Source: Catenuloplanes atrovinosus
GTDB lineage: Bacteria > Actinomycetota > Actinomycetes > Mycobacteriales > Micromonosporaceae
Length of the DNA stretch: 64,000 bases
Assembly: GCF_031458235.1 (NCBI RefSeq)
Contig: NZ_JAVDYB010000001.1
Span: 7,320,501 to 7,384,500 of the forward strand
Direction of reading: 5' to 3'
In this document: piece by piece, positions 1-64,000 of the stretch
How positions within the stretch are numbered: the first letter of the stretch is position 1
How the letters are laid out: every line of letters begins with the position of its first letter
Made by a program: the position numbers and the translations under genes
Notes under the pieces: generated by a model
The model's input: the letters and a program-made list of their open reading frames with translations, nothing else
What the model was told of the DNA's origin: nothing
Database searches by the model: none

Positions 1-1
1 G

Positions 2-508
2 ATGTTCCAGCGGAGCAAGGACTGCACGTTCTCCTCGCTGATCGTGACGGACGGGGCCGGGAACGTGGCGGTCTACGGCGCCACGCACGGTGCCCCGCGG
101 ACCGGCCTCACCATCGCACGGATGCCGAACACGACGCCGCCGACGCTGACCGGCTTCACCTGGAGCCGGCAGAGCTTCACCCGCGCCGAGAGCCAGAACT
201 GGTGGACCTCGACCTTCCAGCTGTCGGCCACGCTGTCCGCTCCGGTCGCGCCGGTGCGCGGGTACGACCTCTCCGTGATCCTGCCGGACGGGTCGAGCCA
301 CCCCATCTCGACCGGCGGCATCGGCGGGACGCATGGCGGGACGCTTCAGTTCGACGGATATCCGCCGAGCCACCTCGAGCCCGGTACCTACCCGATCGGC
401 CTGCGCATCCATGACGAGAGCGGCCTGAGCAGCTCCTACAACCTGCCGTGGAACGAGCGGAACACCCAGATCACGGACGGTTCGATGAGCATCACGATCA
501 CGCCCTGA
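2..508 (+). CDS. C-terminal part of a secreted/surface hypothetical protein (5' end outside window)
   Basis: The reading frame is open from the first bases, so the gene probably starts upstream of the window. The 168 visible residues are rich in Thr, Ser, Gly and Pro with alternating hydrophobic strands, such as a segment reading GYDLSVILPDG and a final MSITITP. This suggests an all-beta, Ig-like extracellular domain, but I recognise no family. It has no visible catalytic motif or membrane anchor. It ends 12 bp before the convergent oxidoreductase gene. Confidence 0.6.
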   Translation: MFQRSKDCTFSSLIVTDGAGNVAVYGATHGAPRTGLTIARMPNTTPPTLTGFTWSRQSFTRAESQNWWTSTFQLSATLSAPVAPVRGYDLSVILPDGSSHPISTGGIGGTHGGTLQFDGYPPSHLEPGTYPIGLRIHDESGLSSSYNLPWNERNTQITDGSMSITITP

Positions 509-520
509 CGCCGGGCCCGG

Positions 521-1786
521 TCACGGTCCGCACGGGTTGACGGCCGCGCGGACCGGGGCCGGGGCGGCGAGGACGGTGCAGGTGCCGTCGCGGGCCAGGA
601 GGATGCCACGGAGGGCGTCGAGGATGGCGGAGACCCGGGCGGGGGTGAGCGTGCCGGGGAGCGCGGCGTGGATGACGCCGACGCCGGCGCGGCCACGGAC
701 CGGGACGGGAGCGCCGACGGCGTCGCGCAGCGAGTAGACGGCGGCGTGCAGGTCGGTGGGGGGCACGTCGATGCGGAGGCCGACCTCGCCGTCGGCGAAC
801 GGGGCACGGCCCCACCACGGAGGTGGCACGGACGCCGGGGTGGCGTCGCCGCCGAGCAGGTCGACGAGGACGGCCGCGCGGACGCCGACCGGGGCCGGGT
901 CGCCCTCCAGCAGGATGGCGAGCGTGCCGGCCGAGTCGCGGGTGCCGCGCTGGCGCGGGATGCCGGCGGGGCGGCCGGCGGGCAGGTCCATCTCGACCGC
1001 GTCCGGGTGGACGGCGGAACTGCGGATGCCGAGGACCAGGTCCCGCGCTTCGCTCGGGCTCGCCAGCGTGCGGGTCACCCAGAGGCGGGCGCCGGGGCGG
1101 GGCAGCACGCGAAGCGTGGCGGAGGTGATCAGACCGGGCAGCGGGTCGGCGCAGCCGGCGAGCCGGGCCGGGCGGCGCGGGAAGCCACCGAGCAGGCCGG
1201 GCGGCACGCCGGGGACGTCGCGGGGGAAGCCGCCGGCGTCGCCGAACGCGCGGAACGCGTCGCCGCTGAGCTGGAGCAGGTCGCCGTCGAGCGTGACGCA
1301 GCGAACGTCGAGGACCTGCTCCCGGGGTGAGCCCCAGCGGTGCCGGAGCGGGCCGGTCTCGTCCGCCGCGAGCACGCCGCCGATCGTGGGGCCCTCGGAG
1401 GGCGGGTCGATGGCGAGGCGGCGGCCGACGCCGGCGAGCACGGTCTGCACCGCGCGCAGCGGCGTGCCGGCACCGGCCTCGACCAGCAGGTCCGGCTCGG
1501 CGTGCCGGCGCAGACCGGCCAGGCGGCCGATGTCGACCAGCAGGTCCAGCCCGGCCGGCGGCACCCCCCAGTCGATCTTCGACCCGGCACCGCGGGCGGT
1601 GACCGAGAGCCCGTCGCGGGCGGCGAGCCGCAGCACCTCGGCGGCGCCCTGGGTGTGCGGCGGGGCGGCGACCCAGCGCGGCTCGGTGCCGGCGATCGCG
1701 TCGGCGGAGCCGCCCGGGCGGGCGAACTGCGGGCCGCAGATCTCCATGAGGCGACGCAGGATGGCGTCGCCGGCGCTGGATCCCAT
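521..1786 (-). CDS. FAD-binding oxidoreductase, glycolate oxidase GlcE-like
   Basis: About 421 residues. The N-terminal half has the PCMH-type FAD-binding layout: TARGAGSKIDWG near residue 60, then LVEAGAGTPL and the PSEGPTIGGVLAADETGPLRHRWG segment with its Gly-rich FAD contacts. Length and motifs fit GlcE, the FAD subunit that with GlcD and GlcF oxidises glycolate to glyoxylate, but no glcD or glcF gene is adjacent, so the substrate is open. An ATG 36 nt further upstream exists, but GGGGGAG lies 5 bp before the ATG at 1786, so I chose that start. It is divergent from the oligopeptidase B gene. Confidence 0.75.
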   Translation of the reverse strand: MGSSAGDAILRRLMEICGPQFARPGGSADAIAGTEPRWVAAPPHTQGAAEVLRLAARDGLSVTARGAGSKIDWGVPPAGLDLLVDIGRLAGLRRHAEPDLLVEAGAGTPLRAVQTVLAGVGRRLAIDPPSEGPTIGGVLAADETGPLRHRWGSPREQVLDVRCVTLDGDLLQLSGDAFRAFGDAGGFPRDVPGVPPGLLGGFPRRPARLAGCADPLPGLITSATLRVLPRPGARLWVTRTLASPSEARDLVLGIRSSAVHPDAVEMDLPAGRPAGIPRQRGTRDSAGTLAILLEGDPAPVGVRAAVLVDLLGGDATPASVPPPWWGRAPFADGEVGLRIDVPPTDLHAAVYSLRDAVGAPVPVRGRAGVGVIHAALPGTLTPARVSAILDALRGILLARDGTCTVLAAPAPVRAAVNPCGP

Positions 1787-1814
1787 GACTCCCCCTGTCG
1801 GCGACGGCGGTTTA

Positions 1815-1830
1815 TCGTACACATGTACGA
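1815..1830. promoter_or_regulatory. Inverted repeat in divergent promoter region
   Basis: Arms TCGTACA and TGTACGA are perfect and separated by 2 bp. The site lies between the divergent starts at 1786 and 1889. On the minus strand it overlaps a TACGAT sequence that could be a -10 box. It looks like an operator for one or both genes, but no regulator gene is adjacent. Confidence 0.4.
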
Positions 1831-1888
1831 ACGACTCTCCGCAAGTCCTGAAGCGACCGTCCGTGCGGCGCCGGTAACGTGGTCAGGC

Positions 1889-4003
1889 GTGACCACCGAG
1901 ACACCTGCCCACGCCCGGCCGCCGATCGCGAAGCGCGTGCCCACCGAGCGCACGCACCACGGCGACACGGTCGTCGATCCGTACGCCTGGCTGACCGCGA
2001 AGGACGATCCGGAGACGATCGCGTACCTGACCGCGGAGAACGAGTACACGGACACCGTCACCGCGCACCTGGCCGGCCTGCGGGAGAAAATCTTCTCCGA
2101 GATCAAGGAACGGACCCAGGAGACGGACCTGTCCGTGCCGTCCCGCAAGGGCGGGTACTGGTACTACTCACGCACGGTGGAGGGCAGCCAGTACGGCATC
2201 CACTGCCGGCGCGCGGTCGCGCCGGGCGAGACCGACCCGCCGATCCCCGCGGACGGCGCGCCGCTGGACGGCGAGGAGGTGCTGCTCGACGGCAACGCGC
2301 TGGCCGAGGGGCACGATTTCTTCGCGCTGGGTACGTTCGACGTGAGCCCGGACGGCCGGCGCCTGGCCTACTCCGTGGACTTCGCCGGTGACGAGCGGTT
2401 CACGCTGCACGTCAAGGATCTGAGCACGGGCGAGGTGCTGGCGGACGCGGTGCCGGAGGTGTTCTACGGCAGCGCCTGGTCCGCGGACGGCTCCGTGCTG
2501 TTCTACATGACCGTGGACGACGCGTGGCGGCCGTACCGGGTGTGGCGGCACGTGATCGGCACGCCGGCTGGGGAGGACGTGATCGTCTTCGAGGAGCCGG
2601 ACGAGCGGTTCTGGGTGCACGCGAGCCTGACCCGCTCGGAGAAGTTCCTGCTCATCGAGGCGAGCAGCAAGATCACCAGTGAGGTGCGGGCGATCCCGGC
2701 GCACGCGCCGACGAGCGAGCCGGTGCTGATCGCGCCGCGCCGGCAGGGCGTGGAGTACTCGGTCGAGCACCACGGGCACCGCTTCCTGATCCTGCACAAC
2801 GACGGCGCGGAGGACTTCGCGCTGGCGTACACGTCGGCGGACGCCCCGGGCGACTGGGTGCCGCTGATCCCGCACGAGCCGGGCATCCGGCTGGAGTCGG
2901 TCGACGCGTTCACCAACCACCTGGTGGTGTCGCTGCGCAAGGACGGGCTGACCGGCGTGCGGGTGCTGCCGATCGGCGGCACGGCCAGTTACGACCTGGA
3001 GTTCCCGGAGCCGCTGTACGACGTGGGGCTGACCGGCAACCCGGAGTACGACACCAACTCGATCCGCCTGCACTACGCGTCGTACGTCACGCCGGACTCG
3101 ATCTACGACGTCGACCTGGTGACGCGCGAGATGACGCTGCGCAAGCGGCGCCCGGTGCTCGGCGGCTTCGACCCGGACGCGTACGAGCAGCACCGCGACT
3201 GGGCGCTCGCGGACGACGGCACCCGGGTGCCGATCTCGCTGGTGTCGCGCAAGGGCGTGGTGCGGGACGGCACCGCGCCGCTGGTGCTCTACGGCTACGG
3301 GTCGTACGAGTCGAGCATGGACCCGTCCTTCTCCATCGCCCGGCTGTCCCTGCTGGACCGGGGCGTCGTCTTCGCGGTCGCGCACGTGCGCGGCGGCGGC
3401 GAGATGGGCCGCCGCTGGTACGAGCAGGGCAAGCTGCTGGCGAAGAAGAACACGTTCACCGACTTCGTCGCGTGCGCGCGGCACCTGACCAAGGCCGGGT
3501 GGACGTCCAGCGAGCGGATCGTGGCGCGCGGCGGCTCGGCCGGCGGCCTGCTGATGGGCGCGATCGCGAACCTGGCGCCGGACGCGTTCGCGGGCGTGGT
3601 GGCGGAGGTGCCGTTCGTGGACGCGCTGAACTCCATCCTCGACCCGTCGCTGCCGCTCACCGTGATCGAGTGGGAGGAGTGGGGCAACCCGCTCGACTCC
3701 GCCGAGGTGTACCACTACATGAAGTCGTACACGCCGTACGAGAACGTGACGCAGCAGGCGTACCCACACATCCTGGCCATGACCGGGCTGAACGACACGC
3801 GCGTGCTCTACCACGAGCCGGCGAAGTGGATCGCTCGGCTGCGGCACGTGGTGCCGGACGGGACGTTCCTGCTCAAGACCGAGATGGGCGCGGGGCACGG
3901 CGGGCCGAGCGGCCGGTATGACGCGTGGAAGGAGGAGGCGTTCGTGCTCGCCTGGATTCTGGACCGGCTGGGCCGCGCCACCGAGCCCGCCCGAATCGCC
4001 TGA
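1889..4003 (+). CDS. ptrB: Oligopeptidase B (S9A serine peptidase)
   Basis: 704 residues, the usual length for oligopeptidase B, which cleaves short peptides after Lys or Arg in the cytoplasm. The N-terminal half is the beta-propeller that limits access to small peptides; the C-terminal half is the alpha/beta-hydrolase. The catalytic triad is readable: Ser550 in GGSAGG, Asp636 in GLNDTRV and His670 in GAGHGGPSGR, with spacing close to that of the E. coli enzyme. The frame is open far upstream, but similarity to the family (RPPIAKRVPTERTHHGD) begins just after the GTG at 1889, so this start was chosen. Very likely monocistronic. Confidence 0.93.
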   Translation: MTTETPAHARPPIAKRVPTERTHHGDTVVDPYAWLTAKDDPETIAYLTAENEYTDTVTAHLAGLREKIFSEIKERTQETDLSVPSRKGGYWYYSRTVEGSQYGIHCRRAVAPGETDPPIPADGAPLDGEEVLLDGNALAEGHDFFALGTFDVSPDGRRLAYSVDFAGDERFTLHVKDLSTGEVLADAVPEVFYGSAWSADGSVLFYMTVDDAWRPYRVWRHVIGTPAGEDVIVFEEPDERFWVHASLTRSEKFLLIEASSKITSEVRAIPAHAPTSEPVLIAPRRQGVEYSVEHHGHRFLILHNDGAEDFALAYTSADAPGDWVPLIPHEPGIRLESVDAFTNHLVVSLRKDGLTGVRVLPIGGTASYDLEFPEPLYDVGLTGNPEYDTNSIRLHYASYVTPDSIYDVDLVTREMTLRKRRPVLGGFDPDAYEQHRDWALADDGTRVPISLVSRKGVVRDGTAPLVLYGYGSYESSMDPSFSIARLSLLDRGVVFAVAHVRGGGEMGRRWYEQGKLLAKKNTFTDFVACARHLTKAGWTSSERIVARGGSAGGLLMGAIANLAPDAFAGVVAEVPFVDALNSILDPSLPLTVIEWEEWGNPLDSAEVYHYMKSYTPYENVTQQAYPHILAMTGLNDTRVLYHEPAKWIARLRHVVPDGTFLLKTEMGAGHGGPSGRYDAWKEEAFVLAWILDRLGRATEPARIA

Positions 4004-4095
4004 CCGCAATGGGGGCGAAAGCCTAGAATCGGACTGTTCGGGGCCGGGCACGCGCACCCGGCCCCTTCCGGTTCCGGGCACCAGTCGGGGGAACG

Positions 4096-4668
4096 ATGAG
4101 CAGCGACCACGCACCGCCGCTCATCCCGTTCTCCAGCCAGGGCGCCAAGCTCGCGCTGATCGTCGGCCTGGCCGCGGCCGTGGTCTCCGCCTGCTGCTGC
4201 CTGGGCGCCGGGCTGGCCGCGATCACCTGGGGCCACGACCTCTACCGCGCGGCCCTCGACCGCCTGCCCACCGCGGGCCTCAACCAGCCGGTACGGGACG
4301 AGCGCACCTCGTTCACCGTGCACGCGCTGCGCTGCGGCATCCTCACCATCGACGGCTACCTCGCCAGCCAGTCCGCGACCGGGCAGTTCTGCGTGGTGGA
4401 GCTGAGCGCCAGCAATCTCGGCACGCGCCGGGTGACGATCTCGGACGCGGCGCAGCGCGCGGTGCTCGCCTCCGGCCGCGTCTGCACCGCGGACACCATG
4501 GCCGGTGTGCTGGCCAACGGCGAGCGGCCGGTCTTCCCGACCGAGTTGCGGCCCGGCCGGTCCGTGACCGGCCTGATCGTCTTCGACATCCCGCACGACG
4601 CCGAGATCCGCCGCCTGGAGCTGCACGAGAGCCCCTCCTCCGGCGGCGTCCGCGTCACACCGCGCTGA
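4096..4668 (+). CDS. Membrane-anchored DUF4352-like protein
   Basis: 190 residues. One hydrophobic segment (about residues 15-38, with a Cys-Cys-Cys run) anchors an extracellular domain. The domain resembles the DUF4352 immunoglobulin-like fold: CVVELSASNLGTRRVTISD strand pattern, a Gly-rich middle and the closing GLIVFDIPHDAEI strand. Members are usually small exported proteins of unknown function. A GGGG run lies 4 bp before the ATG. It stands alone, convergent with the phosphatase gene. Confidence 0.65.
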   Translation: MSSDHAPPLIPFSSQGAKLALIVGLAAAVVSACCCLGAGLAAITWGHDLYRAALDRLPTAGLNQPVRDERTSFTVHALRCGILTIDGYLASQSATGQFCVVELSASNLGTRRVTISDAAQRAVLASGRVCTADTMAGVLANGERPVFPTELRPGRSVTGLIVFDIPHDAEIRRLELHESPSSGGVRVTPR

Positions 4669-4688
4669 CCTCCGGGGTGGTTCGCCGC

Positions 4689-4774
4689 GACCACCCACGG
4701 TCCCGGCAGGGAGGCCGGCCACGGCCGACCGGTGCCCGCGGGAGCATGCGGGAGGTGGGCCCGCCGGAAGCGGG
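4689..4774 (+). repeat. Dispersed 86-bp intergenic repeat, copy 1
   Basis: One of three copies (also 29002-29087 and 50241-50326). Bases 4706-4751 form a 46-bp core identical in all three; it starts GCAGGGAGGCCGGCCACGGC and ends GGAGCATGCGG. Each copy opens with GACC-N2-CC-N-CGG and closes with CGCCGGAAGCGGG. The element can fold: GGCCG/CGGCC inside the core, and here a perfect GCCCGC-CGGAA-GCGGGC hairpin at 4759-4775. It lies between two convergent genes, 9 bp beyond the stop of the minus-strand phosphatase gene, so it may act in that gene's 3' untranslated region. Confidence 0.85.
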
Positions 4775-4783
4775 CGAACGAGA

Positions 4784-6343
4784 TCAGTGCCGTCGCAGCG
4801 CGACGACCGCGATGTCGTCGCTCATCTCCTGGCCGGCGAGCTCGCTCAGCAGGCGGTCGCAGAAGTCGTCGAGGTGGTCGTCGACGCCGCCGGCGGCGGA
4901 GGCGGCCAGCGCGCGGAGACCGTCGTCGATGGTGGCGTCGCGGCGCTCGATGAGGCCGTCCGTGTAGAGCACGAGCGTGGCGCCGGGCGGCACGACGAAC
5001 TCGGTGTCGTCCGGGCGGTTGGCGCGCGTGCCGAGCAGCGGGCCACGGTCCTCGATGTACTCCGGGCGGCCGTCCACGATGAGCAGCGGCGGCAGGTGAC
5101 CCGCGTTGGCCATCCGCACGTGCCCGCTGGCCGGGTCGATCAGCAGCAGGCAGACGGTCGCGACCTCGCCGCTGAGCAGCGTCAGCATCAGGTCGTTGAT
5201 CCGGGTGAGCACGGTCCCGGGCTGGTGCCCCTCGACCGCGTAGGCGCGCAGCGCGTGGCGCAGCTCGGCCATCACGGTGGCGGCGTGCAGCGAGTGTCCG
5301 GCGACGTCGCCGATCGCGGCCAGCAGCCGGCCGTCGATCATGGTCACCTCGTAGAAGTCGCCGCCGATCTCGGTGTGCGCGCTGGCCGGCTCGTACCGGC
5401 GGGCGATGTCCAGGCCGGTCACCTCGGGCAGCCGGCGCGGCAGCAGGCTGCGCTGCAGCGTGATCGCGATGCGGTGTTCCTCGTCGTACGACCGCTGCGC
5501 CTCGACCGCGGCCGCGATGGCCTGGGCGAGCTGGCGCAGCACGGGTGCGCCCGGGATGTTCGCCGCGGCGGGCACCGCGACGTGCACGGCGGGCCGGTCC
5601 GGGCGGATGCGGGTGACCGCGACGCCGACCGGGTCGCCCTCCGGCCACGCCATCAGCGACCAGGTCTCGGGCGGGTCGATGCGGAACGACGTGCCCACCG
5701 CGATCTCCTGGCCGGTGGCCGGCGACCACGGGCGCAGCATCGGCGTCTGCTCGGGGTCCTCACAGGTCGCGGCCCACAGCTCGCCGTCCGTGGTACCGGT
5801 GACCACGGCCGCCGGCCCTTTGAAGATCTTGGCGGCACCCCAGGCCGCGGCCTCCAGCAGCGCCGGGAAGTTGGCCGCCGAATTGATCGCCAGCGTGGTC
5901 TCGGCCAGCAGCGCCATCCGGTGCGCCAGCAGCTCCGCCTGCTTGCGCGCCCGGTAGTAGCGCAACACCGCCTGGGTGGTGGCGACCAGTTCCTCCGGCT
6001 CGATCGGCTCCACCAGGTACGCGTCGGCGCCCCGGTTCAGTCCGTGCGCACGGTCCGTCACGTCGACCGCGTGCGCGGAGACGTGCACCACCGGGAGCGC
6101 GGAATGCCGCGGGTTGCTCTTGATCCGTTCGCAGACCTCGAAGCCGGACATGTCCGGCAGGCGCACGTCCAGCACCACCAGGTCGATCGGCTTCACCTCG
6201 ACCAGTTGCAGCGCGTCCGCGCCGGTCTCCGCCTCCACGACCGCGTAGCCTGCCCGGGACAACCAGCTCACCAGCAGGTAACGCTTGGTGGCGTTGTCAT
6301 CGACGACCAGGACGGTCGCCGGATCGACGTGCACCCGGATCAC
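4784..6343 (-). CDS. Receiver-GAF-PP2C (SpoIIE-type) serine phosphatase
   Basis: 519 residues. Residues 1-125 are a CheY-like receiver (VVDDN acid pocket, phosphoacceptor Asp in VVLDVRLPD; the usual switch Lys is replaced by Glu in LVEPIEPEEL). A GAF-like segment follows, then a SpoIIE/RsbU PP2C domain with GGDFYEV, AIGDVAGHS, YTDGLIERRD and DDIAVVAL metal-binding motifs. Such proteins dephosphorylate STAS anti-anti-sigma factors. The GTG start overlaps the sensor kinase stop by 4 nt (GTGA). As the last gene of the stressosome operon it is the natural output enzyme. Its substrate may be the STAS protein encoded at 10640. Confidence 0.9.
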   Translation of the reverse strand: MIRVHVDPATVLVVDDNATKRYLLVSWLSRAGYAVVEAETGADALQLVEVKPIDLVVLDVRLPDMSGFEVCERIKSNPRHSALPVVHVSAHAVDVTDRAHGLNRGADAYLVEPIEPEELVATTQAVLRYYRARKQAELLAHRMALLAETTLAINSAANFPALLEAAAWGAAKIFKGPAAVVTGTTDGELWAATCEDPEQTPMLRPWSPATGQEIAVGTSFRIDPPETWSLMAWPEGDPVGVAVTRIRPDRPAVHVAVPAAANIPGAPVLRQLAQAIAAAVEAQRSYDEEHRIAITLQRSLLPRRLPEVTGLDIARRYEPASAHTEIGGDFYEVTMIDGRLLAAIGDVAGHSLHAATVMAELRHALRAYAVEGHQPGTVLTRINDLMLTLLSGEVATVCLLLIDPASGHVRMANAGHLPPLLIVDGRPEYIEDRGPLLGTRANRPDDTEFVVPPGATLVLYTDGLIERRDATIDDGLRALAASAAGGVDDHLDDFCDRLLSELAGQEMSDDIAVVALRRH

Positions 6344-7704
6344 TCCTCGTCACGTGGCACGGGCGCCGGGGACGCCGGCCGGCGCGGCAGCACGACGGTG
6401 AAGACGCTGCCCTTGCCGGGCTCGCTGGACAGGCGCAGCGAGCCGCCGAGCAGGGTCACCAGCCGCTGCGCGTACGGCAGGCCGAGCCCGGTCCCGGTGC
6501 GCCCGGTCGAGCTGCCGGGCACCTGGTAGAACTCCTCGAAGATACGCTCGTGCAGCTCCGGCGGGATGCCGATGCCGGTGTCGGCGACCTCGATCTCCCA
6601 GCCGTCCGTGCCGGTCGCCGGGCGCAGCGACATGGCGACCGTGCCGCGCTCGGTGAACTTGATCGCGTTGGTCAGCAGGTTGCGCAGCACCTGGGCAAGC
6701 AGCGCCTCGTCCGTGGTCAGCGTGGCGCCGGTCGGCGGGTCCTCCACCGTCAGCTCCACCTCCGGCCGGGTGATGATGGCACGGGCGGTGCCACGCAGCT
6801 GCCCGAACAGCGCACGCAGGTCCACCTCGCCCCAGGCCGGCTCCAGCCGGCCCGCCTCCGCCTTGGCCAGGTCGAGCAGGTCGTTGACGAGCGTCAGCAG
6901 GTCGGTCGCGGAACCGCGGATCAGGTCGACGTGCCGGGCCTGCTCCTCGGTGAGCGGGTCGGAGCCGGAGTCGGCGAGCAGCCGGGTCAGGCCGATGACC
7001 GCGGTGACCGGCGCGCGCAGCTCGTGGCTCACGTTCGCCAGGAACCGGCTCTTCGCCTCGCTGGCCGCTTTGAGCTGCGCGGACTTCTCGTCGAGCTCGT
7101 TGTAGAGCGCGACCACGCCGCGGTTGGTCTCCTCCAGCTCCTGGGACAACTCGTTGTAGAGCGCCATCACGCCGCTGTTCGTCTCGGCCAACTCGTCGCG
7201 CTGCGCGCGCACCTCGTCGAGCGCGGCGAGGAGCTGCCGGTTCTGCACGGCCAGTTCGTCGAGCGGTGTGCCGGGCGCGTTCGCGGACAGTTCCTCTCGC
7301 ACGCCGGCGAGCCGATCGCCGGTCAACGGCGCCGCACCCAGCGGGAGGCGGCGGGAGAGCCGCACACGCGTCGCGTTGCCGTCACCGTCCACCTCCATCC
7401 GGTCCACCAGCCGGGCCGCCGCGGCCGCGGCCGGGTCACCGTCCAGCACGACGGCGGCACCGGCGGCCGCGACAATCTCCACCACCAGACTAGGAGGTGT
7501 TCCGGGTCTCGCAACAAATGCCACGTCCGCGCCGCCCGGAACGGTCAGCAGCAGCCGGCCGATGTCGCTCAACGCGGTGGCCAGCCGGATCTGGTCCTGG
7601 TGCTCCAGCCCGGCCGCGGCCGCCGCCTCACGTCCACGCTGCCGGATCACGAAGATGTCGCGCTCGCGGCGCAGGACCATGCGGAGCAGTACGTGATCGG
7701 TCAC
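6340..7704 (-). CDS. Sensor histidine kinase with duplicated coiled coil
   Basis: 454 residues. The N-terminal 140 residues resemble an RsbT-like ATPase fold without clear ATP motifs. A coiled coil (about 165-225) carries a near-duplicated ALYNEL heptad block. Then come HisKA (SHELRAPV, with the phosphorylatable His) and HATPase (NAIKFTERG N-box, DTGIGIP G1, TGLGLPYAQRL G2). There is no transmembrane segment, so it is cytoplasmic. The GTG at 7704 overlaps the upstream TGA by 4 nt. The receiver-phosphatase encoded next is its likely phosphotransfer partner. Confidence 0.88.
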   Translation of the reverse strand: MTDHVLLRMVLRRERDIFVIRQRGREAAAAAGLEHQDQIRLATALSDIGRLLLTVPGGADVAFVARPGTPPSLVVEIVAAAGAAVVLDGDPAAAAAARLVDRMEVDGDGNATRVRLSRRLPLGAAPLTGDRLAGVREELSANAPGTPLDELAVQNRQLLAALDEVRAQRDELAETNSGVMALYNELSQELEETNRGVVALYNELDEKSAQLKAASEAKSRFLANVSHELRAPVTAVIGLTRLLADSGSDPLTEEQARHVDLIRGSATDLLTLVNDLLDLAKAEAGRLEPAWGEVDLRALFGQLRGTARAIITRPEVELTVEDPPTGATLTTDEALLAQVLRNLLTNAIKFTERGTVAMSLRPATGTDGWEIEVADTGIGIPPELHERIFEEFYQVPGSSTGRTGTGLGLPYAQRLVTLLGGSLRLSSEPGKGSVFTVVLPRRPASPAPVPRDEE

Positions 7705-8693
7705 GATGGCAACCTCGCCGCCAGGACGCACGCGTCGTCACGGCGGACCCCGGCGTCGCGCAGCACGGTCGCCGCCACCAGCACCGGCGCGGCCGAGCTC
7801 AGGCCCGGGTAGTCGCCGGGTGACCAGCGGTCGACCACGCCGTCGGAGTGGAGCACCACGGCGGCGCCGCGGCTCATCGGGTACTCGTACTCCTTGATCT
7901 GGCGGCGCTGGTGACCGGCGATGCCGGGCAGCGAGATCATGCCGCGCCGGCTCACGCCGTCCACGATCGTGCCCGAGATGTTGCCCAGGCCGGCGTAGCG
8001 GACCAGCCCGGCGGCGGCGTCCAGTTCCGCGATGGCGAGCGCCGCGCCGCGCGTGTGCGAGATCGCCCGGTGCACGTTCTCCAGCAGCGACACCGGCGGT
8101 ACGGCGGGCGCGTGCCGGAACGCGTTCACCGCGGCCTGGCTGGCGGCGGCCGCCAGCGGGCCGTGCCCGAGGCCGTCGCTGACCAGCACCTGGTGCCGTC
8201 CGTCGGCGACCCGGATCGCGTACCCGTCGCCGCTCACCGACTCGCCGGTGATCGGGCGGCTCATGCCGGACGCCCACGCCCGCTCCGGCGTCTCGCCCGG
8301 CCACACCTGCGCGGCGAAGACCGTGCCCTTACCCGGCACCGAGTGCATGTCGCACCAGCTGGACTGCCGGACGATCGCGCCGAGGCCGATGCCGAGCGTG
8401 CCGGCCGTGGAGTGCCCGTCCCGCATGAACCGGGGCAGATCGGCCATGCCGGGCCCGGAGTCGACCGCGAGCACCTCCACCCCGGCCTCGTCGCCGCTGC
8501 GCACCGTGCGCAGCAGCAGCGTGCCCTCGGTGGTGTGTTTGAGCAGGTTACTGGTCATCTCCGCGACCACGATCGCCAGGTCGCCGGCGCGTTCTGCGAG
8601 CCCGATCGTCTCGGCCAGGCGGTCGGCGGCACGCCGCACCGTCGACGCCACGCTGGCGTTGTCGATGCGGAACCAGGTGCCCTCGTCGGACAT
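7701..8693 (-). CDS. RsbT-like ATPase fused to RsbX-like PP2C phosphatase
   Basis: 330 residues in two halves. Residues 1-140 are a GHKL ATPase of the RsbT/RsbW type (EMTSNLLKH N-box, DSGPGMAD, LGIGLGAI). Residues 150-330 are a small PP2C domain (VSDGLGHG, LHSDGVVDRW, DDACVLAARL) like RsbX, which resets stressosomes by dephosphorylating RsbR and RsbS. Its place directly after rsbT supports that role. GAGGGG precedes the ATG by 5 bp. The gap to rsbT is 38 bp. Confidence 0.85.
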   Translation of the reverse strand: MSDEGTWFRIDNASVASTVRRAADRLAETIGLAERAGDLAIVVAEMTSNLLKHTTEGTLLLRTVRSGDEAGVEVLAVDSGPGMADLPRFMRDGHSTAGTLGIGLGAIVRQSSWCDMHSVPGKGTVFAAQVWPGETPERAWASGMSRPITGESVSGDGYAIRVADGRHQVLVSDGLGHGPLAAAASQAAVNAFRHAPAVPPVSLLENVHRAISHTRGAALAIAELDAAAGLVRYAGLGNISGTIVDGVSRRGMISLPGIAGHQRRQIKEYEYPMSRGAAVVLHSDGVVDRWSPGDYPGLSSAAPVLVAATVLRDAGVRRDDACVLAARLPS

Positions 8694-8731
8694 GCGCGCC
8701 CCTCTACCTGCTCAGTGCCCGAGGGGTCGCC

Positions 8732-9157
8732 TCAGCGCGCCCACTTGGTCACCGTGATGCGGGTGCCTTCGCCGACCGCGGTCTCGATGTCGAACTCGTC
8801 CACCAGGCGCCGGGCGCCGCTCAGCCCGAGCCCCAGGCCGCCGCCGGTGGTGTAACCGTCGGTGAGCGCGAGGCCCAGGTCCGCGATGCCGGGGCCCTGA
8901 TCGCTGAACACTATTCGTACACCCCGACGTCGCCCGCTGTCGACGATGGTGACCTCGGCCTTACCGCCACCACCGTAGACGAGCGTGTTGCGGGCCAGTT
9001 CACTGGCGGCCGTGACCAGCTTGGTCTGGTCCACCAGCGAGAGCTTGACCTTGACCGCGACGGTACGGGTGAGCTGCCGGACGCGGACCACGTCCTCGTC
9101 GCTGGAGATCACGAGCGTATCGCCGGCATCTGCGGCGCCGGCGAAGCCCATGGTCAC
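8732..9157 (-). CDS. rsbT: Stressosome kinase RsbT
   Basis: 141 residues, normal for RsbT. GHKL motifs are intact: SELARNTLVYGGG (N-box), SDQGPGIAD (G1) and GGGLGLGLSGARRL (G2). RsbT phosphorylates RsbS and RsbR; once released from the stressosome it activates a PP2C phosphatase. The GTG start overlaps the rsbS stop by 4 nt, so translation is probably coupled. Confidence 0.92.
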   Translation of the reverse strand: MTMGFAGAADAGDTLVISSDEDVVRVRQLTRTVAVKVKLSLVDQTKLVTAASELARNTLVYGGGGKAEVTIVDSGRRRGVRIVFSDQGPGIADLGLALTDGYTTGGGLGLGLSGARRLVDEFDIETAVGEGTRITVTKWAR

Positions 9158-9576
9158 GACGTCACCGCCGCCCCGTCCTGGGCGTCCTCGTCGTCGTCCT
9201 CGACGCCGAGGAGATCCTCTTCCTCACGCGCCCGGGCCAGCAGCTCCATGCCGCGTTCCACGTTCAGCGCGGTGCGGATGCCGTGCAGCGACAGGCCCAG
9301 CTCGACCAGCGTGATCGCCACCGCCGGGCGCATGCCGACCACCACGGTCTCCGCGTCCAGCACCTTGGAGATCGCCGCGATCGTGGACAGCATCCGGCCG
9401 ACGAACGAGTCGACGATGTCCAGCGCGGTGATGTCGATGATCACACCGTGCACGCCGGTCTCGACGATCCGCGCGGAGAGGTCCTCCTGGAGTTGCAGCG
9501 CGATCTGGTCCTCCATGTCGACCTGGATCGACACCAGCAGGAAGTCCCCGATCTTGAGGACCGGCACGCGCTCCAT
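9154..9576 (-). CDS. rsbS: Stressosome scaffold RsbS (single STAS domain)
   Basis: 140 residues forming one STAS domain. The phosphorylation site is conserved: Ser57 in ALDIVDSFVGRM corresponds to the RsbS Ser that RsbT modifies. The tail (EEEDLLGVEDDDEDAQD) is strongly acidic, an addition beyond the STAS core. The ATG overlaps the rsbR stop in a TGATG arrangement, giving stoichiometric coupled translation as expected for a co-assembled scaffold. Confidence 0.92.
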   Translation of the reverse strand: MERVPVLKIGDFLLVSIQVDMEDQIALQLQEDLSARIVETGVHGVIIDITALDIVDSFVGRMLSTIAAISKVLDAETVVVGMRPAVAITLVELGLSLHGIRTALNVERGMELLARAREEEDLLGVEDDDEDAQDGAAVTS

Positions 9577-10454
9577 CAGGACTCCCGCCGGGCCGCGCCG
9601 CGGCGGCCGAGGTCCGCGCCGGTGCGGCGCACCGCGTGGCGCAGCGCGTCGGCCAGCGTGGCCTTCGTCGCGATGTCGCCGAACTCGATGCCGAGCGCCA
9701 CGATCGTCTGCGCGATCTGCGGCCGGATGCCGGAGATGATGCACTCCGCGCCCATCAGCCGCGCGGCCACCACGGTCTTCAGCACGTGCTGCGCGACCTG
9801 GGTGTCCACCGCCGGGACGCCGGTGATGTCGATGATCGCGTACGGCGAGCCGGTGTCCACCAGCGTCTGGAGCAGGCGCTCCATCACCACCTGGGCGCGC
9901 GCGGAGTCGAGCGTGCCGACCAGCGGCACCGCGACCACGCCGTCCCACAGCTTGACCACCGGCGTGGCCAGCTCCAGCAGCTGCTCCGCCTGGTCCGCGA
10001 TGACCTCCTCGCGGGCCTGCGCGTACGTCTCGAACGTGAACAGGCCCAACTGGTCGACGAGCGCGCCGAACGCGATGAAGTCGCTCAGCGCCCGCGAGTC
10101 CGCGTCGTGCACGCCGGTGGCGGTGGCGAACGCCTCCTTCGCCGCGAAGACGCTGACCGCGGTCTCCGTGGAGGTGAAGCCCTGGAGCGCGCGGGAGCGG
10201 GACATCTCGCTCAGCACCGCGCGCAGCTCGCCGCCGGCGTCGCCCTGCAGCTCGGCGGCGCCGCTCGCCAGCAGGTCGCGCAGGGCCCGGAACAGCTCCC
10301 GGACCTGCCGGTCCAGCTCGCCCTGGCTGAGCCGCCCGCGCAGCGAGGTCGCCACCTCACGCACCCACGACTCGGCGATCCTGTCCTGGTGCTCGTCGAG
10401 CAGCGCGGTGAGCCGGCTCGCCGTCTCCGTGCTGAGCGCCACGTTCGCCTCCAT
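9576..10454 (-). CDS. rsbR: Stressosome co-antagonist RsbR
   Basis: 292 residues: a helical N-terminal sensor region (about 1-165, globin-like length) and a C-terminal STAS domain. Both RsbR phospho-threonines are recognisable, in PAVDTQVAQHV and RPQIAQTIVALG. The N-terminal part reports stress to the RsbR/RsbS core. An in-frame extension reaches 10622 but has poor codon bias; GGGAG 7 bp before the ATG at 10454 supports this start. First gene of the six-gene operon. Confidence 0.9.
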   Translation of the reverse strand: MEANVALSTETASRLTALLDEHQDRIAESWVREVATSLRGRLSQGELDRQVRELFRALRDLLASGAAELQGDAGGELRAVLSEMSRSRALQGFTSTETAVSVFAAKEAFATATGVHDADSRALSDFIAFGALVDQLGLFTFETYAQAREEVIADQAEQLLELATPVVKLWDGVVAVPLVGTLDSARAQVVMERLLQTLVDTGSPYAIIDITGVPAVDTQVAQHVLKTVVAARLMGAECIISGIRPQIAQTIVALGIEFGDIATKATLADALRHAVRRTGADLGRRGAARRES

Positions 10455-10558
10455 GTCAGCTCCCAGGTCGTCGCCTGAGGTCTGAGGTGCCTGGGGATCA
10501 TTCGGTTGACCGACCGGTGGGACACTATCACCGGTGCGACGACCGTTACTTGCTCGAC

Positions 10559-10572
10559 GCCAAGTATTTGGC
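10559..10572. promoter_or_regulatory. Inverted repeat in the rsbR / STAS antagonist intergenic region
   Basis: GCCAA-GTAT-TTGGC is a perfect 5-bp inverted repeat between the divergent rsbR and STAS genes. It could be an operator or part of a promoter serving either side. Short arms make this tentative. Confidence 0.25.
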
Positions 10573-10639
10573 ATCGGCCTCACACTGCGAGCATGCCGTC
10601 GGTGGAGTAGCGTTTCGTCCATAACAGGAGGTCGGCTAA

Positions 10640-10990
10640 ATGTCCTTGACGGTTAAGACCGAACAGCGCGATGACGTGGTCGTCGTGTCGGTGGCTGGTG
10701 AGCTCGACATGGCCACCGCGCCGCAGCTGCAGGATCAGATCACCGACCTGTTGGAGAAGGGCCGCACACGGCTCGTCTTCGACCTGGCGGAGGTCTCGTT
10801 CTGCGACTCGACCGGCCTGTCCGTCTTCGTGCGCGCCAAGAACAGCACGGACGACAGCGGCGGCCTGGTCCGGCTCGCGGCGCCGCAGCGCGGGGTGCTG
10901 CGCATCCTCGAGGTGAGCGGCCTGGTCGAGGTCCTCCAGACGTATCCGACGGTCGACGAGGCCGTGGACGGCGCGCCGGCCTCGGCCTGA
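10640..10990 (+). CDS. Anti-sigma factor antagonist (STAS, RsbV/SpoIIAA type)
   Basis: 116 residues, one STAS domain with the anti-anti-sigma signature FCDSTGLSVFV; the Ser is the site phosphorylated by an RsbW-type kinase and dephosphorylated by a PP2C phosphatase. AGGAGG lies 9 bp upstream of the ATG. It is divergent from the stressosome operon, so the expected order of signalling is RsbT, then the PP2C phosphatase, then this protein, then release of a sigma factor. No sigma factor or RsbW gene is in the window. Confidence 0.92.
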   Translation: MSLTVKTEQRDDVVVVSVAGELDMATAPQLQDQITDLLEKGRTRLVFDLAEVSFCDSTGLSVFVRAKNSTDDSGGLVRLAAPQRGVLRILEVSGLVEVLQTYPTVDEAVDGAPASA

Positions 10991-11014
10991 CGCGCCGCAC
11001 GTCACATCTCCTGA

Positions 11015-11560
11015 CTACTTCTCGGTGATCGTCGTGGCGGTCACCGAGTCGTCGCTGCCCGCGGTCCCCTCGACGGTCACGGTGTCCCCCTCGGCCAGGT
11101 CGGTCAGCGCGCCGTCCGCGGCCACCCGCACCGCGGTGCCGTCGGACGTCTTCACGGTGACCGTGCGGCCGTCCCCGGTCACGATGTAGACCGTGCTGCC
11201 GTTGACCAGCTTGACGGTTCCCTCGGTGGTGCCACCGCCGGTCGGCTGCGCGGACTCCGTCGCGGCCGGCTGCCGGCCCGGGAAGCCGCCGCCCTGGAAG
11301 CCGGCGGCGCCCGCCGCTCCGCCGCCTCCCGGGCCCGACGTCGTGGTCGTGCCCCAGCGCTGCTGGATCTGGACGCCGGCCAGCACGCCGCCGCCCAGCA
11401 GCAGCACCGCGGCCAGGCACGGTGTCCACCGGTTCCACCACTGTCTCGGGGCGGTCGCGGCCAGCTGCGCAGCCAGCCCGTCGTGGTCCCGCGCCCCCGG
11501 CAGCACGGCCGTGTCGCCGCTGTCGGCCGTACCCCGGTGCTTCGATCTTCTGAAGGCCAT
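11015..11560 (-). CDS. Anchored DUF5666-like protein in efflux operon
   Basis: 181 residues: cytoplasmic basic N-terminus, one transmembrane helix (about residues 48-66, CLAAVLLLGGGVLAGV), a Gly-rich linker and a small beta domain (about 110-180) with two similar hairpins, TVKLVNGSTVYIVTGDG and VTVEGTAGSDDSVTATT. This resembles the DUF5666/OB-like domain. It is 12 bp behind the permease gene, so it is probably an accessory part of the same efflux system. Confidence 0.65.
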   Translation of the reverse strand: MAFRRSKHRGTADSGDTAVLPGARDHDGLAAQLAATAPRQWWNRWTPCLAAVLLLGGGVLAGVQIQQRWGTTTTSGPGGGGAAGAAGFQGGGFPGRQPAATESAQPTGGGTTEGTVKLVNGSTVYIVTGDGRTVTVKTSDGTAVRVAADGALTDLAEGDTVTVEGTAGSDDSVTATTITEK

Positions 11561-11572
11561 TGACTCGGATTC

Positions 11573-12769
11573 CTATTCGTAGCGGAGTGCGTCGATCGGG
11601 CGGAGACTCGCGGCGCGACCGGCCGGGTAACCGCCGAAGAACAGGCCGATCGCCACGGAGACACCCAGCGCCAGGAAGACCGAGCCGGGCACGATGACCG
11701 GCTGGACGCCGGCGATCTCGAACCGGGCGCCGAGCACCGCGATCAGCACGCCCAGGCCGCCGCCGGTCAGGCTCAGGATGGTGGCCTCGGCGAGGAACTG
11801 GGTCAGGATCACCCGGCGCGGTGCGCCGAGCGCCTTGCGGATGCCGATCTCCCGGGTCCGCTCGGTGACCGTGACCAGCATGATGTTCGTGATGCCGATG
11901 CCGCCGACCAGAAGCGAGACGCCGGCGACCGCGCCGAGCAGCACGGTGAACGTGTCCGCGGTCTCCGTCTGCGTCTCCAGCAGCTGCGACGCGTTCTGGA
12001 TCCGGTACGGCGCGGTATCGCCCTCGTCGATGCCGAGCCGCTGGTCCAGGATCGTGGCGATCTCGTTCTGCGCCGCGGCGACCCGGTCGGCGGCGACCGC
12101 CTCCACCACGATCGAGCTGAGCGAGCCGTACCCGGCCAGCGTCTGCTGCACGGCGGTGAGCGGCGCGATCGCCAGGTCGTTGGCATCCTGCACGCCGGAG
12201 GAGGACTTCTCGGCCAGCACGCCGACCACGGTGAACAGCGCGCCGCCGACCGTGACCCGCGCGCCGACCGGGTCGGCGCCCTCGAACAGCTCCTCCGCCA
12301 CGGTCTGCCCGATCACGGTCACCCGGCGGCCCTGGCTCACGTCCGCGTCGGTGAAGGCGGCGCCGCGCTCGATCCGGTAGGACTGCGCGCCGAGATAGCC
12401 GGTCACGGTGCCGATGAACTGGCTGACCTCGTGGTCGGTGCCGTCGTAGGTGAGCGTGCCGGACGCGTTGACCACCGGCGAGACGGATCTCACGTCCGGC
12501 GCCAGCGTCTCGTCCTGGAGCGCGTCCGCGATCTCCGTGGTCAGCGCCGTGTTCGTGGTGCCGCCGCGGTTCGCGCTCATCACCGTGATGGTGTTCGTGC
12601 CCAGCGCGGAGATCTGGCTGGTGATCGCGGCCGCGGAGCCGTTGCCGACCGCCACCAGCAGGATCACCGCCGCGACCCCGATCAGGATGCCGAGCATGGT
12701 CAGGGCGGAGCGGAGCCTGTTCGCGGCCACGCCCCTGACCGCGAACGTGAGGATCTCCCAGCTGCTCAT
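11573..12769 (-). CDS. MacB-type ABC transporter permease (FtsX family)
   Basis: 398 residues. One N-terminal transmembrane helix ([20 protein letters not shown]), a large extracellular MacB periplasmic core domain (about 55-270) and three C-terminal helices with the [14 protein letters not shown] coupling segment typical of the FtsX domain. This is the membrane part of a tripartite-like exporter of peptides, lipids or antibiotics. The ATG at 12769 overlaps the ATPase stop by 4 nt (ATGA). Confidence 0.92.
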
Positions 12770-13485
12770 CGCCTGTTTCTCTCGTCGGAGCGGACCTGGC
12801 CGTCGAAGAGCCGGATCAGCCGCCGGGCCCGCGCGCCCACCTCGGCCTCGTGCGTGATCAGCACGATCGTGCGGCCCTGCGCGTGCAGGTCGTCGAAGAT
12901 GGCCAGCACGTCCTCGGTGGAGCGGCTGTCCAGGTTTCCGGTCGGCTCGTCCGCCAGCAGCAGCGCCGGCTCGGTGACCAGCGCGCGGGCCACCGCCACG
13001 CGCTGCTGCTGGCCGCCGGAGAGCTGGTTCGGCTCGTGGCCGGCGCGCGCGCCGAGCCCGACCAGGTCCAGCGCGGCCAGCGCCCGCTTCCGGCGGGCGA
13101 CCGGCTTCACGCCCGCGTAGGCGAGCGGCAGCTCCACGTTGGCGAGCGCGGTGGTCCGCGGGATCAGGTTGAACGACTGGAAGATGAAGCCGATCAGGCG
13201 GTTCCGGACCACCGCGAGCTGCCGGTCGGAGAGTTCGCTGACGTCCACGCCGTCCAGCAGGTAGCGGCCGGTGGACGGGACGTCGAGGCAGCCCAGGATG
13301 TTCATCAGCGTGGACTTGCCGGAGCCGGACGAGCCCATGACGGCGACGTAGTCGCCGCGGTCCACGGTGAGCGAGACGCCGGCCAGCGCGTGCACGGTGG
13401 CCTCGCCCTCGCCGTACACCTTGCGCAGCCGCTGCACCTCGATGACCGGCTCGGCGGTGGTCCCCGCCGGTGCCGCGGTGGTCAT
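12766..13485 (-). CDS. MacB-type ABC transporter ATPase
   Basis: 239 residues. All ABC motifs are present: Walker [11 protein letters not shown]-loop FQSFN, signature [15 protein letters not shown], Walker [14 protein letters not shown] and the H-loop His in ITHE. The GNLD sequence after Walker B is typical of the LolD/MacB/FtsE group. The ATG at 13485 overlaps the adaptor stop by 4 nt. Confidence 0.95.
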
Positions 13486-14690
13486 TGGCCGCCACCCCGC
13501 ATGCCGCCGCCGGGCTGGGCCGCGCCGCCGGGCTGGGTGCCGCCGGCCGGGAAGCCGCCGCCGGCCGGGAACTGGCCGCCGCCGCCCTGCTGGGAGGCGC
13601 TCTCCTCGATCGTGTAGAGCACCTGGTCGCCGACGGCCAGACCCGAGGTGATCTCGGTCATCGTGTCGCCCTCCAGGCCGATCTCCACCGGCGTGGACAC
13701 CTGCTGGCCGTCGACCACCGTGGTGACCGTGTGGCCGCGGCCGGCGGACGTGATCGCGGCCGAGTTGACCATCACGACGTTCGCCGCGGTGCCGGTGGTG
13801 ACCGCGACCGTGACGGTCTGGCCGGACTTCGCGCCCTCCGGGACCTCGTCGAGCGAGAGCGTGGCGCCGTACGTGACGGAGGAGTCCTGGCCGCCGTCGC
13901 CGGAGCTGTGCGGATCGATCGCGGCGACGGTCGCGGTGGCGGTGACGCCGGTCAGCGCGTTCCAGGTGACGGTGGCGGTCTGGCCCTCCTCCAGCTTCGT
14001 GGCGTCCGCCTCCGCGAACGAGGCGGTGACCTGGAGCGCGTTCAGGTCCGCGATCTCGGCGAACGCGCCGCCGGAGTCGGTGCTCTGGTCGCTCCCGCCG
14101 CTCTGCCCGGTCTGACCGGTCTGGCCTCCGCTGCCGCTCGCCGTACCGCCGATGCTGCCGTTGATCGTGATGACGGTGCCGTCCATGGTGGCGGTCAGCG
14201 TGGTGCCCGCCACCGCGTCCGCCGCCTCCTCGACCGCCAGCTCGGCCCGCGTCACCTCCGCCTCCGCCGACGTGGTGTCGCTGCCCTCCGCCTCGGCCCG
14301 GGCCAGCGCGTCCTGCGCGGCCGTGAGATCGGCCCGTGCCGCCTCCAGGCTCCGGTTCGCCGCGGCCGGGTCGAGCTTCGCGAGCACCTGGCCCTTCGTC
14401 ACGGTGTCGCCGACCTTGACGGCGATCTCGGTGACCGTGCCGGACGTGCCGAAGCTCGCGCCGGCCGTGGTCGCGCTCTCCACGGTGCCGTCCGCGCTGA
14501 CCGTCGACGTGACGGTTCCCTGCTGCACGGTCAGCGTCCGCGTCGTGCCCGCGGTCGTGCTCGCCTCGCCGCGCGCGGGCTGGGCGAGGGAGAAGTAGGC
14601 CCACACGCCGAGACCCACGATTGCCAGCCCGAGGCCGGTATTGACAATCCAGGAGGGGCGGCGAGCGAGAAGGGGTCGTCGCACAGACAT
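13482..14690 (-). CDS. HlyD/MacA-type efflux adaptor
   Basis: 402 residues. A transmembrane anchor (about 16-35), then lipoyl/beta-barrel segments split by a coiled-coil hairpin (about 100-180), then a membrane-proximal domain and a Gly/Gln/Pro-rich tail. It contains a GQTGQTGQSGG low-complexity insert. It links the MacB-type permease to the cell envelope. I chose the ATG at 14690 (SVRRPLLARRPSW) as the membrane anchor start; an upstream in-frame GTG/ATG extension to 14768 looks non-coding. Operon order is adaptor, ATPase, permease, DUF5666-like. Confidence 0.85.
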   Translation of the reverse strand: MSVRRPLLARRPSWIVNTGLGLAIVGLGVWAYFSLAQPARGEASTTAGTTRTLTVQQGTVTSTVSADGTVESATTAGASFGTSGTVTEIAVKVGDTVTKGQVLAKLDPAAANRSLEAARADLTAAQDALARAEAEGSDTTSAEAEVTRAELAVEEAADAVAGTTLTATMDGTVITINGSIGGTASGSGGQTGQTGQSGGSDQSTDSGGAFAEIADLNALQVTASFAEADATKLEEGQTATVTWNALTGVTATATVAAIDPHSSGDGGQDSSVTYGATLSLDEVPEGAKSGQTVTVAVTTGTAANVVMVNSAAITSAGRGHTVTTVVDGQQVSTPVEIGLEGDTMTEITSGLAVGDQVLYTIEESASQQGGGGQFPAGGGFPAGGTQPGGAAQPGGGMRGGGQ

Positions 14691-14788
14691 GCGCGTAGCG
14701 TCGCCGCCCCCTCTCGATACCGGCCCATGACGGCCTCGGAGCCGACTGGGAAGCGGCGGATCAGACATTTTCGATACATGCCGGTGGG

Positions 14789-16474
14789 GTGTGTCAGACT
14801 CGTCCGGTGAGCGCCGTGACGGCCGTGCCGCTCCGGGACGACTACGAGGGTCGTCCGGGGCGCGGTGGTGGGCGCGTGCCGGTGCTGACCGGCCGGCCGG
14901 AGCCGCGCGGGCATCGACGGCCGTCGGACAGTCCGGATCGGCGGGCGGCGGCCGGGTGGGCGATCTTCTTCGGGCTGCTCGGGCTCGGCTACCGCCTGTT
15001 GCTGGTGCGTGCCGAGGTGCCGCCCGGCGACGCGGCGGAGGCCGGCGCCGGGCTGGCGGCGCTGCGCATCGCGCAGGGGCAGGAACTGCCGCTGTTCCTG
15101 GACAGCGAGCGGTACATGGGCTCGCTGCAGGCGTTCCTCGCGGCGCCGTTCGTGCGCGTGCTCGGCACCGGGTGGTGGTCGGTGCGGCTGCCCGCGCTGA
15201 TCTGCTTCGCCGGGTTCCTGATCGTGGCGTACATGCTGCTCCGCCGCCTCTACACGCCCTGGTTCGCGGCGCTGTCGATCGGCCTGTTCGCGCTCGGCTC
15301 GGACCGGGTGATCCGCGACGAACTGACCGGCGCCGGGGCGTACCCGGAGATGCTCCTCGCGGTCACGCTGCTCCTGCTGCTCACCGTGCGGCTGGCCGGC
15401 GCGGAGCTGAAACGCCCCGGGCTCGGCCTGTTCGGCTGGGGCGTGCTGGCCGGCCTCATGGTGTGGACGCACTGGTGGGTGCTGCCGTTCGTGGCCGCCG
15501 CCGGCGTGATGCTGCTGCTCAGCTTCAGGCGCGCGCTGGTCTGGCTGCTCGTCGCGGCCGGCACCGCGGCCGGCGCGGTGCCGCTGATCGCCTACGCCGT
15601 GCTCGGCTCGCCGCGCAGCCCGTTCGACCGGCTCGTGCTGGCCAGCGGCAACCTGATCGAGGCACCGCTCGCGGACCGGCTGACCGGCACGCTGTTCACC
15701 GCGATCCCGATCAGCGGCGGCCTGTGCGCGCCCGGCGAGTGCGTGGCCTGGCAGGCGTGGTGGGGCCCGGCGTACCTGGCGCTGCTCCTGGTGGCGCTGA
15801 TCGCCGCGATCCGCGGCTTCGGCGACGCGCCGCCCGGCCGGGTCCCGCGGCACGCCGGCCGACTCGCGCTGATCCTGGCCGCCGCGCTCACGCTCGCGGT
15901 CTTCTTCGTCACCGCCAACTCCGCGCTCGCCCCCGCGGTCGCCGCGAAGAACCTGCACTACACGCTGATCGCGCTGCCCGCCGTGCTGTGGCCGCTGTGG
16001 CGCGCCGCCGCCCGCCTGTGGGGCCGCCGCGCCCGTACGCTGGTGGCCGCCTTCACCGGCCTGATCGGCTCCGCGGTCCTCGCGGCCGTGCTCGCGCTCG
16101 CGGTCGCCGCCACCGCCGCGCTGATCCTCAGCGGCCCCGCGATCTCCGCCCCGGCCGAGGACGAGCGTGAGCTCGTCGCCGCGCTCGACCGCGCCGGCGC
16201 CACCCGCGTCTACTCCGACCGCGACACCTGCGACCGCATCACGTTCATCACCGGCGAACGCATCATCTGCGCGGTCATCGACGCCCGCCTCAACCAGCGC
16301 GGCGACCGCTTCCCCGTCCACGGCACCGTCGTCCGCGCCGCCCCCGAGCCCGCCTGGGTCCTCCTCGCCGGCTCCGAGCTGGACGTCGCGTTCACCGCCT
16401 TCCGCGACCGCACCCTCCGCGTCTTCGACGTCACTCCGGCCGGCGGCTACCTCATCTACCAGGAAGACCGCTGA
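14789..16474 (+). CDS. GT-C family membrane glycosyltransferase (PMT/ArnT-like)
   Basis: About 561 residues with 10-12 hydrophobic helices. The first extracytoplasmic loop has the acidic motif seen in lipid-dependent GT-C enzymes (LVRAEVPPGDAAEAGAG). The fold suggests transfer of a sugar from a polyprenyl phosphate donor to a cell-surface acceptor; neither can be read from sequence. Several GTG codons (14789, 14807, 14816) could start it and none has a good ribosome binding site. It is divergent from the efflux operon and convergent with the sensor kinase. Confidence 0.7.
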   Translation: MCQTRPVSAVTAVPLRDDYEGRPGRGGGRVPVLTGRPEPRGHRRPSDSPDRRAAAGWAIFFGLLGLGYRLLLVRAEVPPGDAAEAGAGLAALRIAQGQELPLFLDSERYMGSLQAFLAAPFVRVLGTGWWSVRLPALICFAGFLIVAYMLLRRLYTPWFAALSIGLFALGSDRVIRDELTGAGAYPEMLLAVTLLLLLTVRLAGAELKRPGLGLFGWGVLAGLMVWTHWWVLPFVAAAGVMLLLSFRRALVWLLVAAGTAAGAVPLIAYAVLGSPRSPFDRLVLASGNLIEAPLADRLTGTLFTAIPISGGLCAPGECVAWQAWWGPAYLALLLVALIAAIRGFGDAPPGRVPRHAGRLALILAAALTLAVFFVTANSALAPAVAAKNLHYTLIALPAVLWPLWRAAARLWGRRARTLVAAFTGLIGSAVLAAVLALAVAATAALILSGPAISAPAEDERELVAALDRAGATRVYSDRDTCDRITFITGERIICAVIDARLNQRGDRFPVHGTVVRAAPEPAWVLLAGSELDVAFTAFRDRTLRVFDVTPAGGYLIYQEDR

Positions 16475-16523
16475 ACCCTGTGCCGATCCCGTCGCCGGTT
16501 CGGCAGTGTGCCGGCGCCGGGGA

Positions 16524-18176
16524 TCACTCGGTGGGGAGGAGGACGCGGAAGGTGGCGCCCTGGCCGGGGGCGGTGCTGAGCTCGACGTGGCCGCCGTGGG
16601 ACTGGACGATGGCGGCGACGATGGAGAGGCCGAGGCCGGAGCCACCGGCGCCGGGGACACCACGAACGCGGCTGGACTCGACGCGGTAGAGGCGCTCGAA
16701 GACGCGATCCGCGTGCTCGGGCGGGATGCCGGGGCCGGTGTCGCTGACCTCCAGCACGGCGTAGCCGGAAACCGGTGCCGTCCCACCGGTACGGGACGAC
16801 GACGGCCCCGCGGTCACGGCGGTCCCGGCCCGCCCGCCGTGGCCGCGGATTCCCCGGCCCGGCGCCGCGGGCACGGCGTTACCCGGCCCGGCCGGCCCGG
16901 GCGCCGCCGCGACCGCGTGGGGTGGGGTCCAGCGGCCGACGCGGATGGTGATCTGGGCGTCGGGCGGGGTGTGGACGAGGGCGTTGTTGACCAGGTTGGT
17001 GGCGACCTGGCGGAGGCGGTGTTCGTCGCCGGGTACGGTGATCGGCTCGAAGTCGTCGTCGGGCGCGAGCGCGGCCAGGCGGATGCGGCGGTCGGGGACG
17101 CGGGCGTGGGCGTCGCGAATGGTGTCGGCGGCGATCTGGAGCACGTCGACGGGACGGCGCTGGAGCGGGCGCTGCTGGTCGAGCTTGGCGAGCAGCAGCA
17201 GGTCCTCGACGAGCAGGCCCATCCGGGCGGCCTCGGACTCGATGCGGCTCATGGTCTCGTCCAGCGCCGGGCCGGGCGGTGCGCCGCCGCGCCGGTAGAG
17301 CTCGGCGAAGCCCCGGATCGAGGTCAACGGCGTGCGCAGCTCGTGGCCGGCGTCCGCGACGAACTGGCGGAGCCGGGCCTCGGACGCGGTACGCGCCCGG
17401 ATCTCCGCCTCGATGCGGGCGAGCATGGAGTTGAGCGCGATGCCGAGCCGGCCCGGTTCGGTGTGCGGGTCGGCGTCGTCCGCGCGGTGGGACAGGTCGC
17501 CGGCGGTGATCTGGGCGGCCATCGCCTCCATCCGGGTGAGCGGGTGCAGGCCGAGCCGGACGACGAGCGCGGCGGCCAGGCCGAGCAGCAGCAGCACGAC
17601 CAGCTCGACCGCCAGGTTGATCAGCAGCAGGCCGTCCGCGGTCCGGTCGATGTCCTCCAGCGAGGCGCCCTTCAGCACCAGCACCGGCAGACGGCCGTCG
17701 TCGGTCAGCATCACGGCCTCCTGCACCGTGATCCGCCAGGTGGTGCCGTCGGACAGCCGCACCGTCGTGGGCTCGTCCCTTCCGGCCTGCGCGGTCACGT
17801 CCGCGGTGTCGACCTGCGCGTCGCCGGCCTGGCGGTCGGTGCAGAGCAGCGTGCCGTCCGTCAGGTACAGGCTGAGGATCTGCTGGGGGCCGGCGAACTG
17901 CCCGGGCAGCGCGGGCGTCGGCGGGCCGCCCGGGTTGGCCGGGCTGAACGGCGCGCCGGTGTCGGAGCGGGTGGAGCAGAGCCGGTCGGCGACCATGGCG
18001 GGGTTGTCCACCCGGTTGCCCAGCCGGTCGTCGAGCTGGTCGGTCATGTAGCTGCGCAGCAGCCACACGCCCGCCAGGTTCGCCACCAACAGCGCCACGG
18101 TCGCCAGCGAGGCGATCGCCAGCACCAGCCGCGACCGCAGCGTCCAGTGCCGCCACCGGCGCACCCGCCAGGTCAC
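16524..18176 (-). CDS. Two-component sensor histidine kinase
   Basis: 550 residues: transmembrane helices at about 17-40 and 184-206 flank an extracellular domain of some 140 residues; HAMP follows, then HisKA with His278 in AGHELRTP, and HATPase with Asn394/Asn398 (N-box), SDTGPGIP and GSGLGLSIV. A Pro/Ala/Gly-rich insert of about 55 residues (416-470) sits inside the ATPase domain, between the N-box and G1 box. The GTG start overlaps the response-regulator stop by 4 nt. It belongs to the PhoR/TrcS-like group paired with an OmpR-type regulator. Confidence 0.93.
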   Translation of the reverse strand: MTWRVRRWRHWTLRSRLVLAIASLATVALLVANLAGVWLLRSYMTDQLDDRLGNRVDNPAMVADRLCSTRSDTGAPFSPANPGGPPTPALPGQFAGPQQILSLYLTDGTLLCTDRQAGDAQVDTADVTAQAGRDEPTTVRLSDGTTWRITVQEAVMLTDDGRLPVLVLKGASLEDIDRTADGLLLINLAVELVVLLLLGLAAALVVRLGLHPLTRMEAMAAQITAGDLSHRADDADPHTEPGRLGIALNSMLARIEAEIRARTASEARLRQFVADAGHELRTPLTSIRGFAELYRRGGAPPGPALDETMSRIESEAARMGLLVEDLLLLAKLDQQRPLQRRPVDVLQIAADTIRDAHARVPDRRIRLAALAPDDDFEPITVPGDEHRLRQVATNLVNNALVHTPPDAQITIRVGRWTPPHAVAAAPGPAGPGNAVPAAPGRGIRGHGGRAGTAVTAGPSSSRTGGTAPVSGYAVLEVSDTGPGIPPEHADRVFERLYRVESSRVRGVPGAGGSGLGLSIVAAIVQSHGGHVELSTAPGQGATFRVLLPTE

Positions 18177-18898
18177 TCCTCGGCGCTCCGGGGCAGGCGG
18201 AGCGCGTAGCCGACACCGCGGACCGTGTGGATCAGCGGCGGGTCCCAGCGGTCGATCTTCTTGCGCAGGTAGTAGACGTAGGACTCGACGATCCGGCCGT
18301 CACCGCCGAAGTCGTAGCTCCACACCCGGTCCAGGATCTGCGCCTTGCTGACCACCCGGCCCGCGTTGACCAGCAGGTACCGGAGCAGGTTGAACTCGGT
18401 CGGGGACAGCTCGACCAGCTTGCCGCCGCGGCGGACCTCGTGCGCGTCCTCGTCCAGCTCCAGGTCGGCGTACCGCAGCATGCCGTTGTCCTCGGCGGAG
18501 TCCGCGTCGCCGCGGCTGCGGCGCAGGATCGCCCGGATGCGCAGCACGACCTCCTCCAGGCTGAACGGCTTGGTGACGTAGTCGTCCGCGCCGACCGTGA
18601 GGCCGGAGATCCGGTCCTCGACCGCGTCGCGCGCGGTCAGGAACAGCACCGGGACCGGACGGGCGCCGGATCGCAGCCGCTGCGCGACCTGGAAGCCGTC
18701 CAGGTCGGGCAGCATCACGTCGAGGACGACCAGGTCGGGCTCGAACTCGGTGGCGACGGTCAGCGCCTCGTGGCCGCCGTTCGCCACCCGCACGTCGAAG
18801 TGGATCAGACGAAGCGTGGCCGACAGCAACGCGCAGATGTTCGGCTCGTCGTCGACGACGAGAACCTTCGTTGGCCGTGCTTCGGTCTGCTGACGCAC
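18173..18898 (-). CDS. OmpR-family response regulator
   Basis: 241 residues: receiver (VVDDEPN, phosphoacceptor Asp in LVVLDVMLPDLDG, Lys in TKPF) and C-terminal winged helix (LSPTEFNLLRYLL, HTVRGVGYALR). The start is the GTG at 18898 because AGGAGG lies 7 bp before it; a longer reading to 18952 adds a non-conserved tail. First gene of the pair with the overlapping kinase. The targets are unknown; the efflux adaptor encoded upstream is a plausible one. Confidence 0.94.
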   Translation of the reverse strand: MRQQTEARPTKVLVVDDEPNICALLSATLRLIHFDVRVANGGHEALTVATEFEPDLVVLDVMLPDLDGFQVAQRLRSGARPVPVLFLTARDAVEDRISGLTVGADDYVTKPFSLEEVVLRIRAILRRSRGDADSAEDNGMLRYADLELDEDAHEVRRGGKLVELSPTEFNLLRYLLVNAGRVVSKAQILDRVWSYDFGGDGRIVESYVYYLRKKIDRWDPPLIHTVRGVGYALRLPRSAEE

Positions 18899-19068
18899 CG
18901 TGTTGCCTCCTGCCGTCCAAGCCCGATCATCCGCTGCCGCGCGACCGCTCATCGCGCGATCACGGTTACCGGGACACCGGCTCCCACTTCTATCGAAGGC
19001 GCCTCGGAGCGAGGTCGGAGAACCCTGAACAAAGACTTAAAACCGCAGATCATCGGGGGTACGGATGA

Positions 19069-20487
19069 TCAAGACGCGACCACGGTCTCGCCGGTGGTGA
19101 GGCCGGAGACGATCTCGGCGTACGCATCCCCGATCAGCCCGACCCGGACGGCCCGCCGCTCGTCCACGCCATCGACCCGCACGGTCACGGTACCGGCACC
19201 GTCCGCCACGTCGTGGACCACGGACGCCGGCACCCGCAGCACGCCGCTGACCGCCGAGACGGTGACCGTGGCCTGCGCGTGCTGGCCGGCCAGCACGTCC
19301 TCCGGCACGGTGTCGAACGTGATCAGCGTGCCGTAGGTGACCATGCCGTCCGTGGCCGTGCCGACCGGGTCGACCTGCGTGACCGTGGCCGGGAACGTCT
19401 CGCCCGGCCGGTCCGCGAGCGTCACCGAGGCGGTCTGGCCGACCACGAGGCGACCGGCGTCCGCCTCCGGGAATTCGGCCCGCACCTCCATGCCGCCCAC
19501 GTCGCCGAGCGTGATGAACGTGCTGCCGGCGCCGGCGCTGCTGCCGATGCCGCCGGCCACCGAGAGAATCCTGCCGCCGACCGGCGCCTTGATCACGGCG
19601 CCGGCCAGCGCCTCCTCGGCCTCGTCCAGCGCCAGCCGCGCGCTGGTCACCTTCTTCTGCGCGTTGTAGACCGCGTCACCGCCGGCCCGCCCGGTGCTAC
19701 CACCGGTGGGACCGCCGTCCGTGCCGCCGCCACAGGTCGAGCCGCCGCCCGTGCCGCCGTCGGTGCCGCCGTTGGTGGTGCCGCCGTTGGTGGTGCCGCC
19801 GTTGGTGGTGCCGCCGTTGGTGGAGCCGCCGTTGGTGGAGGGGCCCGACCCGCCGGTGGAGGGGCCGGTCGAGGGCCGGGACGGCGTCGTGGACGGCGCG
19901 GGCGTGGCGGTCGTCGAGGGCGAGGGCGACGTGGAAGCGGACGGCGACGCCGGCACCGTCACGTAGACCGTGACCGTCTCGGTCACCGTGACCGTCACGG
20001 CCGGCACCGGCCCGCCGCCGGTGGACGGCGCCGGCGTCGGCGTGGTCCCGCCGGTGGCATAGCCCGCGGCCGTCGCGCAACCGGTCTCGGTGCCGGTGTC
20101 GGTGTCCGCCGTCGACGAGGCCGTGGACAGGTCCTCCTGGGCCGTGGCCAGGTCCTCCGCCGCCTTGTCCACCGTCTCCTGCGCGTCCGTGGCGTCCACC
20201 TCGGCCAGCACGTCACCGGCCCGCACCACGTCCCCGGGCCGCACGTTGACGGCGGTGACCTCGGCGGACGTACCGAAGCTGAGGCTCCTCGTCCGTGCGG
20301 GCGCCAGCGTGCCGGTGGCCGCGACCGCCAGCGTCACGTCACCGGTGTCGGCCGCCACCAGCGTCGGCTCGTCCGCGGTCGCCCCCGGGCCAGAGGTGAG
20401 CGCGTACGCGGTGGTGGCACCCGCCACCACGACCGCCGCGACGGCCACGCCGACCGCGATCCGCATTCGTCGACCCCGCAACAGCAC
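19069..20487 (-). CDS. Orphan HlyD/MacA-type adaptor with long Thr/Asn/Gly repeat insert
   Basis: 472 residues: signal anchor (RIAVGVAVAAVVVAGATT), lipoyl half (VRPGDVVRAGDVLAEVD), then a coiled-coil hairpin interrupted at about 135-270 by a Ser/Thr/Pro-rich stretch and perfect TNGG repeats, then the second lipoyl half and beta-barrel (FPEADAGRLVVGQTASVTL). No ABC partner is adjacent. The insert lies where an adaptor hairpin would reach outward, so it may span the cell wall. Start could be GTG 20487 or ATG 20466; both have G-rich upstream sequence. Confidence 0.8.
   Translation of the reverse strand: MLLRGRRMRIAVGVAVAAVVVAGATTAYALTSGPGATADEPTLVAADTGDVTLAVAATGTLAPARTRSLSFGTSAEVTAVNVRPGDVVRAGDVLAEVDATDAQETVDKAAEDLATAQEDLSTASSTADTDTGTETGCATAAGYATGGTTPTPAPSTGGGPVPAVTVTVTETVTVYVTVPASPSASTSPSPSTTATPAPSTTPSRPSTGPSTGGSGPSTNGGSTNGGTTNGGTTNGGTTNGGTDGGTGGGSTCGGGTDGGPTGGSTGRAGGDAVYNAQKKVTSARLALDEAEEALAGAVIKAPVGGRILSVAGGIGSSAGAGSTFITLGDVGGMEVRAEFPEADAGRLVVGQTASVTLADRPGETFPATVTQVDPVGTATDGMVTYGTLITFDTVPEDVLAGQHAQATVTVSAVSGVLRVPASVVHDVADGAGTVTVRVDGVDERRAVRVGLIGDAYAEIVSGLTTGETVVAS
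19765..19839 (-). repeat. 15-bp in-frame tandem repeat within adaptor gene
   Basis: Five contiguous copies of GCCGCCGTTGGTGGT (the last two end in A) on the plus strand. On the coding strand they give (T/S)NGG(T/S). Unit length is a multiple of three, so copy number can change without a frameshift. Confidence 0.9.
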
Positions 20488-20596
20488 AGCTCACACCCCA
20501 TCCGGTCGGCACCCGACCGGCGAAGTCTCATCACCGCGCCTCGCAGCCGACTCGGCCCCGCCTGCGAGCACCCTCAGAGCACGGCCCCCTCATCCT

Positions 20597-20783
20597 CGAC
20601 GCTGAGCCGCTTCATCGCCCCCGACGCCGAGCCGACTTGGCTCGTCTTCGACGCCGAGCCGGCTTCATCCGCCTTCGACGCCGAGCCGGCTTCATCCGCC
20701 TTCGACGCCGAGCCGGCTTTGTTCGTCTTCGACGCTGAGCCGGCTTTGTTCGTCTTCGACGCTGAGCCGGCTTTGTTCGTCTT
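20597..20783. repeat. 27-bp tandem repeat across the 3' end of the MFS gene
   Basis: Six full 27-bp units start at 20622, 20649, 20676, 20703, 20730 and 20757, with a degenerate 25-bp unit before them. Each begins CGACGCCGAGCCGGCTT (C/T variants) and ends in CTT. The three units at 20703-20783 encode VEDEQSRLS in the MFS protein; the next contains the stop codon at 20692-20694, and the rest are untranslated. Units with TTCATCC carry the stop triplet; units with TTTGTTC do not. Confidence 0.92.
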
Positions 20784-22008
20784 CGACGAAGCGAGGCGCC
20801 GCGATGAACAGGCCGGCGACGGCCTGGAGCACGGCGATGCCGATCAGGAACAGCATCGGTACGGTCCAGCCGCCGGTCAGGCCGTAGAAGTAGCCGACCA
20901 GCAGCGGGCCGAGCGCGGCGAACAGGTAGCCGATGCTCTGCGCGAACGCGGAGAGCGCGACCGTGCCCTCCGGCGTGCGGGCGCGCAGGCCGAGCACGGT
21001 CAGCGCCAGCGGGAACGAGCTCTGGCCGATCGACAGCACGACCACCCAGAGGTACGCACCGGCGTGCGGCGCGAGCATCATGCCGAGGTACGACACGATC
21101 ATGAGGCCGGCCAGCGCGAGGATCAGCCCGTGCAGGCGGCGCACGCGGGCCGCGAGCGACGGCATGATCAGTCCCATCGGCACGCCGACCACGGACAGGA
21201 TGCCGAGCAGCAGCCCGGCGTGCTCCGCGGCGAAGCCGGCGTCCCGGAACAGCGTGGGCAGCCACCCCATGGCCGCGTAGCCGCTGAGCGACTGCGCGCC
21301 GAAGAAGATCGCCATGGCCCAGCCGAGGCGGGTGGCTCCCGGCCGTACCCGCGCCAGGGCTTTCGCCCCTGACACCGCCGCCGGGGCGGCGGACGGACGG
21401 CGCAGCGCGGCCGGCAGCCACAGCGGGATCGCGGCGAGCGCGAGGATCGCCCAGACGCCCAGCCCGGCGCGCCACGAACCGAACGCGTGCGCGATCGGCA
21501 CGGCCGCGGCCGCGCCGACGGTGGCGCCGATCGACATGGAGACGGAGTACATGCCGGTGACCAGGCCGGTCCGCTCCGGGAAGTGCTGCTTGACCAGCAT
21601 CGGCATCAGCACGTTGCCGACCGCGATGCCGGAGAGCGCGAGCGCGCCGGTGACCACGAAGATCACGGCGGAGTCGGTGATCACGCGCAGCGCCTGGCCG
21701 GCCACCAGCGCGGCCATCGCGGCGACCAGCACGCGCGGCGCGGCGAAGCGGCGGACCAGCACCGGCGTGAACGCGCCGAACACCGCGAACGCGATGGTCG
21801 GCATGGTGGTGACCACGCCCGCCATCAGGCCGGACAGGTGCAGGCCGGCGCGCACCTCGGTGAGCAGCGAGCCGACGCTGGTGATGGACGTGCGCAGGTT
21901 CAGCGCGACCAGCAGCATGGCGGCCAGTACCAGCAGCGTGCCACGAACCCGTCGGCCCGAGGGGGCGACGGCGGCGGCGGGTTCCAGCACCATGGGGGAG
22001 GTCGACAC
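20692..22008 (-). CDS. MFS transporter, CynX/NimT-like
   Basis: 438 residues, 12 predicted helices, with the loop-1 sequence NLRTSITSVGSLL and GNVLMPMLVKQHFPERTGLVTGMY typical of the cyanate/2-nitroimidazole transporter group. The substrate is unknown. The cytoplasmic C-terminus ends in three 9-residue repeats (VEDEQSRLS) made by the 27-bp DNA repeat. GTG at 22008 is the likely start though it lacks a good ribosome binding site. It is divergent from a FadR-type regulator 59 bp away, which probably controls it. Confidence 0.85.
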   Translation of the reverse strand: MSTSPMVLEPAAAVAPSGRRVRGTLLVLAAMLLVALNLRTSITSVGSLLTEVRAGLHLSGLMAGVVTTMPTIAFAVFGAFTPVLVRRFAAPRVLVAAMAALVAGQALRVITDSAVIFVVTGALALSGIAVGNVLMPMLVKQHFPERTGLVTGMYSVSMSIGATVGAAAAVPIAHAFGSWRAGLGVWAILALAAIPLWLPAALRRPSAAPAAVSGAKALARVRPGATRLGWAMAIFFGAQSLSGYAAMGWLPTLFRDAGFAAEHAGLLLGILSVVGVPMGLIMPSLAARVRRLHGLILALAGLMIVSYLGMMLAPHAGAYLWVVVLSIGQSSFPLALTVLGLRARTPEGTVALSAFAQSIGYLFAALGPLLVGYFYGLTGGWTVPMLFLIGIAVLQAVAGLFIAAPRFVEDEQSRLSVEDEQSRLSVEDEQSRLGVEGG

Positions 22009-22067
22009 GTACCCATCGTAAAATCATGGGATGAATTCGGCGTAGTTCTCGGAGGATGGTGTAAGGA

Positions 22068-22706
22068 ATGACATACCGGCTGGTGGAGCGGGTCATCGAG
22101 GAGCTGCGCGCCAAGGTGACGTCCGGCGAGTGGCCGGTCGGCGGGCGCATCCCGACCGAGCCACAGCTGGTCGAGGCGCTCGGCGTCGGGCGGAACACGA
22201 TCCGCGAGGCGGTCAAGGCACTGGTGCACGCGGGCGTGCTGGAGAGCCGGCAGGGCTCGGGGACGTACGTGATGTCCAGCGACGAACTGGCCGGCGTGGT
22301 CGGGCGGCGGATGGCCGACGCGGAGCTGGCCGAGGTGGTCGAGGTACGGCGCGCGTTCGAGGTGGAGGCCGCCCGGCTGGCCGCGGTGCGCCGCACGCCC
22401 GCGGACGTGGCCGAGCTGGAGCGCGCGCTGGACCGGCGCGAGGCGGCCTGGGCGGCCGGGCGGCTGCACGAGTTCGTCGAGGCGGACGTGGCGCTGCACA
22501 CCGCGATCCTGGGCGCGGCGCACAACGGGATGCTGGCCGGGCTCTACGCGTCGTTCCGCAACGCGATGCGCGCCACGGTGGCACAGTCCTTCGAGGACGA
22601 GGGGATGACCGCGGAGAGCTACGTCGACCACGGACGGCTGGTCGCGGCGATCCGCGCGGGGGACCCGGAGCTGGCCGCGAAAGAGGCCGGTGCGTACCTC
22701 GAATAG
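22068..22706 (+). CDS. GntR-family regulator, FadR subfamily
   Basis: 212 residues: winged helix (IPTEPQLVEALGVGRNTIREAVKAL, then the wing QGSGTYV) and a C-terminal helical FCD domain with conserved metal/ligand residues (Glu/His in EADVALHTAILGAAHN). FCD members usually bind small organic acids and repress the neighbouring gene. GGAGG lies 12 bp before the ATG and AAGGA directly before it. It probably regulates the divergent MFS transporter. Confidence 0.88.
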   Translation: MTYRLVERVIEELRAKVTSGEWPVGGRIPTEPQLVEALGVGRNTIREAVKALVHAGVLESRQGSGTYVMSSDELAGVVGRRMADAELAEVVEVRRAFEVEAARLAAVRRTPADVAELERALDRREAAWAAGRLHEFVEADVALHTAILGAAHNGMLAGLYASFRNAMRATVAQSFEDEGMTAESYVDHGRLVAAIRAGDPELAAKEAGAYLE

Positions 22707-22767
22707 GCATTCGGTGAATCGGGCAATACGGTGAGGACCCACCCCCGTCACATCTTTCGGAGTACCG

Positions 22768-23220
22768 ATGATCAAGGGCTTCAAAGACTTCATCATGCGC
22801 GGCAACGTGATCGAGCTCGCGGTCGGTGTCGTCATCGGCACCGCGTTCACCGCACTGGTCACGTCGTTCACCAAGTCGTTCCTCGAACCGCTGATCAAGC
22901 TCGCCACCGGTGGCACCGGTGAGCTGAAGGGCGCCTGGTCGCCGACGGCCGGCATCTCCTTCGAGTACGCCGCGTTCATCAACCAGGTGATCACGTTCCT
23001 GATGACGGCCGCGGTCGTCTACTTCCTCGTGGTCTACCCGATGAACAAGCTCGCCGAGCGCCGCAAGCGGGGCGAGGAGCCGGAGCCCGATGCGCCGAGC
23101 GACGAGGTCCGCCTGCTCACCGAGATCCGCGACGCGCTGATCGCCGGCAACTCCGACCCGGACCGCCGGGCCGCGATCGACGAGGCGATCCGCCGGGAGC
23201 ACTTCCCGCCGCGCGGGTAG
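22768..23220 (+). CDS. mscL: Large-conductance mechanosensitive channel MscL
   Basis: 150 residues with the family layout: amphipathic N-terminus MIKGFKDFIMRGNV, TM1 IELAVGVVIGTAFTALV with the gate region, an extracellular loop, TM2 VITFLMTAAVVYFLVV, and a charged C-terminal helical bundle. The pentameric channel releases solutes on osmotic downshock. GGAG lies 6 bp before the ATG. The last four residues (PPRG) and the TAG stop are encoded by the first unit of a 25-bp tandem repeat, so the C-terminus has been shaped by the array. Confidence 0.96.
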   Translation: MIKGFKDFIMRGNVIELAVGVVIGTAFTALVTSFTKSFLEPLIKLATGGTGELKGAWSPTAGISFEYAAFINQVITFLMTAAVVYFLVVYPMNKLAERRKRGEEPEPDAPSDEVRLLTEIRDALIAGNSDPDRRAAIDEAIRREHFPPRG

Positions 23221-23347
23221 GTAGCCCAGTCCGCCGCGCGGGTAGGTAGCTCAGCCCGCCGCGCGGGTAGGTAGCTCAGCCCGCCGCGCGGGGTAGGTGG
23301 CTCAGCCCGCCGCGCGGTTAGGTAGCTCAGTCCGCCGCGCGGCTGAC
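23206..23347 (+). repeat. 25-bp tandem repeat across the mscL stop codon
   Basis: Units start at 23206, 23231, 23256, 23281 (26 bp) and 23307, with a partial unit from 23332. Each begins CCGCCGCGCGGGTAGGTAGC and ends with TCAGC or CCAGT. The first unit holds the final mscL codons and stop. The CCGCGCGG palindrome in each unit could pair between copies. Confidence 0.93.
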
Positions 23348-23373
23348 ACCGCTTAGCAAGATCACACACCCTA

Positions 23374-23389
23374 TCGAACGCATGTTCGA
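23374..23389. promoter_or_regulatory. LexA-binding SOS box within a 34-bp inverted repeat
   Basis: TCGAACGCATGTTCGA matches the actinobacterial SOS box (TCGAAC-N4-GTTCGA) exactly. It is the centre of a larger perfect inverted repeat with 15-bp arms, CACACCCTATCGAAC (23365-23379) and GTTCGATAGGGTGTG (23384-23398). A TAGGGT at 23390-23395 could be the -10 box, which would start transcription at or next to the ATG at 23404. LexA bound here would block that promoter. Confidence 0.8.
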
Positions 23390-23403
23390 TAGGGTGTGCT
23401 GCT

Positions 23404-23628
23404 ATGGAGCAGCGAAAGCACTGGTGGAACGGCAAATGGGGGCGGATCGCCCGCAAGGACGTCTTCCTCCGGGTCAACGGGGACACCTGGCACGTCGAGG
23501 CCCGCGCCGGCGGCGCCGAGGGCGTGTCGCGGTTCTACGAGTTCGGCGGCGAGGACGAGGCGCTGGAGGCGGTCCGCGGCATGCTGAACGGGCCCGGCAC
23601 CTGGCGTGAGCTCTCCACCCGCGACTGA
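23404..23628 (+). CDS. Small hypothetical protein, probably SOS-regulated and leaderless
   Basis: 74 residues, soluble, Trp-rich at the N-terminus (HWWNGKWGR) with a beta-rich middle (DVFLRVNGDTWHVEAR) and an acidic helix (EDEALEAVRGML). I do not recognise a family. The ATG follows the LexA box arm by only 5 bp and has no ribosome binding site, so the mRNA is probably leaderless. Codon bias is normal for this genome. It ends 17 bp before pabAB and may be cotranscribed with it. Confidence 0.7.
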   Translation: MEQRKHWWNGKWGRIARKDVFLRVNGDTWHVEARAGGAEGVSRFYEFGGEDEALEAVRGMLNGPGTWRELSTRD

Positions 23629-23645
23629 GCGAGAATTGTCGGCTG

Positions 23646-25724
23646 ATGCGCGCGCTCATCGTCGACAACCACGACTCGTACACGTACAACCTCTTCCAGC
23701 TCATCGCCGGCGTGACCGGCGATGAGCCGGACGTGGTCCGCAACGACGAGCCGCTGCCCGACCCGGGCGGATACGACTGCGCGATCATCTCGCCCGGCCC
23801 CGGGCACCCCGGCCGCGACGCCGACTTCGGCACGTCCGCGCGGCTGCTGGCCCGCCGTGACCTGCCGGTCCTCGGCGTCTGCCTCGGCCACCAGGGCATC
23901 GCGCTCGCCGCAGGCGCCACCGTGGTGCGGGCGCCACAGCCCCGGCACGGTCACCTCACCCGCGTCCGCCACGCCGGCACCGACGTCTTCGCCGGTCTTC
24001 CCCAGGACTTCGTCGCGGTCCGGTACCACTCGCTGGCCGTGCCCGAGCCGCTGCCGCCGCGCCTGATCGCCACCGCCTGGGCCGAGGACGGCGTGATCAT
24101 GGGTCTGCGGCACGTCACCCGGCCGTGGTGGGGCGTGCAGTTCCATCCCGAGTCGATCGCGTCCGCGCACGGCGACGAGATCATCCGAAACTTCCTGCGG
24201 ATCAACGGCCTGCTCCGGCCGCGCCGGACTCCCGCACCGCCGGCCGCTCCGGCTCCGCCGTCGCACGACCGACACCCCCTGGCCACGGTACGGGTGGAGC
24301 ACCTCCCCGACCCGGAGGAACTCTTCACCCAGCTCTGCGGCGACGCGGTCCCCGCCTTCTGGCTGGACAGCAGCATGATCGCGGACGGCCTGTCCCGATT
24401 CTCCTACCTCGGCACCGCCACCGAGACCCTCACCTACCGCACCGGCTCCCACGCCGTCCAGGTCACGACGCCTCCCCCCGGCACGCCCGCGGCGCTCGAC
24501 GACACCGGCGCCACGCCGGCGGCCGGCTCCCGCGTCGAGGCGGGGTCGATCTTCGATGTGCTGCGGGGACGGCTGGCGGCGGGGCGGATCGCCGCTCCGG
24601 AGGCGCTGCCGTTCGACTTCCTCGGAGGATACATCGGATATTTCGGTTACGAGCTGAAGAACGACGCCGGGGAAGGAGCGCACGCGGCGCGTACCCCCGA
24701 CGCGGTCTGGGTCCTCGTGGACCGGTTCGTGGTGCTCGATCATGTGGAGCGGTGTGCGTGGGCGGTCGCGCTGCGAAGCTCGGCCGGGGCGGACGCGTGG
24801 GTGGCGCGGACCGCGGCGTTGATCTCGTCGATCCCGGCGGCGGTGAAGCGGGACGTCGCTCCGGCGCCGCTGGTGGATCCGGCGCCGCTGCTCGGCAAGG
24901 GGCGGGACCGCTACCTGGCGGACGTCGAGGAGGCGCGGGAGCGGCTGCGCGCCGGTGAGAGCTATGAGATCTGCCTGACCGACCGGCTCACCGTGCCCGA
25001 TCCGGACGCGTCCGACCTGGAGCTCTACCGGCGGCTGCGGCGCAACAACCCGGCACCGTACGCGGCGCTGCTGCGGCTCGGCGAGGTCAGCGTGCTCAGC
25101 TCGTCGCCGGAGCGATTCCTGCGCGTGCTGCCGGACGGCACCGCGGAGAGCAAGCCGATCAAGGGAACCGCGCCGCGCTCGGCCGACCCGGTCCGCGACG
25201 AGGAGCTGCGCGCCTCGCTGGCCGACGACGCGAAGACCCGGGCCGAGAACCTCATGATCGTCGACCTGGTCCGCAACGACCTCGGGCAGGTGTGCGAGGT
25301 CGGGTCCGTGCGGGTGCCCGCGTTCATGGCCACCGAGTCGTACGCGACCGTGCACCAGCTCGTCTCCACGATCCGCGGGCGGTTGCGGGCCGGCGCGACC
25401 GCGGTGGACGCGGTCCGCGCCTGCTTCCCGGGCGGCTCGATGACCGGCGCGCCGAAGGAGCGCACCATGCGGATCATCGACGAGCTGGAGGACGGGCCGC
25501 GTGGCGTCTACTCCGGCGCGCTTGGATACCTGAGCCTCAGCGGTACGGCCGACCTGAGCATCGTCATCCGTACCGCGGTCCGGCACGGTGGCACGCTGAC
25601 CATCGGGGCCGGCGGCGCGATCGTGCTGGACTCCGATCCCGCCGCCGAGTACGCGGAGATGCTGCTCAAGGCCGCCACCCCGCTGACCGCGCTCAGCCCA
25701 GGCTCTTCACCTGGTACACCCTGA
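23646..25724 (+). CDS. pabAB: Fused aminodeoxychorismate synthase PabA-PabB
   Basis: 692 residues. Residues 1-195 are a class I glutamine amidotransferase: oxyanion GPGHPGR, nucleophile Cys in GVCLGHQG, and His-Glu in QFHPESI. Residues 220-692 are the chorismate-binding synthase with the signature SPERFLRV, KPIKGTAPR, DLVRNDLG and GGSMTGAPKERTM. Lys of the PIKG(T) motif indicates aminodeoxychorismate rather than anthranilate synthase. The product feeds p-aminobenzoate for folate; fused forms also occur in antibiotic pathways, but no biosynthetic cluster is visible here. Its 3' end overlaps the convergent Hsp70-like gene by 32 bp. Confidence 0.92.
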   Translation: MRALIVDNHDSYTYNLFQLIAGVTGDEPDVVRNDEPLPDPGGYDCAIISPGPGHPGRDADFGTSARLLARRDLPVLGVCLGHQGIALAAGATVVRAPQPRHGHLTRVRHAGTDVFAGLPQDFVAVRYHSLAVPEPLPPRLIATAWAEDGVIMGLRHVTRPWWGVQFHPESIASAHGDEIIRNFLRINGLLRPRRTPAPPAAPAPPSHDRHPLATVRVEHLPDPEELFTQLCGDAVPAFWLDSSMIADGLSRFSYLGTATETLTYRTGSHAVQVTTPPPGTPAALDDTGATPAAGSRVEAGSIFDVLRGRLAAGRIAAPEALPFDFLGGYIGYFGYELKNDAGEGAHAARTPDAVWVLVDRFVVLDHVERCAWAVALRSSAGADAWVARTAALISSIPAAVKRDVAPAPLVDPAPLLGKGRDRYLADVEEARERLRAGESYEICLTDRLTVPDPDASDLELYRRLRRNNPAPYAALLRLGEVSVLSSSPERFLRVLPDGTAESKPIKGTAPRSADPVRDEELRASLADDAKTRAENLMIVDLVRNDLGQVCEVGSVRVPAFMATESYATVHQLVSTIRGRLRAGATAVDAVRACFPGGSMTGAPKERTMRIIDELEDGPRGVYSGALGYLSLSGTADLSIVIRTAVRHGGTLTIGAGGAIVLDSDPAAEYAEMLLKAATPLTALSPGSSPGTP

Positions 25725-28629
25725 GCACCCGCTTGTCGTCGATCATGGCGCCGATGTCGCCCGCGAACGCGGCCTCCTTCGGCAGCTCGCTGCTGAACTC
25801 CACCGCGTTCGTCCGCTTGCCGGTCGCGATGTCCCAGACCTGCACCACCCAGCCGGTCCGGTCGATGTCGACGTTGACGGTCACGCCGAGCGCGCGGCCG
25901 TCGCGGATCGCGTAGACGTCGGCGTCGCCCAGCGCCGTCACCTCCGAGCCGTCGAAGCGGAGCAGCTTCGCGTCCTGCATGGTGTCGAAGAACTGGTTGC
26001 CCCAGAGCAGGCCCTTCGGCGTGGCGTACCAGCCCTCGTCCACGCTGAACTCCACCTCCTGCTTCCACAGCTGGCGGCCGGTCGTGGTGTCCACCGCGAC
26101 CGTCCGGTACTGATCGTTCGCGCTGTCCACGGCCACGCACACCACGTGCTCACCGCACGGCTTGATCTGCTCCACGGTCTCGCCGGCCGCCAGCGGTAGC
26201 TTCCACTTCTCCGCGAAGTCGTTCAGGCCGAACGCGGCCACGGTCGGCTGGGCCGCGGCCTCCGCGTTGAGCAGGCCGATCACCTGGCCGTCGAACGCGG
26301 TCCAGAAGTCGTCCTCGATCCGTACCCCGTTGGCACCGGAACCGCTCTTCGTCTCGCCGTCGGCCAGGTCGACCACCTGGATCCGCAGGTCGTCGGTGAG
26401 CTGCACCATGGACACCGAGGACGCGGCGAGCGAGTCGAACAGCCGGTACTCGCTGGCCGGCAGCATCCCGGAGCCCTTCTTCGGCCCGGCGTCGCCCACC
26501 CACTCGCGCAGCGGCTCGGCCCGGTGCGCGTCGATGATCACGGTGTCCGAGACGTTGGTACGGCTCCAGACCTCCTGGCCGGTCTTGAGGTTCATCCGGT
26601 ACAGCTTGTAGTCCTCGTAGGAGCCGGTGTACTCCATCACCGCGTCCGCGCCCAGGAACGTGACGTCCCTGGTCAGCGACATGGGGAAGTCCCGCAACAC
26701 GGTGCCGTCGGAGCGCTGGAGGACCGCGCGCGCGTCCTGCCGGTCGTGCGCGGTGGAGCTGTCCACGTCGAGCAGCAGCAGCTCGTCCAGCACGATCAGG
26801 TGGATCTCCGAGCCGGCGAGCTTGGCCGTCTTCTTCCAGAGCTGCTTGCCGTCCGTGGCGTTCATCGCGACGACCTCGGTGTTCGCGCCGATCACCTGCG
26901 CGTAGTACACCGTGGTGCCGGCGACCGCGACCGCGGTGGCGCCGCCGCCCAGCGTGATCGGCTCGCCGACGCGGACCAGCTCGCCGTCCGCCGCGGCGCC
27001 GGTGTTGCCGCCGGTGCCGCCACCGAGCACGTCGCCGATATTCGATCCGTCGGGCAGTGCGGTGTCGTTGGTGATGCCGGAGACCCAGCCGCTGATCGCC
27101 CGCGTGGTGTAGGTGCCGCAGGTCGCGATCGCGGCCACCACGGCGCCGATCGTGAGCATGGCGATCACGCGGCGGCGGGTGCGCTTCCTGATCTTCTTGG
27201 GGTCCGGCGGGCCGGCCGGTGGCGGGCTCACGGGCGCGCCGTTCGGGGCCGGCGCGGCGGGGTGCCAGGGCGGGGGCAGGGCGCCCCAGTTCGGCGGGGG
27301 GACCTGGCCGGCGGGTATTCGGGCCGGCTGACCGGGGAATCCGGCGGGGTACGGGTTGCCGGGCGCCGACGGGGAGACCGGCGCGCCGGAGGCCGGCGTC
27401 CCTGAAGTCGGCGCCGCGGCATCCGGCGTGCCGGCAACGGGGGTCGCCGCGGCGTAGCCGGACGTGTCGGGGCCGGGCGCGCCGTACGCCGGCGGATGAC
27501 CGGTCCCATAGCCCGACGGCGACGTGGGTACGGCCGAGACCTGCGCGGACGCGATCGGCCCGAGGCGCTGGTTGGCCAGGGCCCCGTAGGCGACCGGCAG
27601 CTCCGGCTGCTCCGGCACGGACGGGACCACGCCGAGCCGCGCGTGCAGCCGGCTCGCCACCAGCGGGATCCGGCTCGACCCGCCGACCAGCAGCACGCCG
27701 CTGAGCTGCGCGGGCGCGATGCCGGACCGTTCCAGCACGCGGCGCGTCTCGTCCACCGCGCGGGCGACCAGCGGCCCCGCGACGCGCTCCACCTCGTCGC
27801 GCGTCAGGTGCAGCGGTTCCTCCAGGCCGGGCACCCGGACCGGCGCGCTGGTCAGCCGGGACAGCATCTCCTTGGCCGCGCGCACCTCGCCCCAGAACGC
27901 CTGCCGGTTCCGCCGGTCCGCGGCCGTCGCCGGGGCGGAGAGCCGCTGCCAGACGGCCGGGTCCCGCCCCGCGATCACGTGCCCCAGGTGGCCGACGAGC
28001 GCGTCGTCCACGTCGAGGCCGCCCAGGTCGTCGAGGCCGCCGGTGGCCGCGACCCGCCACCCGCCGGGCTCCCGGCGCACCACGGTCACGTCGAGCGTGC
28101 CGCCGCCGAAGTCGAACACCACGACCGCGCCGCCGGTCGGCACCGTCTGGCCGACCACCTGCGTGCAGTACGTGGCCGCGGCGACCGGCTCGTCCAGCAG
28201 CCGCACCTCGCCCAGCCCGGCGCGCCGGGCCGCGTCGGCCAGCACCGCCCGCCGTGGCGCACCCCAGTCGGCCGGGCAGGTGAGCACCGCGCCGGCCGGG
28301 TCCACGCCCGCGGTCCGCGCCTCCTCCGCCACCCGCACCAGAACCGCGCACAGCAGCTCGGTCACGGCCGCCTCCGCGCTGCCGAGCAGGACGGTGCCCT
28401 CGTCCACGCGCCGCTTCGGGTGCGGCTCGAACCGCTCCGGCTCGCCCGCGCCCAGCCGCGCCGCGTCCCGCCCGGTGTGCACCTCACCGTCGGCCGCGAG
28501 GAACACCCCCGACGGCAGGATCGGCGACCCGTCGAAGAGCAGCGCGCGCGGCGGCTGCCCCGCCCGCTCGACCACCGCCACCGTGTGCGTGGTGCCCAGG
28601 TCCACGGCCAGGCGCACCGGTCCGGTCAC
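25693..28629 (-). CDS. Hsp70-like ATPase fused to transmembrane segment and PQQ-like beta-propeller
   Basis: 978 residues. Residues 1-370 are an Hsp70/actin-type ATPase (DLGTTHTVAV phosphate-1, VFDFGGGTLDVTVV phosphate-2, LLVGGSSRIPLV adenosine motif). No substrate-binding domain follows: instead a Pro/Ala/Gly linker, one transmembrane helix (around 495-515, VIAMLTIGAVVAAIATCG) and an extracytoplasmic domain of about 440 residues with repeated WKK/WKLP strands like a PQQ-binding propeller. It may couple a cytoplasmic ATPase to an external sensor. GGGGAGAGA lies just before the GTG at 28629. A longer ORF start at 28656 is unlikely. Confidence 0.85.
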   Translation of the reverse strand: MTGPVRLAVDLGTTHTVAVVERAGQPPRALLFDGSPILPSGVFLAADGEVHTGRDAARLGAGEPERFEPHPKRRVDEGTVLLGSAEAAVTELLCAVLVRVAEEARTAGVDPAGAVLTCPADWGAPRRAVLADAARRAGLGEVRLLDEPVAAATYCTQVVGQTVPTGGAVVVFDFGGGTLDVTVVRREPGGWRVAATGGLDDLGGLDVDDALVGHLGHVIAGRDPAVWQRLSAPATAADRRNRQAFWGEVRAAKEMLSRLTSAPVRVPGLEEPLHLTRDEVERVAGPLVARAVDETRRVLERSGIAPAQLSGVLLVGGSSRIPLVASRLHARLGVVPSVPEQPELPVAYGALANQRLGPIASAQVSAVPTSPSGYGTGHPPAYGAPGPDTSGYAAATPVAGTPDAAAPTSGTPASGAPVSPSAPGNPYPAGFPGQPARIPAGQVPPPNWGALPPPWHPAAPAPNGAPVSPPPAGPPDPKKIRKRTRRRVIAMLTIGAVVAAIATCGTYTTRAISGWVSGITNDTALPDGSNIGDVLGGGTGGNTGAAADGELVRVGEPITLGGGATAVAVAGTTVYYAQVIGANTEVVAMNATDGKQLWKKTAKLAGSEIHLIVLDELLLLDVDSSTAHDRQDARAVLQRSDGTVLRDFPMSLTRDVTFLGADAVMEYTGSYEDYKLYRMNLKTGQEVWSRTNVSDTVIIDAHRAEPLREWVGDAGPKKGSGMLPASEYRLFDSLAASSVSMVQLTDDLRIQVVDLADGETKSGSGANGVRIEDDFWTAFDGQVIGLLNAEAAAQPTVAAFGLNDFAEKWKLPLAAGETVEQIKPCGEHVVCVAVDSANDQYRTVAVDTTTGRQLWKQEVEFSVDEGWYATPKGLLWGNQFFDTMQDAKLLRFDGSEVTALGDADVYAIRDGRALGVTVNVDIDRTGWVVQVWDIATGKRTNAVEFSSELPKEAAFAGDIGAMIDDKRVLRVYQVKSLG

Positions 28630-29414
28630 TGCAATCTCTCCCCACCGGGCGATCACCGCGCCCGGAGCCGGATGCTACCCACCGCCTGCGACATGTATCG
28701 ACACGCGGACGACCGATCACCGAGGTCCGAACGGCCCATTCGGGATTGATTCGCACACACCGATACAACGCAATAACATGAAATTTCGGGCGTGCAGCGC
28801 CCGGCTCCGCTCTGCTTACCTCGCTCCCACCGACGACTCGCTGTCCCGCTTCGCCGGTTTTGCCCGGTGTCGGCGGGATCGCATTCGTCGGCTTCCCGAC
28901 CAAGATCGCGACGGAATGTACGGCGGCCACGTTTCGCGTGACTCGCACCGTGGCCGGCGCACATCCGACCGTTGATCTTGCTCCGGTGGCGCGTTTCGGA
29001 TGACCAGCCGCGGATCTTGCAGGGAGGCCGGCCACGGCCGACCGGTGCCCGCGGGAGCATGCGGAACGCAACCACGCCGGAAGCGGGAAAGGCTGAGAAC
29101 CAAACCGGGCCGGATCGGACGACCGCCGGGATACCGAACCCGGCGCAACGTAGAGACCGGGCGAAGCCCGAAACGGGCCGAAGCCGCACACCGGCTGAAG
29201 TCACATATCGGCTGAAGCCGGAGACGGGGCGTAGCCAGACACCTCGCCGAGGACGGAACCGCCGGAAGCGGGAGACCGCCCCGCGCCGGGGGCTTCCGCA
29301 AGCCGGAAAAGCCGGAACCGGGAATCACCGCGAGCCGGGGAGCACCGCCTCAAGCGAGACACCGCCGCAGGAACGACATCGCCGCGAGCCGGGCAACCGC
29401 AGGTAGCGGGAGGG
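28630..29414. other. Long intergenic region with degenerate GC-rich repeats
   Basis: No convincing gene in 785 bp; ORFs here have uneven codon bias. The left third (28630-29000) is locally less GC-rich and probably holds the promoter of the Hsp70-like gene. Copy 2 of the dispersed repeat is at 29002-29087. From 29088 to 29414 many imperfect copies of GCCGGAAGCGGG and GCCGAAGCCG follow, including IRs such as CGGCTGAAGCCG; these look like decayed multiples of the repeat's 3' end. Confidence 0.6.
29002..29087 (+). repeat. Dispersed 86-bp intergenic repeat, copy 2
   Basis: Its 46-bp core (29019-29064) is identical to copies 1 and 3, with the same GACC-type opening and CGCCGGAAGCGGG closing sequence. 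Unlike the other copies it lies 327 bp from the next minus-strand stop (GGDEF-EAL gene), the gap being filled with degenerate sequence resembling its own 3' end. Confidence 0.85.
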
Positions 29415-31757
29415 CTACGAGACCACGCCGGCTCGGTCCACGCGGAAGCGGGAGACGACGTCGTCGGCCGGGAGGGGGCGGTCGAAGTAGTAGCCCTGGG
29501 CGAAGCGGTAGCCCAGGGCGTACAGGCGGGACGCCTGGTCGGCGGTTTCGACGCCCTCGGCGACCGCGTGCAGGTTGAGGCCCGCGGTGATCTGGATGAG
29601 GGCGGTGACGATCACGGCCTGCTGGCCGTTGCCGCCGATGCCGGCGACGAAGGACTTGTCGACCTTGATGATGTCCACCGGGCAGGTGGTCAGCAGGCTC
29701 AACGACGAGTGGCCTGTGCCGAAGTCGTCCAGCGCCACGCGGAAGCCGAGGGAGCGCAGTGTGCGCAGGCTTTCCACGGCCGGGCCGCCGTCGAAGACCG
29801 CGGTTTCGGTGATCTCCAGGGTGATGGCGGAGGGGGCGACGCCGTACTCGGCGACGATGCCGGAGACCAGGTCGGGAAAGCCGGGCGAGCGCAGCTGGCG
29901 GGCGGATACGTTGACGTTGACCTCGATGTCGAGCTGGTACGCCGCGCGCCACGAGACGATCTGCCGGCAGACCTCGCGCAGCGCCCATTCGCCGAGCGTG
30001 TCGATGGTGCCGCTGCGTTCCGCGATCGCGATGAAGCGGTCCGGGGGCACCATGCCGTCGGTGGGGTGCCGCCAGCGCATCAGTGCCTCGACCCGCACGG
30101 TACGGCCGGACGGCAGCTCGACCACCGGCTGGTAGAGCAGGTGCAGCTGGTGGCGTTCGATGGCCTGGCGCAGGTCGGCGGCGAGCCGCGCCTCCTCGGC
30201 CGCGATCTGGTCCATGTCCGGGTGGTAGCCGACGAACACGGCCCCCTTGGCCTTCGCCACGTACATGGCGACGTCCGCGCGGCGGAGCACGTCCGCGCCG
30301 GTCGCGGCGTTGCCGTTGTCGGCCAGGCCGATGCCGGCGCTGACCTCCAGCTGGTGGCCCTCGATCACCACGGGTCGCTGCACGCGCGCGGCGATCTCGG
30401 CGCACCGCTCGCCGGCGGAGGCCGCGTCCAGGCCGGGCATGAGCACGGCGAACTCGTCGCCGCCGAGCCGCGCCACGGTGTCCTCGGTACGGACCGCGTG
30501 CAGCAGCCGCTCCGCGACCACCTCCAGCAGCCGGTCACCGGCCGCGTGGCCGAGCCAGTCGTTGACGGCCTTGAAGTCGTTGAGGTCGATCAGGAGTACG
30601 GCGAACCGCTCCCCCTCGGCCGTGGCCGCGTCCACCCGGGCGGCGAGCAGCGCGCGGTTGGCCAGGTTGGTGAGCGCGTCGTGCGAGGCCTGGTGGGCGA
30701 GCTGGGTCTGCACGGTGTCCAGGTCGTCCCAGGCGCTGCGCAGCGCCGCGAGGTTGGCGTCGACGGTGGCGAGCAGCCGCGCGTTCTCGCGGAGCACGGT
30801 GAGCTGCCGCACCAGCACCAGCGCGGTGAGGAACACGACGGTGACCGCGATCAGCATGGGCTCGGACGGGCCGCCGAGCCGGTCCTCGATCAGCAGCCCG
30901 CCGGCGGCGACCACCGCGACGTACGGCAGCACGCTGACCTTCACCCCTCCGGGCGCGGACTCGGCGCGCTCCACGGGGGCGCGGCGCTGCCGATCGGCCG
31001 AGAGGATCACGAACAGATAGGCGATGGGTACGGCGAGCATGCAGCCGTTGAGGTAGGGCCGGTCCGCGAGTGCGGGGCTGAGCGCCGCCGTGGCCGCGCT
31101 GCCGAAGGTGCCGATCGCCAGCAGGTGCAGCGCGCGCGGGTCGACGCCGCCGGTGCCGATGAGCGCGACCTTGACGAACGCGACGAGCGAGACGGCCGCG
31201 ACCGCGACGATCGCGACCAGCGCGAAGTCGGAGCCGGTCGAGGAGCGCCAGGTCTCGACGTGCCGCAGCGAGAAATGCCAGCCGAAGAGTGAGACGGTGA
31301 CCGCGATGACGCCGGCGTCGAGCGCGAACCGCAGCCGTTCGCCGGCCGTACGGATGCGGGCGGGCAGCCGGAACATCCCCCAGTGCGCGGCGGCCAGGCC
31401 ACCCATGAAGATCAACGCGCTACGTGGGCTGGTCCGGGTGGGCGCGGGTCCGGCCTGGAGCGAGTCGTAGCACATGCTGACCGAGCCGGCGAAGACGAAT
31501 GCGCTGGCCACGGCGATGGAGGCCCAGAAGCGCCGGACCGCGGGGTCGGCTCCGGGCACGCGGGCGGTGGCGCGGCACTCGTACGCGGCGAGCAGGCCCA
31601 GCACCGGCAGCGGCAGCCAGCCGAGCGCCGGCACCGGCCACTCGTACCACAGGCCGACCACGCACCAGACGATCGAGGCCAGGGTGAGCACGACCGCGGC
31701 GACGATCTGCGGCGTCGGCCGGAACGGGCGCACGGCGGCACCTGTTCCCACGCTCAC
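29415..31757 (-). CDS. Membrane GGDEF-EAL protein (cyclic di-GMP turnover)
   Basis: 780 residues. About eight hydrophobic helices (1-330) form a MASE-like sensor. The GGDEF domain has an intact active site, RLGGDEFAVL, so diguanylate cyclase activity is possible. The EAL domain keeps VEALMRWRHP, the metal ligands in EITET, DDFGTGHSSL, IIKVDKSFV and AVAEGVE, so phosphodiesterase activity is also likely. GGAGGT lies 6 bp before the GTG at 31757. Bifunctional proteins of this layout are common in Streptomyces and relatives, where c-di-GMP controls development. Confidence 0.93.
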   Translation of the reverse strand: MSVGTGAAVRPFRPTPQIVAAVVLTLASIVWCVVGLWYEWPVPALGWLPLPVLGLLAAYECRATARVPGADPAVRRFWASIAVASAFVFAGSVSMCYDSLQAGPAPTRTSPRSALIFMGGLAAAHWGMFRLPARIRTAGERLRFALDAGVIAVTVSLFGWHFSLRHVETWRSSTGSDFALVAIVAVAAVSLVAFVKVALIGTGGVDPRALHLLAIGTFGSAATAALSPALADRPYLNGCMLAVPIAYLFVILSADRQRRAPVERAESAPGGVKVSVLPYVAVVAAGGLLIEDRLGGPSEPMLIAVTVVFLTALVLVRQLTVLRENARLLATVDANLAALRSAWDDLDTVQTQLAHQASHDALTNLANRALLAARVDAATAEGERFAVLLIDLNDFKAVNDWLGHAAGDRLLEVVAERLLHAVRTEDTVARLGGDEFAVLMPGLDAASAGERCAEIAARVQRPVVIEGHQLEVSAGIGLADNGNAATGADVLRRADVAMYVAKAKGAVFVGYHPDMDQIAAEEARLAADLRQAIERHQLHLLYQPVVELPSGRTVRVEALMRWRHPTDGMVPPDRFIAIAERSGTIDTLGEWALREVCRQIVSWRAAYQLDIEVNVNVSARQLRSPGFPDLVSGIVAEYGVAPSAITLEITETAVFDGGPAVESLRTLRSLGFRVALDDFGTGHSSLSLLTTCPVDIIKVDKSFVAGIGGNGQQAVIVTALIQITAGLNLHAVAEGVETADQASRLYALGYRFAQGYYFDRPLPADDVVSRFRVDRAGVVS

Positions 31758-31850
31758 GTACCACCTCCGCTGCGGCCGGTCCGCCGGTGGATCGCCGCGC
31801 GATCCATACGCATCTCATCGGCACCCGGGCGGCTACCTGAGTGATTCGGT

Positions 31851-32495
31851 TCAAGTGAGGCGGTAGACCATGGCCCGCTTGCGCCGCGTCTCCTCCAGGG
31901 CCCTCGGCACCGGTACGTCGTACGCCGCGACCTCGGTGAACAGCCGTTCCGGCAGGTAGCCGCGCCGCGCGTCGCCGACCAGCACGAGCGCGCCGGCCCG
32001 GGCCGCCCGGCGCAGGAACGCCCGGGCCCGCCCGGCGAGCGCCTCCGTGTAGAAGACGTCGCCGGCCAGCACCACGTCGTGCTCGTCCGCGGCGGCGTGC
32101 GCGGCCGGGTCGAGCAGGTCCAGGCGGGCGGTGCCGACCGCGACGCCGTTGGCCTCCGCGTTGAGCCGGATCGCGTCGAGCGCGTCGTCGTCCACGTCGG
32201 TGGCGGTGACCTGCGCCGCCCCGGCGCGCGCGGCCGCGACCGCGATGAGCCCGGACCCGGCGGCGAGGTCGAGCACTCGCCGGCCCGCCACCAGGTCCGG
32301 GTGGTCCAGCACGTACCGGGCGAGCCCCTGCCCGCCGGCCCAGGCGAACGCCCAGAACGGCGGCGGGCGGTCACTCGCGTACGCGCCGCCGCTGTGCGTC
32401 CACAGCCCGACCTCCGCTCCGGCCTGGTAGAGCCGCAGCTCGGGCAGGAACGGCAGGCCGGCGAGGCTGGCATGCGCCGTGACATTGTGCGACAC
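31851..32495 (-). CDS. Class I SAM-dependent methyltransferase (ETFB-KMT / PrmA-like)
   Basis: 214 residues. SAM-binding motif I is VLDLAAGSGLIAVAAARAGA, the acidic ribose contact is ATDVD, and post-motif LAGDVFYTEALA follows. The preceding PPFWAFAWAGGQGLARY and this arrangement match the nicotinamide N-methyltransferase/ETFB-lysine methyltransferase group, so a protein lysine is a likely target. Start is the GTG at 32495; no strong ribosome binding site. It lies 28 bp downstream of the NlpC/P60 gene on the same strand. Confidence 0.82.
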   Translation of the reverse strand: MSHNVTAHASLAGLPFLPELRLYQAGAEVGLWTHSGGAYASDRPPPFWAFAWAGGQGLARYVLDHPDLVAGRRVLDLAAGSGLIAVAAARAGAAQVTATDVDDDALDAIRLNAEANGVAVGTARLDLLDPAAHAAADEHDVVLAGDVFYTEALAGRARAFLRRAARAGALVLVGDARRGYLPERLFTEVAAYDVPVPRALEETRRKRAMVYRLT

Positions 32496-32523
32496 CGCCG
32501 CATTGTGCCGGACCGGGTGCCCG

Positions 32524-33420
32524 TTACAGCAATCGGCGTGCGGTGGAGAACCCGTACATCTTCGACACCACGACGCCCTTCCGCGGGGTGGCCGCGTGCA
32601 CCATCTTGCCGTCGCCGAGATAGATGCCGACGTGCCCGGACTGCGGCAGGACGACGTCGCCGGGACGCAGGTCGGCGCGGCGCACCTTCTTGCCCTTGCG
32701 GGCGATGCCGTGGCTGGAGTGCGGCAGCTTCACGCCGGCCTTCCGGTACGCGACCGACACCAGACCGGAGCAGTCGTAGGAGCCGGGACCTGCCGCGTTC
32801 CGCCGGTACGGCTTGCCGACCTGGTCGAGCGCGTACTCGACGACCCGGCCGGCGTCGCCGGTGTACCGCTTCACCGGCCGGTGCTTGCCGGCCTTGCGGT
32901 CGCGTACGTCGCGGAAGCGGCGGGACCGTTCCCCGTCGTGGCGGCGCACCTCGGTGCGCACCCGCTTGATCAGGCGCTGCTTCTGGTACGTGCCGGTGCG
33001 CCGCGTCATGCTCGGCCGCGCCGTCCGCGCCTCCGCGCGCCGTGGTGCGGTCCTGGCCGGTGCCGGCGCGGTCTTGGCCGTTCGCGGTGCCGCGCGGCGG
33101 GCCGTGCGGTGCGCCGCCCGGGCCGCGCGCGCCGGTCCGTCGTGGACCTCCGCGCCCGGGATGGCCGGGTGGATGCCGGTCCGCAGGCCCACCAGCCGGC
33201 CGGCCGTGGTCGCGGTGCGTGACCCCGGTGCGGCTCCGGTCGCGGAGTCGCGCTCCGCCGTGGTCGAGGCCGTCGTCGCGGTGGGTCGTCCCGCCGCGGC
33301 GTGCGAGTCGTGGGCGGGGCCGGCGGCGGCGATCCCGGCTACGGTGAGCGCCAGGACGCCGGTCAATGCCCGGCGAGTCGTCGGGACGTGCGTGATGCCT
33401 CCCAGGTCGGCCCGGGGCAC
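32524..33420 (-). CDS. Secreted NlpC/P60 cell-wall endopeptidase
   Basis: About 298 residues. A signal peptide (TTRRALTGVLALTVAGIAAAG) and a long Ala/Arg/Thr-rich region precede a C-terminal NlpC/P60 domain (about 170-298) with catalytic Cys in YDCSGLVSVAYRKAG and His in SGHVGIYLGDGKMVHA. It should cut peptidoglycan stem peptides. The start is uncertain: GTG 33420 gives a workable signal peptide; ATG 33525 would add 35 residues with non-coding-like codon bias; a good GGGAGG (33403-33398) precedes ATC ACG CAC GTC, where no canonical start exists. Confidence 0.82.
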   Translation of the reverse strand: MPRADLGGITHVPTTRRALTGVLALTVAGIAAAGPAHDSHAAAGRPTATTASTTAERDSATGAAPGSRTATTAGRLVGLRTGIHPAIPGAEVHDGPARAARAAHRTARRAAPRTAKTAPAPARTAPRRAEARTARPSMTRRTGTYQKQRLIKRVRTEVRRHDGERSRRFRDVRDRKAGKHRPVKRYTGDAGRVVEYALDQVGKPYRRNAAGPGSYDCSGLVSVAYRKAGVKLPHSSHGIARKGKKVRRADLRPGDVVLPQSGHVGIYLGDGKMVHAATPRKGVVVSKMYGFSTARRLL

Positions 33421-33494
33421 TCTCGCGCATCCCCGGCAGCCGGTGGCTGGACCACCGGTGGGCGTGACCGCAACACGTGCGGCACGGCCTGGGA
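33398..33494 (-). ncRNA. Candidate structured leader of the NlpC/P60 gene
   Basis: Read on the minus strand, TCCCAGG (33494-33488) can pair with CCTGGGA (33406-33400), which overlaps the GGGAGG ribosome-binding-like sequence. Three hairpins fall inside: CCGCA/TGCGG (33482-33468), CCGGTGG/CCACCGG with a 5-nt loop (33458-33440), and CCGGGG/CCCCGG (33436-33412). The layout is a three-way multiloop that would hide the ribosome binding site. Short GC-rich stems also arise by chance, and part of this may be coding. Confidence 0.3.
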
Positions 33495-33623
33495 ACCCGG
33501 ACGGCTGACTTGTGTCGGCGTTCATTCTGCGCACGTCCGATGACAAAGCGCACGAATTCCGGCAAATACGGAATATGGCGAGAATTTGTCGCAGCCGATC
33601 GCGCGCGGTGGTGAGCCGAGCGG

Positions 33624-34256
33624 CTACCGCGTCCGTACCGCTCGATTGATCTTGGCGTTGAGCGCGCGGCGAGAGATCGGGCCGAGGTCGTCGACCACCT
33701 CCACCAGCACCGCGAGCTGCTCCAGCGCGCCCATCGCGTGCTGCGAGCCCTCGGCGTCCACACCGGCGTAGAGCTCGATGCCGACGAACGCGGCGGACAC
33801 CGCCTTCGCCAGCCCGCCCAGGTCCGCCACCTCCGCGAACGGTGAGCCGGTGAGCAGCCGGCGCAGCACGGACTCGATCTCGTCGACCCACAGCTGCAAC
33901 GCCGCGGCCACGGACGCGCCCAGCTTCGGATCGCCCTGCGCGGCCGCGAGCAGTTGCGCCAGGATCGACACGTTGCCCAGCTCGCGCTCCGCCACCTGCA
34001 GCTTGCGGCCCACGTCCAGAAGCTGGCGCAGCGAGGTGACCCGGGCGAACTCGGCGGAGTAGGCGGCGACGCGGGCCCGGGTGTGCATCGTGCAGGCCGC
34101 GGTCAGCAGGTCGTCCACGCTGCCGAAGTGGTAGAAGACGAGCGCCTGGTTGACCCCGGCGGCGGCCGCGATGGTGCGTGCCGACACACCCTTGATGCCG
34201 TGCTCAGTGACGGCGGTGAGCGTGCCGTCCAGCAGCTTCTGCTTGGTGTCCGACAT
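33624..34256 (-). CDS. TetR-family regulator
   Basis: 210 residues. The N-terminal HTH is clear (ARTIAAAAGVNQALVFYHFGSVDDLL), followed by a helical ligand domain. GGAGA precedes the ATG by 5 bp. Its start lies 53 bp inside the end of the ICMT/DCC gene, so it is the last gene of a three-gene operon whose promoter carries two TTGAGC-N4-GCTCAA-type sites. It is probably the operon's own repressor. Confidence 0.9.
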   Translation of the reverse strand: MSDTKQKLLDGTLTAVTEHGIKGVSARTIAAAAGVNQALVFYHFGSVDDLLTAACTMHTRARVAAYSAEFARVTSLRQLLDVGRKLQVAERELGNVSILAQLLAAAQGDPKLGASVAAALQLWVDEIESVLRRLLTGSPFAEVADLGGLAKAVSAAFVGIELYAGVDAEGSQHAMGALEQLAVLVEVVDDLGPISRRALNAKINRAVRTR

Positions 34257-35529
34257 CGGGTCTCCATTCGTGACTCCCGTCGACGGTACCGGCCGGGTGC
34301 GGCGGCGCGACGAACGCGTCCACGACCGCCTGGGCGACCGCGTCCACGCCGGGCAGCCGGAGGAACCAGCCGGTGTACGCCCAGCCGAGGTGCAGGTGTT
34401 CGAGCCCGCGCGCGACCGCGGCCACCCCGTGCGCGACGTGGCCGCCGGCGCCCGCGTACTCGGCCCGCCAGATCACCCCGGGATGCTCCCCGGCGGGCGC
34501 GACGACCAGCCCGTGCGGCCGCCGGTCGCGCAGGAACGCCGCGGTCGCGGCGCACGGCCCGCAGTCCGCGTCCAGCCACAGCACCGGCTCCGGCCCGTCC
34601 ACATAGGGCGTCCAGCGCGGCCACCAGTCGCGGACCCGCCGACGGTACGCCCGCCACTCGTCACCGTGCCGGGCGGCCAGCGCGGCGCGCTCGTGCGGCT
34701 CCGCCACCGCGGCGCTGAACGCGACCGCGACCACGGCCGCCACCACCATCGCCCAGCTGCCCGCGGCCACCGCCAGCAGCAGCATCAGCGCGACGACGCT
34801 GAGCTGCATCGGGTTCGCCACGTACGCGTACGGCCCGGTGGTGATCAGCCGGTCCGGCGGGTCCCACGGGTACGCGGTGCCCCGCCCGCGCGTCGCGAAC
34901 TCCCGCACCGCGAGCAGCGCCGGGATCGAGAGCAGCAGTGCGAGCTGCGCCCAGACGGCCAGGTGCTCGCGCGGCCAGGTGGCGCCGTCGAAGGTGAACG
35001 CGACGCGCGGGAACAGCCAGAGCGTGAGCCCGGCGAACACCACCAGTTGCCCCAGCACCCGCGCGGTCAGCCACCTGCGTTCCGCGACGGCCACGCCGAG
35101 CAGCACCGACGGGAGCATCACGCCGGCCGCGCCGATCAACTCGCCGATCCACCACCGCTCACCCAGCACCAGCAGCGGGGCCAGGCGCGGCATCGCGATC
35201 AGGTCCAGCCAGGCCAGCAGCGGCACGGTCAGCGGCCAGGGCAGCACGCGGCGGAACAGCACCGGCAGCGCGCCCCAGAGTGCGGCCCAGCCCAGCCACA
35301 GGTCGACCGGCATCCCGTGGAACGCGCCGTCGACCGGCGCGAAGCTCCACCACCCGGCGGTGCGGGCGACCGGGTCCAGCGCGGAGATGCCGACCGCGGC
35401 GGAGATGCCGGCCAGCAGGGCGGCGGCCCGCCCGTCCCGGGTCCGCTCCACCCGCAGTCCGATGAGGACCAGCACCAGCGGTACGAGCACGGTCGCGTAC
35501 CGGGCGAGCACCAGGTCCGGCGCGCTCAC
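34204..35529 (-). CDS. ICMT/PEMT-like membrane methyltransferase fused to DCC (DUF393) domain
   Basis: 441 residues. Residues 1-310 are multi-spanning; near 230-290 the motif GPYAYVANPMQLS followed by EPHERAAL...YRRRV matches the isoprenylcysteine carboxyl methyltransferase/phospholipid methyltransferase family. Residues 330-430 carry VLWLDADCGPCAATAAFLRDR, the DxxCxxC motif of the thioredoxin-like DCC family. The pairing of a lipid-type methyltransferase with a thiol-disulfide domain is unusual. The GTG start overlaps the upstream stop by 4 nt; the 3' end overlaps the tetR start. Confidence 0.78.
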   Translation of the reverse strand: MSAPDLVLARYATVLVPLVLVLIGLRVERTRDGRAAALLAGISAAVGISALDPVARTAGWWSFAPVDGAFHGMPVDLWLGWAALWGALPVLFRRVLPWPLTVPLLAWLDLIAMPRLAPLLVLGERWWIGELIGAAGVMLPSVLLGVAVAERRWLTARVLGQLVVFAGLTLWLFPRVAFTFDGATWPREHLAVWAQLALLLSIPALLAVREFATRGRGTAYPWDPPDRLITTGPYAYVANPMQLSVVALMLLLAVAAGSWAMVVAAVVAVAFSAAVAEPHERAALAARHGDEWRAYRRRVRDWWPRWTPYVDGPEPVLWLDADCGPCAATAAFLRDRRPHGLVVAPAGEHPGVIWRAEYAGAGGHVAHGVAAVARGLEHLHLGWAYTGWFLRLPGVDAVAQAVVDAFVAPPHPAGTVDGSHEWRPDVGHQAEAAGRHAHRRH

Positions 35530-36479
35530 GACAGCCGCAGCATGTCGAGGAAGTGCCCGGCGCCGGCCGTGGTGAGACCGTCCTGGAGCGGGCCGAAGTA
35601 CCAGCTCGGGTCCAGGCCGCGCTCGTACTCCAGCGCCACGCGGACCTCGGTGTGCGACTCGTCCACCGCCCGCCAGGTCAGCTCCGCGCCGGTGAAGTCC
35701 ATCCAGCGCGCGGTGATCGAGTCGTTGGCGACGATGTCGAACGCCAGCCGGCCGTCCCCGTGCTCGGCCACGCGCGTGGTCAGCCCGCCGCCCGGCCCGT
35801 GCGAGCTGCCGTGGTAGTTGAAGACCCACAGGTCACCCGGCTCCAGGCCCTGCCCGGCGATGTGTTCCGGCATCGGCACGCCCAGCGCGCGCAGCGGCAG
35901 CGAGCGGACCTGCACGCGGCGCGGCCCGGCCGCGATCCGCGCCTTCACCTCGGCGAGCGGCAGCGCCACGGTCCGGGTGTACGACGAGGTCTGGACCGGA
36001 TCGACGCGCAGCTCCGGCGTGACGCCCTCGAGCCCGGCGGTGAGCACCAGCAGCGGCACGGGCAGCAGCGCGAGGCCGCGCCGCGGGTCCCGGCGGGCGC
36101 TCCGGCGGGCGAGTGTGATCGCGCCGAGCACCAGCCCGACCATGCCGTAGATCAGCGGCGCGGCCAGCACCACGCAGATGACGCCCTCGTGCAGGAAGAC
36201 GGAGCTGAGCAGCAGCAGGATGGTGACGCCGACGAAGACCTGGCCGGCGCCGCTGCGCGGCCGGGCCAGCGCCAGCGCGGCCGCGCCCGCGGCGGGCATC
36301 AGCACGAAGAACAGCGCTGTGTCCATCCGGTCGGTTCCGGCGGCGTGGAAGAACGCGATCGCGCCGAGCACCGCGATGGCGCCGACGACGGTCAGCCGCG
36401 CGGTCCGCCACCGGGGCACCCGGGGCGGCCCCTCCACCGGCGCGTGCGACAACCGGTCCGGGCTTTCGTCGTTCGTCAT
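35526..36479 (-). CDS. Membrane protein with SRPBCC-like C-terminal domain
   Basis: 317 residues. Four hydrophobic helices in residues 30-170 are followed by a soluble alpha/beta domain (about 180-317) with the strand pattern SYTRTVALPLAEVKARI...WMDFTGAELTWRAVDESHTEVRVALEYERGLDP...YFGPLQDGLT seen in polyketide-cyclase/SRPBCC proteins, which bind hydrophobic ligands. First gene of the TetR-controlled operon. Together with the methyltransferase it points to lipid or isoprenoid handling at the membrane; this is inference. Confidence 0.7.
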   Translation of the reverse strand: MTNDESPDRLSHAPVEGPPRVPRWRTARLTVVGAIAVLGAIAFFHAAGTDRMDTALFFVLMPAAGAAALALARPRSGAGQVFVGVTILLLLSSVFLHEGVICVVLAAPLIYGMVGLVLGAITLARRSARRDPRRGLALLPVPLLVLTAGLEGVTPELRVDPVQTSSYTRTVALPLAEVKARIAAGPRRVQVRSLPLRALGVPMPEHIAGQGLEPGDLWVFNYHGSSHGPGGGLTTRVAEHGDGRLAFDIVANDSITARWMDFTGAELTWRAVDESHTEVRVALEYERGLDPSWYFGPLQDGLTTAGAGHFLDMLRLS

Positions 36480-36515
36480 GTCTTCTCCGATCCGGTGACC
36501 GCTTCAGCGAGTGCT

Positions 36516-36531
36516 TTAAGCGGTCGCTCAA
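36516..36531. promoter_or_regulatory. Probable TetR operator 1
   Basis: TTAAGC-GGTC-GCTCAA: right half identical to operator 2, left half with one mismatch. Located 37 bp upstream of the operon start at 36479. Its centre is 35 bp from that of operator 2. Confidence 0.6.
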
Positions 36532-36550
36532 GACGGGAGCGTAGCGGCGT

Positions 36551-36566
36551 TTGAGCAATCGCTCAA
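36551..36566. promoter_or_regulatory. Probable TetR operator 2
   Basis: TTGAGCAATCGCTCAA, a perfect inverted repeat with 6-bp arms and 4-bp centre. With operator 1 it brackets the likely minus-strand promoter. The pair fits autoregulation by the TetR protein encoded at 33624. Confidence 0.65.
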
Positions 36567-36713
36567 GACCCGATCGGCCATGGCGCACCGGTGCGTAACC
36601 GGGTAGAAACATCACGTCCCCCTTCTTCACCAGGCCGGTCGACGCGGTCGCGGCGCAGAGAGCGCTCTCCACCGCTGCCGCGGGACCGGTTTGTGATCTT
36701 GATAGGTAGGCAG

Positions 36714-38492
36714 ATGGGCACCTTTTCCATGCGGCGGCGGGCGATCACGCTCGGCGTCGTGACAGCGGCCGTCACCGCGGCGGGGGTGATCCCCCAGCCC
36801 GGCGTGGCACTGGCGAACTGGGGCGGCGCACCCGACTTCGGGCCGAACGTCTTCATCTACGACCCCTCGACACCGGCGGCCGAGATCCAGGCGCGCTTCG
36901 ACACGCTCTTCGCGGAGCAGGAACGCAACGAGATGGGCACCAGCCGGTACGCGGTGCTGCTCAAGCCCGGCGCGTACCAGTTGGACGCGCGGCTCGGCTA
37001 CTACACCACGATCGCCGGGCTCGGCGCCTCACCGGACGACGTGAACATCACCGGCGCGGTACGCGTGGTCGGCCAGCCGGACCCGGGCTCGGTGGCCGGC
37101 ATCTCCGCGCTGACCAACTTCTGGCGCGGCGCGGAGAACCTGGCCGTCACGCCGACCGACTGGTCCAACCAGTGGGCGGTCTCGCAGGCGTCGCCGATGC
37201 GGCGCGTGCACATCAAGGGCACGCTCTGGCTGGAGCCGGGCAACGGCGGCTTCTCCAGCGGCGGCTACATCGCGGACTCCAAGGTGGACGGCATCACCAT
37301 CAACGGGTCGCAGCAGCAGTGGCTGACCCGCGACTCGGAGCTCGGCGGCGAGTGGACCAACGGCGTGTGGAACCAGGTGTTCTCGGGCGTGACCGGGGCA
37401 CCGGCGCAGGGCTTCCCGAACCCGCCGTACACCACGCTGCCGACCAGCCCGGTCACCCGCGAGAAGCCGTACCTGTACGTCGACGAGCGCGGGAAGTACC
37501 GGGTCTTCGTGCCCGGCCTGCGCAAGGACTCCTCGGGTACGACGTGGGCGTCCGGCGCGGCGGCGCCCGGCCGGTCGCTGTCCATCAACGACTTCTACGT
37601 GGCCAAGCCCGGCGACTCCGCCACGAAGATCAATATTGCGCTCGGGCTCGGCAAGCACCTGCTGCTCACGCCCGGCGTCTACCACCTGCGCGACTCGATC
37701 AAGGTGACCCGGCCGGACACGGTGGTGCTCGGCATCGGCATGCCGAGCCTGGCGCCGGACACCGGCCGCGCCGCGCTCGAGGTCGCGGACGTCGACGGCG
37801 TGCGGATCGCGGGCGTGCTGGTCGACGCCGGCCCGCGCGAGTCGGACACGCTGGTCACGATCGGCTCGTCCCGGTCCTCCCGCGACCACTCGCGCAACCC
37901 GATCTCGCTGCAGGACGTGTTCTTCCGGATCGGCGGCCCGTGGGAGGGCAAGGCGCGCACCAGCCTGGTCGTGCACAGCGACGACACGATCATCGACAAC
38001 ATCTGGGCCTGGCGCGGCGACCACGGCAACGGCATCGGCTGGACCCGGAACACCGGCGACGTCGGCGTGATCATCAACGGTGACGACGTGACGGCCTACG
38101 GCCTGTTCGTCGAGCACTACCAGAAGTGGCAGACGATCTGGAACGGCGAGCGCGGCCGGACGATCTTCTACCAGAGCGAGCTGCCGTACGACCCGCCGTC
38201 GCAGGCGGCGTGGACCAGCCCGACCGGTCCCGGCTGGGCGTCGTACAAGGTCTCGCCGTCGGTGCGCACGCACGAGGCGTGGGGCCTGGGCGTCTACTCG
38301 TACTTCAACCAGGGGGTCGACATCCGCGCGGCCCGCGGCATCGAGGCGCCGGTGCGCCCCGGCGTCCGCTTCCACGACGCCGTCACGGTCTTCCTCGACG
38401 GCAGCGGCGGCATCGAGCGCACGATCAACGACGCCGGTACGCCGGTGGTCGGCTCCTACGGCACCAGCACGATCGTGGACTACCCGGCCTGA
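36714..38492 (+). CDS. Secreted right-handed beta-helix protein (GH55/pectate-lyase-3-like)
   Basis: 592 residues. A signal peptide with twin-Arg-like RRR (MRRRAITLGVVTAAVTAAGV) is followed by NWGGAPDFGPNVFIYDPS and a long domain rich in repeated Gly/Asn turns: KPGAYQLDA, TPGVYHLRDSIKV, DTVVLGIGM, VDGVRIAGVLVDAG, DDTIIDNIWAWRGDHGNGIGW. This is the pattern of parallel beta-helix enzymes acting on polysaccharides. Some databases label this family adenylyl cyclase, for which I see no catalytic motif. ATG 36714 or 36729. Its end overlaps the convergent rho by 13 bp. Confidence 0.72.
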   Translation: MGTFSMRRRAITLGVVTAAVTAAGVIPQPGVALANWGGAPDFGPNVFIYDPSTPAAEIQARFDTLFAEQERNEMGTSRYAVLLKPGAYQLDARLGYYTTIAGLGASPDDVNITGAVRVVGQPDPGSVAGISALTNFWRGAENLAVTPTDWSNQWAVSQASPMRRVHIKGTLWLEPGNGGFSSGGYIADSKVDGITINGSQQQWLTRDSELGGEWTNGVWNQVFSGVTGAPAQGFPNPPYTTLPTSPVTREKPYLYVDERGKYRVFVPGLRKDSSGTTWASGAAAPGRSLSINDFYVAKPGDSATKINIALGLGKHLLLTPGVYHLRDSIKVTRPDTVVLGIGMPSLAPDTGRAALEVADVDGVRIAGVLVDAGPRESDTLVTIGSSRSSRDHSRNPISLQDVFFRIGGPWEGKARTSLVVHSDDTIIDNIWAWRGDHGNGIGWTRNTGDVGVIINGDDVTAYGLFVEHYQKWQTIWNGERGRTIFYQSELPYDPPSQAAWTSPTGPGWASYKVSPSVRTHEAWGLGVYSYFNQGVDIRAARGIEAPVRPGVRFHDAVTVFLDGSGGIERTINDAGTPVVGSYGTSTIVDYPA

Positions 38493-39664
38493 CCGTTGCC
38501 CCGGGCCAGGCGCATCAGCAGCTCGACGTTGCTGCCGGTCTTGCGCAGTTGACCGAGCAGCTGCTCGATCGCCTGGCCCGAGTCGGCCGCGGCCAGGGCG
38601 CGGCGGAGGCGCTGGACGACGACGAGCTCGTCCGGCGCCAGCAGGATCTCCTCCCGGCGGGTGCCGGTGGCGTGCAGGTCCACGGCCGGGAAGACGCGGC
38701 GCTCGGCGATCTTGCGGTCCAGCTTGAGTTCCGCGTTGCCGGTGCCCTTGAACTCCTCGAAGATCACGGTGTCCATCTGCGAGCCGGTCTCGACCAGCGC
38801 GGTCGCGATGATGGTCAGCGAGCCGCCGTTCTCAATGTTGCGGCCGGCGCCGAGCAGCTGCTTCGGCGGGTAGAGCGCGCTGGTGTCCAGGCCACCGGTG
38901 AGCGTGCGGCCGCCGGAGCGGGCCTGCAGGTTGTACGCCCGGGCCAGGCGGGTGATCGAATCGAGCAGCACGACCACGTCGCGACCCTTCTCGACCAGGC
39001 GCTTCGCCCGCTCGATGGCCAGCTCCGCGACGGTGGTGTGCTCGTGCGGCGGCCGGTCGAACGTGGCGGCCACCACCTCGCCGTCGACCGAGCGGCGCAT
39101 GTCGGTGACCTCCTCCGGCCGCTCGTCGACCAGCACCACCATCAGGTGCGCCTCGGGGTGGTTGGTGCTGATCGCGTTCGCCAGGGACTGCAGCACCATG
39201 GTCTTGCCGGCCTTCGGCGGCGAGATGATCAGCGCGCGCTGGCCCTTGCCGATCGGCATCGCCAGGTCGATGACCCGGTTGGTCAGGCTCTCCGCGTCGG
39301 TCTCCAGGCGGAGGCGCTGCTGCGGGTAGAGCGGGGTGAGCTTGTAGAAGTCGGGGCGGCGGCGGGCGTCCTCCGGGTCGCCGCCGTCGACGGTGAGGAC
39401 CTTGGTCAGCTGGCCGCCGGCCGCGCTGCCGGTCAGGTGATCACCGCGGCGCAGGCCGTGCCGGTTGACCACGGACATCGGCACGCTCACGTCCTCCGGC
39501 GACGGCAGATATCCGTCGACCCGCAGGTAGGCGTGCCGGTCCTGGATGTCCAGGATGCCGTCGACCATGGCGAGGTCGCCGGCCGGGACGCGGGACTGCT
39601 GGGGCTTCTTCGCGCGACGCCGCGTGGTGGCGGGACCGCGTTCCAGGGTGTGGGTAGGGCTCAT
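38480..39664 (-). CDS. rho: Short transcription termination factor Rho paralogue
   Basis: 394 residues. Cold-shock-like RNA-binding domain (about 30-105, [17 protein letters not shown]), Walker A PPKAGKT, Walker [18 protein letters not shown]-loop and R-loop region ([23 protein letters not shown]), and the final Rho ring-closing segment are all present, so it should be an active RNA translocase. It lacks the long basic/acidic N-terminal insertion usual for the main actinobacterial Rho, which suggests a second, specialised copy. AGGAG lies 8 bp before the ATG at 39664. Confidence 0.9.
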
Positions 39665-39879
39665 CGACGAGTCTCCTTGAGGGTAGAGATCGCTCGACAT
39701 CCGGAAAATGTGCTTCGGAGAGCGATGTGCGGGAAAGCGTGTGGCCGCGGATCGTGGGCGGCGGACAACCTCGGGCGGCGCCGTTTCACACGGTGCTGCG
39801 ACGCGCCAAGCTTCCGAGGAGGACTGCGGCCACCGTAACCCGTCCGGTCAAGGGCCGCAAGCCCAGCGACGGGTTTCCG

Positions 39880-40911
39880 CTACGCCGGGTAAGCATGCGT
39901 CTCGGTGGCCTTCACCGCCGCCCACACCGTTCGGCCGGGCGCGAGGTCGAGCTGAGCGGCTGCGGCGGGCGTCACATCCGCGGCGGCGGCGAGCGGTCCG
40001 GCCAGCTCGATGCGGAGATTGTCGCCGTGCCGCTGGATTCCAGCGATGGTGGCGGCCCAGATATTCCGCGGGCTGCCCGCCGGCCGCTCCGCGTGCAGCG
40101 CGACCGAGGACGGCCGGAACGCCACGAACACCTCGCCGTCCAGCGGATCGTCCACACGCAGCGTGAGGTTGTCCAGCGCCACGTCGTAGCCCGTGGCCCG
40201 CCCGCGGTAGAGGTTCAGGCCGACCAGCCGGGCCACGTAGTCGGTGCGCGGGCGCGCGGTCACGGTCGCGGCGTCGCCCTCCTGCACCACCCGGCCGCCC
40301 TCCACGATCACCAGCCGGTCGGCCAGCACCAGCGCGTCCAGCGGGTCGTGCGTGACCAGCAGCGTCGCGCCGGGATGCGCGGACAGGTGCCGTTGCAGCT
40401 CCGCGCGGGTCTCCAGCCGCGTGCGCGCGTCCAGCGCCGCGAGCGGCTCGTCGAGCAGGAGCAGACGCGGCCGTACGGCGAGCGCGCGGGCCAGCGCCAC
40501 CCGCTGCGCCTGCCCGCCGGAGAGCTGCCGCGGCCGCTTCGCCGCCTGATCGGCCAGCCCGACCCGGGTCAGCCAGTCCAGCGCGGTGGCCCTCGCCTCG
40601 CGCCGCCGCACGCCGTGCCGGCGCGGGCCGAACGCCACGTTGTCCAGCGCGGACAGGTGCGGGAACAGCAGGTAGTCCTGGAACACCACGCCGATCGGGC
40701 GGTCCTCCGGCGGTACGGCGCTCAGGTCCTCGTCGTCGAGCCGGACGTGGCCGCCGGTGAGCGGCTGCAGGCCGGCGAGCGCGCGCAGCGCGGTGGTCTT
40801 GCCCGCGCCGTTCGGCCCGAGCAGCGCCACCACCTCGCCGGGCGCGATCCGCAGCGCGATGTCCAGCCGGAACGTGCCCCGGTCGACGGTCAGGCGCGCG
40901 TCGAGGCTCAT
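39880..40911 (-). CDS. modC: Molybdate ABC transporter ATPase ModC
   Basis: 343 residues: Walker A GPNGAGKTT, signature LSGGQAQRVALARAL, Walker B LLLLDEPLAALDA, H-loop VTHD. The C-terminal TOBE/Mop domain (about 270-343) is the molybdate-binding regulatory part. The ATG overlaps the modB stop by 4 nt. Confidence 0.94.
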   Translation of the reverse strand: MSLDARLTVDRGTFRLDIALRIAPGEVVALLGPNGAGKTTALRALAGLQPLTGGHVRLDDEDLSAVPPEDRPIGVVFQDYLLFPHLSALDNVAFGPRRHGVRRREARATALDWLTRVGLADQAAKRPRQLSGGQAQRVALARALAVRPRLLLLDEPLAALDARTRLETRAELQRHLSAHPGATLLVTHDPLDALVLADRLVIVEGGRVVQEGDAATVTARPRTDYVARLVGLNLYRGRATGYDVALDNLTLRVDDPLDGEVFVAFRPSSVALHAERPAGSPRNIWAATIAGIQRHGDNLRIELAGPLAAAADVTPAAAAQLDLAPGRTVWAAVKATETHAYPA

Positions 40912-41711
40912 GAGGCGGACCCGACCCATCGGTCGCGCAGCGCGGCCAGGATGGTGACGGAGACGGCCAGCAGGATCAGGCTCAGCACGATCGCGGCCTC
41001 CACGTCCCGTTCCAGCGCCAGGTAGACGGCGAGCGGCATGGTCTGGGTACGCCCCGGGAAGTTGCCCGCGAACGTGATCGTGGCACCGAACTCGCCCAGC
41101 GCCCGGGCCCAGCAGAGCACCGCGCCGGCCGCGATGCCGGGCGCCACCAGCGGCAGCGTGACGTGCGTGAACGTGGTCCAGCGCCCGGCGCCGAGGGTGG
41201 CCGCGGCCTCCTCGTAACGCGCGTCCGCGCCGCGCAGCGCGCCCTCCACCGCGATCACCAGGAACGGCAGCGCCACGAACGCCTCGGCCAGCACCACGCC
41301 CGCGGTGGTGAACGGCAGCGTGATCCCGAAAGCGGAGTCGAGCCACTGCCCGACGATGCCGCGCCGGCCGAAGACCAGCAGCAGCGCCACGCCGCCGACC
41401 ACCGGCGGCAGCACCAGCGGCACGGTGACCAGCGCGCGGACCAGGCGCCGGCCGCGGAACTCGACCCGGGCCAGCAGCCACGCCAGCGGTACGCCGAGCA
41501 GCAGGCAGAGCACGGTCGCGAGCGTGGCGGTGAGCAGCGACAGGCGCAGCGCGGCCAGCACGCTCGGCTCGGCCAGCCGCTCCGGCAGCGTGCCCCACGG
41601 CGCCCGGATCAGCAGCCCGGCCAGCGGCAGCACCAGGAACGCCAGCCCCAGCAGCGCGGGGATCAGCAGCGCGGCCGGGACCCGCCGGCTACGGCGCCTG
41701 GAAGCCGGCAT
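40908..41711 (-). CDS. modB: Molybdate ABC transporter permease ModB
   Basis: 267 residues with six transmembrane helices and the coupling motif EEAAATLGAGRWTTFTHVTLPLVAPGI. The C-terminal segment RALGEFGATITFAGNFPGRTQTMPLAVY is diagnostic of ModB. Its start overlaps modA by 23 bp. Confidence 0.94.
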   Translation of the reverse strand: MPASRRRSRRVPAALLIPALLGLAFLVLPLAGLLIRAPWGTLPERLAEPSVLAALRLSLLTATLATVLCLLLGVPLAWLLARVEFRGRRLVRALVTVPLVLPPVVGGVALLLVFGRRGIVGQWLDSAFGITLPFTTAGVVLAEAFVALPFLVIAVEGALRGADARYEEAAATLGAGRWTTFTHVTLPLVAPGIAAGAVLCWARALGEFGATITFAGNFPGRTQTMPLAVYLALERDVEAAIVLSLILLAVSVTILAALRDRWVGSAS

Positions 41712-42471
41712 CCGTCAGCACCGCGAGGCCCTCGGCCCGGACGTACGCGATGAACGACTCGGCCGCGGCCGGGTTCGGCGCGTCCTTCAGCACCGCGATC
41801 GGATAGTCGTTGATCGCGGTGGCCGACTCCGGGAACTCCACGCCGTCCACGTCGGACGCGGACGCCCGCGCGTCCGTGCGGTAGACCAGCGCCGCGTCCA
41901 CCTCGCCGAGCTTCACCTTGGCCAGCGCGGCCTTCACGTCCTGCTCCAGCGTGACCGGCGTCAGCGTCACGCCGGCCAGCGCCGTCGTCGCGGCGGCACC
42001 GCACGGCACCTCCTTGGCGCAGAGCGCGACCTTCAGCTCCGGCCGGGTCAGGTCGGACAGCCCGGTGATCTTCTTCGGGTTACCCTTCGCCACCGCGATG
42101 ACCAGCTGATTCCGCGCGAACACGACGGGCGCGGACGCGGTGTTGCCCCGGTCCGCGACCGTGGCCATGGTGGCCGGCGACGCGGCGGCGAACACGTCGG
42201 CCGGCGCGCCCTCGTTGATCTGCGTGGCCAGGCCGGAGCTGCCGCCGTAGTTGAACGTGATGAACAGCTGCGGGTTCCGCGCCTGCATCTCCTGCCCGAT
42301 CCGGTCGAACGACTCGGTCAGCGACGCCGCCGCGAAGACCGTGAGCTGCCCGGTCAGCTCGGCCCCGGCCGGAGCGGCCGAGCCGGTGCCGCCGGCGGGC
42401 GCGTTGTCCTGGCCGCCGCCGCAGCCGGTGAGCAGCAGGACCGCGACCACCACGATGCCACGCAGCCTCAT
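41689..42471 (-). CDS. modA: Molybdate-binding lipoprotein ModA
   Basis: 260 residues. A lipoprotein signal ends in LLLTGC. The mature protein has the ModA start LTVFAAASLTESFDRIG, with Ser residues that bind the oxyanion, then FNYGGSSGLATQI and GAPADVFAAAS. It captures molybdate or tungstate outside the membrane. GGAGGAGAA lies 6 bp before the ATG. Confidence 0.95.
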   Translation of the reverse strand: MRLRGIVVVAVLLLTGCGGGQDNAPAGGTGSAAPAGAELTGQLTVFAAASLTESFDRIGQEMQARNPQLFITFNYGGSSGLATQINEGAPADVFAAASPATMATVADRGNTASAPVVFARNQLVIAVAKGNPKKITGLSDLTRPELKVALCAKEVPCGAAATTALAGVTLTPVTLEQDVKAALAKVKLGEVDAALVYRTDARASASDVDGVEFPESATAINDYPIAVLKDAPNPAAAESFIAYVRAEGLAVLTDAGFQAP

Positions 42472-42878
42472 GCCGTTCTCCTCCCCAGGGGTGCCGTCTC
42501 CACCACGACGGTGGTCGACTTGATCACGGCGACCGCCACCGAGCCGACCCGCAGGTCCAACTCGTCGACGGCCTCCCGGCTCATCAGCGACACGATCCGG
42601 AACGGGCCGGCCTGGAGGTCGACCTGCGCCATCACCGCGTCCTTGGTGACCGCGGTGACGATGCCGCGCAGCCGGTTGCGCGCGGACGAGGTCTCCGACG
42701 CCGGATCCGCGTGCTCGTGCTGCTCGCGCACGAACGCGGCCAGGTCCTCCCCCTCGACCAGCCGGTGTCCCTGCTCGTCCCGCCCGGCCGGCAGCCGCCC
42801 GCCGTCGATCCACCGGCGCACGGTGTCCGCGCTCACGCCGAGCAGCTCGGCCGCCTCCCCGATCCGAAAACGCGCCAC
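42468..42878 (-). CDS. MerR-type HTH plus molbindin (Mop/TOBE) regulator
   Basis: About 136 residues. The N-terminus is an excisionase/MerR-like HTH (IGEAAELLGVSADTVRRWIDGGRLPA); the C-terminus is a single Mop domain (SARNRLRGIVTAVTKDAVMAQVDLQAGPFRIVSLM...VAVIKSTTVVVE) that binds molybdate. It is the first gene of the mod operon and overlaps modA by 4 nt, so it likely senses molybdate and adjusts transport. It is not the classical ModE architecture. GTG 42878 is preferred because AAGG lies upstream at good spacing; GTG 42887 is possible. Confidence 0.85.
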   Translation of the reverse strand: MARFRIGEAAELLGVSADTVRRWIDGGRLPAGRDEQGHRLVEGEDLAAFVREQHEHADPASETSSARNRLRGIVTAVTKDAVMAQVDLQAGPFRIVSLMSREAVDELDLRVGSVAVAVIKSTTVVVETAPLGRRTA

Positions 42879-42954
42879 GCTACCCACCTTAGGCCCCGCA
42901 TCCGCGAGCCGAAACCCCCATTCGATCTCGCATTCGCGCCACGAGCGGGCAGGA

Positions 42955-43659
42955 CTAGAGCTTCTGGCTCAGGTCGAAGACCGAGGTGAGCCGGCGGTCC
43001 GCCGGGATGGGCGCCTGCGCGCGCGGGTCGATGAGGTAGGCGCGGATGCCGGCCGCCTCGGGGCCGAGGAAGTCGGGCTCGAAGGTGTCGCCGACGAAGA
43101 CGGTCTCGTCGGGGCGGGCGCCGAGCGCCGCGAGCGCGGTGGCGTAGATCTGCGGGTGCGGCTTGCGCCGGCCCAGCTCGACGGACGTTACGACCAGGGC
43201 GAACGCGTCGGACAGGCCCATCGCGACCAGGTGGTGCGGCACCAGCGAGGCCCAGTGCGTGTTGGTGACCACGGCGAGCTGGTAGCGCTCGGCCAACGCG
43301 CGGACGAAACGGCCGATGCCCTCGGGGTACGTCACGCCCGCGTTCCACTCGTCGAGGTAGGCGTCGACGAACTCGGCGCCCTGGGCGGCGGTGGAGCGGC
43401 GGCCCAGGATCTTCGGCAGGAAGTGGGCGGCGGCCTCCAGCATCGAGTACTCCCGGTGGCCGGCCTCGCAGATGCGGTCGAGCTCCAGGCAGGTGGCGGA
43501 CCACTCGGCGAGCATGCGCTCGTAGCCGACCTCGACACCCCAGTTCCGGACCGTGGCATAGGTCTTGGGGTAGCCCTGGGCGGTGCGGCTGGACGAGTAG
43601 TCGACCAGCGTGCCGAAGAAGTCGAAGAGGATCCGAGTGGGCTGCACGGGATGCATCAT
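42955..43659 (-). CDS. HAD-superfamily hydrolase
   Basis: 234 residues. Motif I is FDFFGTLVD: the nucleophile Asp is present but the usual second Asp is Phe, as in several HAD hydrolases that are not typical phosphatases. Motif II is VVTNTH, motif III Lys in GRRKPHPQIY and motif IV GDTFEPDFLG. A helical cap lies at about 20-100. The substrate is unknown. Confidence 0.85.
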   Translation of the reverse strand: MMHPVQPTRILFDFFGTLVDYSSSRTAQGYPKTYATVRNWGVEVGYERMLAEWSATCLELDRICEAGHREYSMLEAAAHFLPKILGRRSTAAQGAEFVDAYLDEWNAGVTYPEGIGRFVRALAERYQLAVVTNTHWASLVPHHLVAMGLSDAFALVVTSVELGRRKPHPQIYATALAALGARPDETVFVGDTFEPDFLGPEAAGIRAYLIDPRAQAPIPADRRLTSVFDLSQKL

Positions 43660-43681
43660 CGCAGCCGATCCGCGATCGTCT

Positions 43682-44575
43682 CTACCGCGGACGGGGCCCC
43701 GTCGGCGCGGACGTGAGCATCGCGGCGAGGCGCAGCGCGGTGCGCGGGGCGGTGTCGCCGCAGCACGTGTTGATCAGGGCGTGCAGTTCGTCACCCTCGC
43801 CGGCCAGCTCGCGCAGCCGGCTCGCCCACTCGGCCAGTTCCTCGTCGCCGTACTCGTAGCGGAACTTCTCCCGCTTGTCGCCGGACTCCCACGCGTCGCT
43901 GTGACCGTGGAAGCGCACCACGGCCGGGTCCGCGGTGCTGACCGTGATCGGCGGTACCGACGACGGTGTGCCCTGCGGCATGTCCACGATCACGTGCGAG
44001 AGGTCGTGCGCCTGGAGGAACAGCAGCGTGTCCAGCACGTCGTCCTCGGCGAACCAGCTCGGGTGCCGCAGCTCCACCGCGACCCGGTGCGGCCGGCAGC
44101 GGTCCGCGGTCGCGATGATCCGCTCCTTGGCCCGCTCGCCGCGGGTCAGCCACGGCGGGAACTGGAGCAGCACCACGCCCAGCCGGCCGGCGTCCGCCAG
44201 CGGCGTGAGCACGTCGTGGAATCCGTCCCAGAGCCGCTCGTACGCGTCCGGGTCGAGGTCCCGGCGACGCAGCCGGGCCGCGCCGCCGGCCGGGCGGAGC
44301 GCGGCCGGGATCGCACTCGCGGGCGTGGGATGGCCGGTGAACAGCGAGAACGCCTTCACGTTGAAGGTGAAGCCGTCCGGCGTGCGCTCGGCCCAGGCGC
44401 GCGCGGTCTCCGGCGCCGGGATGCCGTAGTACGTGGTGTCCACTTCGACCAGGTCGAAGTGCCGCGCGTAGTACGCCAGCCGACCGGCCGGATCGTTGAA
44501 CTCGCGCGGGTACCAGCCGGACGAGGTCAGCTCCCGGTCCGCCCAGCCGGACGTGCCGATCCGAATGCCACCCAT
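43682..44575 (-). CDS. DUF72 (YecE-like) TIM-barrel protein
   Basis: About 297 residues. Signature segments are GTSGWADRE at the N-terminus, FDLVEVDTTYYGIP, FTFNVKAFSLFTGH, LLQFPPWL, VAVELRHPSWF and VRFHGHSD. The family has a TIM-barrel fold; its biochemical role is not established. An upstream in-frame ATG (44611) exists, but homology begins at MGGIRIGTSGW (44575). Confidence 0.85.
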   Translation of the reverse strand: MGGIRIGTSGWADRELTSSGWYPREFNDPAGRLAYYARHFDLVEVDTTYYGIPAPETARAWAERTPDGFTFNVKAFSLFTGHPTPASAIPAALRPAGGAARLRRRDLDPDAYERLWDGFHDVLTPLADAGRLGVVLLQFPPWLTRGERAKERIIATADRCRPHRVAVELRHPSWFAEDDVLDTLLFLQAHDLSHVIVDMPQGTPSSVPPITVSTADPAVVRFHGHSDAWESGDKREKFRYEYGDEELAEWASRLRELAGEGDELHALINTCCGDTAPRTALRLAAMLTSAPTGPRPR

Positions 44576-44639
44576 GTAGTTCAGTGGACCGCGCTCAGCG
44601 GCATCCGGCAAACCGGGACACGATGGAGTGACGACGCGG

Positions 44640-45812
44640 TCAGGGGCGGTGCGCCGCGGCCAGCACCTCGTCCGCCACCGCCGTGGCCGCGTCCGGACGG
44701 CCGTGCACGCGCGCGGCCTCGGAGATCCGCTGACGGTACGCCGGGTCGTCCAGCAGGGCGATCAGCTCCTGGCGCAGCCGGTCCGGCGTCGCGTCCGCGG
44801 CCGCCAGCATGCGCGCGGCGCCCTGGTCGGCCAGGTGCCGCGCGGCGCGGCGCTGCTCGTCGCCCTGCGTCGGGATCAGCGGGATGTAGACGCACGCCTT
44901 GCCCAGCGCGTTGAGCTCCGCGATCGTGCCGGCGCCGCTGCGGGCCACCACCACGTCCGCGGCGGCGAGCACGTCCGGCAACTCGTCGTGGATGTACGGG
45001 AACACCGTGTACCGCTGCTGGAGCTGCGGCGGCAGCGACGCGTGCCGCTCGCGCATCATGTCGTAGGAGTGGTCGCCGCACTGGTGCAGCACCTGGGCGC
45101 GGGTGAGCAGGTCCGGCAGCACCTCGGAGATCAGCTTGTTGATCTGGAGCGCGCCCTGCGCACCGCCGGTGATGTAGACCAGCGGCAGCCGCGGGTCGAG
45201 ACCGTAGCCCGCTATCGCCCGCTCGCGCTGGCCCATGAACACCTCGGGGCGGATCGGGTTGCCGGTGACCACGGCGCGGGACCGGGCCTTGGCCGGCAGG
45301 TGCTCGATCGACGACTCGTGGCTGACCAGGATGCGGGTGGCGAGCCGGGCCAGGATGCGGTTGGCCAGCCCGACCGCGAGCGTCTGCTCGTGCATGACCA
45401 GCGGGCGGCGCAGCAGCCAGGCGGCGACGCCGACCGGCACGCACACGTAGCCACCGGTGGAGACCACCACGTCCGGCTTGACCCGGGCCACGGTGGCGAT
45501 CGCCTGGAGCACGCCCCACGGGATGCGGAACGCGTCGGCCAGGTTGCGCAGCTGGTCCCGCACGTTGATGTGCCGGCGCAGCTTGCCGGTGGTGATCGCC
45601 TTGAACGGCACGTTGTTCTGCACCGAGATCTTGGCTTCCAGACCGTGCGAGACGCCGACCCAGAGGATCTCGGGCTCGGTGCCGGCCCGGGACAGCCGCT
45701 CCCGGATGGTCCGGATCGTGGTCAGCGCCGGGTAGGTGTGACCACCCGTACCCCCGCCGGTGAAAATGATCTTGATCTCGCCCACCCGGGCGGCACTGCT
45801 GTAGATGGTCAT
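44640..45812 (-). CDS. MurG-like UDP-GlcNAc transferase
   Basis: 390 residues, GT-B fold: FTGGGTGGHTYPAL donor/lipid loop, KPDVVVSTGGYVCVPVGVAAW, and GARSGAGTIAEL-type UDP-binding segment (ARSGAGTIAELNALGKACVYIPL). This matches MurG, which makes lipid II, but it lies outside a division/cell wall cluster, so it is probably a second copy or a related glycosyltransferase. Start ATG 45812. Confidence 0.85.
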   Translation of the reverse strand: MTIYSSAARVGEIKIIFTGGGTGGHTYPALTTIRTIRERLSRAGTEPEILWVGVSHGLEAKISVQNNVPFKAITTGKLRRHINVRDQLRNLADAFRIPWGVLQAIATVARVKPDVVVSTGGYVCVPVGVAAWLLRRPLVMHEQTLAVGLANRILARLATRILVSHESSIEHLPAKARSRAVVTGNPIRPEVFMGQRERAIAGYGLDPRLPLVYITGGAQGALQINKLISEVLPDLLTRAQVLHQCGDHSYDMMRERHASLPPQLQQRYTVFPYIHDELPDVLAAADVVVARSGAGTIAELNALGKACVYIPLIPTQGDEQRRAARHLADQGAARMLAAADATPDRLRQELIALLDDPAYRQRISEAARVHGRPDAATAVADEVLAAAHRP

Positions 45813-46013
45813 GCGTCCTTCGCCCGCGGTGTCGCGCCTGAGGCCCCGAGTCTAGCGAGACGCCCCCACCGGTCAATGCGGCGACCACGTATCCGCAGCT
45901 CAGCACCGTCCGTGTGAGGCGCGGTCACGCACGGTCGCCGGCGCCGGAAGCCGCCGCCGAGTGGACAGCACCGCGTCACACGGGCGTCGATCACCGGCAG
46001 TGATAATCGATGC

Positions 46014-48008
46014 ATGGTGCACACGGTCGCGCGGCTCGCGGAACGCCTCCGGGCCGCGCGGCAACAGTCGTTCGTCGGGCGGCGCCGTGAGCTGAGCGGC
46101 TTCCGCGACGCGCTCGCCGCCACTCCCGGCGCGTACGCCGTGCTCTACCTGCACGGCGCCGGTGGCGTCGGCAAGTCCACGCTGCTGCGCCGGTTCGCGG
46201 ACGAGGCGCGCGACGCCGGCCGTGCCGTCGTGGAGATCGACGGCGGCGCGATCGAGGCCACGCCGGCCGGATTCGAGGCGGCGGCGGGCGCCGCGGCCGG
46301 TGACGAGGGCGTGGTGCTGCTCGTCGACTCGTTCGAGCGGTGCCAGGACCTGGAGGGCTGGCTGCGCGAGACGTACCTGCCGAAGTTGCCGGCCGGCGCG
46401 GTCGCGGTGCTCGCCGGGCAGGAGCCGCCCGACCCGCTCTGGGCGTCCGACGTGTCCTGGTCCGAGCTGCTGCGCGTGTCCATGCTCGGCGACCTGGAGC
46501 CGGGCGAGGCGGCCGCGCTGCTGCGGCTGCGCGGCGTGCCGGAGGCGCAGCACCAGCCGGTGCTGGCGTTCGCCGGTGGCCACCCGCTCGCGCTCAGCCT
46601 GGCCGCGTCCGCCGCCGCGTCCGCACCCTCGCCGTGGATGCCCACCCGCGACGTGCTCACCACGCTGATCGACCAGCTGATCGGCGAGGTGCCGTCGCCG
46701 CTGCACCGGCTCGCGCTGGAGGTCTGTGCGCACGCGGAGAGCACCACGGAGGAGCTGCTGCGCGCGGTGGTCGGCGACCGGGCCGCGACCATCTTCGACT
46801 GGCTGCGCCGGCGCCCGTTCGTCGAGTCCGACCGGTACGGGCTCTACCCGCACGGCGTGGTCCGCGGCGCGCTCGAGGCCGACCTGCGCTGGCGCGACCC
46901 GCAGGGCTACGAGCGGCTGCACCACAAGGTGGCCATGCACGTGCTGGACCGGGCCCGGAACGCGTCCGGCGAGGCCGTCCGGCCGGCCATGCGCGCGCTC
47001 TGGCACCTGCTGCGCGCCAACGACGTGCTCGGCACCTTCCAGAACACGCCGGGCCGGGTGGACGGCTCGGTGCACGCCGTGCCGCTGTCCGATCAGGACC
47101 ACGCGGCGGTACGCGAGTTGGGCCCGTCCGCCGAGGTCCTGGGCTTCTGGCTGGCGCGGCGGCCGGAGGCGTTCACGGCGTACCGCCGCGTCACGGACGG
47201 TGCGCTCATCGCGTACGCCGCCCAGCTGCGCCTCACCGAGCCGGACCCGGACGAATTGGCCGCCGACCCCGCCGTGGCGCTCGCCTGGGCCGCGACCGAG
47301 GCGGCCCCGCCCCGCCCGGGCGAGCACGTGCTGATCACCCGCTTCCTGCACCCGCCGATCGACCGGCGCCCGCGCGAGGCCGGGATGCTGATGCAGATGC
47401 AGGTCCTGGAGGCGTGGATCCGGTCCGCGCGGCTGGCCTGGTCGTTCGTGGTGGTGCCGGAGCCCGACCGGGTGCTGCCGATCCTGACGTTCACCGACCA
47501 CCACCCGGTCCCGGGCGGCGCCCGGATCATGATCGAGGGGGAGACGTACGGCGTGTTCGGCCACGACTGGCGGGCGCTGCCGGTCGACGCGTGGATCACC
47601 GCCCTGAACGCGCGCCTGCTCTTCGGCCCGGAGGCCCGGCCGGGGCGGCCCGCGTTCACGGTGCTGTCCCGCGCGGACTTCGACACGGCGGTCCGCGACG
47701 CGCTGCGGAACTGGCACCTGCCGGACGCGCTGGAGAGCAACCCGCTGCTGCGTACCCACCTGATCGGCGACCGGGGCGGCAACCCGGTGCAGACGCTGCG
47801 CGACCTGATCGTCGAGGCGGTCGACTCGCTACGCGACGACGCCCGGGAGGGAAAGCTGCACCGCGCGCTGGCCACCACGTACTTCCACCGCGCGCCGACG
47901 CAGGAGGCGGCCGCGGAGAAGCTCGGCGTGCCGTTCAGCACATACCGGCGGCACCTGACCCGCGGCGTCGAACGGGTGGCCGAACGGCTCTGGCAGCTGG
48001 AAGTCTGA
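46014..48008 (+). CDS. STAND-like NTPase with C-terminal HTH
   Basis: 664 residues. Walker A is GAGGVGKST (48-56) and Walker B VVLLVDSFERC (near 100); the helical region after it resembles STAND/AAA signalling NTPases. The middle part (about 420-590) has an acetyltransferase-like strand pattern but no clear motif. The C-terminus (APTQEAAAEKLGVPFSTYRRHLTRGVERVAERLW) is an HTH like sigma region 4. It is probably a transcription regulator. It ends 4 bp before the phytochrome gene, so both are likely one operon. Confidence 0.7.
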   Translation: MVHTVARLAERLRAARQQSFVGRRRELSGFRDALAATPGAYAVLYLHGAGGVGKSTLLRRFADEARDAGRAVVEIDGGAIEATPAGFEAAAGAAAGDEGVVLLVDSFERCQDLEGWLRETYLPKLPAGAVAVLAGQEPPDPLWASDVSWSELLRVSMLGDLEPGEAAALLRLRGVPEAQHQPVLAFAGGHPLALSLAASAAASAPSPWMPTRDVLTTLIDQLIGEVPSPLHRLALEVCAHAESTTEELLRAVVGDRAATIFDWLRRRPFVESDRYGLYPHGVVRGALEADLRWRDPQGYERLHHKVAMHVLDRARNASGEAVRPAMRALWHLLRANDVLGTFQNTPGRVDGSVHAVPLSDQDHAAVRELGPSAEVLGFWLARRPEAFTAYRRVTDGALIAYAAQLRLTEPDPDELAADPAVALAWAATEAAPPRPGEHVLITRFLHPPIDRRPREAGMLMQMQVLEAWIRSARLAWSFVVVPEPDRVLPILTFTDHHPVPGGARIMIEGETYGVFGHDWRALPVDAWITALNARLLFGPEARPGRPAFTVLSRADFDTAVRDALRNWHLPDALESNPLLRTHLIGDRGGNPVQTLRDLIVEAVDSLRDDAREGKLHRALATTYFHRAPTQEAAAEKLGVPFSTYRRHLTRGVERVAERLWQLEV

Positions 48009-48012
48009 GCGG

Positions 48013-50214
48013 GTGAACAACGACGGATCATGGCTGACCGACCGGGTGGTCGCGGCGGAGCGGGAGACCGGCACGCCGTTCGACCTCTCCGAGTGCGTGC
48101 GGGAGCCGATCCACCGGCTCGGCGGCATCCAGTCCTACGGCGCGCTGGTCGCGCTCCGGGCCGACACCATCGCGGTGGTCAGCGAGAACGCGTCCGCGCT
48201 GCTCGGGCCGGGCGCGGTGCCCGGCGCCCGCTACTGGGACCCGGCGCAGCTGGACGCGCTGCGCGCGCTGGCCGACGCGGACGCCGGCCAGACCGCGATG
48301 ATGCCGGTCGAGGTGGACGGCCGGTGGTTCGACGCCACCGTGCACCGCTCCGACGGCCTGCTGGTGCTGGAGTTCGAGCCGGCCGCGGCGGTCACCACGC
48401 CGTTCACCACGTTCTACGCGCCGATCCGGTCCGCGCTGGTGCGGCTGCAGACGGCCACGACCGTGGTGGAGGCGGCCCGGGCCGCGGTGCGGGAGGTGCG
48501 GGCGATCACCGGCTTCGATCGGGTGGTCGCGTACCGGTTCGAGTCGGTCGACGGGCCCGGCGAGGTGATCGCGGAGGAGGTCGCCGAGGGCGAGGAGCCG
48601 TGGCTGGGGCTGTGGTTCCCGGCGACGGACATCCCGCCGCAGGCCCGCCGGCTCTACGAGCGGAACTGGATCCGGGTGATCGCGGACGTGGACGACGCGA
48701 CCGTGCGGCTGATGCCCGCGGACCCGCCGCTCGACCTGTCGCTGTCCGTGCTCCGCACGGTCTCCCCGTACCACCTGGAGTACCTGCGCAACATCGGCGT
48801 GGCGTCGTCGATGTCGGTGTCGCTGCTGTCCGGCGGGCGGCTCTGGGGGCTGATCGCCTGTCACGGCCGTACGCCGCACACGCTCGGCCCGCAGTCGCGG
48901 GCGGCCTGCGAGTTCTTCGGCGTGGCGCTGTCGCTGCACCTGAGCGCGCTGGACGAGGGCGACGAGACGGTGGCGCGCGAGCGGTCCCGCACCGTGATCG
49001 CCCGGCTGATCGAGCGGATCGCGGAGGACCTGACGAACCCGGCCGGCTTCGAGCGGGTCGTGGACGCGGACGCGGTGGTCGTACGGATGGACGGCCGCAC
49101 CTCCGTGCACGGCCGCGACCCGGGCCCGGAGGCGCTGGAGGCGCTCTGGGCCGCGCTCCCGCCGACCACCGCCGGCGAGCCGTGGCACAGCGACCGGCTC
49201 GGCGAGGACCTGCCCGCGATGGCGCCGTTCACCGGCGCGGTCGACGGCGCGCTGGTGCTGCCGCTGAGCGACACCGGCGATCTGGTGGTCTGGCTGCGCC
49301 GGGAGCGCACGTCGCCGCGCCGCTGGGCCGCCGACCCGGCCCGCCCGGTGGTGCTGGGCCCGCACGGTGAGCGGCTGACCCCGCGCGGCTCCACCGCGGT
49401 CTTCCTGGCCACGGTACGGGGCCGAAGCGCGCCGTGGACCCCGACCGACCTGGCCATGGCCGTCGAGCTGGGGCGCGCGATCATGCAGATCGTGCTCGCG
49501 CACACCCGCCGGCTGTCGACCCTCAACACGGAGCTGAGCCGCAGCAACGTCGACCTGAACTCGTTCGCGCACGCGGCCGCGCACGACCTGAAGGAGCCGC
49601 TGCGCGGCATCGCGAACCAGGCCGCGTTCCTGATGGAGGACAACACCGACGCGATGGACGAGGTGACCGCGCGGCGGCTCGCGTCCATCCAGCGGCTCGC
49701 CACCCGGATGGACGAACTGCTCAACGCGCTGCTCTACTACTCGCGGCTGGGCCGTACCGACCCGCACCGGGAGGAGATCGACCTGCGCGCGGCCGTGGCG
49801 CACGCCATGGAGATCGCCGGCCCCCGCCTGGAGACCGCCGCCGTCCAGGTCACCGTGTCACCCGGCGCGGTCATCCGCGCCGACCCGGTGCTGTTCGACG
49901 AGATGCTGGTCAACCTGCTGGTGAACGCGGCCAAGTACGCGCGCCCGGACGGCCCGCGCACGGTCGAGGTCGGCACCGTCGCCACCGGCGGCGGCCCGGC
50001 CGTGTTCGTCCGGGACAACGGCATCGGCATGCCGCCCCACCTGCGCGAACAGGCCTTCCAACTGTTCCGGCGTCTGCACCCCCAGGCCGCCGGCTCGGAC
50101 GGCTCCGGCGCCGGCCTGGCGATCGTCCGCCGCATCGCCGAACGCCACGCCGGCCGCGTCTGGGCCGACGACTCCCCCGGCGGCGGCACCACCATCTGGG
50201 CCACGTTCCCGTGA
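48013..50214 (+). CDS. Bacteriophytochrome sensor histidine kinase
   Basis: 733 residues: PAS, GAF, PHY, HisKA, HATPase. Biliverdin attachment Cys28 is present in SECVREPIHRLGG. In GAF, Asp206 (WFPATDIPPQAR), His254 (TVSPYHLEYLRNIG) and His284 (IACHGRTPH) match the key chromophore-pocket residues of known bacteriophytochromes. The PHY tongue motif is LTPRGSTAVF. The kinase His524 is in AAAHDLKEPLRG; HATPase has NLLVNAAKYA and DNGIGMP. It should sense red/far-red light. No heme oxygenase gene is nearby to supply biliverdin. GTG start, 4 bp after the NTPase gene. Confidence 0.92.
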   Translation: MNNDGSWLTDRVVAAERETGTPFDLSECVREPIHRLGGIQSYGALVALRADTIAVVSENASALLGPGAVPGARYWDPAQLDALRALADADAGQTAMMPVEVDGRWFDATVHRSDGLLVLEFEPAAAVTTPFTTFYAPIRSALVRLQTATTVVEAARAAVREVRAITGFDRVVAYRFESVDGPGEVIAEEVAEGEEPWLGLWFPATDIPPQARRLYERNWIRVIADVDDATVRLMPADPPLDLSLSVLRTVSPYHLEYLRNIGVASSMSVSLLSGGRLWGLIACHGRTPHTLGPQSRAACEFFGVALSLHLSALDEGDETVARERSRTVIARLIERIAEDLTNPAGFERVVDADAVVVRMDGRTSVHGRDPGPEALEALWAALPPTTAGEPWHSDRLGEDLPAMAPFTGAVDGALVLPLSDTGDLVVWLRRERTSPRRWAADPARPVVLGPHGERLTPRGSTAVFLATVRGRSAPWTPTDLAMAVELGRAIMQIVLAHTRRLSTLNTELSRSNVDLNSFAHAAAHDLKEPLRGIANQAAFLMEDNTDAMDEVTARRLASIQRLATRMDELLNALLYYSRLGRTDPHREEIDLRAAVAHAMEIAGPRLETAAVQVTVSPGAVIRADPVLFDEMLVNLLVNAAKYARPDGPRTVEVGTVATGGGPAVFVRDNGIGMPPHLREQAFQLFRRLHPQAAGSDGSGAGLAIVRRIAERHAGRVWADDSPGGGTTIWATFP

Positions 50215-50240
50215 TCGGCCGCGGCGCCTGGGCTCGTGGT

Positions 50241-50326
50241 GACCGGCCACGGATCGTGCAGGGAGGCCGGCCACGGCCGACCGGTGCCCGCGGGAGCATG
50301 CGGAAACCGGCACCGCCGGAAGCGGG
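50241..50326 (+). repeat. Dispersed 86-bp intergenic repeat, copy 3
   Basis: Core 50258-50303 is identical to the other two copies. It sits between the convergent phytochrome and response-regulator genes, ending 10 bp beyond the stop of the minus-strand regulator, almost the same spacing as copy 1. Confidence 0.85.
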
Positions 50327-50336
50327 AAGATCGGCC

Positions 50337-50738
50337 CTAGGTTCTTGATCTCCAGTAGTCCAGGGTCTGCCGGAGAACGGTCTGGAACAGCGCGAAGTTG
50401 ATCGGCTTGTAGATGTAGCTGTCGGCGCCGGCGGCGTAGCAGGCGTCCGCCTCGGCCGGGTCCTCGGAGGAGGTGAAGACCACCATGGTGAGGCCGGTCA
50501 GGTCCGGGTGGGCGCGAACGCGGCGGAGCACGTCGAGGCCGCTCTCGCCCGGCATGTTCAGGTCGAGCAGGACCATGCCGGGACGGGTGGCGCCGTCGGC
50601 GGTCAGGCGCGGCAGCACCTCGGCGGCGGAACGGACGAACTCCAGGCGGATGCCGGGGTGCGTGCGGCCGATGGCCCGGTCGATCGCCTCCACGTCCTCG
50701 TCGGAGTCCTCCACCACCATGATCAGGTCTTCGTTCAC
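50337..50738 (-). CDS. Rcp1-like single-domain response regulator
   Basis: 133 residues, receiver only. Acid pocket VVEDSDED, phosphoacceptor Asp in MVLLDLNMPGESG, switch Thr/Ser in VVFTSSED, Lys in YIYKPINF. The DxxMPGxxG and KPINF features resemble the Rcp1 regulators that pair with phytochrome kinases. The convergent phytochrome gene is the likely partner. GTG start overlaps the phosphatase stop by 4 nt. Confidence 0.9.
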   Translation of the reverse strand: MNEDLIMVVEDSDEDVEAIDRAIGRTHPGIRLEFVRSAAEVLPRLTADGATRPGMVLLDLNMPGESGLDVLRRVRAHPDLTGLTMVVFTSSEDPAEADACYAAGADSYIYKPINFALFQTVLRQTLDYWRSRT

Positions 50739-52396
50739 CGCTGCTCCGCTCTGATCGCCAGGACGGCGATGTCGTCGGCCCCCGTCGTGCCGAAATCCTT
50801 GGCGGCCTGGCTCAGCTCGCGCACCAGCGCGTCGACCGGCAGGTCCCGCAGGTGGCGCGCGGTCTCGCGCAGCGCCACGTCCTCGAACATCCGGCCGTCC
50901 CGGTCACGGCTCTCGGTCAGCCCGTCGGTGAACATCAGCAGCGTGTCACCGGGCGTCAGCACCAGCCGGGAGCGGCCGAGCCGGCTGTCGTCCGTGATCC
51001 CGAGCGCCAGGCCGCCGCCGCGACCGGCCGTCACCCGGCCGTCGCGGCGCAGCACCAGCGGCGCCGGGTGTCCCGCGGACGTCCACTGCACGCTGATGCC
51101 CGCCCTCGTCTCGCGCAGCAGCGCCACGCCCGCGGTGACGAACCGCCACGAGCCGTCCCGGCGCAGGCCGGTGTTGAGCCGGCTCAGCGCGCGGGCCGGC
51201 GACACGCCCTCCTGGAGCAGCGTGCCGAGCGTGTGCCGGGCCATCCCGGTCAGCGCGGCGGCCGCGGCACCCCGGCCGCAGACGTCGCCGATCAGCGCCG
51301 CCACCACGCCGTTCGACCGGACCACGAGATCGTAGAAGTCGCCGCCGACGTCCAGCGCCCGATCGCCGACCGCGTAGGCCGCGGCCACACCCATCCCGGG
51401 TACGGCCGGCAGCCGCCGCGGCAGCAGGTGCTCCTGGAGCGTGACCATCTCGCGCCGGCGCTGCTCGTACAGGCCGCTGTTGTCCATCGCCAGCGCCGCG
51501 CGATGCGCCAGATCGCCGAGGAAGCCCGGGTGCGGCAGCAGCCCGTCCGGGCGGTCGAAGAAGAACAGCAGCACGCCGAGCACCCGGCCGCGGGCCCGCA
51601 GCACCTGCGCGCGCAGCGTCCGCGCGCCCACCTTCGCGGCGTCGACCGGCTCGAACCGCTCGCCGTGCCCGGCCACCGCGCGTTCCGCCAGCGCGCGCAG
51701 CCCGGACCGCGCGTCGTCGTCGGCCAGCAACTCCGCCATCCGCCGCATGTCCACGTGCACCGCACTGCGCAGCTCCAGCCCGGTCACGTCGCAGGCGAAG
51801 ACCAGGCAGCCCTCGGCGATCGCCGGGACCGTCATCCGCGCCACCCGCTGCATGGTCTGCGTCGTGTCCAGCACCGCGTCCATCTGCAGCGACGCCTCGG
51901 CCAGCAGCGCGTCACGCACCGACTGCTCGTCGTCGGCCCGGCGCCGCTTCAGCCGGGCGATCGCCTCCCGCGTGACGTCGATCACCTGCCACAGGCACCC
52001 GGCGAGCCGGCTCACGTCCGCGTCGTCGTCGACCAGCAGCTCGATCGTGCCGCCGGCCTCGCCGACGATCTCGAACCCGGCCACGATGATCTGCGCGGCC
52101 CCGACCCGGCGCAGCGCCTCGTCCCGTACGGCCACCGTCTCGCCGTGACCCCACACGCCCAGCCGCCGGGCCAGCGCCCGGTCCTCGTCGCTCTCCAGCG
52201 GCACGCCGGTCCACCGGTACTCGGCGACCTCGCCGTCGCTCACCCGGTGCCGCAGCCCCCACACCGCGACCACCCCCGGCAACGCCTGGAGCGGCGGCAG
52301 CACCAGCTCCGCCAACTCCTCACGGTCGGTGATGGCGCTGGCGGCCCGCCACAGCCGATGCAGCGCACCAGCCCAGACCCGGTCGCCGTCCCCCAC
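50735..52396 (-). CDS. GAF-containing PP2C (SpoIIE-type) phosphatase
   Basis: About 553 residues. Two GAF-like regions (about 20-160 and 165-320) are followed by a PP2C domain: HLLPRRLPAVPGM linker, VGGDFYDLV, IGDVCGRG, MFTDGLTESRD and ADDIAVLAI. It should dephosphorylate STAS antagonists. It is cotranscribed with the Rcp1-like regulator, so light input may feed into a partner-switching pathway; this link is inference. GGAGG sits directly before GTG 52405 but 7 bp before GTG 52396, so the latter is preferred. Confidence 0.88.
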   Translation of the reverse strand: MGDGDRVWAGALHRLWRAASAITDREELAELVLPPLQALPGVVAVWGLRHRVSDGEVAEYRWTGVPLESDEDRALARRLGVWGHGETVAVRDEALRRVGAAQIIVAGFEIVGEAGGTIELLVDDDADVSRLAGCLWQVIDVTREAIARLKRRRADDEQSVRDALLAEASLQMDAVLDTTQTMQRVARMTVPAIAEGCLVFACDVTGLELRSAVHVDMRRMAELLADDDARSGLRALAERAVAGHGERFEPVDAAKVGARTLRAQVLRARGRVLGVLLFFFDRPDGLLPHPGFLGDLAHRAALAMDNSGLYEQRRREMVTLQEHLLPRRLPAVPGMGVAAAYAVGDRALDVGGDFYDLVVRSNGVVAALIGDVCGRGAAAAALTGMARHTLGTLLQEGVSPARALSRLNTGLRRDGSWRFVTAGVALLRETRAGISVQWTSAGHPAPLVLRRDGRVTAGRGGGLALGITDDSRLGRSRLVLTPGDTLLMFTDGLTESRDRDGRMFEDVALRETARHLRDLPVDALVRELSQAAKDFGTTGADDIAVLAIRAEQR

Positions 52397-52498
52397 GCCC
52401 ACCACCTCCGGCCGTCACGCTGAGTAACACCCTGGCCACCGACCCGGTACAATATGTGACCGCTCCTCACGCCCCGCAAACCCAGGGAACCGCAGTCA

Positions 52499-52791
52499 CC
52501 GCAGACGACCACGACACGCGCCCACCAGACTCGCAGGCACCCACGACACCCACCCACCAGAAACCGCAGGCGACCCACGACACGCGCCCACCAGAACCGC
52601 AGGCAACCACGACACGCGCCCACCACAACCGCAGGCAACCGCGAGACGCGCCCACCAGAAACCGCAGGCAACCGCAACACGCGCCCACCAGAAACCGCAG
52701 GCACCCACGACACGCGCTCACCAGAAACCGCAGGCGACCAGGAGACGCGCCCACCAGAACCGCAGACGACCACGACACGCGCCCACCGGAT
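52499..52791. repeat. 32-33 bp minisatellite array upstream of the phosphatase gene
   Basis: Nine contiguous units of 31-33 bp, each starting CCGCAGGC(A/G)ACC and containing ACACGCGCCCACCAGAA. Unit lengths that are not all multiples of three make any reading frame drift, so the array is not coding. It lies about 100 bp upstream of the minus-strand phosphatase start. The rest of 52397-52880 shows no gene. Confidence 0.92.
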
Positions 52792-52880
52792 CGTGGGGCG
52801 TCCGGGGGCTCGGCCCCCGGAGTGGAATCCGGAGAGCGCCCCCGTCCGCGCTGTCCGCGGACAGGGAGCGCCCACGCTCG

Positions 52881-52952
52881 TAGGCCGCCGGGGACTCGAA
52901 CCCCGAACCTATGGATTAAAAGTCCACAGCTCTGCCATTGAGCTAGCGGCCC
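52881..52952 (-). tRNA. tRNA-Lys (anticodon TTT)
   Basis: 72 nt. Acceptor GGGCCGC/GCGGCCT, TAGCTC D-arm start, anticodon stem GTGGA with loop CTTTTAA, T-arm GGTTCGAGTCCC, discriminator A. CCA is not encoded. All arms pair, so it should be functional. Confidence 0.95.
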
Positions 52953-53076
52953 GCGGCTGTCAGGGTACCTGCGCGGCACAGCGGACGCCTAAACCATATC
53001 GGCCGCCCGCCGGCACGCCGTCCGGCGCCGCGAACGACGACGGACCGGCCCCGTGGGACCGGTCCGGCTCGATGAG

Positions 53077-53130
53077 CGGAGGATACGAGATTCGAACTCG
53101 TGAGGGTGTGAACCCAACACGCTTTCCAAG
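53077..53130 (-). other. 3' half of tRNA-Ser(GGA): attachment-site remnant
   Basis: From the anticodon loop (CTTGGAAAG) through variable arm, T-arm (GAGTTCGAATCTC), acceptor 3' strand ATCCTCC and discriminator G, the sequence is a normal tRNA-Ser. The 5' half is absent: no GGAGGAT occurs in the expected place further along the minus strand, and the 5' anticodon stem is replaced. This is what remains at one end when an element integrates in a tRNA gene. The chromosome lies to the left, the element to the right. Confidence 0.8.
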
Positions 53131-53325
53131 TCTGCCGTGCGGCGTCCAGGAACCCCCGGCGGCGCGCGTGGGCTGCAACGGAGCAACCGAGTGGACTGCG
53201 ACAAGCGGGGCCGAACCACGACGAACGAGACGATGTTTGAGACTGACGGTTACACCGGTCTTCGCGCGGCACGGACCCGCCACCCGGAAGTGAGGGATGA
53301 GACCCGCCTCACCCCTCACCCCAGC

Positions 53326-53469
53326 TCACTTCTTGGGCTTGCTCGGTGTCTGCGCCAGCGCACTAGCAGCGATGCTCTTGGTGCGGGACGACGAACGCCC
53401 GTCGCGAAGAGCCGCAGAAGCCTTGCGTGCGACAGCCTTGCTGGTAACCTTGCCCTTTGCCTTGGCCAT
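53326..53469 (-). CDS. Small basic Lys/Ala/Ser-rich protein
   Basis: 47 residues, MAKAKGKVTSKAVARKAS followed by SALRDGRSS-like segments. It is strongly basic and could bind nucleic acid. I know similar short proteins from actinobacterial mobile elements but no function. AAAGGA lies about 12 bp before the ATG. It is downstream of the DUF2188 gene on the same strand. Confidence 0.6.
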   Translation of the reverse strand: MAKAKGKVTSKAVARKASAALRDGRSSSRTKSIAASALAQTPSKPKK

Positions 53470-53616
53470 TGGAGTTGATTTTCCTTTCTCGCCGTTAGAC
53501 GAGAGGCCGATGACGCTCTCGGCGTTGCAGCGCCGGGAGCGTCGGACCTCCGCCGATGGTTGTGGAGGGCGACGGACGCGCGCCATCCGCAAGATCATGT
53601 TCCAGGACGAGCACTC

Positions 53617-53883
53617 CTAGCCGACCGGCGGGTACGGATCGGCGCCGTATGTGTACTCGTACTCAATCGTCCCGTCTTTCCGCAGGACGATGAGCTGGCT
53701 CGGCTGGTTCGCCTTCGCGATCCCCTGCCCGGCCGCAACTGCCTGCTCCTTGGTGCTGTGGGTCGACAGCACCTCGGCGTTGTACTTGACCTGCCACATC
53801 GGGCCGCTGGGCACAACGAAGAATCTCTTGCGCGTGGCCAAGGCCACTCCTTTCGTAAAGACAGCTCGCGCACGACGAGCCAT
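53617..53883 (-). CDS. DUF2188-like small protein
   Basis: 88 residues. After a basic N-terminus, the core FVVPSGPMWQVKYNAEVLS, TKEQAVAAGQGIAKANQPSQLIVLRKDGTIEYE has the beta-beta-alpha-beta-beta pattern of DUF2188. The function is unknown. GGGAGG lies 6 bp before the ATG at 53883. Divergent from the XRE repressor. Confidence 0.75.
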   Translation of the reverse strand: MARRARAVFTKGVALATRKRFFVVPSGPMWQVKYNAEVLSTHSTKEQAVAAGQGIAKANQPSQLIVLRKDGTIEYEYTYGADPYPPVG

Positions 53884-53952
53884 CGCCGACCTCCCGGTCA
53901 TGCAACCGGGTTTGTGCTGCTGACTCGACTTTGAGTTGATCGAGGACAGCCA

Positions 53953-54045
53953 TGGCAACCTTAGCTACGGACTCCCTCGACGTCAACCCAGCCAACCCCA
54001 ATACGACGGTTGCCAGGTTTCCCCTGCAAACCGGCTATGGTAACT
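53953..54045. promoter_or_regulatory. Probable XRE repressor operator cluster and promoter
   Basis: TGGCAACC occurs at 53953-53960, its exact complement GGTTGCCA at 54008-54015, and a variant TGGTAACT at 54038-54045. TATGGT at 54036-54041 could be the -10 box of the XRE gene. Multiple half-sites between divergent genes are typical of phage-like immunity switches. Confidence 0.45.
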
Positions 54046-54067
54046 TGATAAGCGGCGAGGAGTAGCG

Positions 54068-54442
54068 ATGGCAGGCGACCCCCTTGATGATGTCGATGAC
54101 TTCTACGTAGAGGTCGGACGGCGTATCCGTTCTGCCCGAATGTCAATTGGGATGACACAAAGCCAACTGGGAATCAAGGTTGGATTAACGCGAACCTCGA
54201 TCACCAACCTTGAGGCGGGCCGTCAAAGGCTGCCATTGCACACATTTGCCGCGATTGAAAATGCCCTGGGTGTAGCGTCGGGTTCGCTTCTCGCGCCGCA
54301 TTCAACCAACACTAAGACACAACTCGCGCAGGCGATCGAACAACATTTAACCTCGGCTCCGATAACGACCCGAGAGTTCGTCCAAAAGTTGATAGCGCAG
54401 CTTGAACCGACCAACGAAGGGAGCAGGAATGACATCGCGTAA
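54068..54442 (+). CDS. XRE-family repressor
   Basis: 124 residues. HTH_3 domain at about 14-72 (RMSIGMTQSQLGIKVGLTRTSITNLEAG). It overlaps an ImmA-type protease gene by 14 bp, the pairing known from ICEBs1 immunity (ImmR/ImmA), in which protease cleavage relieves repression. Leu40 and Leu94 are TTA codons, very rare in GC-rich actinomycetes and a possible bldA-type developmental control. GAGGAG lies 5 bp before the ATG. Base composition is lower in GC than the chromosome. Confidence 0.88.
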   Translation: MAGDPLDDVDDFYVEVGRRIRSARMSIGMTQSQLGIKVGLTRTSITNLEAGRQRLPLHTFAAIENALGVASGSLLAPHSTNTKTQLAQAIEQHLTSAPITTREFVQKLIAQLEPTNEGSRNDIA

Positions 54443-54965
54443 TACGATCGAGTTGACTGTCGACAGCTTCCTTCATGAGCGAGGAATTGCTGAGCCGCCT
54501 ATCGACATCGAGCAGCTATGCAAGGCCGAGGGCATCGCCATTGCGAAACATGATTTTTCTGGCAACGAGTCAGGCTTTGCTCTAAGCCAGGGTGATACCA
54601 AGATTATTGGCGTCAACACCGCAACAACGCCACTTCGCCAACGCTTTACTATCGCCCACGAATTCGGACATCTATATCTACATCACAAGCCTTTGATCGT
54701 CGATCACTCGATTCTTGTCATAAGTAAAAGAAATGACGTATCGAGCATGGGTACCGATCAGGAAGAAGTTGAGGCAAACGCTTTTGCTGCCGCCATCCTA
54801 ATGCCGAGGAATCTGGTAAGGCGGGAACTCGAAAAGCACATCGACGAGAGCGGCCCGACCGACAGAGAGTCGGTCATTCGAGCCATGGCCAGAACATTCA
54901 ACGTAAGCCCACAAGCAATGGGCTACAGATTGGTTAACCTAAATCTAATCACCGGCAGCATTTAG
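54429..54965 (+). CDS. ImmA/IrrE-type metallo-endopeptidase
   Basis: 178 residues. Zinc site HEFGH (FTIAHEFGHLYLHH) with a downstream Glu in EEVEANAFAAAILMP, the ImmA/IrrE pattern. It likely cleaves the XRE repressor encoded just before it. The start at 54429 is set by GGGAGCAGGA just upstream; an earlier ATG at 54402 lies deep in the repressor gene. Codon use is less GC-rich than the chromosome. Its last 21 bp overlap the convergent DUF397 gene. Confidence 0.88.
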   Translation: MTSRNTIELTVDSFLHERGIAEPPIDIEQLCKAEGIAIAKHDFSGNESGFALSQGDTKIIGVNTATTPLRQRFTIAHEFGHLYLHHKPLIVDHSILVISKRNDVSSMGTDQEEVEANAFAAAILMPRNLVRRELEKHIDESGPTDRESVIRAMARTFNVSPQAMGYRLVNLNLITGSI

Positions 54966-55151
54966 GCTGCCCCGATCGCTACAGAGATCGTGCACGAATC
55001 GCAACCACGAACGACTCGATAAGGTCAGCATCGGACCTCCAGGCTGCTTACTATCACGCACATAAACGCACACTTTATCGGTCGCAATCTCGACGCATTC
55101 ACCGCCGTTTGGGCCGCTGCGGCTGGATTTTTTCCAGGTCAGATGGTCCAT
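54945..55151 (-). CDS. DUF397 protein
   Basis: 68 residues. The family signature is clear: WKKSSRSGPNGGECVEIA, then VYVRDSKQPGGPMLTLS. DUF397 proteins are partners of DUF5753-type HTH regulators in Streptomyces differentiation loci. It overlaps its regulator gene by 13 bp. Confidence 0.92.
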   Translation of the reverse strand: MDHLTWKKSSRSGPNGGECVEIATDKVCVYVRDSKQPGGPMLTLSSRSWLRFVHDLCSDRGSLNAAGD

Positions 55152-55975
55152 GCCTGAGCCGCTTCCTTGATCAAGTTGAGTGATAGGCGCTGGGGAAGGG
55201 ATTCTCCTAGGAGACCTTCCCAGGTGCGGCGGACGGCTTCAACGTCTGCGGGGGATTCGATCACAAGGCCGCGTAGCTGGGAGTCGAGGTAGGCGATCTC
55301 TGGGGCGTCGGGGAGGGTCGCCAGGACGAAGGTGCCGGACATGCCGCGGTGAGCGCCGATGTCTGTGGGCAGGATGTGGAGTTCGACACGGCCGGCTGTG
55401 GCTATGTCGATCAGATGGGCTAGTTGGTCGCGCATGACCTCGGGTGAGCCCACAGGGCGGTGTAGGGCGGACTCTTCGAGAATCATGATCAGTTGTGGTG
55501 GGGTTTCCCTGGTGAGAATGTGTTGACGCTGAATTCTGGCGTCGGTTGCACGCTGGAGGGCCGCCTCGTCGGCGGTGGTCATGCCGGCCCGGAGCACGGC
55601 TCGGGCGTAGTCCGGGGTTTGGAGTAAGCCGCTGACCACGAACTGCTGGTAGAACCGGAGGGCTGTCGCGGCCTGCTCGATCTCCCTCCAAGGGCGGAAC
55701 CACTCGGGCATCATCTCTTGGTTGGCCGCCTCTTGAGCGGCCTCAAGAAGGCGTCTCAGGAGACCGTCGGTGTTGAGTGCGTCGTCGGCACGGTAAATGA
55801 GGTCGCTACTTGCGGGACGTCTGCCGGTCTCGACGGCCGAGATGAGGCTGTCGGAAAAGTGGATCTCCTTGGCGAGATCCTGTTGGCTGAAACCCCGCCG
55901 TTCACGTGCGAGCTTGAGTTCTCTTCCGAGCGATCGCAGTACCGGGTGTACGGGCGTTCTCTGATCACCAGGCAT
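55139..55975 (-). CDS. HTH-DUF5753 regulator
   Basis: 278 residues: XRE HTH (about 16-70, RERRGFSQQDLAKEIHFSDSLISAVETGRR), then the DUF5753 domain with WREIEQAATALRFYQQFVVSGLLQTPDYARAVL. It pairs with the DUF397 gene as in WhiJ-like systems, where regulator and DUF397 partner act together. ATG 55975 is preferred over 55996. Confidence 0.9.
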   Translation of the reverse strand: MPGDQRTPVHPVLRSLGRELKLARERRGFSQQDLAKEIHFSDSLISAVETGRRPASSDLIYRADDALNTDGLLRRLLEAAQEAANQEMMPEWFRPWREIEQAATALRFYQQFVVSGLLQTPDYARAVLRAGMTTADEAALQRATDARIQRQHILTRETPPQLIMILEESALHRPVGSPEVMRDQLAHLIDIATAGRVELHILPTDIGAHRGMSGTFVLATLPDAPEIAYLDSQLRGLVIESPADVEAVRRTWEGLLGESLPQRLSLNLIKEAAQAWTI

Positions 55976-56172
55976 TGAGGTCCACCGCCTCTCCACCGGT
56001 CAGTGGTGGAACTCCACCAAAAGCTGCGCGACTCAGACCATTCCCGGCCTGGATATCGTTTCCCTTCCCTCTCATCCACCTCTCGGAAATAGTCTCTGCA
56101 AAGAAAGAGCGGGTGTTGCCAGGTGGCGCGCAGGCACGCGTTCTATTGCCGACAGAGAGATGGGAGAGCTTC

Positions 56173-56604
56173 GTGTCGACAACGACGGCAGACGAAGTCG
56201 CAGCGGATGAGAAGGAGTCTGTGGAGATTGGCGAGGGAGCCATACCCACTAACAATGAGGTTCCGCCGGTAGACGAGCACCCGTCGTGGTGCAGCCCTGA
56301 GGAGTGCCTGGCGAACTCGCCGACTGCGGCTCGACGGCATCGGTCGGCTCCGGAGTCGTTGGAGCTGTGTAATGACCTGGTCGGGACCCTGCTCGTCATG
56401 AGAGTGACCGAGTCGGTGTTCGAGCCGGGTGACCTGGGGCTGGAAATCGACGTGTACTCGCGCGACTCGGACGAGCCGCACCACGAGGTGATCATCAGCC
56501 GCAGGAACCTGGCGCGGATGAGCCGGCTAACGCTCTCGCTCATGGTGCGTGCGGTGATGGACGAAGCCGTGCCGGTCAGGCACTTCTTCGATACGGCCGC
56601 ATAG
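56173..56604 (+). CDS. DUF6907-like hypothetical protein
   Basis: 143 residues. A PSWCSPEEC segment followed by HRSAP and a terminal beta/alpha part resembles DUF6907-type proteins of actinobacterial elements; the Cys/His residues may bind metal. The frame is open to 55975, but GGGAGAG 5 bp before the GTG at 56173 and poorer codon bias upstream favour this start. Confidence 0.6.
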   Translation: MSTTTADEVAADEKESVEIGEGAIPTNNEVPPVDEHPSWCSPEECLANSPTAARRHRSAPESLELCNDLVGTLLVMRVTESVFEPGDLGLEIDVYSRDSDEPHHEVIISRRNLARMSRLTLSLMVRAVMDEAVPVRHFFDTAA

Positions 56605-56607
56605 GTC

Positions 56608-56874
56608 ATGGCCGCCGGACATGAACGCCGGGCTGGTGGCGACGACTTCCACGCCGTCGGAGACATCGTCCACCTCGACAGATTCAATGTGAAAGATGGA
56701 ATGCGAGACCTCGAAATTCGGATCACCCAGGTCTCGCATCTGCTCTGGTCTGTGCCGGATGTGCAGTGGATCCGAATTCGCGGTGTGGAGATGGACGGCG
56801 GAACGGAAGCGGGTCCGGTGAGCCTCTTCGTCGTGCATAGAGATTCGCTCAAGCGCGACAGGGCTGAGGTTTAG
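56608..56874 (+). CDS. Hypothetical protein
   Basis: 88 residues, beta-rich (DFHAVGDIVHLDRFNVKDG, DLEIRITQVSHLLW, WIRIRGVEMDG) with no recognised family. It starts 4 bp after the previous stop, so it is probably cotranscribed. Its last 4 bp overlap the convergent kinase gene. Confidence 0.5.
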   Translation: MAAGHERRAGGDDFHAVGDIVHLDRFNVKDGMRDLEIRITQVSHLLWSVPDVQWIRIRGVEMDGGTEAGPVSLFVVHRDSLKRDRAEV

Positions 56875-57407
56875 TCGGGGCTGCGGCTCATCACGTCGAG
56901 GATCGTCCGGGCAGCGTCAGCCGGAGGGGTCTCGGCCGTGTTGAGGAAGAGATCGGGCTCGGGAACTGGCTCGGTCTCTTCCCACGCGCGGAGGCGGGCG
57001 GTGGTGTCGCCGGTGTTGCGGGCGATGATGCGGGACTCGGCTACGTCGCGGGGGCACCAAAGGTAGGCGACGGTCCAGTGGGTGTCGGGGGTGGCCTTGG
57101 TGAGGGCGTCGATCGCGGGGAGTTGGCCGAGGTGGACGACGGGGATGCCGGTGGTGAGGGCGTCGGTCAGGCCGGGGCGGTCGATGACGTACACGGCGTC
57201 GTAGCGGCGGTTCTCCCAGATGATGTCGCCGGTGGCGCGGAGGCGGTCGATGTCGGGCTCGGTGGTCATGCGGTAGGTGCCGGTGCGGCCGGGGCCGGCC
57301 TTGAGGCGGCGGAAGAGGGAGATGGTGGGGTCCAGCTCGGCCAGGGCGTGGGTGATCGTGTCCTTGCCGCTGGCGGGTGGGCCGTAGAGGATGATGCCGC
57401 GGCTCAT
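56871..57407 (-). CDS. P-loop kinase, guanylate-kinase-like
   Basis: 178 residues. Walker A YGPPASGKDT at the N-terminus, then RRLKAGPGRTGTYRM, similar to the GMP-binding Arg/Tyr region of guanylate kinases, a VVHLGQLPAIDAL segment and a C-terminal Arg-rich lid (ESRIIARNTGDTTARL). The substrate is unknown. Its ATG overlaps the stop of the GntR-kinase gene by 4 nt, so the two are co-produced. Confidence 0.7.
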   Translation of the reverse strand: MSRGIILYGPPASGKDTITHALAELDPTISLFRRLKAGPGRTGTYRMTTEPDIDRLRATGDIIWENRRYDAVYVIDRPGLTDALTTGIPVVHLGQLPAIDALTKATPDTHWTVAYLWCPRDVAESRIIARNTGDTTARLRAWEETEPVPEPDLFLNTAETPPADAARTILDVMSRSPD

Positions 57408-58255
57408 TGCGTACCGCCGGTGATGGTTTTGATCAGGTCTTTGGCCTGGGCTTGCAGGGAGCGGCTGGACGCCGAGTTGTCGATGACCCGGTGTGGGACC
57501 GGGGGGCGGAAGCTGGTGTTGATCTGCGAAAGGTAGCCGGACCAGTCGGCGAGTTTGGCCGCGTCGCGGGCGGCGCCCCGGTGGCGGACGTAGGTGTGCA
57601 TGGTGGCTTCGTCGCAGTAGACCCAGACGTAGTGCGTGACGGCGTTCAGCTCGGTGAAGGTGGCCTGGGTGCGCTCGATCCAGGCTGCGTCGCTGAGTTC
57701 GCGGATGAACGGGGCGGTCAGGATGACGCTGTTGCCGCACGCGACGTTCTCGGTGGCGGCGGCGATCAGGGCCTCGTATTCGCGGGGGCGGATCAGGTTG
57801 AAGTACTCGGGCGACTCGCGGTCGTGGGGTGAGTGGCCGATGGTCTCCAACGCGGCCTCGACGACCGGGCGGGTGATCGTGTCCTTGTCGAGCATGGACC
57901 AGCCGGTTTCGCGGGCGAGGATGCGGCCCAGCTCGGTCTTGCCGCTGCCTGCGTAACCGCCGACCATCAGCACCTTCGGTTGCCGTGGGCGGATGTCGGC
58001 CTTGCGGTCCTGGCCGGGGGCGTGGACGTACCGCTTGGAGCGGGACTTGCTGATCACCAGGCCTTCCTCGGCGAGAAGGCGCATGGCCTCGGAGATGGTG
58101 AAGACGCTGACGTCCCAGCGTTCGGCCAGTTCGCGGGTGGACGGGAGGACGTCTCCGTCGCGCAGAACGCCGGCCTCGATGTCGTTGCGGATGTTGCGGG
58201 CGACCTGCTGATGCAGTGACTCACCCCGTGACAGTGGCGGGCGGGGCGTGGACAT
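57404..58255 (-). CDS. GntR-type DNA-binding domain fused to P-loop kinase
   Basis: 283 residues. Residues 1-85 are a GntR winged helix (LPSTRELAERWDVSVFTISEAMRLLAEEGLV). Instead of a ligand domain, residues 95-283 are a P-loop NTPase with Walker A GGYAGSGKTE, LDKDTITRP and a lid-like RHRGAARDAAK, as in AAA_33/zeta-type kinases. In AICEs a GntR protein (KorSA/Pra control) represses transfer, so this may be that repressor with a nucleotide-responsive domain. GAGGGAG lies 5 bp before the ATG at 58255. Confidence 0.78.
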   Translation of the reverse strand: MSTPRPPLSRGESLHQQVARNIRNDIEAGVLRDGDVLPSTRELAERWDVSVFTISEAMRLLAEEGLVISKSRSKRYVHAPGQDRKADIRPRQPKVLMVGGYAGSGKTELGRILARETGWSMLDKDTITRPVVEAALETIGHSPHDRESPEYFNLIRPREYEALIAAATENVACGNSVILTAPFIRELSDAAWIERTQATFTELNAVTHYVWVYCDEATMHTYVRHRGAARDAAKLADWSGYLSQINTSFRPPVPHRVIDNSASSRSLQAQAKDLIKTITGGTQ

Positions 58256-58286
58256 GGTGTCTCCCTCATCGTGCGGCATCGGCCAA

Positions 58287-58306
58287 CTGGTATCCGAAAA
58301 TACCAG
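58287..58306. promoter_or_regulatory. Inverted repeat upstream of the GntR-kinase gene
   Basis: CTGGTAT-CCGAAA-ATACCAG, perfect 7-bp arms with a 6-bp centre, 31 bp upstream of the ATG at 58255. Likely autoregulatory operator of the GntR-kinase operon. Confidence 0.6.
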
Positions 58307-58379
58307 ATGTTTGGACGCCTAAGCCGTCTGTTAGCCGCCGTTTGAGCAGCTCAGGACGCATCCCGGACCAACCTCGGAT

Positions 58380-58413
58380 CTAACAGTTGACCTGTGGTCA
58401 TATCAACTGTTAG
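58380..58413. promoter_or_regulatory. Long perfect inverted repeat at the transfer-operon promoter
   Basis: CTAACAGTTGA (58380-58390) and TCAACTGTTAG (58403-58413), 11-bp perfect arms with a 12-bp spacer. TTGACC at 58387-58392 could be the -35 box of the plus-strand operon beginning at 58477. An extra CTGTTAG half-site is at 58328-58334. It fits a repressor site that silences transfer genes. Confidence 0.65.
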
Positions 58414-58476
58414 CTTCGTGGCGGAGAGATCACCGGGGCTCACCGGTGGTCACGGAAGCCACAAGAGGAGTGCGTC

Positions 58477-58731
58477 TTGGCACCGAACGACTGGCTCAAC
58501 GACATCGACGGTCCTGCACCGGCCGAACTCGCGGCGATCCAGGCGGAACAGCCGCTGATCAGCGCGGAGGTCGCGTTGCTGGACGCGCAAATCCGCGTCT
58601 TCTGCTCGGACGGCGGTCCGACGGAGCTGGACTGGCACCGGCTCCGGCTCGCGGAGAAGCGCGTCGCTCGGGAGGCGCTGGCGCTGCACCGGCGGTACCC
58701 GGACAGCTCCGAACTGGGGTGGGTGGCATGA
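58477..58731 (+). CDS. DUF6284-like small protein of AICE transfer operon
   Basis: 84 residues beginning APNDWLNDIDGPAPAELAAI and containing GGPTELDWHRLRLAEKRV, the pattern of DUF6284 proteins found beside AICE transfer genes. The function is unknown. TTG start with GAGGAG 6 bp upstream. First gene of the operon. Confidence 0.72.
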   Translation: MAPNDWLNDIDGPAPAELAAIQAEQPLISAEVALLDAQIRVFCSDGGPTELDWHRLRLAEKRVAREALALHRRYPDSSELGWVA

Positions 58732-58808
58732 CGAAACCCGTCCACGCGCGGCCTCACCAGAGCTACGCCCAGCCCGAGAGCACCGAGCCCGAAGGAGTCC
58801 TGCGATGA
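58728..58808 (+). CDS. 26-residue translationally coupled ORF
   Basis: Encodes MTKPVHARPHQSYAQPESTE plus six more residues. ATG overlaps the previous stop by 4 nt (ATGA) and its own stop overlaps the next ATG in the same way. It could be a real small protein or only a bridge that couples translation of its neighbours. Confidence 0.45.
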   Translation: MTKPVHARPHQSYAQPESTEPEGVLR

Positions 58809-59566
58809 CCGTCTCCGCGTACCCGCCCCAGGTGACAGACCTGCTCCCCCGCGCCCAGGAGCTGGAGGCGTCGCTCGGCGCCCTGCCGTCCGAAAACCGG
58901 ATCAAGACTGAGCTGAAGGTCGGCCGACCGAAGGCCAAGGCGATCCGCGCGGCGCTGGAGCGGGGCATCGCGCCGACCGATCCAGCGCCGGAGGATGCCG
59001 CGCCGGACCCGGTTCCGGCGGCGATCGAGCCGGAGCGGAAGCCGGTCCCGGCACCGGAGACGGCGCCGGTGGCGGTGGAGCCGACGACCCAGCGTGAGAC
59101 GGTCGCAGACCCGGTTCCGGCGGCTGAGCCCGGCAAGCCCCGGTCGGTGCCGTCGTGGCCGGTGCTGATCCTGGCGCTGCCGGCGTTCGCGTCCGTGTGG
59201 TCGGGGTGGGTCGGGCTCGGGGAGATGACCGGGTTCGGGGTGGTGCACCCGCTTCCGGGGATCGCGGACGGGTTCAGCCTGAACACCGCGATCACGCTCC
59301 CGATCGGGGTCGAGACCTATGCGGCGTACGCGCTGCGGGTCTGGCTGTCCCGGCTCGGCACCCTGCGGGCGCGCGTCTTCGCCAAGTGGTCCGCGATCGG
59401 GTCGCTGGCGCTCGGCGCGCTCGGGCAGGTCGCCTATCACCACATGGAGGCCGCGGGCGTCACGCACGCGCCGTGGCAGATCACGACGGTGGTCGCGTGC
59501 CTGCCGGTGGCCGTGCTCGGGATGGGCGCGGCGCTGGCGCACCTCAATCACGACGCACGTTCCTAG
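58805..59566 (+). CDS. DUF2637 membrane protein, SpdB-like spread protein
   Basis: 253 residues. A soluble N-terminus with HTH-like segment (ENRIKTELKVGRPKAKAIRAAL) and a Pro/Ala linker precede four hydrophobic helices (about 118-248). WPVLILALPAFASVWSGWVGLGEMTGFG and GIADGFSLNTAITLPIGVE are DUF2637 hallmarks. Such proteins (SpdB) aid spread of transferred DNA within the recipient mycelium. Coupled by ATGA overlap. Confidence 0.82.
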   Translation: MTVSAYPPQVTDLLPRAQELEASLGALPSENRIKTELKVGRPKAKAIRAALERGIAPTDPAPEDAAPDPVPAAIEPERKPVPAPETAPVAVEPTTQRETVADPVPAAEPGKPRSVPSWPVLILALPAFASVWSGWVGLGEMTGFGVVHPLPGIADGFSLNTAITLPIGVETYAAYALRVWLSRLGTLRARVFAKWSAIGSLALGALGQVAYHHMEAAGVTHAPWQITTVVACLPVAVLGMGAALAHLNHDARS

Positions 59567-59572
59567 CTCTGC

Positions 59573-59618
59573 CCGGCGGCGCGGCCCGATGGCCTGGAAA
59601 CCTGCGCCGCGCCGCCGG
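59573..59618 (+). terminator. Strong hairpin between spdB-like and traB-like genes
   Basis: CCGGCGGCGCGGC (59573-59585) and GCCGCGCCGCCGG (59606-59618) are a perfect 13-bp inverted repeat with a 20-nt loop. No U-tract follows, so it may be an attenuator or mRNA-processing/stability element rather than a full terminator; it could lower or separate expression of the translocase gene. Confidence 0.5.
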
Positions 59619-59664
59619 CCCTTCCGCTCCATTCACCTCGTGAGGCTTCAGGAGGAAGACCCTC

Positions 59665-61776
59665 ATGCTCGCAGAGACCAACCCGGAACACACCGGCCGC
59701 GCGGACACCCTCACCCCCGCGAACGATGGTGAGGTGCTGGTGGGTGAGGTGGTCATGGTCGACCAGCCGCACGTCCGTACCGATGATGAGTGGTTGCGGG
59801 AACTGGCGCGGCAGGCAGCGCAGCACAAGCCGATCCTGCCCGCGTGGATGCTGTCCGGCTCGGACTTCCGGCACACGTGCCGCTGGATCGTGGCTCACTA
59901 CCTGCACGTCTCCGCCTATCACGCGGTCCGGATGCCGGTGTACGGCGCGAAGCTCGCGCTGCGGTCGCCGCGCGGCGTCTGGCGGTTCCTTTCCGGCGGT
60001 ACGCGCTGGGTGCTCGACCTGGAGGGCCTGCCCGTGCGGCTCGCGGCCGTCCGGCGGGAGGACGCGGAGCAGTACCTCCGGCTCTCCCGACAGCGTGACG
60101 GCCGCGTCCGTCTCCGGACACTGATCGCGGCCTCGGTGGCGGTGCTCAGCATCAGCGGCGCGTTCGTGCTCGCGGTGCTGGCGCCGAGCTGGGCGCACTG
60201 GGCGACGCTCGCGGGGCTGGTGGCCGCGTTCGGGCTCGGCGGGGCGCGACCGGACCGGCCGCTGGTGTCGCGGGCCGTGGTCCCGACGCACGTCCAGGAG
60301 CTGACCTCGAATCAGGTCACGCTCGCGCTGTCGGTGCTCGGGCTCGCGGGGATCAACCAGGCGGTGTCCAAGCTCGGGGACAAGGCGATCGGGTTCCCGG
60401 CGCCGATCACCCGCGACGGACCCGGATGGCGCGCCGACGTCGATCTGCCGCCCGGCGTGACCGCTACCGAGGTGATCGAGCGGCGGGAGAAGCTGGCCGG
60501 CGCGCTCACCCGGCCGCTGGGCTGCGTGTGGCCGGAGGGCAACGCCGAGGTCCATCCCGGACGGCTGGTGCTGTGGGTCGGCGACCAGGACATGTCGAAG
60601 GCGCGTAAGCCGGTGTGGCCGCTGCTCAAGGGTGGGCCGGTCGACCTGTTCAAGCCTCAGCCGTACGGCACGGACCAGCGCGGACGCTGGGTGAACCTGA
60701 CGCTGATGTTCATCGCGATGGTGATCGGGTCGATCCCGCGCATGGGCAAGACGTTCGCGCTCCGGGAGGCGCTGCTCATCGCGGCGCTTGACCCTCGGGC
60801 GGAGATCCACGCGTACGACCTGAAGGGCACCGGTGACCTGTCCGCGCTGGGCAAGGTCGCGCACCGGTACCGCGCGGGGGAGGACGACGAGGACATCCTC
60901 TACGCCGTGGCCGCGATGCGGAAGCTGCGGGCGGAGCTGCGCCGCCGGGCGCGGGTGATCCGGGATCTGCCGCCGGATCTGTGCCCGGAGAACAAGGTCA
61001 CGCCCGAGCTGGCCACGCGGCGCTCGCTGGGCCTGCATCCGATCGTGGTCGGGGTCGACGAGTGTCAGGTCTGGTTCGAGCACCCGGAGTACGGCGCGGA
61101 GCTGGAGGAGATCTGCACCGACCTGGTGAAGCGCGGACCGGCCACCGGGATCGTGCTGATCCTGGCGACGCAGCGCCCGGACGCCAAGAGCCTGCCGACC
61201 GGGATCTCCGCCAACGCGTCCACCCGGTTCTGCCTGAAGGTCATGGGCCAGATGGAGAACGACATGGTGCTCGGGACGAGCAAGTACCGCAACGGCGTCC
61301 GGGCGACGATGTTCGCCTGGACGGACAAAGGCATCGGGTACTTCGTCGGTGAGGGCGCGGACGCGCGGATCGTGTCGACGGTGTTCATCGACGGTCCGGC
61401 CGCCAACGTCCTGGCCGAGAAGGCACGGGCGCTGCGCGAGCGTGCGGGGCGGCTGACCGGGCATGCGCTCGGCGAGACGCCGGAGGTCGAGCGGACGGCC
61501 GGCTATCACCTGCTCGACGACATCCTGTCCGTGGTGCCGGTCGCGGAGCTGCGGGTGTGGAACGAGACCGTGGTCGCCCGGTTGGCCGAGCTGCGGCCGG
61601 ATGCCTACGACGGGTGGGCGCCGGAGCAGTTGACGGCCGCTCTGAAGCCGTACGGGATCGAGGTCGACCAGATCGGCCGGCGCGTCGGTGGCAAGACCGT
61701 CAACCGGCGCGGCATCACCCGCGCGCACGTCGCCGCGAAAGTTGCCGAGCGTAACCGCTCGAAGGCCGCGGCCTAG
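59665..61776 (+). CDS. TraB/TraSA conjugative DNA translocase (FtsK/SpoIIIE family)
   Basis: 703 residues. Two transmembrane helices (about 154-173 and 177-193), motor domain with Walker A GSIPRMGKT (355-363), Walker B IVVGVDEC (460-467) and ATQRPDAKSLP sensor, and a C-terminal winged helix (about 640-703). Streptomyces TraB proteins form hexamers that move double-stranded DNA between mycelia and bind 8-bp repeats at clt through the winged helix. Here such repeats follow the stop codon directly. GAGGAAG lies just upstream of the ATG. Confidence 0.93.
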   Translation: MLAETNPEHTGRADTLTPANDGEVLVGEVVMVDQPHVRTDDEWLRELARQAAQHKPILPAWMLSGSDFRHTCRWIVAHYLHVSAYHAVRMPVYGAKLALRSPRGVWRFLSGGTRWVLDLEGLPVRLAAVRREDAEQYLRLSRQRDGRVRLRTLIAASVAVLSISGAFVLAVLAPSWAHWATLAGLVAAFGLGGARPDRPLVSRAVVPTHVQELTSNQVTLALSVLGLAGINQAVSKLGDKAIGFPAPITRDGPGWRADVDLPPGVTATEVIERREKLAGALTRPLGCVWPEGNAEVHPGRLVLWVGDQDMSKARKPVWPLLKGGPVDLFKPQPYGTDQRGRWVNLTLMFIAMVIGSIPRMGKTFALREALLIAALDPRAEIHAYDLKGTGDLSALGKVAHRYRAGEDDEDILYAVAAMRKLRAELRRRARVIRDLPPDLCPENKVTPELATRRSLGLHPIVVGVDECQVWFEHPEYGAELEEICTDLVKRGPATGIVLILATQRPDAKSLPTGISANASTRFCLKVMGQMENDMVLGTSKYRNGVRATMFAWTDKGIGYFVGEGADARIVSTVFIDGPAANVLAEKARALRERAGRLTGHALGETPEVERTAGYHLLDDILSVVPVAELRVWNETVVARLAELRPDAYDGWAPEQLTAALKPYGIEVDQIGRRVGGKTVNRRGITRAHVAAKVAERNRSKAAA

Positions 61777-61795
61777 CCCGCCGGAGGGCGCTGGC

Positions 61796-61875
61796 GCTAG
61801 CACCCCAGCCTGCTAGCGCTAGCACCTCCACTAGCACCCCAAACGATGCCTGCCAGGACGCTAGCACGCTAGCGG
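61796..61875. repeat. Cluster of 8-bp GCTAGCAC repeats: candidate clt / TraB recognition sites
   Basis: GCTAGCAC occurs at 61796, 61818 and 61860, ACTAGCAC at 61830, and truncated GCTAGC(G) at 61812 and 61868. A further GCTAGC is at 61937. All lie within 165 bp of the traB-like stop, in a segment with no gene. Arrays of a plasmid-specific 8-bp repeat beside traB define the clt transfer site in Streptomyces. Confidence 0.7.
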
Positions 61876-61916
61876 CCCTGGTTCCCCACGCCCGGAAAAC
61901 GGCCCTGGAGGCGTTC

Positions 61917-62168
61917 GTGGACACCCCTTCCCTGATCGCTAGCTTCCTCTGCTTCGTCCTACCGCCCGTCACGCTCTGCTACGCCGTTAGCTGCGCGATC
62001 TGGCCGTGGAAAGCCTGCTCGACCTGCCACGGCACCGGGCGGATCAAAAGCCCGTTCGGCCGCGTGTTCCGGCTGTGCCGACGCTGCGACGGCACCGGCC
62101 GCCGCATCCGGATCGGCCGGCACGTGTGGAACGAGTACCGGCGCGTGCACCGGGACGGCACCCGATGA
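61917..62168 (+). CDS. Small membrane protein with DnaJ-type CxxCxGTG zinc motif
   Basis: 83 residues. One N-terminal transmembrane helix (SLIASFLCFVLPPVTLCYAV), then CSTCHGTGRIKSPFG and CRRCDGTGRRIRIGRHVWNE, two CxxCxGTG motifs that would bind one zinc, as in DnaJ. Similar small proteins occur in AICE transfer regions; role unknown. GTG start after the repeat cluster. Confidence 0.72.
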   Translation: MDTPSLIASFLCFVLPPVTLCYAVSCAIWPWKACSTCHGTGRIKSPFGRVFRLCRRCDGTGRRIRIGRHVWNEYRRVHRDGTR

Positions 62169-62449
62169 GCGCGCGGACGCCGCACACCGCGTGGTGCGCC
62201 GGTGATCACCGGTGCGGGCTCGGAGAGCACCGCTCCGACGACATCGTGATCAACCTGCCCCGGCAGGGCCGGGCCGTCGTCTGCCGTACCCGCACCGACG
62301 CCGGGCGGGAGTACGCCGAGGTGCGGCTCTGGGTCGCGCTCGCTCCCCGCGACGTGGCGGCGCGCCGCCAACTGCTGACCATGCTCACCGGTCTGCGTGT
62401 CCTGCTCGGCCGGGTGGCGCTGGCGGCGCGACCCGCACCGCATCGCTGA
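62165..62449 (+). CDS. Hypothetical protein of AICE
   Basis: 94 residues with an N-terminal HTAWCAGDHRCG segment (possible Cys/His metal site, as in DUF6907-type proteins), then a beta strand pair and a C-terminal helix. ATG overlaps the preceding stop by 4 nt (ATGA), so it is coupled to the zinc-motif protein. Confidence 0.6.
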   Translation: MSARTPHTAWCAGDHRCGLGEHRSDDIVINLPRQGRAVVCRTRTDAGREYAEVRLWVALAPRDVAARRQLLTMLTGLRVLLGRVALAARPAPHR

Positions 62450-62481
62450 TCCATCGCTCAACTTCGGAAGGAGGCCGCATC

Positions 62482-64000
62482 ATGACCCGACCCGCACACG
62501 ACCTGAGCGCGGAACGCGCCGTCATCGGCGCGGCGCTGATCGCGCCGTCGTCGGTCGCTGAGCTTGCGGCCAAGCTCAGCCCCGGCGACTTCTACCGGCC
62601 CGCCCACGGCGCGCTGTGGGACGCCATCTGCCGCCTGGACGCGGCCGGCACCCCGGCCGACCCGATCACCCTCGCGGCGCACCTGGCCGAGACCGGGGAT
62701 CTGGCGCGGGTGGGTGGCGCGCCGTACCTGCACACGCTGATCTCCGAGGTGCCCAGCGTCGGCAGCGCCGGCTACTACGCGGAGATCGTGGCCGGGCACG
62801 CGCGGCGGCGTGAGGTCTCCGAGCTGGGCTTGCGCCTCACCCAGCTCGCCGACTCCGGCAGCGACACGGCCGACCTGCTCGCCACCGGCCGGGCGCTGCT
62901 GGAGGACACCAGCGCTGGGGCCGGGTGGTCGCCACCCATCCCGCTGGGCACCGGCCGTCATCTGCCGGTCTTTCCGGCGCATGTGCTGCCGGGGTGGGTG
63001 GCGGACATGGTCAACGCCGTCGCGGAGTTCACGCAGACCCCGGTGGATTTGGCCGGGAGCATCGCGCTCGCGGCCCTGTCGACGGCCGCCGGTGGACGGG
63101 CCGAGGTGGAGGTGCGCGGATCGTGGCGGGAGCCCACGAACCTGTTCACCGTCGTGGTGCTCCCGCCGGGGTCGCGGAAGTCGGCGGTGTTCGCGGCGAT
63201 CACCGGGCCGTTGCTTGCGGCGGAGTCCGCGTTGGGCGAGCGGACCAAGCCCGCGATCATCGAGGCGGAGTTGGCGGCTCGGGTGGCGGGGAAGGCCGCT
63301 GACAAGGCGGCGCACGCTGCGGCGAACGCCGACGCGGCGGCGCGGGACACGCTGCTGGCGGAGGCGACGGCCGCCGCGATGCAGGCGGAGGCGGTCACGG
63401 TGCCGCGTCTGCCTCAGCTTGTCGCCGATGACGTGACCAGCGAGGCGGCGGCGCAGTTGCTCGCGGAGCAGGGCGGCCGGCTGGCGGTGCTGTCGCCGGA
63501 GGGCGGCATCTTCGCCACGATCGCCGGCCGCTACTCCGGCACTCCCAACCTGGAGGTGTTCCTCAAGGGACACGCCGGAGACATGATGCGCGTCGGGCGG
63601 CTGTCCCGCGAGGCACAGCACGTCGCCAAGCCCGCGCTGACCATGGGGCTGGCCGTCCAGCCGGACGTGTTGCGGGATATCGCGTCGATGCCGGGATTCC
63701 GCGGGCTCGGCCTGCTCGCGCGGATCCTGTTCGCGCTGCCGGAGAACACAGTCGGCTTCCGCAAGATCGGAGCCGATCCGGTCCCGGCCGAGGTCGCGGA
63801 GGCATACCGGGAGAACCTAGGCGCGCTGGTGGTGGCGCTGGCGGAGTGGACCGATCCGGCGGTGCTGCCGCTCGCCGAAGCGGCCAACGCGCGCGTGCTC
63901 GACATCGAGCGTGCCGTAGAACCGCGTCTCGCGCCTGGCGGGGCGTGGGGACACATCGTGGACTGGGGCAGCAAGTACACCGGCGCTGTCGTCCGCATGG
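62482..64000 (+). CDS. DnaB-N / DUF3987 replication protein (3' end outside window)
   Basis: 506 codons are visible without a stop. Residues 1-110 match the N-terminal domain of DnaB helicases (HDLSAERAVIGAALIAPSSV, FYRPAHGALWDAI, GTPADPITLAAHL, GGAPYLHTLI). From about 160 it resembles DUF3987 (YfjI-like), with a Walker-A-like LPPGSRKSAV where the usual Gly before Lys is Arg. In AICEs this kind of protein initiates element replication. GGAAGGAGG lies 7 bp before the ATG. Confidence 0.85.
   Translation, partial: MTRPAHDLSAERAVIGAALIAPSSVAELAAKLSPGDFYRPAHGALWDAICRLDAAGTPADPITLAAHLAETGDLARVGGAPYLHTLISEVPSVGSAGYYAEIVAGHARRREVSELGLRLTQLADSGSDTADLLATGRALLEDTSAGAGWSPPIPLGTGRHLPVFPAHVLPGWVADMVNAVAEFTQTPVDLAGSIALAALSTAAGGRAEVEVRGSWREPTNLFTVVVLPPGSRKSAVFAAITGPLLAAESALGERTKPAIIEAELAARVAGKAADKAAHAAANADAAARDTLLAEATAAAMQAEAVTVPRLPQLVADDVTSEAAAQLLAEQGGRLAVLSPEGGIFATIAGRYSGTPNLEVFLKGHAGDMMRVGRLSREAQHVAKPALTMGLAVQPDVLRDIASMPGFRGLGLLARILFALPENTVGFRKIGADPVPAEVAEAYRENLGALVVALAEWTDPAVLPLAEAANARVLDIERAVEPRLAPGGAWGHIVDWGSKYTGAVVRM

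Follow-up and report, generated by a model that had tools for sequence, protein, structure and literature searches.

Origin of the question

The window (the 64-kb stretch of Catenuloplanes DNA analysed here) contains an 86-bp intergenic sequence in three copies, and the question is what this sequence is and why it lies where it does. An earlier note on this DNA, reasoning from the strictly conserved core, had offered function or recent mobility as the explanation. Its description of the copies holds: each is 86 bp long, all lie in one orientation and share an identical 46-bp core, and copies 1 and 3 stop 9 and 10 bp, respectively, short of the stop of a minus-strand gene; the signalling neighbours were also correctly recognised (a response regulator with SpoIIE domain of the PP2C type, a GGDEF-EAL protein, and a response regulator). 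The limits of the 86-bp unit are to some extent arbitrary, since conservation in the profile is lost gradually at either end. The coordinates of all features are summarized in Table 1.

Table 1. Features of the repeat, its hosts and associated sequences (window positions unless a locus is named)
Feature	Position	Strand	Remark
Repeat copy 1	4689-4774	+ (orientation as first described)	Host gene reads minus strand, head (4774 side) first
Repeat copy 2	29002-29087	+	Tandem gap; 327 bp from end of copy to stop of host (29415-31733)
Repeat copy 3	50241-50326	+	Convergent gap
Identical 46-bp core	4706-4751; 29019-29064; 50258-50303		Copies 1, 2, 3
Head block CCCGCTTCCGGCG (host-sense)	4762-4774; 29075-29087; 50314-50326	-	Copies 1, 2, 3
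Core block GCTCCCGCGGGC (host-sense)	4734-4745; 29047-29058; 50286-50297	-	Copies 1, 2, 3
Octamer ACCGGTGC, target of IS4-family IS	4728-4735; 29041-29048; 50280-50287	+	Copies 1, 2, 3; empty (no IS) in all window copies
Host of copy 1, response regulator with SpoIIE (PP2C-type) domain	4784-6343	-
Host of copy 2, GGDEF-EAL protein	29415-31733	-
Host of copy 3, response regulator	50337-50738	-
Response regulator-SpoIIE gene pair	50337-52405		Inverted in G002-G004 (orthologs L195, L203, L206)
tRNA gene	52881-52952	-	Only Rfam match in the window
1,552-bp IS4-family IS inside repeat copies	L065:14329-15880; L068:2447-3998; L235:5219-6770
171-bp MITE-like forms	L301:1501-1671; L302:1356-1526
AT-rich palindrome like AAGATCAAGATCTTGATCTT	L106:3958-3977; also L093 and others		Ahead of head in some copies
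Tandem array of short units	L101:3898-4097		Period 74-78 bp

Copy number and distribution

The chromosome of the window genome (G000; 8.9 Mb, one contig) carries about 220-260 copies of the repeat, for which control patterns gave 0-2 matches. The 46-mer core was found at 38 sites with up to 3 mismatches, 12 of them exact, and the inner 22-mer at 222 sites with up to 3 mismatches; the reversed control patterns gave none in either case, and the repeat is therefore not a product of chance. The 18-mer CCGCATGCTCCCGCGGGC was found at 263 sites with up to 1 mismatch (control, 2).

A search for the core in the genome and its relatives, as the earlier note had suggested, found it in all five genomes of the genus and in all six drawn from a second genus (g31). 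Among 300 genomes drawn from the family Micromonosporaceae, the 22-mer (up to 2 mismatches) was detected in 19, with 107-198 copies per genome in the window's genus (5/5 genomes), 4-108 copies in g31 (6/6 drawn), and 1-4 copies in eight other genomes. Among named genomes the exact 23-mer was found only in Catenuloplanes japonicus (56 stretches), in a search whose collection may lack the records of the genome under study or of one very close to it. A covariance model revealed no wider family, with matches in 6 of 61 genomes, the sixth being a single match (E 7.8e-4); this model did not pick up the second genus, although the DNA pattern did.

Regarding carriage by other replicons, the exact 20-mer occurred in 0 viral contigs and the plasmid collection contained nothing similar to copy 1 at E 0.001. 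The GC skew of the fetched loci is too flat to locate origin or terminus for an assessment of replication-strand bias. No description of such a repeat in Catenuloplanes or Micromonosporaceae was found among the matches listed in openly licensed papers.

Placement relative to genes

Placement was analysed in 80 stretches of G000 around exact copies of the 22-mer (one 20-kb stretch excepted) together with the window, 0.81 Mb in all, with genes called by a codon-usage script. Head-plus-core matches numbered 120, and 115 had a gene on both sides; the head was directed toward a gene end in 98 of these, at a median of 18.5 nt. As this set includes some loose, possibly chance matches, a strict set was recounted from copies with a recognised cassette (106 usable copies, and 3 more without a gene on one side). 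Here the head was directed toward a gene end in 91 of 106 copies, at a median of 18 nt behind the stop codon, with 63 copies within 40 nt and 83 within 100 nt of the stop; 15 copies do not face a gene end. In 67 of the 72 convergent gaps of the strict set the head-side stop was the nearer one, and in the remaining 5 the opposite stop (72 versus 5 in the looser set; p 3e-16).

The association with 3' ends is thus strong, oriented and genome-wide, and the random placement that would have made the repeat merely neutral according to the earlier note is not seen in the sequence. The note's idea of a preference for 3' ends of minus-oriented genes stands with respect to the gene ends and falls with respect to the strand: a gene on either strand can be the host, as long as it reads toward the head.

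Because choosing regions by the element had to be avoided, 1.18 Mb of orthologous chromosome in five genomes was used as an unselected set, in which orthologous copies are counted more than once. It contains 49 elements, one of them at an edge; 22 of the 48 placed ones lie in convergent gaps (7.1 expected by space), 25 in tandem gaps, one in a divergent gap (12.9 expected) and none inside genes. In the element-centred set, the gene calls place one of 125 HMM hits within a gene. The spacing is looser in the second genus: in the one genome analysed (G034), 24 of 30 copies have a nearest upstream gene that is read toward the element, and 14 of these 24 lie within 100 nt of it.

A general link to signalling genes, as the window alone had suggested, was rejected, with one signalling enzyme (RelA/SpoT) among ten randomly drawn hosts. 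The other hosts include citrate synthase, DNA polymerase III alpha, glycerol-phosphate oxidase, an MMPL transporter and a trypsin-like protease, and one host is without a Pfam match.

Anatomy and predicted folding

For description, the element is read in the sense of the gene whose end adjoins (host-sense), which is the reverse complement of the strand first described. In this sense it comprises an AT-rich lead (often T's), the head CCCGCTTCCGGCG, a variable linker, the core CCGCATGCTCCCGCGGGC and a hairpin cassette; the element is modular and polar, and its hairpin cassettes are interchangeable. Three forms of short cassette account for 99, 27 and 24 of 166 short copies, with 16 other. The long cassette consists of a conserved loop flanked by variable stems, and tandem forms exist too. 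The AT-rich palindrome located ahead of the head in some copies (Table 1) may belong to the complete element. In some gaps two or three copies occur together, in either orientation, BIMEs being defined by regular spacing and alternating orientation; as to the features of MITEs, no terminal inverted repeat is evident in the profile, and element-free sites are too diverged to reveal a target-site duplication.

The two arms of the long stems fit each other far better than re-dealt partners: for 36 distinct long stems the arm partner score was 531, versus a maximum of 409 in 200 re-dealings. In a 35-sequence alignment, 99.6% of the cells of a 13-pair structure are paired, versus 92.1% when shuffled; 32 cells are changed on both sides, for which few events may be responsible, because both changed pairs belong to one hairpin and the rows fall in two groups.

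The structured molecule could also be the transcript of the strand first described, in which case its hairpins would form a barrier to transcripts from the convergent neighbour and shield the host from antisense transcription. RNAalifold prefers that strand (-18.4 versus -12.4 for the long form; -6.4 versus -4.4 for the short form), changes in the core mostly preserve standard or wobble pairs on it, and the enrichment of convergent gaps would fit such a barrier. A strand-neutral stem count, however, gives no preference (11 G.U pairs host-sense, 8 on the strand first described), 25 of the 49 unselected elements lie in tandem gaps, and the T run lies opposite to where a terminator on that strand would need it; we regard this explanation as highly unlikely.

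An IS4-family insertion sequence in the core

The repeat core is the target of an IS4-family insertion sequence in the genus. A 1,552-bp insertion, which encodes a 421-aa IS4-family transposase, splits two copies in G000 and one in G002; it lies within the element core and duplicates 8 bp, ACCGGTGC (GCACCGGT on the opposite strand), at the same point each time. As the fetched loci had been chosen around repeats, the IS end was also searched for in 11 genomes, and was found at 57 places in the genus (G000, 4; G001, 2; G002, 26; G003, 25; G004, 0) and at 14 places in g31, in two of six genomes. Loci were obtained for 30 of these places, in order of closeness of match. All 24 genus IS ends read lie in the repeat, counting one (L312) that ends in the same GCCGACCGGTGC and fails a loose repeat-half test through its changed upstream part; the other 23 pass this test, as do 822 of 20,000 random positions (4%). 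Four more places in G002 are, by coordinate, one base from exact core matches (1244810, 1432792, 5730373 and 8072904). Such an element with a single octamer target is a possible site-specific tool.

Two related observations were made. The 171-bp (MITE-like) forms in G001 and G003 have IS-like ends and occupy the same target site, with imperfect duplications. In g31, all eight ends read of a related IS are flanked by other shared sequence, ending in GTCCGGAC (GTCTGGAC in one); these flanks are of two shared kinds, with GAGCTACCGCGATGTCCG on one side (L303, L304, L309, L313, L317, L320, L323 and L326).

Recognition of the core as DNA by a transposase is in line with a site acting at the DNA level, whose palindromic core or cruciform might bind gyrase or a nucleoid protein at the ends of transcription units, as was proposed for the enterobacterial REP and BIME sequences. 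The copies between convergent genes and the stems without strand preference are also compatible with such a site; it would, however, need neither a polar architecture nor a spacing from stop codons, and we consider it very improbable here.

Inheritance and gain or loss among species

When the three hosts in the window were followed in four relatives, 8 of 12 host-by-species tests found the element behind the ortholog, a count that includes one distant partial copy (G002, GGDEF-EAL gene); an apparent remnant at the response regulator ortholog of G002 is a further case. This response regulator gene is inverted in G002, G003 and G004, and in G003 and G004 the element is kept behind the stop and has turned alongside. 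The inversion comprises the response regulator-SpoIIE gene pair (Table 1), which in G004 is flanked by two opposite copies of the repeat; because of this position between two copies, the inversion may have arisen through the repeats. Of nine G002 elements that lie no more than 120 nt from a host with an ortholog in G004, six are shared between these two genomes, whose median protein identity is 95%.

The alternatives of function or recent mobility, as put forward in the earlier note, therefore oversimplify the matter: many copies are old and have been passed on in place from species to species, and the family as a whole seems to have spread by copying. No mover of the repeat was found. Over 17 non-independent ortholog pairs, identity was 1.00 in the core, 0.97 in the head, 0.65 in the linker and 0.55 in the 20 nt before the element, and 0.66 in the 40 nt after it (14 of these pairs); conservation of head and core is partly by choice of rows, because only rows with recognisable head and core were kept, by patterns that allow 3 and 1 mismatches. 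In the pair G002 124283 / G004 121926 the flanks (0.95 and 0.97) are as conserved as the element, and the linker is at 0.87. Different cassettes occur at one locus in different species (at the SpoIIE locus, and at G002 407635), and at some loci the gene ends nearly touch in relatives without the element, with no clean duplication readable.

The main rival to a role at 3' ends is a neutral or selfish repeat tolerated at gene ends: a past mobile process might have placed it in one orientation into T-rich DNA behind stops, or it might have been purged elsewhere, with no benefit to the host gene, and gene conversion between copies would keep head and core alike. We consider this possible but rather doubtful. 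High copy number and close similarity would be expected of it, and it would accommodate the differing cassettes at one locus, the gains and losses with nearly touching gene ends in element-free relatives, and the similar placement of REPs in other phyla as given in excerpts of a report on these (PMC3733652). Purging alone, on the other hand, leaves the fixed polarity relative to the host gene unexplained; between species, head and core persist better than linker and flanks (in rows chosen by recognisable head and core), and no RAYT gene (PF01797) was detected in the five genus genomes.

Proposed role at mRNA 3' ends

We consider the element to be a high-copy, REP/BOX-like, non-coding extragenic repeat of Micromonosporaceae that most likely serves as a 3'-end element of the host mRNA, a reading to which we assign a probability of roughly 0.5. 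The repeat family would have spread by copying in the past, with its mover lost or not traced, and many copies would now be inherited in place, surviving where they are harmless or useful, i.e. in the 3' untranslated region of a host gene. The element would be transcribed within this region, and at the C-rich, hairpin-bearing transcript Rho might stop RNA polymerase, or 3' exonucleases might stall. Judged from base composition, such a Rho-dependent or exonuclease-stalling role is the most likely mechanism and the one we prefer, in view of the C-over-G skew and the rarity of intrinsic-terminator-like sites. The skew behind host stops with the element is +0.17 (n=87), versus +0.04 at control convergent ends (n=78), though C-richness is only a hint of possible Rho use. 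Within 300 nt, intrinsic-terminator-like sites accompany 14 of the 87 element ends and 20 of the 96 control ends.

Two other candidates were rejected. For an intrinsic terminator, defined by a GC-rich hairpin with a T run behind it, a site of this kind lies inside the element at one of 87 host ends, and none was found around copies 1 and 3. A known Rfam RNA gave no gathering-score match at the element; on six loci, three weak matches were obtained, none of them at the element.

An extended form of the 3'-end reading, which we think unlikely, is a lineage-specific module: a near-identical structured element behind scores of unrelated genes would be a common device for mRNA ends or boundaries, with a trans-acting factor (a Rho partner, nuclease or DNA-binding protein, as candidates) reading head and core, and with a freely exchangeable cassette. 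Transcript ending in high-GC actinomycetes without T-run terminators is poorly understood, and copies that are present or absent at one gene in sister species constitute a natural set of paired tests.

Comparison with known repeats

The BOX elements of Streptococcus pneumoniae are modular small interspersed repeats, and the Catenuloplanes repeat is likened to them by modularity alone; the host differs. The criteria of REPs in the broad sense describe it: it is of high copy number, intergenic and stem-loop forming. A constant GTAG or CGTC tag is absent: of 213 copies, 7 have GTAG and 48 have CGTC within 25 nt of an end (9 and 141, respectively, at any position). A RAYT-driven REP was rejected, since the RAYT domain (Y1_Tnp, PF01797) was found in none of the five genus genomes, versus 5 of 14 control genomes with a match. 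The repeat is hence REP-like, outside the GTAG and CGTC families.

REPs elsewhere, as far as excerpts of the reports show, are present in many palindromic intergenic copies, mostly in convergent or tandem gaps near 3' ends (PMC3733652), and are targets of specific IS elements (PMC1525189). The Catenuloplanes repeat resembles the REPs (GTAG/CGTC) and BIMEs of Proteobacteria and others in these respects, so that neither its placement nor its targeting by an IS is new in kind. It differs in its length of about 86-110 bp (REP, 20-40 bp) and in being polar.

The excerpted report on intergenic repeats of Pseudomonas fluorescens (R0, R2, R5 and others) describes stem-loops and a tail-repeat-tail bias (PMC2718517), as observed here in an unrelated organism; fixed polarity and spacing from stop codons, as in the Catenuloplanes repeat, are not mentioned for them in the excerpts. 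Inverted repeats of Escherichia coli also show enrichment downstream of stop codons, and the longer among them are mostly parts of intrinsic terminators (PMC6060812). The closest parallel to the insertion sequence that we can name is ISRm22 (IS4 family) of Sinorhizobium meliloti, whose copies lie in REPs (10 of 10 in a table and nine in the text of the excerpted source) and are associated with 6-bp repeats (PMC1525189); like ISRm22, the element described here is an IS4-family IS with copies in palindromic repeats, but it is 1,552 bp long, produces an 8-bp duplication (ACCGGTGC) and uses another repeat.

Its length, its polarity and the fixed head and core set the Catenuloplanes repeat apart from known REPs, as do the actinomycete host and the absence of both a constant GTAG/CGTC tag and a RAYT (no Y1 transposase in five genus genomes). 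Without a RAYT, the repeat must spread, or have spread, by other means. It thereby extends the pattern of a palindromic repeat at gene ends, and of an IS that targets it, to an actinomycete, here without RAYT.
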